Shown: positions 1-64,000 of the stretch, in pieces
Layout of the letters: each line of letters opens with the position of its first letter
How positions within the stretch are numbered: the stretch's first letter is position 1
Origin: Capitulum mitella
Lineage: Eukaryota; Arthropoda; Thecostraca; Pollicipedomorpha; Pollicipedidae
Reading direction: 5' to 3'
Assembly: GCA_030062745.1 (NCBI GenBank)
Contig: CP099840.1
Span: 10,221,033-10,285,032, forward strand
Length of the DNA stretch: 64,000 bases
Program-made: the position numbers and the translations under genes
The notes under the pieces: model-generated
The model's database searches: none
Told to the model about the DNA's origin: nothing
The model's input: only the letters and a program-made list of their open reading frames with translations

Positions 1-1635
1 GCTGGTAAGGCAACGAGACCTCATCAAATGTGAAGCGCTGCTGATTTTCATCCCCACCTTTCCTGGCCTGTACACGGTGTTGCCTTGTTACCCGGCACTG
101 TGTGGTTCCCCGGGCGCGCGACGCTGGGACTCGGCGATAATCGAATCCTCCTCGGCGGGCGACTGATGTCCTCGATCGGTCCCAAGAAGAGCACGTCCGC
201 AGGTGCATTCTGCTTATGTGCGAGCAGATTCACGCAACTGATCAAAGCAGGCGATAACCGGCATTAGCCGCTCTAGATAAGGTGCAGGATGACTTCATAT
301 GATCCATCCGCATAGTTGCACCTTGCGTATGGGAAATAATGAGATATCATATTATTCAATTTGCGCAAATTGCTGGCATCCGGTAGCAAATTAATACCAA
401 GGCAGAACAGACTACATTAAGTTTCTCTGCACCCGACCTTCCCTTAATTACACGTTGTGCCCCGCTCCGTAATCAAGTTACATAAAATACACCTCCATTT
501 TAAATCTTTTGCTGGTCTACGATTCAGCAAAAACGTTTTTTGCCACAACGTCATTGTTCATGGATTCCATGTTGCGGGCGGAACTAAACAAACATGAAGA
601 AGCACTAATATTTTGCTGAAAAAACTGTCAAAGTTCGGCTCACAAGAGAATTTCTTTTACAGCGAAAATGTAAGAACTGTGAAAGTTTGGATTTGATCTG
701 TATTGCAAATCGTTTGATTAGTGGCGAATCAAAAGGCCTCTTTGCCACCATGTTCATTTCTGTTTTTCGGGATGATGCATTCAGTTTCTTCCTGTGAGCT
801 AACCAGCTTGCAGTGGACTCCAGGAACCGAAAATTATTGCGCGGTCTGCACAGGACTTCAGACAGATTATTTCCAGTCACAGCGATAGGACTGTCGTTGC
901 TAGGTCTGGTTGTGCCCAACCTTAAAACCTTCGAATATTGGGACGGAGGTCTAGAGTCTAGACCCTCCTATTCCCCCAGAATATCCAGTCATGCTCACAG
1001 CTAACGATGACAAATAAAGTGCTGCCCGCACGGCTGTAGACAGAGCCCTTTTCGGCTTTATTGATGTCTTTACGGCAGATATATGATAGCCAAAACATTA
1101 AGTTATAATGACAAGTCCACTCAACAAGCACGCGGCCCCCTGCGGGAACCAGAGGGAGCACCCCCGGAAGATATCGGATGTCCAGCTTAGGGGTTGAAGC
1201 TAGTGCTCTAGGGACCCGAGAATGAGAGGCCTGTCTCTAAAGAAGCCCTACCCATCATAACCCTGATGCACCGCAATTTGCTTAGCGCCAAAATCATTCG
1301 TTGAAAAACCACTAAACCCAGCGCACGAAAAATTGTTGGAAGACGAAGAAAAACCTTGCAACATATTAAAACCGTGGCATGTCTACGCTTCCACCTGTCT
1401 GGCCTTTGAAACGATGAAAACCTTTTGTCCCTCTAACATCAGTAGGTATTAATGCTGACCATTCCATAGGTCTGATAAAAGTTAAACGAAAATAGGCAAA
1501 CAGGTAACAGAGAAAACAAAATCGCATGGAACAGGAACACTAATATTTACCATAAAGATGAATAATTTCACCAAAATGTAAGGGAAAGGCATTATGTTAT
1601 CTCTACGGCACTTTACTTCTCCATACTTCAGGAAC

Positions 1636-1832
1636 AGGAATGATCCAGCTGTGACGGGTTCTTCAGTGTGGAACGGCTCCGGTCTGGCCGTGACGGGTCA
1701 CAGTGTTTGGGACAGGGTCGGCCTGATCGCGACAGGTCATAGTGTTCGCACAAGTCCGGTCTGGCTGCGGCAGGTCACACTGTTCGGGCAGGTCCAATCT
1801 GGCTGCGGCAAGTTGCACTGTGCAAGGCAGAG
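1636..1832. repeat. Minisatellite, ~42 bp imperfect unit
   Basis: About four or five imperfect copies of a unit with the core GGTCTGGCCGTGACGGGTCA followed by a CAGTGTTYG-type stretch. Units are diverged, which suggests an old array. Confidence 0.7.
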
Positions 1833-2598
1833 CCCATCACCAGAGTTTGCATGGACCAAAGTCTCTTCTCAGACGTCTGCAGACGCGGACTCCGTCTCTC
1901 CAGTAACACTCGGCTGGAACCTCTGACTGCTGGGCCATTCTTTACATCTGATTCCTCCATTCAGTGGTGATGCGTTCTCTGGCCCCCCGAGGTCGTCCGC
2001 AGTGTTGTTGTAAATGGGGCAACCTGCCTGCACCACGGGAGCGAGAGGAAGGAGGGGACAGCACCAGAAACACTGGCGCAGACTCGCGCACAGTGGGCCA
2101 CGCAGACACTGGCGAGAGTCAGCGCCATACGACGTAGGTTTTCTGCGTCTGGTGCGTTCTCAGATGACGCTCTGGACTGGTCACCGATAGGCCTTAAAGC
2201 AACTAGTACTCATTGCCTAAGCGGGAGTATAAACCACCCCTACATGTCTAAGTCGTCAGAGGACGTACTTCTTTAGCTACGTCACCTCAGAGCAACAAGT
2301 GATGGGATGTGCGTCGCCTCTGCTCTGTTCTGACCGTGTCCGACCTCTCTCCGCGCTCCGCAGTGTCTGTTTTCTCCGCCTGCAGTGTTCTGGGCGGCGG
2401 GGTCGACCGTGTCACCTTAATCCAGCTCGACCGGGACCAGCCCCGAGCGCCGCGCTCTCATCGCTTTCAATAAGTTTCCCATTTGGCCGAGCGGCTTACG
2501 CCGGCCGTAATCGTTGCTGATCCTGCGGCAGCGTTTTTCCGCGGTTGGCGGGCGTTTTTCCGCGGACGTCCTGCCCGGGGCGGCCTGCTCGACCGCCG

Positions 2599-2785
2599 CA
2601 TCTGCCGCAGGGGCGCAATTTACTGTTGAACGAGCGGAGGCGGACTGAGGTCGGACCGGCTCCACCGCCACCGGGTTACTGACGACTGTGCGGAGATGCA
2701 CAGTGATCGGACCGACGTCGTCACATCTGCCGTAGGGACGCCGTTTACTGATGAACGTTCTGCGGTGGACAGACCTCGGACTGAC
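2599..2785. repeat. Diverged tandem duplication, ~127 bp
   Basis: The stretch starting CATCTGCCGCAGGGGCG at 2599 recurs as CATCTGCCGTAGGGACG at about 2726, followed in both by TTTACTG, TGAACG and a GGTCGGAC/CCTCGGAC block. It lies in a GC-rich island (2300-2790). No credible protein is encoded. Confidence 0.65.
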
Positions 2786-4683
2786 GCCGCCAGTTGATCT
2801 TCAGCCGAGGCACGTACAAAAGTCGACTGAGATTGAGAAACCAGTCCCTATTTCAGTTGCGAGTGTGAGCAATGAAGCTTTCGAACGCATCGCGAAGAGA
2901 ACGCATGGGACAGCTGCGGTACTGACGCGTAGAAGGAAAAGGTTCACAGTAGCCATAGACGTTCCTTGTGCAACTTTTGAAACCTTTCGTTTACCCATAC
3001 TGTAAAGATCGACTAGTGGGACTTTCCTGTGAAATAAAAATTGTTGGCTGATACCGAGGAAGATATTGATAAATCAGAAGGACATGAGGACAAGTCCTCA
3101 TGAGCACTTCCAGCCTACATTTGTTACGCCTCTGTACGAGTATGTGCCTACGTCAACGTCGACAAATGCGTGAAAAGATGTTACGGGTTCTGGCTATAGA
3201 ATACCAGCACATGTGTCTGCCTAGGAATGCTTGGCGCAGCTCTGATATGTTCGTTTCGAGAAGAGCCGAAACATCTAAACTGAAGTTCAATAAAAACCAG
3301 GAGTGTATATCAGCACGAAATCGGCCTTCCATTTCAATGGAAACAAGTGGACATGTTTCGAACAACAAAAACGACACTTGTTTTTCGAAGGACATAGCCT
3401 TTACCGGCCTCTGTGGTGGCTCGCCATGCCATAATGGCTAAAAAACACACGACGAAAATCTTCATTCATTATAATTTGAAGTGGTAATGGCGCTATATCG
3501 ATTACAGTTCGATTCCAAATGCTCAATCATTCATTTTCAGGACCAACGGAAAATTACGAGTATCTAGACCTACTTCTCGTGGTTCAGTTGAAAAAGCTGG
3601 GTTTCATATGTCTGGAAATGGAACACAAAATCCTCCGGTAAAGTTACGCCCGTTGCAATTAAGGAGGTCATCTTCATGATCGCAATAACCTTCACATCAT
3701 GAATGAAGTGAAGACATTTCAATTGGACCGCGGAAATCTTCAGATTTAAATGGGATTTCTCGTATTGAACTCAAAGTTTTGCAGATGATTCCGATGTAGA
3801 GAGTGAGCAAAACGGGCAAGCTAGGGAGCTAACGCAGTCGTACAAATGCCACCATTATCAAATCAGGGCCATAGCGGTAGATGGCCATAGGGCAATAGCG
3901 GTAGAGCTGCGCGAAATTGTGACGCAATCCAGGCATTTGTATTCTGGGCACCGCTACAAGCTTAGTGAATGGTGTGGAGGTTCTTTAGTTACTTCTTTTT
4001 TCCATCATCCTTATCAATAATTACCAGTGGTTGATTCATCTTGCTCATTGAGACAAGTAACTTTAAATTCTATGCAATTCTTCCCATAATACTATAATAT
4101 TTCTGTTTGTATTGTATTATATCGTATGCATATGGATTTCCATAGACTTTGATGAGTTCACGAAGTCCACGACATCTCTGTTTCGTTTGCATGCAAACGG
4201 GACCATTAACTGAATGACAGGGAAGGTTTTCAGCTTTTAGTTCCGTCGTTGTAAGAAGACACATTACAAAAGATCCAGAACAGCGCAAATACATATGTGT
4301 AAAACAGCCCCCATGACTATTTCCAAGCAATGGCTATTTCCAAAAACATGCAAATTCATGCGGCGAAACCGATGAGGCGTTAGGGCTCTGCGACCTTCCC
4401 CTTTGGACCCTAAGGTTAAAATTAGCTCTAACATGGGGCTGACTAAAAATGAATGTCTTCAAAATGTCCGTGGCTCCTCTTTCCATTAAATCCATATTTT
4501 CCGTCACCAGCTGTTAGATATATCGAGCTTTTTGCTGCAAACGGACACAGCAGTATTTAATTACAATCAATAACAAAAAAATTGTAGAAATGACAAGATA
4601 ACATACACTGAATGGGACAATGCGCACAGCTGGATTTACCAGAATTGAATATCCAGGGAAGAAAAAATCCATGGAATATGTGG

Positions 4684-5033
4684 TACCGGTGCGGAACTGA
4701 ACCGTCAGAATACTGGGCCGTCACGGCACTGGACCGTTACGGCACTGGACCTTCGTGGCACCGGACCGTCACGGCACTGGACCGTCACGGCACTGGACCG
4801 GTGCGGTACTGGACGGGTGCGGTGCTGGACCGGTGCGGTACCGGACCGTCACGGCACTGGGCCGGTGCGGTACTGGGCCGGTGCGGTACTGGGCCGGTGC
4901 GGTACTGGACCGGTGCGGTACTGGACCGTCACGGTACCGGACCGTCACGGCACTGGACCGGTGCGGTACTGGACCGTCACGGCACTGGACCGGTGCGGTA
5001 CTGGACGGGTGCGGTACTGGACCGGTGTGGTAC
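4684..5033. repeat. Minisatellite, 16 bp unit (about 21 copies)
   Basis: Two variant units alternate: CACTGGACCGTCACGG and TACTGGACCGGTGCGG. Because 16 is not a multiple of 3, all frames encode the same 16-residue periodic peptide and stay open by chance; no coding is implied. Confidence 0.93.
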
Positions 5034-5067
5034 TCACAGTTGACGGTAACCATGGTCCGCTTGCTGA

Positions 5068-5495
5068 CGGAAGGTGGACTGTAACGACAGACAGAGGCAG
5101 GCTGTAACGACAGACATAGGAGGACCGTAACGACAGACAGAGAACGGCTGTAACGATAGACAGAGGAGGACTGTGACAACAGACAGAGACCAACTGCAAC
5201 GACAGACAGAGGTGAACTGTAACGACGGACAAAGGTGGACTGTAACGATAGATGGAGACCGACTGTAGCGACAGACAGAGGAAGACTGACGACAGACAGA
5301 GACCAACCGTAACGACAGACAGAAGTGGACGGTAACGACAGACAGAGGTGGACTGTAAGGACACACAGAGACCGACTGTAACGACAGACAAAGGCAGACT
5401 GTGACGACAGACAGAGAGCGACTTAACGGCAAAAAGAGGCTAGCTGTAACGACAGACGAAGGCGGACGGTGACGACAGACGGAGGCCGGCAGAAA
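5068..5495. repeat. Minisatellite, 23 bp unit (about 18 copies)
   Basis: The core is CTGTAACGACAGACAGAGG followed by four variable bases. It begins about 35 bp after the unrelated 16 bp array and runs into the GC island at 5480-5690. There are no spacers between units, so this is not a CRISPR-like structure. Confidence 0.92.
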
Positions 5496-5690
5496 CCGCG
5501 CCGTTCGCCGGCGTCGCAGTCCGCGCCACGTAGCCGGCTCAATTGACGAAATTAATCAATCATCGCCGGCCGGCGGCTGCAAGCGTGCATCCACTGACGG
5601 GCCAGGGCCACCGCGCCTCCCCGCAGGCCGCTTCGTCCTGCGGCTGATTGTTTAAGAGCGGTGGCACGACCGACACGGCCGCGGCCCGCG
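5480..5690. promoter_or_regulatory. GC island with Exd/Hox-like site (candidate enhancer)
   Basis: A GC-rich block contains an AT-rich core at 5538-5561: TCAATTGA and, on the minus strand, TGATTGATTAAT, which fits the Exd(Pbx)-Hox composite consensus. It lies about 370-600 bp beyond the exon at 6065. Motif match only; function is inferred. Confidence 0.3.
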
Positions 5691-6064
5691 CAACCCAGAA
5701 GGAGTGATGAGGCCATCCATGTTCCGAGCTACTCTAGCAAATCATTTATCTCGGACACTCATGAGGAGGAGCAATTTGAGGCACAAGCGCAGGAATGGTT
5801 TGGCACCGGCATTGCAAACAAATCCATCGCAGCCTTGACACGCAGGTGATAGACAAACTGCAAAAAGGCACCTGTTCAGGACAAGTCTGTAAGTCAGCAA
5901 ACGGCATCCAGGGCAGCTGACGGCGAACTGGCGGGACGCACCTCCACTTGAACACACGTATTCGCGACCCCTCACAAGGTTTACGGCACGATACCGTCCT
6001 GATGATACGGGCCCAGCTGACTGTCCGCGGTCGCCGTTGCGGTACAAAGGCGGCCGGCACTCAC

Positions 6065-6152
6065 ATGCCGTTGTTGGCGATGCAAAGGTAGATGCCCATC
6101 TCGGAGCGAGTCACACGGTCCAGCTGGAGCACCTCTCCGGTAAATGTGGCGA
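6065..6152 (-). CDS. DIP-like exon: C-terminal half of Ig2 (88 bp)
   Basis: This short exon encodes 28 whole codons with two bases at each end. It reads ATFTGEVLQLDRVT, then RSEMGIYLCIANNG, which is the E-F-G region of DIP Ig2 with the second cysteine. The acceptor is strong (CTCTCTGCCGCAG, AG at 6153-6154). The donor is GGCAT followed by GTGAGT (GT at 6063-6064). The incoming phase (one base needed) matches the phase-1 end of exon 10221-10407 and creates Val. It ends after two bases of the codon following NG, the usual place before the PPSVSKR-type linker. The next exon was not found below 6065. Confidence 0.9.
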
Positions 6153-6263
6153 CTGCGGCAGAGAGCGCGGCTCACGATTATTGCAGCCTGGCAGTGTTGC
6201 AGCGTGCTGAGGCATGACATTCTTAACTGATGAGGTTCGAGAGAGATAAACTCGAGGAATAAA

Positions 6264-6285
6264 CCCGAGATCGCACGATCTCGGG
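6264..6285. other. Perfect inverted repeat, possible pre-mRNA hairpin near the exon acceptor
   Basis: CCCGAGATCG and CGATCTCGGG are separated by two bases (CA), with AATAA (6258-6262) and TTATT (6287-6291) extending the symmetry. In the transcript it lies about 110-120 nt upstream of the exon starting at 6152, so it could fold near the branch-point region. Confidence 0.6.
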
Positions 6286-6524
6286 CTTATTTCCGCAGTC
6301 GCGTGAAACGCACCATCACCATTGCAACACCCAGCCCGAAATCATACGTTGTTGGCTGATGGTGACGTATGAGTACTTGGAGGAATCACTAACTACACGT
6401 CAGAAATTACTAGTCTTCCCGCGGTATATCGCGCGCGTATTCGACTACTCAACATTTGTGTCGCGAAAAAAATGTATGTTCCCTGTTCGCAATCCCCATT
6501 ACATCGTGACGATTCCCGTGCGGT

Positions 6525-6660
6525 TTTCCGGAGCTGCAGGGCTCCTAACTAGTCTCCCCGAGCTGTGGCGGCTCCTGAGTGGTCTCCCGGAGCTGCGGCT
6601 CCTCGCCTCCTGTGCGGTCTCCCAGAGCTGCGGCAGTTCCTGTGCGCTGTGCGGGGTAAC
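6525..6660. repeat. Imperfect ~36 bp tandem repeat
   Basis: Three or four diverged units carry GTCTCCCGGAGCTGCGGC with GCTCCT or similar between them. GC-rich, no credible coding. Confidence 0.6.
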
Positions 6661-9600
6661 TGGCCAGTCCAATCAGCGGACGTCATCTAGAGGCTGGCCG
6701 GCCAGATGCTATCGCCGTCCGGCCGGCTTTCAATAAGAGCCGGCCGAATTTATCGCCCGATTCTTAAGCATCGCGGTGCCCGGCGGAGATTTTACATTTC
6801 AATGATTTTGTTGGCGGGCGCCACTTTCCCGAAGTGGGCATTGGCAGGTAAATGAAGTGGGCTTTCCGCGTCGGTGGCCAGCCGCCCTGACCCCGGCTGC
6901 CTGAGCTGAGACGCCGTCGGTGGCCGGTCGACCCGGCCCGGTCGTGCCCTGCCTGTGCCCGGGAAGCCTCTCAGCTCGGCCGCGCCGTGCTGGTGGCCTG
7001 CCGATTCGATTCCGTCGTGCCCTGCCGTCGCCGGCAGGCCTGGCCCAGTCCGCTGCCGCTGAGTTTTCCTCGCCGTCGCCGACCCCCCGTCTCCAGCCCG
7101 ACCGACGGCCGAACAGCGTGGCTCGCGCCGCAGATCTATTGCCGGCATTTGCATTTTCAAGATTTAAGCGATGTTAAACGTTGTGGAAAAAATAAACAAG
7201 TCAATAGCGCACGGCGGCGGTCGCCAGTGAAGGCGGACGCCCGGCTTCCGTCGGCCTGGTGTCGCCGGACGGTGACGAGCATGCAGAAGGCTTGCGCGGG
7301 ACGTCACAGTCCGCAGCCTGCCTGAGCGAGGACGGCCGGCCCGCTTTATGTTGTCACTGTAGAGCAAAAATGCAGGGGAAACTTAACATCCTGAATCGAG
7401 GCAGGAGTCGCCTTAATGAGCTGAGGAAACATCCTAAGGCGACAGAGGCTACGACTGTAACCTCTGTCAAAGAATAGCACTGAAATAATTATGTTCTACA
7501 TAAGTCGATTTACGTCCGACACCAAAACTTTCGCGACCTCTTTTTTAAATATAGACATCTTTAAGAACAGAACAGTTGACAACGTAACTCCCTCCATATT
7601 GTATTTTTCATCCAAATATCTGCAACAGCATTTATGTCTCTCCTCTACATGACGAATGCTTTTTTCAAAAGCCGACGAATCACAATACCTTAATCTAAGA
7701 CGTAATTAGTGCACAGGTAAATAAATAGGTAGATAGCCGTCTGAAAACATGTCTGTTCATGTATGAACGCAAATAGCTCGTCGGTAACTTTATAATAAAC
7801 TGTATCAGGTATGAACCTTTAAAAGATTTCCTGACTGGTATCTGACACAAAGCACTGTCTAACAGAATAGAATGTTCAAAGTCAGTGATCCTTGATATTT
7901 TTCTGGTTACTCAGAATCCAGAAAGCGACGTGAAAATGCGAACAATGTGCGGAGGGACGTATGTTTTTGTTGCCGCCCATTTATTACCGCGAAACGTGTG
8001 GCAGCGGCTGTATTTTTTCGTGCCGATAACAGCAGCATTTATCGGAAAAAACGCCTTCGTCTTCAAAGCAATAGGTGCGGCGTTTTCGTCTCTCAGGCAA
8101 GAAGCGCGCCGCACTCGTCGATACGGACTACCAGGCGCTGCCGGTGCCTAAGGCGGGGAGCGTGCCGCCGACGACGGCGACAGCTCTCTGCGATTTATCC
8201 CCGATGCCCGCCAGATACAAACTTTGCCACATGAATGATGCGGCTCGATTTGCATCTGTATGTGGCGCACCGACACCTGGCTGGCGGCTGATGAACAGCC
8301 CCGTCCTCCGGCTCGGTCTGACCCGCAAACAGCGGCCGACGACGGCGGCCCGCCTTCAGCGCCGGCCGCGGCCACCGTAGAAACGCGGCCACGGCACACC
8401 GGACGGCGACGAAGGCCTGTCCCTCCCTCCCGCAGCGGCTGCTGCCATCACAGGCACGCGACCACGGTACTGCCTGTACGGAGCTACACAGGGGGGAATG
8501 TGGACAGCAGAGCGTAAATGAATTGTGTGAGCAAAACGACAGAGTAGGGTGTGAACGGGATCGCGCATGAATGACGAGAGAAGATCCATTATATCAATAA
8601 TGTGGATGACATGGGAGACTGGCTGTGCGGGCAGTCTGACTGTGGAACAGACAGAGCGTGATAACAGCAAGGACAGCACGGTAGCTGGGTGTTTGGGAAG
8701 TATGATGGATTGAGGCTGACGGAGGAGTGACCGCCCTCGGCAGCTTGGTCCACTTTAGATGAGCCTAACTAGTTTGCCGACAAAATATTTACATTTGGGC
8801 AGCTCTGAGTGCGGTCCGCTGTTTTGCGACTCAGATTTTGCGCAGTCTGCAGAGGGCAACGACACGAGGCAAGACTGAGTTAAAGCCGTTGCAAATACAG
8901 CGCTGGTCGTTTGTTGGCTGCGGTGCAGAGCTCAAGCAGCACCGTGCAGCAGGCCAATCCGCCTCTGGGAGCCAGCGCTGGCGGCGTCCGGCTATCGGCC
9001 GCCTCCTCCGGCTCTGCGGCGGCCGGCGGCCGGGCCTGAGGACCAGACCGGTCCTCGGTGGCGCGCTACCGTCTCCGGCGCCGGCTCATGTTTTACGAGC
9101 CAGCACGTGATTGAATCGGGCCTGGGGCGCGACAGATTACCGCTGCGGCGACGCGGCCGCCGTCCGACACCCGTGCAAAGCCGGGCCGCCGAGCCACCCC
9201 CCGGCCCCAGCGTCGACGTTACGACCATATGAGATGGGCCCGGCCATGTGGAGCAGACATGAGCCTGTCCGAGCATAGCTGCATAACTGCGTGTCCGTCG
9301 CCGTTCACCGGCAGCGGGGAACGTTGGGTTCTTTTAGAAGTAGCATAGTGAGTGAGGTGACATATCATCCTGCGCAGCAGTCGTTGCCGCATCGATTTTA
9401 GCTTGCGTTTCGCAGTTCGCAAGCTGGGTCATGACGAAAGCCGACACAGGCTATCTAAAGAAACCGAAGATATATTTATTTGAAATAGTTTTAGATACGC
9501 TTTTCCTCTGTGGTCTTTTGTAACCTCATCGTGTTGAACGAGTAAAAGACAAGCAACTGCCTTCTGCAATCCAGTAACGCATTAAATGACCTGATCCTCA

Positions 9601-9989
9601 GCGTAACGTTTAAAACTGTCGTTTGATTATGAAAATATACCGGGTTTACTTCTGCTCGTAGCGAGACATTGTCTCAATGTTCTTTCATCTCTGATCTCAC
9701 AGTTCGCCGGACTTCGAAAAGTGGTTTTGAACTCAACAATCACTTGACTGGAATGATGGCTTGAAATGTACTAAATAACTTAGCGCCATTTAGTCATTTA
9801 ATGTGTATGGTATGGTAGGTGTGAGACTTTGCCAATCGAATATAAAAAGGCCACACACCTTCGAACAGAGACTTCAGCTGAAGAGGATAGAGTGCATTCA
9901 GGTCTGCTGTAGCGCTAGGGGACATTGTATTTGTGAGCTTGCGACCTCGTTGTAGCGTACGCTTCAGTTTGCTCTCCTATCTGAGGGTG

Positions 9990-10245
9990 GTAGCAGACCT
10001 CTGAGTCTGCTGCTCAGCCTAGGGCCAGTATGTGATTTTGAACTTGCCCCTGCTTGAGAACTAAAGCTTACCTTTGCGTCTGCGCTGTTGCATGTTGAAA
10101 ATAACGTACCATTGAGCTTGCGTCCCTGACTGAACACAGTGCGGTACCTTTGAGTCTGCGTCCCTGGATGAGGACAACATACCTTTGAGTTTGCGTCCTT
10201 GCATGAGGACAATAGCGTACCTTTGAGCTTGCGTCCCTGCTTAAG
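9990..10245 (-). repeat. Tandem repeat copying the exon-3 end and its GT donor (at least 5 donors)
   Basis: A 35-38 bp unit built around GGACGCAAGCTCAAAG-GTACGC repeats into the intron. Donor-like GTs are at 10219-10220, 10181-10182, 10146-10147, 10108-10109 and 10070-10071, each preceded by AAAG or AATG and followed by ACGC, ATGT, ACCG, ACGT or AAGC. Two more decayed units without a good donor lie near 10034 and 9995. Distances from the first donor are 38, 73, 111 and 149 bases, so only donor 4 keeps the phase of donor 1. The encoded motif QGRKLK recurs as QGRKLN before donor 4. Confidence 0.92.
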
Positions 10246-10407
10246 GACGATGTCCTGACCATCCTCACGCTGCCAGGTAATGGTCGGCGGCGGGTGGCCG
10301 TTAGCTTTGCACTGCAGCCGTGCTGAGCCACCCTCGGGAATAATGATGTCGCTGCTGGTCTCCGACATCTGAATATCGGGCGGCACCACCACCTCCAGCT
10401 GGCCCAC
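10221..10407 (-). CDS. DIP-like exon: N-terminal half of Ig2, with duplicated splice sites on both sides
   Basis: Encodes 62 residues plus one base. It begins VGQLEVVVPPDI, the family's Ig1-Ig2 linker, continues through PEGGSARLQCKANGHPPP with the first Ig2 cysteine, and ends TITWQREDGQDIVLKQG then RKLK. The acceptor is CCGACAG (AG at 10408-10409), phase 0 with the preceding exon. The donor is AAAG followed by GTACGC (GT at 10219-10220), giving phase 1, which matches the next exon at 6152. The first and last parts of this exon belong to tandem repeats that carry copies of each splice site into the flanking introns. I take the innermost pair as canonical because it gives a normal Ig2 length. 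Confidence 0.93.
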
Positions 10408-10632
10408 CTGTCGGACAGACATGCAGCCACTGCCGTCACATTGTCGGGTGGCATCACCACCTCCTGCTGGCCCACCTGTCGGACGGACACGAAACCAATG
10501 ACGCCACAGTAACAGTAACGGGCGGCACCACCACCTCCGGCTAGCCCACCTGTCGGACGGACACGAAACCAATGACGTCACAGTGTCGGGCGGCGCCACC
10601 ACCTTCGGCTGGCGTGCCTGCAGGATGGTCAC
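10408..10632 (-). repeat. Tandem repeat copying the exon-3 acceptor and exon start (4 copies in all)
   Basis: The block around the true acceptor at 10407 (ending CCGACAG, then GTGGGCCAG and a GAGGTGGTGGTGCCGCCC-like run) recurs upstream in the transcript. Exon-like starts fall at 10475, 10549 and 10617, at spacings of 68, 74 and 68 bp. Copies 2 and 3 keep CCGTCCGACAG followed by GTGGGC; copy 4 has CCTGCAG followed by GCACGCC. Relative to the canonical frame, copies 2 and 3 are shifted and copy 4 is in phase (+210 bases). No stop occurs between copy 4 and the exon in that frame. Confidence 0.93.
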
Positions 10633-11070
10633 GTGCTAGTGACGCCATGACATCAGACAAAAGCTGGTCGTCAAGGCAGCATAAACCGCCTGTATGGCTC
10701 TGAGGTCCCGGCAACCTGGCCCGCCTCCTGTGCTAGGATCCGCAGCGACCATGTGACGATGAATTACACACACGTCGTCTCGGCGGCGGCCAACCACCTT
10801 CCGAATCTCTGGTCTCCGTAAGCCAGGCCGTGCTGCTGAACCTGACGATTCACAGACGGCACTTTCACACAGGACGGGCACCTTTCCGCACGACACTGAT
10901 CTGCTTCCCTGGGGCCCTAGCTCCGGATAAGATGCACTCGGGCGGGCGCCGGTCCATTATCGGCCTGACACCTCCTGCTCGGTGCCGTAACGACTCCGAC
11001 CTGGGTCGTCCTGGGGCCGGCAGCACGTGTAAACGACGCCGGCACGGCGGCCTGCGAGATCGGCACTGAC
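10408..11070 (-). other. DIP intron 2 (663 bp)
   Basis: Runs from the donor at 11069-11070 to the acceptor at 10408-10409. The last ~225 bases of the intron (transcript sense) are made of the acceptor-copy repeat. The rest is GC-rich unique sequence with no other motif I recognise. Confidence 0.9.
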
Positions 11071-11256
11071 CTGGTACCTCATGGGGTCCGTGTTGACCTG
11101 ACACATGTAGGGGCCACTGTCCGACTGGCGCACGTTCCTCAGCGTCAGTGTCCACGTGTTGTGGTCGTTGTGAATCACCGACAGACGGTCAAAGTGAGTG
11201 ATCACCACGTCGTGAATGGCCAGGATGGCTTTACTATCTGCCTTTATCCAGGCCAC
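11071..11256 (-). CDS. DIP-like exon: C-terminal half of Ig1
   Basis: Encodes 62 residues, starting VAWIKADSKAILAIHD and ending NTDPMRYQ. It has the Ig1 C-strand tryptophan (VAW), the RLSVIHN and NTWTLTLRNV strands, and the second cysteine in DSGPYMCQVNTDP, which is diagnostic of the DIP/lachesin group. The acceptor is excellent (a pyrimidine tract ending CTTTCAG, AG at 11257-11258). The donor is CAG followed by GTCAGT (GT at 11069-11070). Both junctions are phase 0. Residues 11-16 (ILAIHD) belong to the family's Dpr-binding Ig1 face, which suggests a functional copy. Codon use is GC-rich at third positions, like the other exons. Confidence 0.96.
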
Positions 11257-13071
11257 CTGAAAGAAAAGGAGACGTTTAAAGCGTCTTATGTACTACTGTG
11301 AAGCAATCCTAGAACTTTAGGCGTTTCTCGAACGTTGCTGAATGTCGGGAATAGCAACATTCGTAGAAACAGTCAAGTCATATGAAGGATTCTCATGAAC
11401 TGGCTGATGGTATTGGGTGTGTGAAAGCACGGAGGTCTAGATTTGTATTTCAAGTGACCAAGCGACTGGATGTCTATGCTTGCGGACGGATCATGAGGAT
11501 AGGGCTTCAGCGTCCGAGAACTTCCTTTATGCGTCAGGATTGCGACAGTTTGACTGCAAATATTGCATTGGTCAGTTGCCGGGTAAAAGAAAATTTCGTG
11601 TGTCACGGAGTTGCTTAATGATGCTTAATAATTGTTGCAAGCTATCGGGAAACCTTTAAAAAAAAGAACAGAACGGAGCAGGTCTGCAGGACTATTTGGA
11701 TCCGAACGTCGTACCTGGAGAGAATCTGAAAAAGATCTGATGTGCCGCCAGGGTCGGCATACAGCTGTCCATAGGCCCAGTGCTCTAGATTAATACAGCT
11801 GGCTGTTTCTTTGCGAACGGTGCCTGCCACGCATCCGGTACATACAAGCGGACCTGTTACCTCGGAGCAGGCTGATGACTTGGCTACGTTTCAATGTCGG
11901 TGCGGAGGAAATCATGATGAAACTTAGAATTTCTACTCCTGGTTAGTCGCGTAACCCTCGTCGCACCGGCCTGCGATTCACCTTCGCCGGTCGGGGGAGG
12001 AGGTTCATGGGACCCCCAAAGATCTCCATGACTGTAAGTCTCACAGAAACATTTTACATACCATTGGAAAGCAATTATCTAAACTAGAAGACAACATCCA
12101 GATACAGTGCAATCAGGTCAATATTGAGGTAACCGGAGGTCATCTAAGGTCGAATCGCCTGCTGACATTTTTTAGCAGAAAACGATGATAATCAAGGCTT
12201 TTATTTAGACACTTATTTAGACTTTTATTTAGTGTATCCAAAAAGGTTAAGCATAACAAGAAGTCCTGATGTACCTGCTTTGGTGCAGTAAAAGAGCACT
12301 CGAGGTCAGATGTGACCATTTCACAAGAGATTGAAAGTAAAAAAATCGTCATTTTGTAACAGCAGGCAGCAGCGTTTTCCGCATTGCAAAAGGTAGGCAG
12401 TGCTCTGGCTAGATAATGACAAAAATGTCTGATATACGTATCAAGTCTGCAACTACTATATCAAGGTTTAACAGACCTTGCTTTAGTAGACCTTTAGGCC
12501 TTTAGACCAAGCTTTTGATTCAGTCGGGAGTTTCTGGTCTTTGTCGTGTCATCTGCCTTATTTCCGTTGATCATACACGATATGGCATAAAATCATACAT
12601 GTGTAACGGTATCACAAGTTGCCGATCGTCCCTCCCCGGCCGCGCGGCGCGCTCTGTCCACTCGGCGTTCGGAGGACACGGTGCTCCCAGACGGTGATTA
12701 GCTCGCGGGCCGCTGGGTGACCCGCGGCCCCGGCCCCTTCCGTCGGGGAACCTGGCTGGTGGCATACGACCGAATGACGTCTGACAAGACGTCCGGTTTG
12801 ACACAAGACTAGCCGGCTTCCGACTGCGACGCTAATGGTCAAACCTGACTGAAGCGTCAAAAAATAAGTCGGAAAACGAACAAATTTAGCTGGTAACTTT
12901 GATCCGATTCTGGTGTGTCGGTGGACGACGTGCGGCTGGCAATATACGCACGAAGATCACGACGCCTGTCAAGATTGCACATGTTATATCCGTTCTCCAT
13001 CACAAAACCCATCCCCAAAGCATTCTCTTCACATGAGTCACACCTACACCGGGCGACTGCAAACCTAATAT

Positions 13072-14297
13072 TTAACCCGTCCCCGACTGGGGGGAGGGGG
13101 CAGTTGACCGCCCCCCGGAGGTTTTTCTGGGATTGCGAAAGAACGAACAAACACGGGGCCACGACACTTCGTGTACCTTTTGCTTCATCAATTTTACGTC
13201 TCGTGTCAAAACTTAGACCTCAGGTCGAGTCAGGTGCCTGACCTAGGTCAAGTCAAACAGACCTATATTCAAAAAAGTTTAGCGCTCTGTAACTTTTTTT
13301 GAAAACAAGATATCTCAATAATACTTTCAGGGATTAGTGACCGTGATAGATGCAATAAATCTGCTATCTCGGAGTCTTCGAAATTTTCCGGGTCATTAAC
13401 CTAAGGTCAAGCCCATTTTTAAGACATGTCGTCGTTTTTTTCCGGAAATTGACGAAACATTTCATAACATTTTCAGTGTGGAGAGAAGCAGACATCTAGT
13501 TACCGTCATTGGGCAAAGTATCAATGACTCCCAGCCATTGACCTGAGGTCAGGCCATGAATAGCTGTTGTGAGCCAAAATGTACCACTGTTAAAATCGAC
13601 GATGAATTACTCAGAATGGGTAGAGAATTGCAGAACTAGCTTGGACAAACGTAAGTAATACCAGGAACCTCAAAAAGTTTGAAAAAATAGCATATTTTGG
13701 AAATAAATAGGCTCTCGCGAATAAACCTCGCCAATTGTCTAGATTGGTACCTAATAAATTTTTCAAAAATTTAAGCATGAAAAACCATGACAAGAACCAC
13801 TAAGATCAATAAAATTCACATAGATAGGCTTTTTCGCGAAAATGAGGGAACGCTAAAATTAGTTCTCGTCAGTTTGGTAATGCATGCGGCTGCGGTACAC
13901 GCCAACAGCTGGCGGGAGAATTGCCGTTTCTTTAACTCAACGTTTCGTCGTATATATTGAAGAAATCTGGGAAATTAGACGTGTATCGGCATCCGCGGAC
14001 CTTTACTTGTGCTCTGGTGCCTTTACCCATGCGTTATTAGTCACAGCCCTTGAGATTCAGGACATTTCTCGGTATCATGCAGTCGGCTATGAGAAAACAT
14101 ATATAGGGCGTAAATTGGCTTACATATTATCTAAAACTAAAAATGAGACCAGTTTCGAGCTCTACTCGTCACAAGGTTTCCAACGGTGTGCTTATTTTTA
14201 TCGTGCGATCTACCGTTCTTGAGTTAGAGGGGGCGGCCAACTGCCCCCCCCCCAGTCGCGCATGTTCGAAACTGACCGACGGTCGTGCGCGGGTTAA
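13072..14297. mobile_element. TTAA-bounded non-autonomous DNA transposon (element C)
   Basis: Left end TTAACCCG at 13072, right end CGGGTTAA at 14290-14297. The reverse complement of the right end shares TTAACCCG and then GACTGGGGGG and a GGGGGCAGTTG-CCGCCCCC stem-loop with the left end. The 1,226 bp interior has no transposase. It carries AGGTCA palindromes at 13239-13250 and 13539-13551. TTAA ends with CCC-starting inverted repeats fit piggyBac-type or Kolobok-type MITEs; the superfamily is not settled. Confidence 0.78.
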
Positions 14298-14521
14298 AAG
14301 GGTGTTATTTAAGCGGCGTCAAGGGTCAGGGGTGTCGATTTGTATTCTTTTTAGAGGAGCCGACCCAACCCAATGTTGTTTTGGGTCCCTGCAATGTTAA
14401 TTGCCCCCCCCCCATTATTTTCTGCTGACTTTAAAGGGAAATGAGTAATATAACGGCCGCGAAAGACAAGAGATAGGCAGAAAGTGAAAAATAAGGTCTA
14501 GAGCGATGGGTCCATTTTTAT

Positions 14522-14523
<2 letters not shown>

Positions 14524-14561
<38 letters not shown>
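14524..14561. repeat. (TA)n microsatellite
   Basis: Uninterrupted alternating T/A tract of about 38 bases. Confidence 0.98.
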
Positions 14562-14564
<3 letters not shown>

Positions 14565-15856
14565 GGGGATAAATGCATTTTTTTTCTTTGGTAAGAAGTA
14601 ACAAAAAAACCTACAAATTTCCGCTTGTCAAGATACAGTGGGCTAAATCCTTTGAGAAACCCACATTTGGGGGAGGTTAGGTTGTCTGGTCCTCGGCTCG
14701 GCCCCTCAATCATTTACAAAAATCGACAAGCCTTTCAACGGTTTATATTTTGGCGATCAAAGATAAGAGAACTGGAGCGGAACAAACTGCATCGAAGAAA
14801 GGCATCGAATAGACAATAAATCGTATTATTTGCAGTCATATGAAGTATGTTCGCATTAAAAACAAACATGATATTTCAAGGGGTCAAATCAGGTCAGCTT
14901 GGATCAAGTGGGATTGGGTCGTCCTTGGCAAATAGGTTCTTATCATATCTTAATGCTTCCGAAGCAGATATGACTAGCAATAAACATTCCAAGACTGTAA
15001 ACCAAAAAATTGTACTCGGTTGTGGGTCTGAAAAATTCGGTATGGAGTGTGACCTGACCTCAGGTCACGGGTCAGAATGTACAGATACGTGAACAAATGA
15101 TGTGAGAAACACCAGGGCATATATCCAAGATTCATAACCGCCGCACCAGTCCCACAGTCTCAACAGAAAGGTTAAAAAAGCCGCAAGTTCAGCTGACCTA
15201 AGACCAATGGCCTGGAAATCCCTGAAAAATTCAAGGCTGTAAAATTGTTCCGTTTGCCATGCTTCATCAATATACCAAGTGTCATGGCAATCGGTAAATT
15301 TCACAAAATATTATGCCAGTCATATTTTTCTGGAATATATCCTAGGCCTTCACGAGGTCGTTCACCTGAGGTGACCTTGAGTTTTGAAATTGACACAAAA
15401 CATAAACATGATGTATAAAAGGCACCCCAAGTTTCATATCTCTGCTTCCTTTACTTTCTTGAATAGCTTCAGAAAACCGCAGGTGGGTTTCTCATGAGCC
15501 CACAGGACCAGCAAACGTTAAGGAACGCCTTCCATTGCCCGAATTTATTAAAAATGTTGGGCAAAAGATGGGCTGGAGGTTTTTTCAATGCCATTCCCGG
15601 CCGCCCCTGTCGATTTTATTTGACTTCTTGCGCTACCTACATGATTGTGAGTAAAAATTAACGAATTAGAGGGGAGCAAATATAGACCAGAAATAATCTA
15701 CATGTGACGATAATCCATTGCATCCTGCTGCACCAACGAATCCATGAACATTTGGCCAAAGTGCAAATATCGCACTGACCTTGGCCCTCGTCAAGGACTC
15801 CTTTCATCTCACGGTTGTGCAGACCAGTTGAAGGCTGGCTGGTGATGCTGCGGTAC

Positions 15857-16095
15857 GGGGCTCTGTCTGTTGTTAGCCTGTGCGGTCTTTGTCTGTTGTT
15901 AGTCTATGCGGTCTCTGTCTGCTGTTTGTCTGTGTGGTCTTTGTCTGTTGTTGGTCATTGCGGCCTTTGCCTGCTGTTGGTCTGTGCGGTCTTTGTATGC
16001 CGTTGGTCTGAGTGGTCTTTGTCTGCCGATGGTCTGAGTGGTCTTTGTCTGCCAATGGTCTGAGTGGTCTTTGTCTGCTGTTGGTCTGCGAGGTC
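15857..16095. repeat. Minisatellite, 26 bp unit
   Basis: About nine imperfect copies built on GTGGTCTTTGTCTGCYGWTG followed by GTCTGA or similar. The period of 26 leaves several frames open; not coding. Confidence 0.88.
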
Positions 16096-16519
16096 ACGGA
16101 CCCCGGCGAGTCAGCGGTGTTTAGCTGGCGTCTGATTCAGGCCTCGTCATAGCATGGGCGGCTCTGCAAGCTGCGTCCAGCCTGTTCCCGGAACGATGGC
16201 CGTCGCTCTCGATGAAAACGCTCACCGCATTGCTACCTCCTTTGCGATGACTCACTCGGATTCGCACAGTCCATACCTCTCTTGACCATTCTCTTCCCGG
16301 ACAAACGCATCGGACATTCGCAGAGAGCAATAACTTCTGTGAGACTCATTCGTCACATAAAACTGACGACGTTCCCATAAACATCTCGTCCTGTAGTGAG
16401 CACTCCAGTCATGGTCCCCACGCACTCCCTCTCTCTGTAGAGGCCACGTCAGCTGCACCCTGCCTCTTCCTCCTCTCCCCCTTCCTCATCATCGGGCGAG
16501 CTGGTGCCTGCGTCGCCGA

Positions 16520-17850
16520 CAGGAGCACGGTAAACATGCACAGCCGCCCCGGCGGCGGCGCGCCATTGTTCCCCGGAAGGTTTAATTATTTTCTGACCGG
16601 TCGGCCCTCCTAGCTATCAAAAACATCTTGTCGCTGGCGGCGGCCGTCGGCGTGTCAGCTCCAGCTGGCCGCGGCAATCGGCGCACCGCGCCGCCGGCGG
16701 CCGGCCCCGGGCACCGCCCTCTGATTGGAGCTGCTCTGACCGCCGGCGCCGCGGCCGGCAGCCCCTCGGGCCGCCCACCGGCTGGCCGAGCACGTTCCTG
16801 CCACGGACGCCGGCCCTTTCACGTCGCCGTGACCCTCAGACACACGCCAGATTCCCCCAACATCGTGTTCCTGCGACGCCACGTCCCTCCAGCACTGTTG
16901 CTATTCTGTTGTAATTCTGTTACTGTTACTGTTCCCTTGACGCCGTGTCCCCCTAATGCCTTGTCCCCCTCGGACTCCGTGTTCTTTCGACTGCCTGTCC
17001 GTCATACTATTCCTGACGCCTTGTCCGTCGTACGCCATGTTACCCTAACGCCATGCCTTGCACACAGTTTCCAGGTTTGGAGCGCCGAACTACATGTTCC
17101 CGTTATCTTTGACTGAGTGGCTCGAATCCCGGAAACGCCCGCCGCGCCGCGTCATCGCACGTGGACGCCGCTGAGTATGTCTGGAGACTGAGAACGTGCT
17201 GCACCAGTGGCAGGTTACGCGTGTCTCTCGCCGCTGGTCGCGTGCCCCGTCGTCCTCGGTCCGGCCGTGGACGCGGACCGTTAGCCCGTCCGGCTTCCGT
17301 TCGCCGGGCGTGCCGCGCCGCCGGCGGTCCGATCCCGGTCATTGAGTTCACCGAACAGCGCGGTCCGACGGAGGGTCCGCCCGTCCGCCGGTCACCGGCC
17401 GCCGCAGGCCGCCCGGCGAGATTACCCGACGGCCGTAGATCTCCGCGGCGTCCCCGCTCCCCCGTCAGGGCTGTCGGCCGCCGCCCGCCCCTCAGGCCTT
17501 TGTCTCCGCGCCATTACGCCCGGCGGCCGAGACTGTTTGCACAACAGGAAAAATCAATTGACAGTTGCAAGCGCTGTTTGTTTAGATTTGGGTGTTTTCC
17601 CAATGATCCGGGGCCGGTGGGTCCTGTACGGTGGTCTTTGTTTTCACTGCGGACGCGGGAACGGCCCACAAAGGCCGGCCGCCCCGTTAACGCCGGCGGC
17701 CAGATTGGCCGGCCATTGGGCGTCTGTCGCTCCGTCCCACCGCCCGCCGACTGCCAGTCCGTCGACTGCCGCGAGGTGGCCTCCCGACCTGCTGCTGCTG
17801 CCGGTGCTGCTGCTGTTACTGGTGGCGGCCGCCGAAACAAGGTTAAAAGC
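16520..17850. other. Large GC-rich island in intron 1
   Basis: GC-rich with GGCCGGC-type motifs in two blocks (16520-16820, 17130-17850), separated by a degenerate ~17 bp repeat (16915-17075, core CTGACGCCTTGTCC). AT-rich cores such as TCAATTGACAGTTG (near 17556) sit inside. Long frames here are by-products of low stop-codon density. Could be a regulatory block; no gene is recognised. Confidence 0.5.
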
Positions 17851-18007
17851 TTCGAATGTGTCAGAATTTAACGTCCGTTCTGCGTTCCTGTGTGCTACTG
17901 AAAATACGTGCACACCGATCAGAAGCATGAAAAGGAATTTTGCATGTAATGACGTCTTCTGGTGTTTGCAGCTTTGAAATTCGGTGTTCTGGCAATGTTT
18001 ACCACGA

Positions 18008-18035
18008 GCCGGTCCCCTCTGTAGAGGGGACCGGC
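18008..18035. other. Perfect 12 bp hairpin
   Basis: GCCGGTCCCCTC, loop TGTA, GAGGGGACCGGC: a perfect stem of 12 pairs in otherwise ordinary intron sequence. It is too short for a microRNA precursor on its own, and flanking pairing is not obvious. Confidence 0.8.
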
Positions 18036-19919
18036 TGTCAAACAGAACATCAACCAGAGCAGTTGATTCGGAGCCGACTGATACACACTTGATGTAAGCA
18101 GCGGAGCATTTCTTTCTTCCCCCACCAACTACCGCCAGGTGAATGAGAATGCTATCATCCCACCCCACTACGACGCAGACCACCTTAAACGTACTTGAGC
18201 TCATAAAAAATAGGGCTGCCCGAAGCAAAATATGAACCGACAAATTATGACACGGAGGAAAAAAAACGAAAATAGGTATGTAACGGCATATCCGCAACAG
18301 AAACGTACATCTCAGATTGCGCGAATAACAAGAGAGAATAAGTCTTACCGCGAAGCATGAGCTGACCCCTATACCAATCCCATCAGTTATTTGTTTTGGG
18401 GTGGGTGTACCCGATTTCTCACTGCCCGCGTGATACTTCTACTATGACGACCTCACTCGAGCCGGTCTTTCTCGCGAGCCAACCAAAATGAAAATCTTCC
18501 AGGTCCAATATCTATTCATTTCAGAATCAATCACCTAACACATACACCAGTGCTCACGCTATACGGAGACCCTTCCGCTATGTATTCAGAATCACAAGAG
18601 CGTGCATGACGACGAGCGGTGCACTATTTTTGAACCTCATCACGACGCAAACACGGGACGAGGTTCAAACACGCTCCTCACGGTAGCGCGAGGAGCTCTA
18701 GACCAATCAGAGTCGGCGTTATCGCATGACGATTTCAAGAAATACCGGATGCTTATCTTCATTGTTTGCCACTTACACCAATTTTTCCACGGGAAGTATC
18801 GAGCAACATTACTGATAAGAAATGCCATTTAGCATAGCACTCCCATTGTTGAACGTGAGACGACCTTGGGCATCCCAGACGTCTTTGTCTGAGTACGTCG
18901 AAATCGGCCTTGTGGCTCAGGGCTGTAAGTTTTTTTTCTTGTACGAGAGGTAAAGACATTTGGTAACTGAAACAAGTGTTCAGAACAGAAGATTTCCCAG
19001 ATAAATACTTAGAATTTAAGGAGATTTATAAAACAATGGAATTTAAAGTCTTTCGGACACGGGATCTTAAAAACCAGGAAGCTGGTTTTGTTACAGTTGA
19101 TGGAAACCGGAAATACCTAGGTTTTGACCACAAGGACGAAGGCTATTGCTAATTCAAGTTCTGCCAGATTTTTAAAGATTAGTTCGAAAATTGGTGGGAA
19201 GAAAGGCATCGTAATCTGAACGTTTAGCATTTTTTCACGTGAAGGTATTTCGTCAACCAATCAGGGTCCAGCGACGAACGTTTCCTCACAAGCCGGCTGA
19301 AGGTTTGTCCCGCTTCGACGAAACTGACATTTGTCTGCCACGCTAGGCTGACCGCTTCTTCAAACGAATGGCCAGATTAATAATTTGGTAAATGGTCTCC
19401 TTAGAAGTTAACTGCTGAGCGTGCAGTTTCGACCGAGACCTGTCCGCGAGAGGCGCATCCGGCCCCGTCCAACTCATGTATTGCGTATGTTTGCACGCCT
19501 CCGAGGTCTGCGCTGACGTGGACGCATGCAGGCGAAAAGGGCAGACAAAAGGATTCCCACCAACTCAAGAACAAACACTCAGTGGTAGAACTTGAATTAC
19601 TGAAGGAACCATACGATTCTGGGCGAATCCCGTCTAGTCAGTGCCTGTGAGCAGGGTCCGGCGTTCACTTCTTGCACATTTATGGACAGGCCGTCCAATA
19701 TTTTATTAAACCTTTACCCCTGCGTTGCGAGCACTTCAAAACATAAGTAAGCTTGCGGGATACTTTTCCATTATAAGAGAACGACATACATGTATTTCAA
19801 GAATAACGACTGTAGGTTAAATAGAAGCAAAGACTAAAAAGTCTCGGGAACAACCCGTCATTTCGCGACAAATTAATTATGCAGTCTTAGTGACACGTAG
19901 TGACATCAGCCTACATCAC

Positions 19920-20016
19920 AAGAGAGAGAGGGGGAGAAGAGAGAGAGAGAGAAAGAGGGAGAGAGGGAAAGAGAAAGAGGAAGGAAAAAGGGGAAAGGGA
20001 TGGAGAGAGAGAGAGA
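19920..20016. repeat. Purine (GA)n-rich tract
   Basis: About 97 bases almost entirely A and G, from AGAGAGAG at the start to GAGAGAGAGAGA at the end. Possible GAGA-factor binding or triplex-forming sequence; otherwise simple repeat. Confidence 0.93.
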
Positions 20017-21132
20017 TACGGCGAAGACGGCTTGAAATTGCCTGCCTCAACCATCTACAACAGTTAATATTCCGCCGACTTTAAATTCGTCTCTCCTGAT
20101 AAAAACGAACGAATGATTTTCATGTATACAGAGTCTAGACGTTTGACAACCCAATGGAAGTGCATTCCCCCCAACTAGTATTTGGCCATTGTTTTACCAA
20201 CAGTTTTCGATGCCTCCACGAAATGCAAAAATAATCGGTAGCCCTCCTGCCACAGTCGTTTGGTTTCAGCGTCGGTGCTGTTCGGAGCAGACAGGGCGGC
20301 TGGGTGCGGCCAGCCGTCCGGGCCGCCCGGCCCCCGTTCCCGGCGGCAGTCAGGCTCCGCACCTGGGATCTCCGCGGCGGCGGCCGGCTTCTGAGCAGGC
20401 CGCGGCACGCCGCTCTGCCGCGCCGCCGCCGTCGACGTTTAATGGTGCTAACCGAATTATATCGGGCCGTCATACTTTTGTAGCCGGGGTCTGGCCGCAC
20501 AAAGGCCGGTCGCCATCTGGCCCGCGTGCTCGCCGACGTAACGCAATTACCCTGCCGGGGGTGGACCCCCACCGTAGCGCCGGCGGCCCGACCGGCGTGC
20601 GGGGCAAGGACCGGGCACTGTTCGACCCACGCTGACTGACGGGGACCCGGCAGACGGTACTTTTCTGCCTACACTGAACATGAAGGGGAAAGGGAGGAGC
20701 GCCAGACGGTACTGTCCGTCCTATGCTGACCGGCGGGACCTAGGGGATGGCACTGTCCTCTCCATGTTGATCAGCAGGAGCCTCATGAACTCAATGAGAT
20801 CCCTTCACGAAAACCGTTTTACATGCTATCGATGCATCGAAAGGTTTCTCCTATTTTCCTCTAGCATCTTCCTTCAGGCCAGAAGCCCTGACCAACTCTA
20901 CCGAGCCCAGCGGCGGCGGCGCTGTCCGAGATTTGAGCCGGGTCGGCTGTCTGGGCGAGTCTGGGCCGGCCGGTCGGACGAGGCGGCCTTCTAATGACAC
21001 CACTCGGACAAACAGCGCCCGAGGCGGAGACCGCCGCCCCTATTGGCCGACCGTGTTGTTTGAAGAGCTGCTGTTTGGACAGCTCGGGCAACTTTCAATC
21101 TCCGGTATCGGCGGCCGATCACAGCGGGCCGG

Positions 21133-21412
21133 CTGCCCTCTGCCCGGCTCTCACGGCGGCACGGCACCAGCCGGGGACCGGGACCCGAGCTGCCCTCTGC
21201 CCGGCTCTCACGGCGGCAAGGCACCAGCCGGGGACCGGAACCCGAGCTGTCCTCTGCCCGGCTCTCACGGCGGCACGGCACCAGCCGGGGACCGGGACCG
21301 GGACCTGCCCTCTGCCCGGCTCTCACGGCGGCACGGCACCAGCCGGGGACCGGGACCCGAGCTGCCCTCTGCCCGGCTCTCACGGTGGCACGGCACCAGC
21401 TGGGGGACCGGC
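21133..21412. repeat. Minisatellite, 57 bp unit, 5 copies
   Basis: Units start near 21133, 21190, 21247, 21304 and 21362, with only a few substitutions. As 57 is a multiple of 3, each frame repeats a 19-residue motif (for example CPLPGSHGGTAPAGDRDPS) and frames on both strands are open. Homogeneity suggests recent expansion. Confidence 0.93.
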
Positions 21413-24016
21413 GGTTCGTCTGCCGACCCGCGGGTTTCAGGGGTAACGCCGCTCGGGCGTCAGAAAACTCATTATACGTCCATTGAATCCTTATAAAAGC
21501 AAACAGTGATCTAGTCTGAGTTGTTGTTAATGGCAGTAGCTGTTTCACTTGGACGATGCCATCAAAATCTGTCTAAGAGAAATAGTAAAATAAACGGTTA
21601 CCCACAGCGTCCATAGAAATGGGCATGACAAAGTCCAAGAGGGCTTTGTCCCATAGGGAAGCATGCGACATGAAAGGAAATTGGAACCTCATTGGGAGTA
21701 CATCTTTCAATTTCCTCCGTATCCTTTCATGAATGCTTAGGAAACGTTTTAAACGTACGCTTTGTTTGGGAAGAAGCCCATGTTTAAAAACATTTGAGAT
21801 CATGCCTAAGCGATAAAAACCCTGCTGGTGAAGAAAAGTGCGTTTACGATGTGGTTGTATTAGACCAGGGAGGTTAAAATACGTGCTTAAATGTCGCATT
21901 TTGATGCGCAAGTGGTTTGGATACAGCGTCACAAGAATTATCCTGCTTTCTGGCGACCACGAGCAGTCGTATCGACAATCGCGTCTGGAATATCGTTTTC
22001 CCTAACTCATAAGGGAAACTGCCCAATGAACGCCACCTTGCCTAATTGCGGCACCCTCCCCCCACCCGTTATCTCTTTACTGAGGCAGTTGATTGCCAGA
22101 TGAAGGGTATGTTCTGAGAAAGGCGGCAAGGCTGCTGATTCGATCCTTTCCTCTTCGTTTCTGGCCGCGGTACAGACAAGTGATGTATCCATGAAGTTCC
22201 AGTGAAAGTCTGAAATAATTTTCTGGCTTGTGTTAAACTTGCATGACTGTGCCATCAGTTTCATGAAGCAAAATTTGTCCAGTACGGTACCTCCGTTGCG
22301 GAATTACCTTTCCTATTTCACCAACATAGAGGAGATATGTGCCTGCGTTTCTTTTTTATCCGTGGCTAGTTTTATTATTGAAGAGCCTTTTTGTGCCACC
22401 ATTTACAGGGCCTGGTTGTGCCGGTAGTACAATCAGGGCAGGACAGGCGTGCTGATAGTTGTTCCAGTGTTCTGTATGTGTTCGGGACCCATTTAAAGAG
22501 AGAATCACGGGTGAGGGGATCCGACTGCAGAGGGGGACACCTTGGGAGTGAGGAAAAAGTCCCCCATCCCTCCACGGGACTCGTTCAACCCCGCCGTCCT
22601 TGCGGGCAGCTGAAACTGAAGAAAGACGTCATTTTTCCTCATTCTTTATGTAATCAACGCCTCCCAAATCTCGCAGGGCAGCCCCCAGACCCTGAATCCC
22701 GGCAGCACCCTTGGGACTAGGACCTCCTATCAATCTGTGGGTGAATGTTTTTCAGATTTTGGCCAGTTTATTTAGAGGGGGTGGCTCGCCGCTGACCACT
22801 CACTGTGCCCTTCGGAGTGACGTGACCTCACTGTGTCCATCCCCATTGGAGGATTTGGTTACCATTATAATGTTTGCTCCCTAGCTGACGTACTAAAATA
22901 GCCAGTGGAGGGGGCAGAATGCACCCTTCCCAAACCCCAAAACCTTTATGATCACGGTGACCTTACTTTGACGTTTAAGAAATGGAGGGTTGTCTTATTT
23001 TCGGACTTAAGAGCAAAACATTCAGGGGATCACAAAAGGGGCATGGATCCCAAACCTATCGGATACGTCTATGTATCCAGAAGTATTGTCAGAAGGAACA
23101 ACGAGTGGAACTATTCATAATATACCAGACAGTGGTCCATTTCCCCCTTTGCCGCCTCAAAAGTACCTAAAATCCCGCTTCATTCTATGGTGGCGCTGTT
23201 AGGCACATCATACGGTGCAAGTATGGCAAAGTTGCCCTAACTGCGCTTTGCGCAACGTCTTACCAGAAACTGATAAAAAAAATACAAGGTAAAGACGGAA
23301 GTACCAAGACTCCAGATCTTCCGGTGGTCAAAAGGCCAGAGAAGGTATATGAGGAAGAAATAAAACAATTTTTGTCACATCATAGTACCAGGGCTCTTTT
23401 TTCGAGAAGGTGACGCAAATTGAGCAGCTTCCCCTTGTAACATCAACATGGCATGAAAACAGCCCCTTCAAAATCTACCAGAGTTAAACCTATCGCGCAA
23501 GAACATACACTTGTTTCCGAGTTCCGGAGCTTATGTGCAAGAACAGAGAACAAAGCACATCGTTTAAACCATTTACTGTATGCTGACGAGCCATAAATCT
23601 TAATGATTAGTGTGGTATTCAATTTATTTTCAGCTCATTTTACTAAACCCAATAAGCGTCACGCTCCGCTTAAGGCCTGTGGCTAAGTCATATTTTATGC
23701 AGAGCCTCCCAATTCGTTAAAACGACTTGGTTACGGATTGGTTCTCTCCTGGGCTGCTCACTGCTGACACATGGGTTCTGAAAACCGATGCCTGCGTGCT
23801 GGACAGCTCAGTACGCCAGGGGAGGGATGGAGGGCGCGGGGATTCGCTCTACTTCCAACACGCACCAACGTGAAAAAGTTCACCAAACGATGCTGAGAGC
23901 TGCGCCCAAATGCGTGTGTGGGTTCTGCCGACACAAGGAGGACGGGGCAAGGAGAGCCGGCCATCCTCGCGCGCTCCTCATGTTCGTCCAGGTGCCGCGG
24001 ACAGCCCGACGCTCAC

Positions 24017-24123
24017 CTTGTGTCCTCCCAGGTGGTGGACGACGCAGGTGAACGTGGCCTCTCTGCCCTCGGCGACGGTAATGTTGTCCAGCGGCTTGAC
24101 GAAGACGGGCTCCAGCGCGGCCG
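24017..24123 (-). CDS. DIP-like exon: N-terminal half of Ig1
   Basis: Encodes about 35 residues, including the motifs PLDNITVAEGREATFTCVV and HHLGGHK. This is the A/B-strand region of the first Ig domain with its first cysteine. The donor is strong (AAG followed by GTGAGC, GT at 24015-24016), and the exon ends in phase 0 after Lys so that it continues directly into VAWIKADSKA of the next exon. The acceptor (CCGACAG before 24123) is weak in pyrimidines, so the upper boundary is less certain. With that boundary the exon starts in phase 1 and the preceding exon, presumably carrying the signal peptide, is not identified. It sits inside a GC-rich island (about 23940-24260). Confidence 0.85.
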
Positions 24124-24299
24124 CTGTCGGCCACAATTCACGGTCAGACGGACACGGCCAGGCACGGCCGGACGGCCGGCGCGCCACACTGAAGCACTGC
24201 TCGGATGGCTAACTGAATCACACGCCGCCGGCCATACCGGCGCAGGAGCCAGGAGCGACACTTGATATATCGTCGGACCTCACTCCACACGACAGGCTA

Positions 24300-24500
24300 T
24301 ACCGTCTCACTTACGGCCTGGCACACGGCCTTGTAGATCACTGTCTCAATCACGTGCGGTCGGTCACGTTATCTCACAACCACTGTCTCACCAACGGCCA
24401 GTCACTCGGTCTCACAGGCACTGTCTCAACCACACACCGCCGGTCACATGGCCTTGCAGCCACTGTTTCGACCATACATGACTGGTCAAGCCCTGCCACT
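24300..24500. repeat. Imperfect ~40-45 bp tandem repeat
   Basis: About four diverged copies with CACTGTCTCAACCAC followed by CGGTCAC and a GGCCTT stretch. It begins about 180 bp upstream (transcript sense) of the first visible DIP exon. Confidence 0.6.
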
Positions 24501-24683
24501 GCCCACCAGCTCATTCCCCACACGTTCGACCGCACTGCCATTAGCGCTGGCGCCACAAGACGACAGCGAAACACTAATAAAGCCAAATACGGTGGCACGT
24601 GCTGACAGCTTATATTTCACCGCAATCTACCGACGTAGGACCAAAAATATCAAACAGCGCAATGACAGGCTACATCGGATTGT

Positions 24684-25912
24684 TTAACCCGGCACCGCCT
24701 GGCGTGTTTTTTCACCCGCGACCGCCTATGGGGTGTCAAAAAGGGCACCCCCTGCTTTCTCAGAATATATGTCGGATCTGAACTGGTTTATCACCAATCG
24801 ATAGCCCTAAGTCTTGCGATTCAGAAAATACTATGTTAGCCCTAATCACTTGACTGATGACGTCACACATCAAGCGAAACGCATAACACGATGTCGGAAA
24901 AACTGTCATCGGTCTGTAATCATCGGCTGCACAGGTCTTACAACCTTCGAATGGGTATCAAAGGAAAGGTTACGATCTTCTGCACCAGGAACATACCAAA
25001 ATGTCAAAAAATGTCTGGTCAATATCAGCCTAGGTCAGGTGAAATACTGATCTTGATTTACATACCAAAGATCGATACTTACTCGCAGCCGTTTTGTTCC
25101 ACGAGACGAAAAAGGATTAAAAAAACAACTTCTGATGATCAGTTTTGCATAACCTGCTTTTCATCCAGCCAAGATCAGTTTAGGTCAGGCCAGATAAGGC
25201 TGCATTACCCTTCCCTGCAAAGAGCATTAATTACTCACTGGGATTCTTAACTGCGTCAAGTGTAGAACTGAAATGATATCTCATGATACTAAAATCCGCG
25301 CTGCCTGCTTTTTATTGGATCAAGGTCTTGCCAGGTCAGGATAGATGGCCATTTTTATTTTCCTGACTAGGAACAATCATTCCTCTTTGCTGCCGTTGAA
25401 CAAATTTCCACAGATATTGTTGTATTTTATTTTGTTTTGACATCTTCCTATGAAGTGACCTTACATGACCTTACGCTGCATTTGGTGAACCTTGCTAAGA
25501 GACACGTACAAATCTGCTTGTCTGGCTTGAACAATAGGGAAGGTCAGCGGCAACCAATTCTGTCACCCACCATGCAAATCAGTCTCATTGTCATCATGCA
25601 TGTGACCTTGCATGACCTCTAATGTTGATGTTTCACGGTTTTTATCATTTTGGGACCGTGTCCAATGTAAATCCAAATAATTCCTGCATTATATTCGCAA
25701 ATATTATCGGAAAACGAGGCATGTCTGCGCCACCACCAAGAGAGGCGAAAACATCCATGCAAGGGTTCACTTATGACATACCTCCATGATCTGACCTGAC
25801 ATGGAAATTGTTTTGAAGTTAAAATGTGTGAAACTGATTGATGAGGAGGTATTGAAAATTTCGTTGGGCTAGATCAAACATTAATTGACACCCCCAGGCG
25901 GTGGCGGGTTAG
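24684..25912. mobile_element. TTAA-type element D, 1.23 kb
   Basis: Left end TTAACCCGGCACCGCCTGG at 24684. The right end, reverse complemented, reads CTAACCCGCCACCGCCTGG, so the right TTAA has become TTAG (25909-25912). A left subterminal stem-loop pairs GGGGTG with CACCCC. The interior has repeated TGACC/AGGTCA-type words and no transposase. Same architecture as the other elements, with a different inverted-repeat sequence. Confidence 0.75.
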
Positions 25913-27639
25913 CTTTTACTGGTGATTTTGCCAAGTTCCGTTTCACAAGTCATGGTGACAAGTTCTGAAGTCGGGAAAATTTGTAAAAACTTTACTCTTT
26001 GTCAGACGAGGAGATCGTTGTCGCCCCCATAAGTTTCTTCAGACTGCCGGCAAACAACCTGGATCAATAGCTTGAGATTTTCCATACCTGGCGTTCCATA
26101 CCTTGCTCATAACACCATTACCAGATTATGTCAGGCCACCAAGATGCTACGTCCTTTGCAAAGGCCAGCAAGCTATTTTTAGATATCTCGCACATTTTTG
26201 CCTTTTCCTTGGGAGTCTGGCAAGATGAGGAACCAAGACTGTTTGTGCATGTGCTTAACGATGTATCGGAGCTTGAAAGGTCAGTGACCTCTGGAAGGTT
26301 GTGTGAAGCTACTGATTATGCATGACTTGAAAAGGCATTTGAGCTGGCTAGTGAATTTTGGAGATTTTGACCCTTTATTTCAGCAATGACCTTGATTTTC
26401 ACATTTCTCAATGATCGGAATTCCATTCAATGATAAACACTTTTCTACGTTGACGGTGTAACAAAAACCGGGACTGACATTTGATTTTTTGTTGGTGCGA
26501 TTGTGACTTTAAAAAAGAACAAGTTACTGACTGCAACGATGGGCCGATTTTAAAAGCAGGTCGCTGCAAAAGCATGGCTTGCCGGCTGAAATGCTGTAGA
26601 GCTATAACGATGGCAGCAGACACGGAACTTCTGCTTCCTTTACATAAAGGTTACTAACATGGACCATTTTAACCCTAGGTGACCTAAAATGCCGAAACCA
26701 GGCGTAACTGAATTCGAAAGAGACCTGATGCACGATCGATTTTGTTTCGTCGCTCCGCTTGACTAGCAAAAACGGGGGGATGGGGGCGGCAACAACAGCC
26801 CGCTTGGGAAGGGAAGTGAAGGGCGTGAGGGCGCAGGGGAAGATACTCATGTCCGGCGAGGGTTAAAACGATGCTGGACTCTCGATAGTCGGACAAAGTA
26901 TTTCGAAGCAAGGATCTGGCGAACGGCGTTTGGTATGTTACCAGCATGTGACTACAGGCAACTTGAACATTAGCGTGGATGAGCAGCACTGAGCCCCGAT
27001 GCGAGGAAGAGCACTGACAGCCTACCTGAGGTGGTATGCTGTTCAGCATTACACAGCAGTCTGGCTGGTTGCATATCCACCCAGAGAGATGGTCAGGTGA
27101 GGAAAACCGCAATCGTGGACGCTAGTCCCTTTAAAAAAGGCACACAGGCTTCTCCTGGGTCACAGCTCAAACGCAAACAAAACACTGTGTAGACGAATAA
27201 CACACTGTTTGGACGAATACAGTGCGTCGGCGTTCACCACCGTCTATTTGCCAGTCTGCGCTGAACTATTGACTGAAATGTGTTCATAACATATCGTTTC
27301 ACACTTGTGTAGAAACATCAAAGTGCCTTTAATTTCCATTTTGGCACTGTCAGCAGCGAGATGGTTCTGTCTTACGATTTCTCGCCTCAAAGACTATGAG
27401 ATCACCAGCAAAAAGAAATAAGAGAAGGTGTAGCCGGAGAGCGCATTACCAGGACCGCTCGACCCCCGGAACTGAGGTCCGGCTGGGAGGCCCTCGGCCC
27501 TCGGAGGCGGGTATAGCGTGCATTGCTCTGGTCGGAGCCGTGATATGGAGCAGGACCGGCAGGCCATTCATCTGCGCCAGGCCGGCCCGCCGGCCGCCTA
27601 CGACTCAGGTATTAATGACGACTGGGGCCGCTTCCGTCA

Positions 27640-27805
27640 AACCGGCCCAGCACTGTCAGGCAGACGGACCGGCAGAAATGATGGTCATCCAGGCAGACCG
27701 GCAGAAGTGACGGCCTCCCAGGCAGACCAACGGAAATGGCGGCCGGTCAAGCAGACCGGCCCGGCGCCGTCACACGTACAGACCGGCAGCAATGGCGGCT
27801 GGCTG
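27640..27805. repeat. Imperfect ~30 bp tandem repeat
   Basis: About five diverged units with the core GGCAGACCGGCAGAAATG, inside a GC island (27400-27800). Confidence 0.65.
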
Positions 27806-28547
27806 ACTCTATTTTGGAATCGGTACAAACACATCCGTGCAGCCTCTTTGAGGTCCAGCCCGAACAGTTTTCCGCTGTGCTCAGTACAATGCTGGGGTGA
27901 ACAGGAGTGTCAGCTTTAGCAAAATCGCTTACCGAAGGAGATAAACTCACAAGCCTTGAACCAGTATCCGCATGACTAAACTTGGTAAACAATCGTGGCT
28001 GCTGGCTAGTTTGTCAGGGACGTTAAGGCTACCCTGGAAGCAGAACGGAGACAAAAGTGTTTGAGAAGTGTCGCCAGTCGGGCTGCTGTGCCAACGTCAG
28101 ATGTTTTCGTTTCGTTAAAATTCATTGAGAGGTACTCGATGGGCTAGAGGGGCACCAGGTTGGCAACAAAGCCGCTGATGAATAATTTAAGACGCTGCCG
28201 GCTTGCGCTATCTTTAAGATTAGCCGTGTGAAAAGAGGCGGTGTCCGCGAAAATAATTCACTGGCGGAAGTGGCAAACGGGCCGGGAATTGTGCGTTTGC
28301 GTTCTTTGCTGGCCGGCAGTAAAAACTCTCGGAGGCAGAAACAACGGCTGATGAGATGATAGCCAGGGGCCATATATCACACAATTGTGATAATAGCATG
28401 GCCGGGTGCGGTGAAGTGCTTCAGCGGTGCCCACACAGAGACGTGGACTACGCTGAACTGGTGGACTGACGATCAGGGACTGGATGGCCTCACTGCACGT
28501 TGCTAACGCCTTAGGGTACTTAGAGACCCTTATGTTTTCTCATGTCG

Positions 28548-28795
28548 ACTGCATTTGTTTTCTATGACTGCACAAAAACCTGTTTATTTTTTGTGCGACC
28601 ATCGTCAGGTTTTCTTTTGTTTTTCCTTTTCACAAAGGCATCCAGAAGAATCGAAACTCATAAGACTATGTACTCTGAATTTGCTTTCTATGACTTCCAA
28701 TTATCTCTTTTTTTATTGCCATGGTCAGATTTCATTTGGTTTTCTTTTCATGAAGACTTCCAGAAGAGTTGAAAAGCAGCGGATTGTGTACTAAA
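28548..28795. repeat. Diverged tandem duplication, ~127 bp
   Basis: Both halves contain TTTTCTATGACT or TTTCTATGACTT, a T-rich stretch, CAGRTTT, TTTTCTTTT, then CCAGAAGA and a T-GAAA stretch ending near TGTAC. No coding is supported. Confidence 0.6.
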
Positions 28796-30539
28796 TCGAC
28801 TAAACATTCGGACCGTTTGAATGTTGCCAGCTGCCTGTATTCACTAGTACCGAGCCAGGGCGAGCGTCGGCGACTCCAGGAACTCGCTAGATGCGGTCAG
28901 ACCGTGGCGTTCTGGCTCAGCTGCCGCCGTGTGAGGGCCAGGCAATAACAGTTCTCATGCCAGCTGGAAATGTCTGGGCTATTGGGGCAGACAGGCTGCC
29001 CGCGTGACGTCAAAGGCCGCTGTGCCATTATCCAATCAGCGAAGAGATTACCAACGCCCGTGCGACGGTGCTACCTGCTCTTTGTGAATTGCTGGGTTCT
29101 CGCTTGGTCAGGGAAAAGACAGCTAGCATTGTCGGATATGGCGACTGGCGCCTGACCCAGTTTGGAAGTGGGAGGAAGTCTAGAAACAACGACGGCTCAT
29201 TTGCGTGATTATCTGATCTGATAGAAGCAAAAGCCAAACACTCACGTCTGATCTTCCAAAGCATTCATTCTTATTGGGATGATCAGGTACCAGGATCAAA
29301 TACGGGGAGATAAACGTATGCCTTTCTGAAGCCTGGCGTTCTGGACACTGATTGACATTCAATTTGATGTCATTGACAAAATGACAATCATTGACATTCA
29401 ATGATGATTGGGCTCTTTTCTTTAAATGGCCACCTCGCGAACGTCCGGTCCTACTCCGTTTGCTTTCATCACCCCCTCCCCATCCCGCCACAGCGTCGTT
29501 TGCAGCCCATTGCTTAACACCTGGGGAATTTGACAGGGAATCTGACTCTGCTCTTCTTTTCTTCACTTTCTTCTTCACTGACTTCGACTTGCATTTGTCA
29601 TACGTTCATGTGACCCAGTGCGCTGCCGTACCCATATCTCTCCAGTCAAAATCAAGTGTAAACTTCCTTTCCCTATCAACTTCATGAAAACAGTAACTCA
29701 TTGTTCGTGGTTTGAAATTCGTTGAATGCAAAGCGTAAATCCCTCTTTCCTCGGCACCACGTGGAATACCCTAAACCTCGGCATATCAGTTTTTGGGTCA
29801 GGGACTGGATCGGTTGTCAGTGACTAAATGTTAAAAATTAAGATAATTTCGGCACCATCTCTGGAACTGGAGCACATACTACAGCGAACTAAAATGTATA
29901 TGAACTGACCGAACGGGTCTGAAGTGTCGTATACACATCATCCCTCCAGGATTCCTACTCACGGTCATCCACGGCCTGGTCGCTTAGTGCGTCAGAAGCT
30001 CTACGCCTGCGGTCAGCTTCCAACGTTGCTTGACGTCCCAAAATTGTCAGGATTGCTATATTACTCTGTTCCCGCCGTCGTAACATGGATCTCTGACGCA
30101 TTGCCTAACACTCATCTTCTAACACTTCTAAACACATGACTATATTAAGAGCGAACATTGTGAACGAACTCAGTTCACGCGGAGAGCCTAAAATCCTCAC
30201 AAACGTACACCAACGCATGCTCGTGCGAACGAGTCGCGCGTCAAGCTGGGACCGGCGCCTGTCTTCTTACCGAGCTGCTCTGAGACACGGACAGCTGTCG
30301 GAGGCGTGGCGAGATGGCTCACTACCAGACGTGTGGTAAAGACGCATGCTTGGTTAATGACTGTGCTGTTTGCTCGGCATCCATGCCCACTTTTTCTGAT
30401 ACCACGCAACAGATAACGCCTCGTAACGTGCGGTAGAAACGCAGTACGCAATTCGAGAAAACGGTGAGCGTTAGTTTCCTGGGATTCTGATAAAACCTTC
30501 ACTGCTTCCCGCTGCCGGAGACTGCTCTGAGGTCTGCGA

Positions 30540-30930
30540 CTGGCGTCGAAGCGCGGGCGGCGGCGGTCTGACGCACCCCATGGCGGCGGTACGGCAGACC
30601 AGGGGGAGAGCGGCGCGGCCCAGCGGCAATGCCGCCGGCAAATTAGCTGTGACAGAGCGCGACCGGCCGCCGTCCGATTAGTCCCATCAAATTGATATGG
30701 CCGCCCAGGACGTATGGGTCTCGTTGCGATTCATTTAGCTATCGACAGGGTAATGGAGGTGCGCGGAGGTCTGTCGACAGGCACGAGTTGGGGACTGAGT
30801 GGCCGACCAGGGCGAGAACCGAGTGGCGAGGCAACGGGTGCGGAGAGAAAGGCTGGAAAAGAAGTAGAAAAGGGGAAAAGACCGGGAGACGACGGGTCAG
30901 GGAGGGAGCAGAAGGGGCGAGGCGAGAGAA
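30540..30930. other. GC-rich island followed by purine-rich stretch
   Basis: GC-rich block (30540-30680) with AT-rich cores CAAATTAGCTGTGACAG and CAAATTGATATGG, followed to about 30950 by a G/A-rich low-complexity stretch. Candidate regulatory island; long frames are composition artefacts. Confidence 0.35.
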
Positions 30931-31533
30931 AGGGAGATTGGGAAATAAGAAAATGAAGCACAAACTGCTCAACTCTTCCCACTTACCACTCCTGAATCTT
31001 GCATTTCATCTTTAGCAAGATCTTCTAGAACGGTAGACCATCGTTTACAAAAACAAATTTGGGGATGCAAATATGGACCACTTTCAGAATTGAGGTGAAC
31101 AATAACTTGCATAAATAATCCACCCATTAACATGATTACAATATTTCTACTTCATGCAGTCATCCATTGTTTTCGTAACTGGCAATGCTGTAAAACTGTG
31201 CAATTTGCTTGAGAGCATTCTAGAACAGATAAACACGATATCACAGTGTATATGATTGTAACAAAGTCGCACATGAACTCTTTAGAATGTTATTTCATAC
31301 CTTGAGATCACTGGTAGCGACGCATCCAGACTCTCATCCTTTGCTTGTTCAGCATATAGTGGAAAACCTCTGCATTTCAATGCGGTTACCTGAGCCACCG
31401 CTTCATCTTTGTGCGCGCTTTCTTTTATAATCAGCTCAACCTCTAACCACTAACGTTTTACATCCTACGCAGAACGATCCCTTGCTGCTTCCGTTGAACT
31501 GCGATAAATACATCCCATGTTTCCAATTCTGCG

Positions 31534-32736
31534 TTAACCCTATTCCCGGAGGGCTAAACGGTATGGCCGATTCCCGGCAGGGGGGCGGATTCGGCCCCCC
31601 TGAGATCTCGAGATCTCTATCCGATTTCATCGCAACAAACCGCAATCGATTTGCCATGACGTAAACTACACTTTAAAAAAGGAACTCCTCAAAATTTTGA
31701 AAGGGGTGGACACAAGGGGCAAAAATATCAAAATGGGAGTACTTTTGGACTTCTTTTAACTTCCTTGTTTATGGACTGATTTCGATGAGATTGGCATGAA
31801 TCCAGAGATCATGGATGGGGCTTTTACCATTGGTACACACATTTGAGATTTAAAAAATCATAGACGTGCACAGGGTTTCGAAAATAGGAGGTTTTTCAAA
31901 AGCTCAATGAACAAAAATTAAAAGCGCTTTTTTAGCTTCTGCTAGTCATGTTATGCTAAAAAAGTACAAATCGTATTACAATGTTCGTATAATGTTAGCA
32001 TAGGCGGTGCCAGGGACATGAAAAAGGGGAAGTGCCATGGTCACATGCTCTTCAGATCAGCTTGTGACCTTTGACCTTAAATGACCTCCAGTGGCCTTGG
32101 AATCACTTGAAATGATCTTGTGTGCATGTAATATTACCTGTAAACCTGTACCTGTAGTTTTCAGTCATTTAAATTCACTCTATTTCAAACATTCCACTTT
32201 ACGGCTATTGTGATATAGGGTACGCGCACTGACGTTTTAGGTCAAAGCTCCGTGACCCGAACTTATATCAAGCTGAAATTTGATACACAAGTAGAGAGCA
32301 CCCTTCTACGTCAAAAGTCTTCCGGGATTGACATTTGAAAAAATAGCGACAAAATTATTATTATAAAAGTAAATTTTGACTTTTGACCTAGACCTGACGT
32401 TGCAAAGTGACCTCAGATAAACAAAATTGCATTTGCACGTTGCGCTACTATTTTGCTATACATCCATATAAGGTTTTAAACTCTATCTTAAAAACGTTAC
32501 TTTTGGCAGTTATTTTCCTTTTACCCTAAACAGAGCTAAAAATGACCTCAGGTCCCTCCCAAAAACGTTGTCTGACTCCGCCCCTGAGCAAAACAGAATT
32601 ACGAAATTTTGTCAAAGTACGTGGAAAGAATAGTTAAGAAAAGTGACCAAGTTTCGTGGAGCTGCATCAAAAACCCTGGAGTTTGCGAGCAAAAAACCCG
32701 AGGGGGCGGATTCAGCCCCCCTGCCGGAAGGGTTAA
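31534..32736. mobile_element. TTAA-type element A, 1.20 kb, complete copy
   Basis: TTAA at 31534-31537 and 32733-32736. Inverted ends share TTAACCCT, and then CCGGCAGGGGGGC and GCCCCC. Stem-loops occur at both ends with a GGATTC loop: GGGGGGC/GCCCCCC at 31580-31600 and GGGGGC/GCCCCC at 32702-32720. A perfect palindrome GAGATCTCGAGATCTC lies at 31602-31617. The interior is alignable end to end with 45697-46894 and has AGGTCA words but no transposase. Confidence 0.88.
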
Positions 32737-34529
32737 GGGAGATAGAATTCCGAAGCCCAACATTCGATCCACACGAGCTGTGTGCGCGATCTCTCAGGCT
32801 TGTCATTGGAAGTTACATCACAGCTGTGGGGAGAACTTAAATGTAGCTTTTAAGACTAAGATTTAATGTAATAAGTGTAAGAAAAACTTGAGTTTACACA
32901 AAAATTGGCGACCCCGAGTGCATTCGCATCTTCACAAAAAGTTAATATTACGTTTAAGGCGCTGCATGGCGAAAAGGATAAAAGAGATGTTTGCATCCCA
33001 CTGATTTGGAAAAAAGTTCCGTTAATCGCAATTTAGGCTGCTGCGTATATTCTGATTTGATGGCTAGCTATCCTTTGCATCATTTCCCTTTTTGGGGCGT
33101 ATAGAAGGTGGGCCGACGAGAATCGTGTTATGCTTTGCTAAGCTTCGTTCTGTGCTGAATAAGACCACTGTAAGTGCGTTATAACTAAGGAAACAAACGA
33201 CCTCCTCTGTGCCGAGAGAAACTTGGGTTTTCACAAAAAAGATGTGTATCAGAAATATACAAATGAGGTTGCACGCATTCAGAAGCATGCCTAAGGCCCA
33301 GGAGCCGATAACCGTTTCTTTATTTTATCAAATAATTGAAGTAATACTTTACCGTCCTTTGGAGTGAAGACGACCCTTTGAAAATGAAGAATGGGCGATC
33401 CTCAGAAGAAGTGATTGAAACTAAAAAGGCATTTTAAGGCTATGATTGGATTACGCCGGATTCGGACCCGCATACCAGCCAATCCTTCGAGATCTCGAGG
33501 CTCGTTTCACATGTGATTTGTTTCCGGTGTAGCAAAACAAACAGTGGCGCGATACAACAGGTGCCCGGAGATCACCTGGGATGCTTAGTCAATGCCGTCC
33601 ATGGAACAATGGGTCGGGACCACCTTTAGGGACGCCATCTCTGTGCGTTCCAAGCCCTATGAAACTCGATAAACCATCAAATCGTAAAACACTGTTGTCC
33701 TAATGAAGTCATGATGACATTGCGTTGAATGGCCTCAATGTTTTTTTTACCAAAATGCTCACAATTAGTGCACCTAGGGCCACCGATAGCTCTGACGCCG
33801 GTGCGTCGTTTGATTACGGAATAATCCGACAGACAACAGGCGGGCGTCCGAGGCGTTCCCCTTCCCCATGGAGAAGCGGACGAGCAAATTTCAGGTACCT
33901 TGCGAGTACGAGAGGCTTCAGCTTCAGCTTAAAACAGCATGCCAGTGATGGAACTATACGATTTTATCTGTTTTGCAATCTGTGCGGACATGCAACAGTA
34001 ATGAATGGCGATGGTGCACATAAAAGACGGAAATCATACAACTCTCACCTGAGCAAAGAAGAACGAAGCCCGTGAAACTGTAAGCTTGAAACCTTCCCAT
34101 GGTTCACACCTGAAAGCAAACAATCACGGTAAGAATTGCATGTTTTAATGTCAAGGAACACATATCGGTCGTCCTTCTCTGATGAAAGTAACCATCCTCC
34201 GCAAAGTTCACACCGACTATTCACATTACGTCCCGCATAACGCTAGCACGTCTGGCTTGCTGGACCTAACGATGAGTCGAAACACATTGTAATTATTGGC
34301 AGGATTTGCAAGACGCCTATCATAAGCCCGCTCCTAAGCCATAGGGGGCGTCGCTATGATGATATGACCCCACGTATCAGCCGCAACCGCCAGCATTATC
34401 ATTTTTAAGGCCAACTTCAGTTCCATCATTTCTGTGGCTCTAATTTCGCCCGTCCGGCCATTTTAATCCGTCCGTTCCCAGTGGAAATATTCCCAAAGTA
34501 AAGCGAAATGAAAAGTAATGAAAATACCC

Positions 34530-34635
34530 GAATGTCCGCGCTCTGCCTCTCCTCGGCTCTGTCTCGGGCGGACAGTGGCGGGCTGTACGCCTGCTATCCG
34601 GGCCGAGCGGCCTCTGTGGAACTCCCTGTAGCGGT
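34530..34635 (+). CDS. Possible Ig-domain exon fragment (Dpr-like?), weak
   Basis: In one plus-strand frame the sequence reads SALCLSSALSRADSGG then LYACYPGRAASVELPVAV. The pattern S-x-L-x-(hydrophobic), SGxLYxC, then a P and ASVxLxV resembles the E-F-G strands of an Ig domain, and the C-x-P...ASV spacing recalls the second Ig domain of Dpr proteins. A donor-like GCG followed by GTGCGT ends the motif. No convincing acceptor or neighbouring exon was found, and the block is GC-rich, so chance is possible. Confidence 0.27.
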
Positions 34636-35613
34636 GCGTGACCGCAGGTTGGCAGCACCCCCCAGGTCGGCGCCGCTCAGCTCGGCCCGGCTCGGCGGTC
34701 GGCCCGAGCAGAGGCACGCCAATCAGACAAATGGCCCCCGGATGATCTGGCTCGCACATTGTTTGCCCGGTGCGTGCATCAAAGCCGAGTGTTTACTTTA
34801 CTCTCGCGGGAAAGTTTGGCCGAAAGAAAAAATAAATTGCTCATTCCGACGCACACTGAAGGGATCGAATATTTACGGATGTGAAGGAGTGGTAAAAACT
34901 TGTCGCTAACTCGTCGGAGGCCAGAAAGGCATTCATTGGACGTGACATCCTTGAGATTACTGTATCATGCCCGACTCCGCCGGTAAAGGCGGGAATCATT
35001 TAGCCGAATGGCTTCGGAGAATTGACACCAATTGGAACGCTCTGCCCGAACGATTTCGGCGGAACAATTTCGGCCGGCGTTATGGAAAAGTTGCGGTACT
35101 GTGGCGGCGCCGTACCGCCGGGAGAGGATCCATTACCTGGCGCAGTAGCCCGCCGACCGGCAGCGGCGGCTGCCGTCTCCGGCTGCCGCTGCCAGCTCTC
35201 GGCGGGCGGGGGCGCTGACTCGTCAGCGCCGCGCGCGCCACGCTCTTCTGTACACATCCTCAATCAATTTAGGATTTCCTTATTCACCGCTGTCACCGGC
35301 TCAAGTGGCGACATTATTGCCAGTTAGTCGCGGTCGGCGTCGAGCGCGTGAGAGAGAGATGCAGTGGCATAGGCTTCTGGCTCTGGATAACGGTCGGTGC
35401 CAGCGCGCCTTAATCACGGCTGGATAAATCTAATCAAGCGTTTCAGACTGGACAGGGGTTTTAATCTTGAAGACATACTTTTGCGAGAAGAGAAAATGAT
35501 GACTATACACAAACTGCCATTTTTTAGTCCTCACATTTGGTAACTACACCTACCTGTGAACACATACTTGCCAGAACAAACACGCCTGGAATGCATACTG
35601 ATTTGTATGTCAA

Positions 35614-35653
35614 ACTGATGGTTATGAGGTATTCTGGTCTCAAGTCAGGCCTC
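35614..35653. repeat. 40 bp exact direct repeat, copy 1
   Basis: A 40 bp word beginning ACTGATGGTTATGAGGTATT recurs exactly at 36377-36416, 763 bp away, each time preceded by GATTTGT and ending in an AGTCAGGCCTC word. No inverted ends are obvious. Confidence 0.9.
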
Positions 35654-36376
35654 AGGTCGCACAGCACAGGTCACACAATCGGAAATCATTTCATGCATAG
35701 TTAAATGGCAGTCAATGCAATACGAATAAGGTGTAGCAATCAAAGAGCATTGAGACTACAAGGAACGGTTTAGTGAAATGATTAGTACACAGTTGTTGTT
35801 TGTTCACTGGTAACCGATGAAGCAAAACGTCCCAAATAAGGCTAAAAGAAAATTTCCCCAGACTTGGTTCAAGGAAGGAAAGTTTAGACGATCTTTTGAC
35901 GAATCTAAAATAGCGCGAGATAAGAGTGCGGTTAGAGGAACGCACCAATAGTCATTTCTAAAATTTTCATGCCATTGATGTCTGAGAGAAAACTCCTTCA
36001 CTTGGACCAATGGTGAACACTCGTTTAAAAAGCCTTGTCCGCTTAGTTGTATTGAAATCGTTAATGTTTTTATCACTCTGTTTCCGATACATATCGTGAC
36101 AGATCAGCACAAATGTTAAGCATTAGGTTATCAGTTACGGCAATATGGATTGCAAGTGAAGCCATGCATCCTTTAACAGCCTTTTTAACCGACATGTATC
36201 CTTTAACAGCCTACAAAACAAAACACAGGCAATGACAAAATTGATAAGAAAACGGAGAGAATCGGTGTTAATTAGCAGCATAGACACGGGTAAGCCATCG
36301 TGACGGAGACGGTGCGATTTCAATAATTCACGGAATTCAAAGCATGGATGGACTATGGACGTGATTTGTGTATCAT

Positions 36377-36416
36377 ACTGATGGTTATGAGGTATTCTGG
36401 TCTCAAGTCAGGCCTC
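36377..36416. repeat. 40 bp exact direct repeat, copy 2
   Basis: Partner of 35614-35653. It lies about 300 bp before the partial TTAA-type element at 36680. Confidence 0.9.
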
Positions 36417-36679
36417 TGACATTTGCTGCCGGAACAGCGCTGTTATGCATTCTATCGACACATCCCGTATATGAATGGGCAATCACAGAGGGCGTGGCGC
36501 ATCTATTGTCGCACCCTACTGTTGTTTGTCATCATTTGACCCCAAGGGATGCACTGAACGCCTCTGCAAAGGAGCCCGAAACCCCATATACAGCGCCTTT
36601 TATTCGACTTCAGCACAAACTTCCAACTCATAGGTTTCGGAAAACGACAGGACATCTGTATAAGCCCTACTCCCGCACC

Positions 36680-37432
36680 TAAAGTGTCAGGCTGCACTTC
36701 CGTATGGGAGGAGGGGCTTATTCGGCCCTCTGGAATCTCGAGAGCTACCGGTCCGATTTCATCGCAATAAACAACAATCGATTTGCCATGACGTGATCTA
36801 CATTTTTGCGAAAAAAGTTGTCAAAATCTTGGAAGAGGTGGATAGAGGGGGGAGTCAGAGAGGAGGAGGGGTAGTTTTTGTCATAATTTTTGTTATAACT
36901 CCGCTGCTCATGGGCCGATTTTCATGCAACTGGCATGAACCTAAGGTTAATCGACGGGACTTTTCCCATTGACCCATACCTTTAGAATTAAAGAAAGTCA
37001 TTGGCGTTTACAGAACTTCTAAATTGGGAAGAGTATTGGTTTTCTGGAGAACTGAACTAACATAAAAATTAGGAATATTTTTTAGCTTATACTAGTGATT
37101 GTATTCCTGATTTTGCACCTGGAAAATCATTGCCAAAAATGATCCTACAGAGCCAAACCTTGGTTTTCACATTTACCGGACTTTACGGAGTATCTCAGAT
37201 AACAAATATTCTAGTGTTTTTTCAGACGATACATTTATACAGTCATATAATGTTTTAAATTACATCTCAAGAAACCTATTTTTGGCAACCATTTTCTTTT
37301 AGCTCCAGCAGTGCAAAAATGACCTCAGACTTCTCCAAAAACTTGAACTGGGTCAACCCCTGAGCAAAATAAAATTATGAAAACTTGGCATAATACGTAG
37401 GACGAATAGGTAAGAAAGGTCACCAAGGTACC
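36680..37432. mobile_element. Partial, diverged copy of element A
   Basis: Contains recognisable element A landmarks in order: the G-run/ATTCGGCCC end, ATCTCGAGAG, GTCCGATTTCATCGCAA, ATCGATTTGCCATGACGT, and towards the other end AATGACCTCAG and GGTAAGAAAGGTCACCAAG. Both termini and about 350 bp of the middle are lost. Confidence 0.75.
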
Positions 37433-38356
37433 GTTCTCCACAAAAGTAGTGGTAGATATTAGGCGTCTTGACAATATGGAGCGTAATTACCGAACTGTAG
37501 GTAATACATCATCACAAGAACACAGCATGGTACATGATAATGCTTTGCATAATTCAATACAAATGCGCTCATTTGCATTGTCTTAGTCTCACTAAATGTT
37601 CCAAAATAATGTTTTTTTTTTTGCTTCATTCGCCAGAACTTTCACCTGCTAGATGCGTTCCTGCCAGCTACGACCCTTCGCTGACAGGTGGCCGGTGATG
37701 TCGGGGGCATGTTTAGAGACTGCGTTTCGTAGTAGATCGGACAACTGTCAACACGCCGACCAATGGGCAGATGTGTTTCGTGCGCCTTAAGAGGGAGGTG
37801 AGGACCAGCTTCCCATTCCTTGGCGCAGTGACTAGATTTCGAACAACTTGACCAACATAGCCGTCCGCTGCGCAGCGTTCTTGGTTGGGTGAGTGGTATT
37901 ATCGTTTTACCTGACAAAGGTGATGCGGAATCGCGAGTTCGCGTCCATGGATAGCCGTTTTGTTTCTTTCTTCTCTTTCCTCATTTCTGAGCACATGGGT
38001 CGCATGGGAACATTGGGATGCAGACTTCGTCGGGAACACATGCGTTGCACAACGTGATGATATCATGCGACTGAAAATAATCCATCAGCTATAAATCGTG
38101 ATGTCAAGCATGGGTAAGGCATGAAGCCCATCCCAGCCTAAACCGGCAGTGAGCGATATTTTTAATTAAGATGTCATTAAACGGCGTTTAGGCTCCGTCG
38201 GGGGAGACAGAGTTCTTATTCCTAGCAGGCGGTGTCAAATATTTAACTCTTGTCTTGCGAAATGTTCGTAAAGTTAAGCATGCTGGACGCACTCGACATC
38301 TGTCTTGGTATTACTTTATGTGCCATTATACTTGATAAACAACTTGTATTATGTTT

Positions 38357-38690
38357 TTGACACGCGCAGTGAAGGGCCTCTGAAAATTACACACAGTGGA
38401 GAAAAGACGGAAAATCCTCCACCCCCTCCCTCCATCCCAACCCCAAACCTCAGAAACCAGCTAGTGACATGAAATTTTCAGAGTGAGTGGAAGGCTGTGG
38501 GCAACTACATTTGCCCAAATTTCGTGACCCTGGGGCAACGCCTTCGATGTCAGATCGGGTCAATGGCTCAAAATTTCGTCGATTTGGCAGCTTTTGTGAC
38601 TTCTTTCCGGACAGTTATCATAGTTGATCAAAAGTATGCCCAAATTAGACTTATCGCTATTTCACAGGCGATTCAAGGTGACTAGCAAAC
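38357..38690. mobile_element. Partial copy related to element G
   Basis: Starts TTGACACGCGCAGTGAAGGG, matching the left end of the element at 39632 (TTAACACGCGCAGTGAAAGG) with TTAA changed to TTGA. Shared interior landmarks follow, such as a C/T-rich run and GACATGAAATTTT. The right end was not found. Confidence 0.6.
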
Positions 38691-39631
38691 AGAACACGGC
38701 ATTTAACTTCAGACTGCTCGTTTATCATCTAATATCGCCGTTGGTAACGCATGGCCGGGGGCCGGGGGAGGGGCGATTGGCTGGTCTTGCTTCTCTTCTG
38801 TTGACTTTACGAGGCCATACCTCCAAAAATGTCCATCTCATTTTTTTGTGTTTGACGACGCACTAGATATCAGTCTAAAGTATGCAAGAATAGGCAAACC
38901 GCGACAAACATGACGTCGGAAAATAAAATGATGAAAAAATGGAATATCATTGAAATGATACGTATGCAAAGGCATGCATATAAGGAGCGCTTATACGGGC
39001 ATTTGAGAAGCTGCCAGATTCCCGGCCAGATCGGCCAAGGTGCACCTTTCTAGCCAGTTTAAGCAGCCGCACTGACGAGACGCGGCCAGGCTGGCCAGAA
39101 GCTACCATATCAACCGCAGAACACGCGAGGAAATTACTACGCTTGGCATGTAGTACAAAAAGCAAAGGTTTCTCCTCCTTTTATTTCATCCTTTTTTGCA
39201 TTGCACTCCATTCATTCCGTCTCATGATGTTAAAATACGCCTTTCCAGGACCAACTGTAGTTTAAATCAGCATTTATTTTAAAGTCGGCTACCTTGGCCG
39301 GTAATCTGGCAGCTTTCCAAATGCCCGTATCAACGTGCCTATAGTGAACCACTGGTAATCTTCGCCAACGGTTCAATTTTAGCAAAGTTACACAGAAGCG
39401 GCATTTATGCAGTCATCCAATGGAAGACATGTGAGGATCCGTGCTAGTGACACCATGGTGTCAAAAGTTACGCACCGACTGGTCATCCCGGGCTCATCGG
39501 ACCGGGAGCGGATAACTGACCTAACATTTGCTCTTTTGTGTTCGCTTTATCTTGACACGACTGGAAATGTCTGATATGGGTAAGGTATGCATATCCACGT
39601 TTTCCAACGTTCACAGCACTAAAACGCTTGC

Positions 39632-40688
39632 TTAACACGCGCAGTGAAAGGGGGCTTCGTGCTAACGCGCACAAAAAGGAGGTCAAAAAGTGCCTCCCTC
39701 CGAAATCGGCAACGGAAAGAGCTAGAGACATGAAATTTTATGGACAGGGTGGGGACATAACGATTTACATTGTGTGTCATTTTATGACCCTAGATTAATA
39801 TCTTCAAGGTCAAATGGAGTGGAAAAGGACAACTTTTGATACTTTCTCGGTCTGTACAGGCCATTTCATGCAATTTTTCGAACGAAACGGGAAAAGGGTG
39901 TTTGTTTGGCCGTTAAAACAAGGAATACAACATCCATCCATTTGGCGTCTTAACTGAGGATTTCGGGTCGAGGTCATGCCAGGTCATTAAACTATGACAT
40001 CATTTTTTCATCTTTTTGAGGTCAGATTTCGAGCAACACGGGGCAGCTTGAGTGTAAATAAGGGCGAAACACTCATCGTTTCGCGTATTTTCAGTGAAGG
40101 TAGTCAACATCGATACATTTGGCCATTTCCGGCGTTTCTATTTATGTATGTATGTATATGTATATATTTATAAACCTGTACATATCAATATGTCAACGTG
40201 TTTTTATTATGGTACTTGAATGCATATTTCATACAAATTGACATATTGCGAAGCAAATCTGGACCAGGTCACAAAACAGTTGCCCTTGACCTTTGATGGC
40301 CTTGACCCAAAATGACCTTGGTATACATGTAAGCGTATCCATGTGCGCACACGTGTTTTTATTAAGGTCTTTGAATGCATATTTCATACAAATCGATATG
40401 TCGAAAAAACAAATCCGGACCAGGTCACAAGATATTTGACCCTGACTTTTAATGGCCTTGACCTTCAGCAACCTTGGTACATGTTAGCGTTTTCGTTATG
40501 CTTGCCTGATTCAAATGTTTGAAACTTCAAAAATTTCCAGCCGATTTCCGATTTTTCTGCGTCATTCGACGAGTTATTCAATGGCCATTAATGCCACAAA
40601 GTAACCAACTCCGATCCGTTCTCGAGATATTCAAGAAGAACAGGTGGGGGGGGGGTACAAAAAGACCCCCTTCCATTGCGCGTGTTAA
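39632..40688. mobile_element. TTAA-type element G, 1.06 kb
   Basis: Left end TTAACACGCGCAGTGAAAGG at 39632. The right end, reverse complemented from 40688, reads TTAACACGCGCAATGGAAGG. The interior contains an internal ~160 bp duplication (compare ACCAGGTCACAAAA near 40263 with ACCAGGTCACAAGA near 40420), each followed by TTGAC and GGCCTTGACC words. No transposase. Confidence 0.8.
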
Positions 40689-41373
40689 CCCTCGCCTGAC
40701 GGGAGGGATTTCCACTCGCACCGATGACGGGGGAGGGGCAGGCACCCTCCTCGCCATTTCGCCCCTCATTGAGCTAGTGCCTCGGGACAAGAAGAAATCG
40801 ATAGCCGTATGTCAAAGGAATCTAATGGTAACTGTGTCGAGTCTATCAAGTCACCCAGTGACCTTCTAGGCCAGGTCAAACTTTATGTTTTGGAGCCACA
40901 AATCTTTATTCCTCAGCGAAAAACGACAAATTTGGGGCGAAATAGAACTAAAATCTTCCCGCCCCCCAAATAAAATTGCGTAGGAACATTCTGAGGCCAA
41001 GGAGGTCGTCTAAGGTCACTGACCTTGTTTGACGTTAAAAAGGTCATTGATCTATCTAAAGTGACCTGCTCTCATGGACTGGACTACCATTCTGAACCGA
41101 TTTCGTGCCCGCCATCTGCCGTTTATGCATGTCTCTTGCCCTAAAACAGTAAAAAACGACATTGGGCGCAAAAATGGCTGTGCAAGCTTTCAATAATGAC
41201 GCCATGGCTTGTTACCCTGAGACAAGATGGTCACTCGTTTCTTTTCAAAACATGCGCAATGAATGTGTCGCCAACTATGCCAAATTTCACGGCTCTGTCG
41301 TGCACTGTTTTACCGTGGTCCCGGAAACAATGCTTGGGGGTGGCATCAATACTGCTCGTCCGACGAGAGTTAA
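40685..41373. mobile_element. TTAA-type element F, 0.69 kb, sharing a TTAA with element G
   Basis: Left end TTAACCCTCGCCTGACGGG at 40685. The right end, reverse complemented from 41373, reads TTAACTCTCGTCGGACGAG. The left TTAA (40685-40688) is also the right TTAA of the neighbouring element. The interior holds GGTCACTGACCTTG words and no transposase. Confidence 0.6.
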
Positions 41374-42609
41374 GTTGTTATGATTGCGAACTGATAAAAT
41401 ATTGGGGGTCAAATTCCACATTGTGAGAGGGCCCAGCCCAGCATTGGGGGGGGGGAGGGGGAGCTCAACATTGGGAGGTCAGCTGAGCATTGGGGGATGC
41501 TTCTCCCCACCCAGGAGATACGAAGTTCCTGCCTTGGTAATGTGTGTATGTATGCCGAAATATACTCGGGAGAGTTAAGTGCTCGCATGCAAATAAACGC
41601 AGTATATGTCCTTTTAACTTCGTGTCATCATCATTAATCTGCCTTGGCAATGGCATTTACCATATAATTATCATAAAAGCTTCTTCTGTACTCAGTATGA
41701 GCCGTTCATTCATGCGTAACTTATTTCCAACGTTATTACTCAGAAATCGTTCAGCCGTCATTGCTCGGGTCGAATGTTCAGATCCAGTCAGGTGAAAAAC
41801 TAATTGTTTGAAAGGGACTGCAGGGCGGACACGGCCTGGTCGGTTTCCACGACGCCCTCCACAGACGGTTTTTACAACCCTCCGGCAGGACACGTCACGC
41901 GATCAAGACGCATTCCCTCTTCGTAACCTTTACCAGGACGCCATTCAGAACGTTACTGATCTGATCAGTTTGACAGCCGAGAGAATTAGCGCAGTGGCGG
42001 ATCTAAGAAACCTGACCAACGTCCCCGCCTGCCGAGCGCAAATATGGTTTTTCGTGTTTTGAGGCGTCAAATTAAAATATGAAATACAGGCTTGAAGTTA
42101 TTTCGGGTACTCCTACGTCGCGGTAAATAGTTGCTCAAATTACATTACATCAGCACCATAAACACCGGAGCTATGGCCGGTTTCCACTAGAACCCTTATA
42201 CCCACCATTACTTTTGTGGAGACCTGTTCGTGAAGCTGCTTGAAAAATTCTAGAATGCAAGCAAAACATAAATATAGAAACAAAAACAAAACCAGAGTGG
42301 GGCTCATGAAACCCTCCTCCCATATGGGAGTAGAGTTAAGTCGCCACACCGCTTGGTTTTTGATGAAAACAAGAAATGTACACTGAAAATGTAACATTTC
42401 CACCAAATAAAGGTGCGCTCAGAGATACCTATTATCACATTTGTGTCTTCACTAGTAAAGCATTATTTTGTTACAATTACTGACTGCGCATTTAGTTTCA
42501 CCATTAGCTGTCGCTGAAGCACTTTACCAGGAACAATATCACTCCTCCAATGACCAAAAATAGGACGAACTGCTACTGTACTACACTGAAATCATCTCTG
42601 GTGTGTCTC

Positions 42610-43120
42610 AGTTTGCGGCGGAGCTCCGTGTCATTTCTGCTGTTTCTGCTGTTTCCCGCGCTCTGTCGGCGTGCTCCGCTGAACAGTTCTCCCTCGGCGG
42701 ACCCGACTCCCCTCGCCGAGCGTCCGGCGGCGGTCAGAGGCCACGTTCCGGCCGCGTCGTCCCCGACGACGACGTCGGCAGCGTCAAATTGACCTTCTTA
42801 ATATTCTCCGTATAGCCGGCGGCCATATTTTTACGGCCACTGTATACTTTGCATGGATAATTCCGTCTATTGTTGTACCCCGTTGAGAGGCCGGTCACGG
42901 AATAGTGTAATGGTTAACTGAATAAAGCGGCCGTCGTCGTCGGTCTCCGGCGGTCGGCGGCGGGGGGGGGGGGGGGCGCGGAAGGGCGGTCGCCGGCACC
43001 GCTCCCCGGGGAGGCGGCGGCCACGCCGCGGCGACACTAAATGAAATCCGCGAGTGTCACAGCGCTACATCGACCGGGCCGTCCACCCGCGCGCAAACAC
43101 AACACAGCCTGTTGATTCGG
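42610..43120. other. GC-rich island with 15-base G run
   Basis: CGG-rich block with a run of about 15 G at 42962-42976. A hydrophobic, signal-like plus-strand peptide can be read near 42620-42660, but there is no supporting exon or splice context. Possible regulatory island or G-quadruplex-prone site. Confidence 0.4.
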
Positions 43121-44819
43121 CCACTCCTGGGCAGAGCCGCGGCACATTACCCTCGCACCGAAGCCACTGCTAAGCAATGACGGATTTGTGGAGGAAAGAG
43201 GCGCGTTGCATGGCATGGCTCGGGCAAGAACTGATCACTTGGTGCCGACAGCGTGTCGGTGCAATACCGTCTCTGGCTCTGGTGAGCGGAGAGAGTGCTC
43301 GCTGGTCGGAGGCAGCCTCCACTCTGTGTCGGATTCAGCCGTCAGTGTGCCCTCCTGGCAGCGGCAGGCCATTATTTTGCATACCTGAAGGATGCAGCGT
43401 TTACTCCTCGATAATTGGATTCCGACTAGGACCCAATATCCCGGCCCGGCGAAGGAAACTGTTGAAAATGCAGAGCTGGCTACCCCGTCCGCAAGTAATG
43501 AGCTTGGAACGTCCCGAGACGGTACGGCTCTTTTTCGGTAAAACGGAGGTGCTGTGAGGAGACCGCGTAGAGAACATTTGCCAGAAGCATTTTCTGACCC
43601 TAACGTCGCCCCGAACCAAACTGACCTGGAACTAGCACAGTGACTGGTGTGAGTGGGTGCGTCGGGTTGACATTTTCAGCCATCGGGTAGCATGAGTAGC
43701 GTATGTGATTTCGTATCGCTGAGTAAACCTGCCCATGATTTTATTCCTGATATTTTATCGATATTTTGACGATGGTATGTACATTATGACATTTTTATTC
43801 CGACAGGAGTAAGCCAAAGGGCCCTGCAGATTCCAGTTATGAACACGAGCTCTTTGATTTCACTCACAAAGAACTGGATTCAAATTTGCAGATCCTTTTC
43901 GTTGGCTGCAAAGCGGGAAGATCAGCCGGCAGGTTAAGAACAGACAAAAATAGGTCCGGAAATAAAAATGTTAACTCATACGTGTTTTAATTCAGTGCAT
44001 ATTACCAACGGAAATCTCCAAACTGTAGTGTATTGTGTACCAGTAGCCTCAACAGCTTCAATTTTATTCTGCTCTTCGAAAAAAATACTGGGAGGGACAG
44101 TTTCCCATTCCCCGCCTACCATGGCCATGGTTTAGAGAATACAACAAAGAGTAAATGGGGTAATGATACCTTAGATTTTGCTTGAATTGATGCTACCACC
44201 CCTAAACCTAGCATTTTTTCCTTTCAATGAACAGGTATCATCATCAGCACCATAATATTCCTTTGGCAGGTTATTTGCGTTTTAGTTGTGCAACACAGAT
44301 CCGATGTTAATCACGTAATTGGAATGTTGAGCATCATATGGTTTCCTTCAAGCCACAATTTACAAAATTCGCACTTCTCACACAGGCCAAAGAGAACCAT
44401 GGGCGCCTGTTTTGATAGCACATTCTAAGAGTGCCACGCTTTCATCGATATCTAAATGCCAGCGGAGGGACCTGCGGTGGCGGTTGGGGAGGAAATGCGG
44501 AGAGGCAGTGAGATCTAATTCGATACTGTTGATCAGATAACAGAACCAATCAGAGCAGGTCCGGCAGACTACAATCAGGTCTCCTCGTCCCCGTACCAAT
44601 CAATGCCGCAAACGCGACGAATCGATGCACAGCGCCAGTTTCGCTACGCCTTGGTCGTGGATGCGGTGCGTTGGGGCCCGCGGGATTACTGGGCGGCTTT
44701 TGAGGCCTGGTTTTTACACGTGCGGAATTCCAGAGCGCGCGAGGCCCGACTGACAAGGCTTGGCCCGAGTCGATGAAATAGACACCGTCAGAAAACAAAA
44801 CGCATCAGCTGAGTGCATC

Positions 44820-45260
44820 GATTATCGTATAATATCTTCCGGGCGGTTTGGTTTCTCTAATGGACGCAAGACAATGGAATCTACGATAAATGAGGCGGTC
44901 CGAGGATTTGGCTGACCGCCGCGCGGCCGAAGCTGGCGCGCCGTCTTCTTTTCCGGCGCGGAAACAAATGAGGCCCGCCAGCCGACCGTTACGGAGATCG
45001 AATTTAAACCAGCTATTGTTGCCGCCGTAGCGTTAATTCGGGCCGAGCGGACCGGCGAACCAACACGCGGGCATTTGGAAAATTGAGGCAACGCATTGAT
45101 TGAATTAGGGTGATCCACGTTGTAAAGGCGGCGCGCTGACGGTCTGAGGTCGAGTCGCCGAGCCGGCGGCGGCCGGCCGTGGCCCGGCGCCGGCGCCAAG
45201 TTCGCCGATTATGACTGCCGGCCCTCGGCCGAGAGAGATGGCGCGCTAACTGGGCTTGAT
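44820..45260. promoter_or_regulatory. GC island dense in developmental TF-like cores (candidate enhancer)
   Basis: Within CGGCC-rich sequence there are clustered AT-rich cores: ACAATGG (44871-44877) and TATTGTTG (45015-45022), both Sox-like; CGATAAATGA (44884-44893), GTTAATTCG (45032-45040) and ATTGATTGAATTAGG (45095-45109), which are homeodomain or Exd-like. Motif clustering only. Confidence 0.3.
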
Positions 45261-45499
45261 CGCCGGGCAAAAGTTAATTGCTGAGGGTGCCAAGGCGGAT
45301 GAGAAGAGGGTGCCCCGGGCTGTCCATCGACTCCCTCCGCCTGCCGCCCAGAGCAGAGGGCAGGGCCCAGGGTCCCGGGGAAGTTCCAGGTAACAGTGAT
45401 GCCGAGTGAGAGAGCCCCGAGACATGGCCCAGATGGGAAAGGTAATATTAGTTGCGATTTGATACCGCAGTCAGACGTCTGAGCCAGCGTGTAAGGATG

Positions 45500-45622
45500 T
45501 CATATTAAATAAGAATACGTAAGGAAGACAGTAAGAATAGGCAGGAAGGATAAGTCACATAGTAAGTCAGTCAGTTAGTAAGGATAAGTCAATAAGTAAG
45601 GTAAATAAGGATAAGTCAGTTA
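45500..45622. repeat. Short imperfect repeat, AAGGATAAGTCA-type units
   Basis: Several copies of AAGGATAAGTCA, AGTAAG and GTCAGT alternate over about 120 bases, ending shortly before the TTAA-type element at 45697. Confidence 0.7.
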
Positions 45623-45696
45623 CGCAGCTGATGATGCTGAGGAACGATCACGACCTAAATCGACTGGATTGAATGTGGATTAAGTAGTACCATGTT

Positions 45697-46894
45697 TCAA
45701 CCTATTCCCAGAGGGACAGCGGTATGGCCGATTCCCGGCAACGGGGGCAGATTCGGACCCCACTGAGATCTCGAGAACTACTCGTCCGATTTCATCGCAA
45801 CGACAGCAATCGACTTCCCATGACGTAAACTACATTTTTACAAAAGCAGTTTTCAAAATTTTGAGAAGCGTAGATAAAGTGGGCCAAAAAGTCAAAATTG
45901 GGGACATTTTTGGACTTCTTATAACTCCGTAGTTTACGGACCAATTTTGATGAAACTGGCATGAGTCGAGAGATTATGAATGGGACTTTTACCACTGGTA
46001 CATACATTTGAAATTCTGAGAAAATTCATAGACGTTCACAGGATTTCAAAAACAGGAGGATTAGTTTTTCAACAAGTGAATAAACAAAAAGGCAAAAGCA
46101 CTTTTTTGACTTCTGCTAGTCATATTATGCCAAATAAGTACAAATCGTATTACAATGTTTGTATAATGTTACCGTAGGCGGTGCCAGGGACATCAAGAAG
46201 GAGAAACTGCTATGGTCACATGTTCTTCAGATCAACTCTTGACCTCTGACCTTAAATGACCCTCGGTGACCTTGGAGTCACTTGGAAATATTTCGTGTGC
46301 ATTTGATATTATCTGTAAACGTTTTCAATCATTTGTATTCACTTTAAAATTCCATTTTACGACTATTGTGATATACGGTAGGCGCACTGACATTTTAGGT
46401 CATAGCTTCGTGATCCGACCTGATATCAAGCTGAACTTAATATACGAATAGAGGACACCATTCGACGTCATACGTATTTCGGGTTTGGCATTTCAAAAAA
46501 TGGCGCCTAAATTATCACTATAAAACCAAATTTTGACTTTTGGCCTTGGCCTGACCTTGTAAAGTGACCTCAGATAAACACATTGTATTTGCAAGTTGCC
46601 CAACTATTTAGCTATATTTCCATTCAAATTTTTAAGTTCTGTCTTAAAAACGCTAGTTTTGGCAGGCATTTTCCCTTTACCCTCAACAGGGCCAAAAATG
46701 GCCTGAGGTCCGTCCAAAAAACGTTGCCTGGCTCCGCCCCTGAGCAAAAAACAATCTCAAAATTTTGTCGCAGTACGTAGAAAGAATAGCTAGGAAAATT
46801 CACTAGGTTTCGTGAAGCTGCGTCGAAAAGCCTGGAATTGGCAAGCAAAAAACCCGAGGGCGGCGGATTCAGCCCCTACCTTAAATAGGGTTAA
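45697..46894. mobile_element. TTAA-type element B, 1.20 kb, second full copy of A
   Basis: Same length and order of landmarks as 31534-32736, from CCTATTCCC and TATGGCCGATTCCCGGCA to AAAAAACCCGAGG, GCGGATTCAGCCCC and GGGTTAA. The left TTAA has become TCAA (45697-45700); the right is intact (46891-46894). Scattered substitutions and small indels mark it as older than, or independently diverged from, copy A. Confidence 0.87.
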
Positions 46895-49389
46895 TCATGA
46901 AATCAACGTACAGATAGCCCGATCAGTTGTCAAAAAGTTATGCTGTTTACCGACGAATGTTTACATTAAATTCAAAGAGATCTAGGTTTTCTGGTGGAGT
47001 CACCCCTCTTTTATTAGACAAACTCGATTAAACATGGACTAATTAATGCAATGCTTAGTAATTAACTGAGTGTATAGACAGCCCAAACAGTAGTCAAAAG
47101 GTCATGCTCCTTATCGACAAATGCTGACGTTACAATTCAAAGAGAACCAGGCCTTGTGGCGGAGTCGCCCGTCTTGCCATGTATAGGGGATTACCGAAAC
47201 GATAGAATTTGACGTTTAAGGCCATTTCCCATTTATTCGTCTCATCGAAGGCGATATCATAACACTCTCGCCTTTCGCTCGGCGAACATGGAGGAATCCT
47301 GATCACCGACTTTTCCGTCGGTTCGAATCGTCTTCAGTTTGCTCCACCGTCGGCAGGCTCCGGCTGAAAAATGCTGCCACTGAGGCAGCCTTCTCTCGGC
47401 AGACTATGTTAATTTCTAATAGCTCTCCAGGCCGTCGGTAGCGGCTATATTGGCCAATAAAAGCTTCCAATTGTGGGGCCGAACTTTCCACCGCCGTCGG
47501 CCGCGTAGTTAAATCCCGGCCGTCCTGTCCAGTGGCCCGGCGCCGGAGGGTTTTGGCCACAAACGGCACGGCAAACGGCGGCAGACGGGGATCGACCGCC
47601 GACGCCGATGCCTTCACTGGTCTTGCACTGCGCCGCCGGAATAAGGCTTGAAAAGCGCTGCCATTATCGCTGAGTCATGTCGTTTGTCTGAGCGCTCTGC
47701 TGAGCAGCGGGAATAATTCTTCAAAAATGGTTAGGTTCTTAAATGACAAAATAAAATGCAGTATAATTGTTGAATATGTACTACGAAAAGTACAACAATG
47801 TATGCCTTGTAAAATGTTAGCTGCCATTATCCAACAATATTCTCAAAGAAATAATACCGTTGGAAAACTAGCTGGAAAAGCTGGAAAACTGTAAATATTG
47901 GCAGAAGTTTATTAAGACTGTTGCGTTAAACGAACTTCGAGTTGTTTGTTGATCAGATGAAACTTGGAGTCCAATGGGGAGTTAGAACGATAATTTTGAC
48001 AAGTTATCAGTAGCTGAGAGGACTCATCCAGTGATGAGATGCCTCTCGACTTGGACAGTCGGCTCATTATTTGACTTTGCCAGGCCTACGCCAAAGTTTA
48101 ATTAACGTATTGGATCGGAGGCGACTAATGACCGGGTGACAGCGGCTGCTTCGCCCTGGATTGATCTGAGAGCGAGGGACCTCTCGGCCTGTCAAGACCG
48201 ACAGCTGCCAATCGAGTAAAACTAGGGGGTTGAATATCAACGCACTACAAATTACCACCATATTCAGAGGGCCACGCATCTGAAAAAAAACAGTAAAGTG
48301 TAAGAGAGCTGTGACTCAGACTCAAGGGCTAGCTTTCGGTTTTATGTAAGCATACAGTGTGACGAAGAAATTATTAATGCATGAAGTTTTCAATTTGCAA
48401 CCCATTTTGTAATTACTTTGCCATATTTATTGATAATCTTCGCGTTTAAGAATGGAGACAGCTATCCGGTTGATGTGTCTGCCATAAGAAACATCGCTGA
48501 TTTTTTATAGAAAATAAAATATCGTTTAGTACGATTCCGATTATCCAAAGCCGTCCTTATCACTTCTGGACAAAGGAAAATGACATGCCTCAACTAATGT
48601 AACAAAAACAAACAATACGGCATGCCAGAAGACTTCATTGTACGAACTCTGACCTCCCAACCACGTGAGCCAAATAAAGACATTTTCACCCGGATAACTT
48701 CGTGTAAGAATGGGTGATTCACCTCGCCACAAATGATTTCTACACCATTTACTTTATGCTGTTTATGAGACATTGCATCATCTTGTTCTCCCTCCTCTCT
48801 CCTGACGTGGCATGTACCTGAGCATGTGCAATAAATTTTGTGTATTATGGAATTTCTGAGGCATGTTTTATTACACAGCAAGAATAAGCAATGGGTTTTG
48901 TGGACTATAGAATTTGTGGGCTATCTTCTATTGTACGGAAAGGATAATTTTCTGTCTACCACTGTTTTTCTATAACTGCTTTTCGCCGTTGCGCCATATG
49001 CCTTTGTTCTTTCCGTTCTGAAATGCATTAAACTGTTGTACATGCATCGTTGTTTTTGGTCGTCACAAAAAGTGGCCGCAAACGGCGGAGGAAAACAAAT
49101 TCATCTACAGCTGATGTATACGGGCATTGCAAGCCTCCACCAGCACCATTAAAGCGTATGTGTGTTCTGTACACGTCACTTTTTATCGGAAGATACAGTC
49201 GCATTTTTAGTCCTTACTTTTGGTGACGGCGTAGCGGCATTTCTGAAACAATCGCTCGGGCCCAAAATAATGTCGACATCTGGGCGAAATATCACTTGCG
49301 GTCTCGTCGACAAATACGATCTCACAAATTTATACGTTCATCTTAACCCATCGCCCGACATTTGACGGGGAGCCTGCACGCGCTCCGCT

Positions 49390-49770
49390 GCAAATGCGTC
49401 CACGTCACAAACGGTTTAATATGAGGGCCGGCCGTCTGAGTGGCGGCCGCCCGGTGCGGCGCTCTCGGCTCGCGCGCTGCAGGCGGCGCCGGCCCTCCCG
49501 GCGCAGTAGCGTCGCTTGTCAGAGCGCCGGCGGTAAAACACGGCCTCCGGTGACAGGTAATGAATTAATTCCGACCAACACCGGATGTTTCTCAGAGTTA
49601 TTTCGGCGCGGACGATATCAGTTCAGGGCGAGAGGACCGCGGAGCCGTATTCGGCGCGTCGGCGCGCTCGCCGCCGCTTGGGGCGCGCCGACGATATATC
49701 GACGGCCAGATGACCGGCTGAAAAATGCTCGCGACCAGCGCGGCTTTCGGCAGAACCAGAGCGGTTCTCG
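49390..49770. promoter_or_regulatory. GC island with TAATTA-type cores (candidate enhancer)
   Basis: A CGGCG-rich block encloses GGTAATGAATTAATTCCGAC (near 49556-49575). Same style as the islands at 5480 and 44820. No coding or splice evidence. Confidence 0.25.
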
Positions 49771-51283
49771 AGTGGGCAGCAGAGAAGGTTGATTATTAGC
49801 CCACTTTGCAAGATACCTGGCGAATCGTGAAAGTAAAGAAGTTCTTATGAAATGCCTTTCTAACCGAGAGTGTGTCTCATTTTAGCCCTGTGTAAGCAAC
49901 AAGAAGCAATAAGACGAACACACCATCTCCTTTCAGTGATTTTCCATCACGCTCCTTGGATTTCGAGAATAAAAGAGTTTGCCTGGCGATTTTAGATATA
50001 TGTCAAAATAAGAGGGAAAAATAGCTGGTGTGGTCTCCGTTACTCTATGGGTACGCATTTCGCCTGATGTTATCAAATGCATAAATATCAAATACATAAA
50101 TAGGAACATAAAAGACATACTATTTATTGACCTGTGCAATGCTTTAGTTATAACGCTACCTTTATACTGTTATAAATTATCGCATGCTTTCCTCATCGGC
50201 ACAAGTCCAACTTTGGGGAAACATTTAGTGAGCTCAGGCGGGGTCTGAAGTGGAACAGTCGCCACGCCAAATTTTCTCCAGTCATCTGGATAGATACCAG
50301 GTAAAACGTCAAAGCTCGGATCTGCTGTAAAATGCTGAGAGTCAGTGCTGGCTGATTACGAGCTGCACAACATAAAACTGTTCAGAGTCAAGGTCACTAT
50401 TCTTTTATTTATTTTCCATGAACTACGTCGAAGGACAGATGTAAATGGCATTCGTACATGCGATTAATAATGCGCCTTACTGTGCTCTGCCAGTCGCGGA
50501 GTGGTAGATCTCTGCAGGTGTGTATACGACGGCTAGTCGGCCAACGAATTCCGGACAGTTGAAAAATCGTGACACCCTCACTATGAAATGCCGAATGCTG
50601 AAATGCGAAATGCTGATGGTCGCGAGCGCTGACCGCGCTCATCACCAGAGCGCTTGTTCGGATGTTTATCTTTGCGAAACGTTACACTGAGCTGTGAACC
50701 TTTATGGTGGGAGAGAGCAAGGAATGCAACGGTGCGGGAAAACATGAGGTATCGTATTTCGCACGACTCGGCTGTCATCTGGTGTGCGCCGCTACCGTGT
50801 GCAGCACGCTGCAGATGTCACCGTCACTCTTCCCGCGGTCGCCGACGGCGGGCCGGTTAGCCGCGGTACAGCGACGGGAAAAATGCTGAAGGCCAGGGGC
50901 AGCTGGCAATTCAGGCTCGTGGTCGTCTGCTGAACGCACAGCTGCCATCCGTCTAATCAGGTGCAAAAATGAATCTAGTTAGCGTGGCTCATTGTTTTCT
51001 CTGGTTCAAGGCCGCCTCATCCCACCGAGCAAAACTATACTCTGTTCACGTGATGCTCTGCTCCATGTACTCGTTTAATGCGTCTGCGACCTCTTGCATC
51101 CATGTGCAAATTTTGGCTGCGATGCGCATATACGGTGGCAATTGTTGGTACATACTGCGGACTCACTGTCAAAGAGCGGGAAGAACTGCATGGGCTTGGG
51201 ACGCCTACTGCCCCTGAACGGCAGTGTGCTGGTTCTGCCTGCGTTTCGCGCGTGGAACTGCATCACGTTGGCGGCGAGAAGAC

Positions 51284-51288
51284 GTCTC

Positions 51289-51321
<33 letters not shown>
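51284..51321. repeat. (TC)n microsatellite
   Basis: CT/TC alternation of about 38 bases with one CCC interruption. Confidence 0.97.
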
Positions 51322-54300
51322 GACGGCGACATTGCGAATATCTTCTTTGAAAATGCTCCTCCAAATCGACTTTACGACAAACCTTTTGGTGTCACTGCCA
51401 TTCGAGACGTGATCCGGACTGACGATCATTTTTCCGCTCGGCGGACTTGTGGACGTAACCGCGTGATACGCAGTCGCGGCAGTTGGCGGATGTCTCTCTA
51501 CGTCTTTGGATAAGTCTAAGGCTGGAAGTTACACAGACGCGATGCAAACCTAATGGCAGGTTTACATGACCGCAATTGTCATGTATACGCATGGATGGGG
51601 GTGTCACCTGCTTCATTCAAAATCGAAGAAGCTGAAAGCGTGCAAAGCACGCTTTTAACAAGCGAGATTTCATGCGTGGCAGGCGCTTGAAAAAAAGTTC
51701 AGATCAAGGTGTCAGCCAGTCAGTCTAAGCTTCCGGGTGCTTAGCGCCCGAACGCGTCAGCCGATCGCGACACCAGTGGCACCATCGGGTGTGCCGACTA
51801 GGGGGACGGATTGTGGTGCAGTATTCAATTCATAGCTTGGGCCTCACTTGCGGGTGCGGCTTTTGTGGTCGGCACTCATATGCAATCCACGGGACGATCT
51901 CCAGGCAAATGTTTCGATTTGGAATCAGGAGCCTCTGAATACCGTTAGAAGTGACCCAGGCAGCTGAAATTTGGTGGGTAGATAGACCAGTACCAGGGCT
52001 ATGACACGATACCCCACAAGATGAGCATTGTCTAAAGGGCCCTGTGCAGCGCACGTGCGCCTCTTTTCCACCCTCGTGTCTCTTATGGGCCAATTGCCGG
52101 GACGCAAACGGCGCATTTCGGAGCGATGATGGCGTGGAAAGGCGGACGGGCAGCTGGGCAATCATTGTCAATGGATTCAGGCCGAGACGGGGTGCAGCTT
52201 GCACATGAAGCGCGAGGTGCCCAAGATTAACATTTCTCTTTCACTGCCACAAACCGCTACCGCTTGGATGCTGAAAATTGCCAGTCAGGAGCACGTGATA
52301 CACGGTAGTCAATATATATGGTTTTTTGCACGTCAATAGCTTCAGCCTAGTGTGTGCGAGACACACGTGCTGAGGTGTACCCCTTTACCATTCATGCCTT
52401 TGGTTTTGGAGCCGTAGATCCTGGATGTGTCGAATTTCGTGGTGGGTTGCAAAGTCACAAACTCTATCCAGAACAAGCAACATTTAGGACATAAGTGGCC
52501 AGATGTCATCCATATGAGCGTACAACTTATAGGACTTCGGATTCTCCGTTTGCGAAAAGTTTGTGATACCTTAGTACCTTTTTTTAGATGACGGTACTAC
52601 GCGGGTGCACAGGTCTGCGTGCAGTATAAAGGTTCGATTCTGACCCCAAACCAACCGTGTGACGAGTTGATTTACCTCTAGTTGTGAAATGACACAGTAC
52701 AGCGAACAACTAAATATAAGCAACTGCAATGCAGAACGTCGCAATCTGGAATTAGTGTTCGATGTGCCTTAAATGGAAACCAGTTGCTTTAATATTTCAG
52801 AAAGTTTTCCGTTAGTTTGAAAAAGCGAGCAACTGTAGAATGTAACCAGTTGCATTTGTAGCAATCAAAGGGCGAGTTACGTTTTGGGGAAGACATATCT
52901 GAACCACGACATGAGATACGATATAAATTCGGTGATCAGCTCGGCATTCTGAGTAATGCTTACCTATTGGTTTGCCAGAGAAAGCTTCAAGACCTCAGAA
53001 TACCGGACGCAGGCCAGGCCAAGAACAAATGACTGCAAAAACCCAAACCAAATATGAATCAGATGAACCGACCTCATGCGTCATGCCGAATCATAACTGA
53101 AAAAAATGAGAACGATTTTTACCCGCAATTTATCAGTCACCTCGCTTTTTTCCCTGCCGCAAAACTTCGCAATCGAACGGCACAGCGTGGTTAAGTGTTT
53201 CAGTAGGTACATCAATTTCGCAAATTTTGTTGCTTTTTTGCCGAGTTCACCCAAGAGCAGGCAAGCATGAGTGATAAGGCCGACGATGCTTTACGACTTT
53301 ACAGTTTTCGTTTCGAATCTGCTTCACCTTTATCGATGCACTGGTCGTGTGAGTTGGTTGATGATGTGCAGTATGTGTTATTTTGTCACGAGACCTCGAT
53401 GTAGCATGACCTCACATAAGGCCATCATAGGTCAAACCTATATAACTATAATCTCTGAAAGAAATGTTGTTAATTTAAACCGTAAACTCAGTTGTGACAA
53501 CCGTTTAAACAATTCCTGGCACAAACACGAGTAGTTTGAGGCATTTGATAGAGCATTTAATGGACTTTTATGCGTTATATTAGGCTTATTCAAAACTACC
53601 ATGTAACTGACCTCTTAGTGCTGCATAACCTAAGTTCACAAATATAAACACTTTCATAACATGGACGTGAATTGGTGCATTTTGTGCAGCACTATGCGTA
53701 CGTAATACAGGTCAGTACTATGTACTGTGCGCCAATTTCGGTTTGAGACGCCTGTAATGTCAGATTTGTGCTGAAGAACGACACTTCTAAATCGGTCAAA
53801 TGTTCGCTTTTGGCACAAACTATTTTCTAAAATAAAATCATTAGGTCCAAAAATGTGTCATACCCTGAGCAGCATCAATGACGACAGACTGCTTTTTGAA
53901 TCAGCCGCATCGATCCATTGGTTGCGGCGTTATTGAGCGAGGGCGTCTGATGGCCCGGCACAACAAGCAGAAATTGTCGAAATAGGCCCCAGCAACTGCC
54001 AACTTAAGAACGTAGAGAGCACCGAACGCGAAAGAATAGCAGGTACGAACGTTAACACATTTAGAACCAAGAACGTTTTGTTTCTTTAAAAACAATGGAA
54101 TTTAAAACGCCTTTCATGGAAAGTTTTTATTTATATCTAGTAACGAACCCAATTAAACAATAGCCAAAGCACGGGGACTAGATGACAAATGTTTTCGAAA
54201 CAACAAAATAGAAACAAGAGCAATAGCTGGCAAATCCTCCTATTTGCACAAATTTGTTTTCAAGTCTTAAAAATGTCCGCAACATATGATTTGGTTTGGA

Positions 54301-55377
54301 GATAATATGGGAAAAAATATTCGTAGTGTTTGTATTACCTGTTCAGATTGGATATCAAATGTGCCTAAATGGGATCCCATCTGCCACTTATAGAAATAGG
54401 TGAACGTCAAAACGAGCATTGCCTGTTTGGGTTCCGGTAAGATGACAGTTGGAGATATTGAAATGATTGGACTAAGATCTTCCCATTATTTTCGCTGTCT
54501 ACCCTCGGCCTATTATTAGGCGACCAGGACATCGCACCCTTATTCATCATGATGCAAAACACCTTACATTAATTATCAGTGCGATGAGCTTTGAAAACCA
54601 AGGAAAGTATTTCAAGTCGCGGCGCTCCCTGCCAAAAAAGAAGGCAAAATAAGATGCGGACTCTAATGCAGCAGAATTAGCAGCGTTACTAATCATTAAA
54701 CGAAAGGAGGGAGGGTAGTCCAGGCCAAGAAACTTAAGAATGTCCACCACATCACTACCATAAACTGTATGTTCGGGGTTAGTGTAAACCAAAATTACTT
54801 GTTTGTTGAATTTGGGTAAGGGCACTGGTTGGCCCATTTCGTCAGTGGCCGACCCCTGAGCACCACACAAGAGTTCGCATCAACAAGATGTGAACTTGTG
54901 GTTTTTCGTACTCTTAGCTACTCGTATATCTAGCCTTAGCTGTGTATCCAACATATTTGATCATTCGTTGATGTACACTTTCCTGTGACGTGATGTGGCG
55001 TTATTTTACTGACACGCCCAGTCATTTTATCCAGCGGATCGATGAACAGCTCTCTTCCTGGTTGACAAAACAGTCCGACACCGTGATATCAAAGAAAGTT
55101 GAACGCGTGTATTTGATGAAGATGGAACCGAGTTAAACGTTGTTATGTATCACGAAAACTAGGACAAATGCGACGGATGCCCTAAAAATAGCCACTGGTC
55201 TGTCTTATAAAAATACGATTCATCCCTCACAAATATCTGAAGTTTTGGCTTCCTAACACTGTTCTTCTCCGTCGTCCACACGTAAACTGGATCTTCCTAT
55301 TCTGTCAACGTCAATATAAAACGTTTCCGATCGCATACTTAGAGAGATTCGAGGATCATAATTGTGCTGACATCAAG

Positions 55378-56509
55378 TAATGATGCACCGGATCAGGACG
55401 GATCGGAGTGTCGGATACCCGGACGGATATCGGATATTATGCTCACCTATTCTGATGTACTGTTTTTGCTGAAAAATGTAACGAAAAAGAGTAAATTAAA
55501 AAAGGAAAAGTCTGAAAAAAACTGAAAAAAATATTGAATAAAATGTTAACAGTATGAATGCCTCACCTTAGTGCATACACTTACTGTGAGGTTTCCAAAA
55601 GTTTCCTTGTGAAAAAAATGATTAAATAAAGAACGCAACAATGTTAGCGGAACTCACCGCCTCTCATTGCATTCAAAGACATGGGTGTAACCACGGTTCA
55701 GAAATTTGGGGGGGGGGGGAAAGGTGGCTGTAATTCACCAAGAATAGGCAGGAGGAAGGGAGGGGGAATATTACCCTTTTCCGGTCGTTGCATGATAACG
55801 AACGGCTGAAATTCGTTTGATTGATTTCAGAGTTCAGGCAGTCGTGTCGCCAATGGAAAGTATCTATTTGACACTTTAAAAATAAGGGGGACAAGTCACC
55901 AATTTGGAAAACTATGTGGGACATCCCCCCCACCGCAGCCCCCGAGTACAGAGATCACACCCATGGGCAAAGGATCCAGAATACGCAGAATGCCATTATA
56001 TCGCCTTGGTAGAACTAGAATAACTGGCTTGATAAGCATTGTATACGAATACAGAGTATTCGTATGGAATGATTAGAATTGGAATTAGAAACAGTAGATA
56101 GAATTCCTTCATGCATTTGTATCAGAGGATTTGGGAAAGCGAAATGTCCGAAAAAAGAAAGGTAATACAGCATAAAATGGGTTGCTGAACACATGCTGGC
56201 TATTGTTTCACAGTTCTGAGCTGGAGACCCACTCTTGCAAAATATGCCTCAACCTTGCCAAACTAAGAAGGAAAAGTGGTATTCCAGACAAACCTTGGAA
56301 CTGCCAGTTAAATCGACGATCTAACAATGCATATTTCTCCTGAAGCGGTTTCGTGGGCAGACATTGGAACATCTTGATCGTACACCGGCAGTTTGAATAT
56401 CCGACAACATCCGGCCGGATCACAGAAATATCCCGCTGGATATCGGATACCGGATAATCTCTAGTACCCGGCCGGACACCCGGCCGTACTGGATATCCGG
56501 TGCATCCCA
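55378..56509. mobile_element. hAT-like non-autonomous element, 1.13 kb
   Basis: The ends are inverted: GATGCACCGGAT at 55382-55393 and ATCCGGTGCATC at 56495-56506. CATCAAG lies directly outside the left end and at 56511-56517, giving a 7 of 8 match for an 8 bp target duplication, as in hAT elements. Subterminal CCGGATATCC/GGATATCGGAT repeats cluster near both ends. The interior has a G run (from about 55709) and no recognisable transposase. Confidence 0.72.
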
Positions 56510-57399
56510 CCATCAAGACAAGCTTGCCTAATGTTTGGGAAGACCTTGAATTACCCAAGCTGCTTGTGAATGTCAGTTATTTGTTTTCTGCATTGTATCT
56601 CTGGACTGCCATATTCTTATCAAATAACGAATGGCTGAAATACCGGCAGTAAAGTTTCAAGAAAGTTTCAAGAAAGGAAGTTTCACATTCTGTTGGCTTG
56701 TAACGCATGGCATTATACGTAACACATGGTCCGACAACGAAAATGACTTTCCCAAAAATCAGTGCGTAATGGGAGCTGATAATAACCTGAAATAACTGGC
56801 TCAACGTAACACGAACATTGGATAAGTAAGTACCGCATACGGGCTTGATGGTTCTGTGCACATTTTGCACATTGAGTAACAATGAATGTTTCTTCCATGG
56901 CTGATATAATGTTCGCCAAAAAGTCGATGCCGTGTTCAGCACAACCAAACCTGTCTGGCAAACGAACAAAGGTCGCAGCCTGCCAATATAATCGAAATAC
57001 ATAATGAACATGTGCAAGAAAACCATCGTAATGAGATATACAAGTACTGGAGTAAAGGAAACTATACCCCGCTGATGATTTTACATTCGATATCCATTAA
57101 CTCTCGTTTAGGCACATGCGTGCGAGCGTAATACCACCGAAATCGAAGTTGCCTGATTTTAACAGGGTTCCCTTGCGATGTGCTTTATGCTCGTCATATC
57201 ACATCGACCGTTCAATACCATGCACATTTTGCGTTAGCGATAAAATGCATGAATATGCTTTAGTTGATGAAAATACCGTGGTTATGTGGTTTAATGGTTA
57301 TCCAAGCTACTCATGGAAACGACTCTTTTGAATGCATCCGGACCTACGGTCGCATACTGGTGCTGAGGAGTAATCGGAGCAGGGTCGCTGTACGCTGGA

Positions 57400-57960
57400 G
57401 CCCTGACCGCCGGCGGTGTTTACCCTCCTGCCATCACTGCTGGCGGCACGCTGCAGCTATGCGGCGCACATGTCCCCCAGACTCCCGGGCACTCCCGGGC
57501 GGTGGGAGTCTTCACCCTCCCGCCAGCGCGGTCAGTGCGCGCTGGTCGTGCGGTTCGCAGGTCCCGAACACGCTGAGACGGCGGGGGTCAGAAGCCAGGG
57601 GTCGGTTCACTCCGGGCACGCTGTCAGTGCAGGTCGGAAGCCAGGGGTCCCCCATCCCCCACCCCCGCCAGAACGTTCAAGCCGAGCCGGCTGTATCCCG
57701 TGTCCTGTCCAGGGTCATGTCCCACGTCCCAAACACCAGGGCAACAATGGAAGTCAGGAACGAAAGGCATCTATTTTCCTGCCGTCACGGTCCGTCCAGA
57801 CCGGTTGAGTGACGGCTGGCGGGAGCACAGGACAAGACCATGCTAGAGAGGACAGCAGGACGGGATCAGGCTTAGAATGGTGCCAGACCTGGTCAGGCTA
57901 CGATGTTAGCTCGTGGTCCGACTGGGAGGACACCAGCTCTCGGTCAGGCCCGGAGGAACG
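57400..57960. other. GC-rich block preceding a minisatellite
   Basis: GC-rich sequence containing a short direct repeat, GTCAGAAGCCAGGGGTC and GTCGGAAGCCAGGGGTC, about 50 bp apart. Long frames on both strands are compositional; no protein is recognised. Confidence 0.45.
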
Positions 57961-58235
57961 CGAGACGGATGAGTCCGAGAGGACAACAGGACAGGGCCTG
58001 GGACCGGGAGGACAACAAGACGGTTCTGGGACCGGGAGGACAACAGGACGGGGTTTGGGACCGGGAGGACAACAGGACGGGGTCTGGGACCGGGAGGACA
58101 ACAGGATAGGGTCTGGGACCGGGAGGACAACAGGACAGGGTCTGGGACCGGGAGGACAACAGGACGGGGTCTGGGACCGGGAGGACAACAGGACGGCGTC
58201 TGGGACCGGGAGGACAACAGGTCAAGAGTGTTAGG
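57960..58235. repeat. Minisatellite, 29 bp unit, about 9 copies
   Basis: Units of GGGACCGGGAGGACAACAGG followed by ACGGGGTCT or a variant. A period of 29 keeps all frames open and repeats the same 29-residue peptide, so the long apparent frames on both strands are not genes. Confidence 0.93.
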
Positions 58236-59329
58236 GCCGCCGTCGGCCGGTTTCTGCGCGCAAGCGGCGAACGGCGGAGTTTCGACACAACATAATGGGG
58301 AATTTTCTGCAAGACGGGCTTCTGTTTGGTTTCCATCTGTTCCAAGTCAACAACAAATATGTTCTTGTGACAGTGTTGCAGGATTTCAAAACTGATACCA
58401 GATACAACTCTGTTTAGTAGGCAGGCGTAGTACCTACAAAAGAGACAACGGACGAACAATATTCGTCAGGTATATGTGGGTAAGGGTTGGGCACAGACTG
58501 TTGTGAAGAACTGAGTGATTTTTTGTCCCTTCTTAAGCCGCAGTTTTTCCAACATTTTGTTTCTCTGTAGTTCTCCCCCAGTCCACTACAGCCTAAACGA
58601 CAATGACATTTGTTCCATCCAAAATGAAAAGAACGCTTTTAGAACTCTCAAACAATTTCTTGGAATCTTGCGATCCGAAACTGTTGAAAAACGGCATTGT
58701 TTGCGACGTTACTCTACAAGATAATGGGTTCAAACGAGCAGAGTAAAGGACATTTGGCCCGAACAGAAGTCAAAAACGAAATTTTATTTGGGAATCATGC
58801 CAAGCACACTTGTGTTCTCATTTAAATGCATACTGGTCCAATGTAGCACACTGCTGTCATCAGGTCTTATCAACATTGCTCCAAATGTCGTGTTTTGTTC
58901 CTGCATTTTTGCTGCGGTAAATGCGGCAAGAAATGATCTAAAAATCCTCTTCATCATTTTCATCAAGACAAGAAAATATTGCAATACAAGATGACTATGC
59001 AATCTAATTCTCATGCTCCGCTGTTCTGCTTCGAAAATCCTAAATCGCATCAAAGCCCATAAATTCCGGGATTTTTGGACGGAATGTTGCATGCGGGGTC
59101 GACGGGTACGCCGCTGCGAAAATACAGGCGCCACACGCGCTGCAAAATGTGTGGAGAAACCAGTTCCACACATCCGTGATGCCGTTATGAGATTCTTTAA
59201 AAATAGCCAGATGGTATCGAAAGCAGCATTACCTTCAACTGCAGACACCCGGCTTCCTCAGTTAGACAGGCACACAGCTGTCAAATCTGTCACTGCTCCA
59301 TACCACAAAGGCCAGAGCCGTCCGGCGCG

Positions 59330-59700
59330 CGGAACAATGTGCTCTTCACTGCCGAGGAACCGCGCCCGATCGCGTCACGTGGTCCGTCGCGCGGCTCCGT
59401 CTCACACCACCTCTGCCCGGTCGACGATCCGTGTGCGGGCCTGGGCCCAGGTCGGGTCAGGCGGCCTCGGCCGGCGCAGCTCTCTGCCCAGCTCAGCCGG
59501 CCGCTGCCTCCGTCACTCTGCCCGCCGCCGCTGATGCGGCGCCTCTGCCGGCCGGCCAAGCTTGCCGGGACGGCCACCAGGTGGCGGGCCGGTCGCCGGC
59601 CGGGGAGGAGCCTGGCTGCCGGGGCCGGCGGCGGCCGCGGCGGCGCGGCAGCTCGGTCCACCGCCAGCTGACTCATCACTCGAACCTGCGTCTGCCCGGC
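59330..59700. other. GC-rich island
   Basis: CGGCC-rich block with open frames on both strands produced by composition. No domain or splice structure is recognised. Confidence 0.45.
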
Positions 59701-61365
59701 GGTTACCAGAGACGTTGCCAGCAGTTCTTCAGAGTACCGCACCGTTTCCCTGCGGCTCCAGTTCGCTGCAAATCGGTTTGGTCTCCTGGACAAAGCACTA
59801 TCTCAAAAACTCAGTTCTTAGATCCCTGAGTGCTATTTAGCTTCGAGCACACCGGTCACCTCAGAACCAGCGAATGGCACTACCACTGGTTAGCAATCTG
59901 ACTAACAGACAGTTTCCTGGTTCGTTAGCTATCTGGTAAGGCGACGACAAAGTTTGGCATAACAAAAATCCGCCGGTTCCATCCTCAGTTACCTCACTTC
60001 GAGGATTGTCCTTCGCACCGCCTGAGACAAAAACCCAGCCACGGTGAACGCCTGCCAAATCTTGTAGCGGCGGCGATTAGACGTGAACCTTTTTAAAGGG
60101 AGCCACCATTCCATTACTGGGGTCTAGGGCGGGGGAAACTGAGGCAGACAGTGACGCAGCGGAAAAATAACGGCACCAGTCATCGAACAGTTCGGCGCCG
60201 CATAACGCTCCTGTCTTCTCTGCAGAAGCCAGTTATTTGTCCGTAGACTCCGCGTCGTTTGTAGCTTCTATGTTCAGTAGGCCGGCAGCAGTATAAACAA
60301 CTACTTTGAGGTTTGAACTGAAGTAGAAATAGTGACACAAAACCCTGAATGTGTGCATTTACACAGCCGTGCTTTTTGCTCTTGGTGTAGACATCTTTCC
60401 TCACCATTCTGATATGGTCATATGCTTAAGTGAGGCTCTTGCTTGCAGCTTAGATAATGCAAAAAATCGAGGACGTGTAACACCATGCATAGAGCATGTG
60501 ATACCAGTGCTATCCCGAATGTGGTGTTTAATATGCAGTGAATAAGTATCTATAACGTAGAGGAAAGTTAAAGTAAAATTGTTCACCAGTATCGATTTTC
60601 GACCAATGAAAGACGATTATTTGTAGTATATTATCTTTTTCTAGCAACCTTGCAACCTCTCTTCGGAAAACCACGGCAGCGCCTTGGCCGCCGTTCCCCT
60701 CAAGTCTCTCATTGGCTTACGCTGGCAATGAACACTTCTGTAACTAAAGGCCGTTATGGTGCAAGGTCTTTAATCATCCTTCCGTTAATGAACAAGACTT
60801 AGCCAGCTCAGAATCACGCACATTTCTGCGTGCTTCGTCACTTTTGATCCTATCCCACTGCTTTCCACCCCGCTGAACCAATCTCTGTAACGTCCTTCCA
60901 CGGTAGACCCATCTTATCGCATATCACGACGGTCCCGTCTAGTGTCGCCTAATTCTCTCTTCCTTAAACAAGGTTGCTGAGCCGAATTCTGTCTATACAA
61001 AATGAAAGCGTTTCCACATTGGTCATGAATATTTTCTGGGAACAAAAATGTGCCATAGATTCGCAGTGACTGTTCACGGTCTCCTTTTGTGATAGTTTCA
61101 TTTACTGCTTGGCGCTCTTTGCTTTCTGGTTGTCGCAGGATCCCACATGTCTTTAACACTAAGGTATGTACCCAATTATGGTTCATTGCTGTATGTCTGT
61201 GGATTTTTTTTAGGCCTGACTTGCCATTGAATCGCCACCCCTTAAACATAAGCGTAAGTAACTGCCTCCCAAAACAAACAAAAAAAAGCAAAACAAGACA
61301 GTTAAATAAATCCGCTTGCAAACATATGTGCCGAGTTATATACGAAAACATATATCCGGAATATA

Positions 61366-61452
61366 TTTAACATACATACAATAAACTTACATACAATAAA
61401 CTTTACACAATGTAATTTTATACAATAAAATTTTACATACAATAAACGTATA
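61366..61452. repeat. Short AT-rich repeat, ACATACAATAAACTT-type
   Basis: Four or five imperfect copies of TACATACAATAAACTT or TTATACAATAAAATT in tandem. Confidence 0.8.
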
Positions 61453-64000
61453 TTTATATGTGGAAGCATATAGCTTTAACTAATTGCGTCATGCCAGGGG
61501 TACAGAGAAAACTTGCATGAACGACAATGATAGATGCTCCGCCAGACAGAAGCTCTACCAGCTTGGTGTACCTCACCAACATAGCCACCGGCCTGCAGCT
61601 AAACCTTGGTGAAAATCCGGCAAACAGTATGGAATGTGGGAACAGAGTACGCAGACACGACTTCGTTTCTTTTTATGAAACCCGAGAAATACAAAAATTG
61701 CAAAGAAAACATTCAGTGTCATGACGTCACTGGAAGAGTGGCGTCAGACACGCAATGGTGTGACGTCGTGCTTCCCGGAGTTATGGTGAGCCAAATATAG
61801 GGAAACGATGCACTGTGATGACCATTCGTGCAACATCACATTGACAACTTGATCTGCATTGCACTGACACCTGCCAGACCACAATGACAAATGCTCGCAA
61901 AACAAAAAAAACCGTCTCCGCGGCACCACACAAGCATCATTTCTGTTGCATGACTCGGGACTCAGGCCGCCATTATTCTCACGAGTGGCAGTTGCTGGCG
62001 ACGGCAACGAACTGTTTGTTTTCCGCCTTCTTTTTCGACGCATCAGTCAGGCTTGACCATCGTACTAGTTGCAGTCGGAAGCCGACTGGTTTTGTGTCAA
62101 GTCTTATGTCTCGTCAGGCATCAGTTGGTCACCTGCCCACGCACCGAACTGAACCGCAACGAGTAAACGCTCTCGGCCGAGGTTATCAACAAAACTTGGC
62201 CATTAGTACTACGACGTCACCCTACATCTAGCACCCCTCCCCAAATCTGGCAAAGCCCTTCAAAATGGTCCAAAATCGTTCACATAGTCTGTTCTAGCAC
62301 CGTAAAGGAAGAGTTTTGGGGCAAATGAACTTTGCATCACATGATTTCTACATCCAAGCTTCTAAACTTCTGAGTTCAAAACCCCATGTAAAGGTGAACA
62401 GCTCCCGATAACCACAGGATGTTTAGGACTTTCTTCGCACACTTTTACCTTCAGTAACCCCAACCACTTACATGACAAATATCGGACTGGTCAAGCTGGT
62501 ATCACGTACAAAGTCCTTGTCTGTATCGGTTTGGCTGCAACTGCAGAAAAACCAAGGAGGTTTAAAAAAACCCCAAGTAAGTGGCGGGGTAATAACACAT
62601 TTATTGATACTTGTGTCCGGCGAAGTCACGTTCTTTGTTTCGTAACCTTCCACGCCGGGTGTCGCAAGTAGGACAAAATGTCACTGATCATTGAGGAACA
62701 GGGGCGCAGGAACGCGGAGGGGTGGGGGACGGCTGCCCCCTTACTTTGGGCAACATTTAACATTATCCTTATGGCGGTGCATGAAAAGAAACGAGGTAAA
62801 ATCACGTTAGTCCCCTCATCTCCACAGAAGTTCCAACGCTCCTGTTGGGGAATGAGAAATAAAATCATAAATTTTAGGCCAGCACCATTCCCGTCATTTC
62901 TTGTACGAAAAAGAGTTTGAAAATTACTTGTTCTGCATAAGGATACCACCATCATGAAAAAACAAGGGCGTAAGAAGAAGATTTCTAGAGACTTGCGGTG
63001 GACTCAAACCAGACCCGTGTTTTATTTTTTTTTAAGGAAGAATCTCGAAGCCTGCGTGGAAGACACGTTTTTGAGGGGGAAGGGCATGACGGAGGGGGGC
63101 TGTCCGGACCATTCATGGCTGCCGCACTGACATACGTCACCCAGCCCTGGATTATTGCTTCGGATGCAGAGTACCTGGAATATATTGGACAGAGGAGCTG
63201 GTGCCAAGGGAAAGAGACCTATGGCAGTTTTGCAGAGGTTCAAGTGACGAGGTTTGAGATTTGCAATGCCAGGAGGATTGCGGATGTTCTTCCGTACCAA
63301 CTTCGGCACTTACCGTCGTTCACCCATGCAGTTCGTCAACGCCAATTTTGCAGTTCCTCATTATGAAGCCATGGCTGGAAATCCCGGGGGGATCAGGACT
63401 CTCCCAAGATTGGAAACCGGGTAAACCTGGGGGGTTAGTGGGTCCACTGCTTTTGGCCGTCCTGATTTATATAAATGGATCATCTTTCTATGATAGACCA
63501 CGGTTATTTCAGATGTAAAGTACGTTGATATGCAGCATCGCTTGCATATAAATGAGCATAGATAGAGCATAGATCTTTCTTTATATTTCCAGCCTATCTT
63601 TTACAAATTTTGCCTCGTTCTCTAGATAGTTTCTTCGGTAATATTCACTTTGGTAATATTCTTTGGTAATATAATGCACTACATGAATTCTTTGGACTTT
63701 TTTGTCCGGTCCATACAAACCGGGGTTTGAAAAAGCCGGCTTAAATTGAACTGATACCAGTCCGTGCGTTTTATTGATTTAAGTCGGTTTTAATTGGCTT
63801 AAATTAATTAAAGTCCGCTTACGTTTCCCCACAGAGACAGTATCCTAAGAAAATTCGTGACTGGCTCTTTTTTAGCTGATTAGCTATTCACAACCCGTAG
63901 AGGAGTCTGGAGAGGGACAGTTATTTAGGCATAAGACAATTTCATTAGATATATTGATTTAAACATTGACCCGATGTACATCCATTTCTGGATTTTTTTC

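Follow-up and report, generated by a model that had tools for sequence, protein, structure and literature searches.

Unrelated tandem arrays span both splice boundaries of an immunoglobulin exon in a predicted DIP-like gene of Capitulum mitella

Introduction

Tandem repeats that span an exon–intron boundary have been described in the Adh3 gene of amphioxus, where they were named 'mirages' (PMC3087553). The same source places mirages in two amphioxus globin genes, covering the 3' intron end together with the 5' part of exon 2 in BflGb6 and the 3' boundary of exon 2 in BflGb9; both boundary types occur, and AG or GT signals are present in many, not all, of the copies (PMC3087553). Mirage copy number differs between two amphioxus haplotypes, and RT-PCR together with the Adh3 data suggest that regular splicing is left undisturbed (PMC3087553). 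In lancelet PGBD5, imperfect boundary repeats of 60 and 108 bp are found at two different exons, and the mirages of Adh and troponin C are said in the same paper to yield no aberrant mRNAs (PMC3902484). Unit lengths range from 10-72 bp in Adh3, through 60 and 108 bp in PGBD5, to 150-160 bp in the globins (PMC3087553, PMC3902484).

Repeats that bear on splice sites have also been reported in human genes. A title in the reference list of PMC2572611 states that a minisatellite provides multiple splice donors in an interferon-induced transcript. Human segmental duplications contain variable repeats that modify genes, averaging 30-bp units in 4 copies, and among these are 27 intron modifications that lie at exon–intron boundaries and can alter splicing (PMC2812944). 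In the model of Rogers, tandem duplication of a segment containing AGGT leads to the gain of an intron (PMC4974935, PMC2891723). Here we describe a locus in which two such arrays, unrelated to each other, flank a single exon. An earlier note on this DNA had called repeat expansion at a splice boundary unusual; the published cases in amphioxus Adh3, troponin C and globins and in lancelet PGBD5 make it less so (PMC3087553, PMC3902484).

Results

We analysed a stretch of 64,000 nucleotides (hereafter the window) and found on its minus strand a gene of at least five exons with matching phases and a single open reading frame of 206 codons. The signal-peptide exon (34109-34049; ATG at 34100; MGRFQAYSFTGFVLLCS) joins in phase to exon A (24123-24017), which holds the start of a first immunoglobulin domain, Ig1. 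Exon B (11256-11071; Pfam ig, E 1e-05) supplies the second half of Ig1, exon C (10407-10221, 187 bases; Pfam Ig_3, E 5.9e-10) the first half of Ig2, and exon D (6152-6065) the second half of Ig2, all on the minus strand. Exon C is bounded by an inner acceptor, A1 (10407), and an inner donor, D1 (10221), and its phases fit those of exons B and D, which the earlier note had placed correctly. The intron between exons B and C (11070-10408) measures 663 bases. With the signal-peptide exon (34109-34049) joined to exon A, the gene spans at least 28 kb, and acceptor-like sequence in front of that exon suggests that further 5' untranslated exons may lie upstream of 34109. The strongest AG|GT site of the strand, at 34048, was considered as a recursive splice site and rejected, since it serves the signal-peptide exon as its ordinary donor.

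The product spliced through A1 and D1 aligns right through with fly DIP-alpha (phmmer E 2.3e-73), with identity in 106 of the 187 aligned columns and gaps in 2 of them. All of the top five PDB sequences are fly DIPs (alpha, CG32791, eta, gamma and theta; E 2e-73 to 5e-54), the aligned stretch of CG32791 matching that of DIP-alpha, and among PDB sequences Robo2 (1e-34) and the vertebrate IgLON neurotrimin (5e-29) fall far below them. Together with the Ig_3 domain in exon C, these matches bear out the earlier reading of an Ig exon in a gene of the neuronal-recognition type, and identify the locus as a predicted DIP-like (Dpr-interacting protein) Ig gene of the kind used in nerve-cell recognition. 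Taken by itself, the sequence suggests a protostome source, probably an arthropod. DIP family proteins have three Ig domains and a membrane or GPI attachment. The signal peptide, Ig1 and most of Ig2 are present within the 64-kb window; probing the window by tblastn for the next part of the protein after Ig2 gave no match below E 1, and the rest of the DIP-like protein may lie past the window edge. The only gap relative to fly DIP-alpha, of two residues, falls a few residues before the junction of exons C and D (10221, 6152). This gap adjoins the exon-derived part of the donor unit described below, and the loop at the junction may tolerate change. Elsewhere in the window, Pfam was run on nine further open frames selected by eye, eight from a list of 55 and one from a list of 258; no match passed the cut-off, and two of the frames had weak ones (E 0.057 and 0.031). 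Searches for Rfam families, at gathering scores, and for tRNAs were both negative.

The 3' splice site of exon C lies within a tandem array at 10376-10613 (minus strand) with a unit of 68-74 bp, called by Tandem Repeats Finder (TRF) as a 68-bp array of 3.4 copies with a score of 317. Here and in the donor array, units were picked by motif search. The first exon base of the four acceptor copies falls at 10407 (A1), 10475 (A2), 10549 (A3) and 10617 (A4), at spacings of 68, 74 and 68 bp, with A4 slightly past the TRF limit at 10613; BLAST with one unit recovers the other three copies, down to 10647-10586. The fourfold copying proposed in the earlier note thus holds, with the unit length that it gave. 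AG is present in all four copies, and the 68- and 74-base units run from GT to AG. Divergence between copies amounts to about 7-40%, indels included. Mean identity is 0.79 for A1, 0.80 for A2 and 0.81 for A3, so that A1 is less central than A2 and A3, and it is lowest in A4, the outermost copy. Over the 30 exon-derived bases, one codon change in the three outer copies relative to A1 is synonymous and nine are not; the nine include a stop in A3. We considered a coding use of the outer acceptor copies and rejected it, their exon-derived parts carrying mostly amino-acid changes and a stop.

At the 5' splice site of exon C, a second array (10048-10248, minus strand) has a unit of 35-38 bp (TRF 38-bp array, 5.4 copies, score 148); TRF also calls a 73-bp unit at 10103-10239 with a score of 181. 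The last exon base of the copies falls at 10221 (D1), 10183 (D2), 10148 (D3), 10110 (D4) and 10072 (D5), at spacings of 38, 35, 38 and 38 bp, and GT is present in all five. Motif search detected decayed donor-like units beyond them (9931-10047, minus strand), with junctions at 10036 (no GT), 9999 (a weak GT) and 9931 (no GT); the array fades outward and has no sharp end. The claim of at least five donor copies of this unit length is therefore confirmed, with decayed traces further out. Mean identity falls outward from D1, the most central copy, to D5 (0.78, 0.73, 0.69, 0.69 and 0.63), and the copies diverge by 15-40% or more, indels included. Across six codons the outer donors depart from D1 by 3 synonymous changes and 5 that are not, numbers too small to support a judgement.

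Within the outer donor copies (10048-10248, minus strand), the exon-derived half is better kept, though selection is expected on neither half. In a gapped comparison, the exon side was 0.74 alike and the intron side 0.56, against 0.47 for shuffled sequence. The exon-side excess gave a column permutation p of 0.001-0.007 but ranked only 3 to 8 of 38 rotations, both with the length gap of D2 put at its end; the gapped version reduces the contrast and leaves some of it. Plain decay does not predict this likeness. It would follow from re-seeding by D1, which would favour the exon side because that side of D1 is held by its coding role.

Both arrays are real repeats by the standard of the local sequence: in 100 dinucleotide shuffles of 9401-11400 the best TRF score was 55, far below 317 and 148. 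The two units are also unrelated, as the earlier note had held. Their local alignment scored 7.0 against a shuffled mean of 8.9, and 447 of 500 shuffles reached at least that score. In each array the unit joins exon-derived to intron-derived sequence across the splice boundary, again in agreement with the earlier note, and the exon share of each array is about 30 of the 187 bases of exon C. When two acceptor and two donor units were used as BLAST queries with E up to 1, copies were confined to these arrays, the sole outside match being 16 bases of the donor unit at 44181 (E 0.64). In each array mean identity is lowest in the outermost copy (A4 and D5, respectively), as expected of mirage edges escaping homogenisation. 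The centrality of D1, the outward fall in identity and the outlying position of A4 fit growth from a constrained inner copy with decay at the edge. RNA structure was considered as a means by which the outer sites might be hidden: on folding, the stretch 9990-10660 gave a z of -1.94, and none of 20 shuffles folded at least as well.

Two of the ten exon ends of the gene, both those of exon C, lie inside a TRF array, and the eight ends of the other four exons lie outside. Of 63,813 possible 187-base intervals in the window, 157 have one end in one array and the other end in another; the exon C locus itself is among them. Given five exons, co-location of arrays at both ends of one of them by chance is only mildly surprising. 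The window is rich in minisatellites, with units of 16 to 57 bp in up to 20 copies; those at 4685-5048, 5077-5488, 15864-16095, 21132-21411 and 57975-58221 overlap none of the other four exons of the gene, and the genome may be prone to minisatellite expansion. A long open frame at 10635-9964 was considered as one big exon and rejected: the array copies are mutually out of register within it, and the window has long open frames in further arrays as well, among them one of 217 aa at 4769-5422.

We scored splice sites with approximate weight tables. Among donors, D5 scored 7.18, D2 5.85, D1 3.84, D4 3.23 and D3 -0.04, and D5 (10071-10072, minus strand) comes first among the 3,900 GTs of that strand. 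Among acceptors, A2 and A3 scored 4.75, A1 2.85 and A4 -1.50. Two outer donors (D2 and D5) and two outer acceptors (A2 and A3) therefore score above the presumed real sites, and by these scores some outer copies look strong enough to be used.

The letters of the splice sites are no better kept than their copied neighbours. The nine donor bases show 7 mismatches to the inner copy in 36 positions, compared with 13 in 68 on the adjoining exon side; for the acceptor zone the figures are 7 in 45, and 11 in 87 in the adjoining part of the exon. When neutral change was simulated, 5-7% of trials produced an outer donor as strong as D5, and the probability that three or more of the four outer donors scored at least 3.2 was 0.06-0.20; for the same three-of-four criterion, assumed divergences from 30 to 15% gave 0.01-0.21. 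Since the data had been looked at repeatedly, these values fall short of establishing selection on the outer donors.

Most departures from the inner pair damage the message. Of the 20 acceptor–donor combinations, 11 are cut short by a stop in the tested exons, and 4 remain open with exon D misread; one (A2-D3) restores the frame of exon D with exon C misread. The frame of both exons is kept in the remaining four, which pair A1 or A4 with D1 or D4. With A1 as acceptor, D2 and D5 bring in a stop codon within exon D; with A3, each of the five donors leads to termination at the third codon past the junction. Using A4 adds 210 bases and using D4 adds 111; frame is kept and the message stays open in all three combinations of these sites with A1, with D1 or with each other. 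The earlier note had offered three possible consequences of the arrays: splice noise, an isoform-generating switch or a buffer of redundant sites. Some noise is likely. A role as switch or buffer is not supported, judging by the conservation of the splice letters and by the 4 of 20 combinations that keep frame.

Discussion

We interpret the locus as a double mirage, formed by two independent minisatellite-like duplications of the boundaries of exon C, in which the innermost pair of sites would make the normal message and the outer copies would be by-products; we put the probability of this reading at roughly 0.72. Growth would have started when a short stretch spanning each boundary was duplicated in tandem. 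Such a duplication would be tolerated because one intact splice site always adjoins the coding exon. Later growth by slippage or unequal exchange would have carried the arrays outward into the introns, with A1 and D1 making the normal message and the outer copies decaying. Some mis-splicing at outer copies may occur and would be cleared by nonsense-mediated decay. A1 and D1 are most likely the normal pair, because their product aligns right through with DIP-alpha and most other pairs damage the message; this mode of growth, and outer copies that play no role, are likewise the most likely account. The arrays themselves are most likely silent or mildly noisy, a reading also backed by the reports that amphioxus mirages are harmless to regular splicing. 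The strength of D2, D5, A2 and A3 counts against silence, and there is an appreciable chance that some transcripts are diverted by the strong outer donors.

The main rival, although an unlikely one, takes this diversion as a function: outer donors, together with outer acceptors, would draw a set share of transcripts into early stops and nonsense-mediated decay, and the length of the arrays would tune the amount of receptor. D2 and D5 outscore D1, and D5 has the best donor score of the strand; because A1-D2, A1-D5 and the A3 combinations (five of five) meet stops, use of these sites would lower expression. These scores, however, depend on approximate weight tables, the splice-site letters lack extra conservation, and amphioxus mirages are reported without aberrant mRNAs (PMC3087553, PMC3902484). 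Productive isoforms are improbable. They would follow from the in-frame sites, A4 (+210) adding 70 residues between Ig1 and Ig2 and D4 (+111) adding 37 inside Ig2, and all three combinations are open; A4 is nevertheless a poor acceptor (-1.50), D4 (3.23) scores below D1, D2 and D5, the inserts would be out-of-register repeat sequence, and that of D4 would sit inside the Ig2 fold.

It is very improbable that transcripts spliced at an outer acceptor are corrected stepwise, each regenerated GT being respliced to the next AG so that 68- and 74-base units are removed until A1 is reached. What speaks for this is CAG|GTGGGC, common to A1, A2 and A3, with a donor score of 4.24 that lies above 99.1% of GTs; as combined sites, A3, A2 and A1 rank 4, 5 and 9 of the 258 AGGT sites on the strand. 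The AG|GT scan is unspecific, though, its top site being the ordinary donor of the signal-peptide exon; A4 is without the GT, the exon start GTG GGC is simply coding, and known ratchet points are mainly in long introns (PMC8605326), compared with 663 bases for the intron between exons B and C. We regard as equally doubtful the combined proposal that the arrays act as a copy-number dial on the receptor, with acceptor errors buffered by stepwise removal of 68-74 bases and outer donors diverting transcripts to decay. If it were true, the receptor level would be set by the length of the arrays and might vary from one individual to another. Least probable is an assembly artefact with one real copy per boundary. 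The draft assembly of one amphioxus mirage was reported as aberrant (PMC3087553), and the copy number of the arrays could still be misjudged here. Against an artefact speaks the divergence of the copies, indels included: about 7-40% among acceptor copies and 15-40% or more among donor copies, whereas stutter would leave near-identical copies.

The double-mirage reading gives the locus a wider interest. Minisatellites that span a boundary offer natural experiments on spliceosomal choice between nearly equal neighbouring sites, and they also bear on how new introns or isoforms begin. Arrays at both ends put a double competition test into one transcript, and the strong outer donors make the choice of the used site a sharp question.

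Among the matches listed in a search of open-licence literature, we found neither an exon with unrelated arrays at both ends nor a boundary array in a DIP-like gene. The human IFI6 (6-16, G1P3) minisatellite reportedly lies on the donor side only, in 12-bp units, and part of its donor copies are used in RNA; exon C, in contrast, has arrays on both sides. The human variable repeats in segmental duplications are defined by variation between paralogues and have RNA support, whereas ours is a single locus read at the level of genomic DNA. As in the Rogers model, both junctions of exon C contain AGGT and are tandemly duplicated; unlike it, the duplications lie at the edges of existing introns. The closest likeness is with the amphioxus mirages, whose units also span the boundary and carry AG or GT in many, not all, copies. 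Exon C differs from them in having unrelated arrays at both of its ends and in belonging to a gene that resembles a fly DIP, and its copies are more diverged than those of the BflGb6 mirage (81-100% identity). By this comparison the exon C locus appears to be the same kind of structure as the mirages, though an unusual one in that both ends of a single exon are affected. As a double-ended example in a DIP-like gene, it would widen the known range of mirages to a further animal group.
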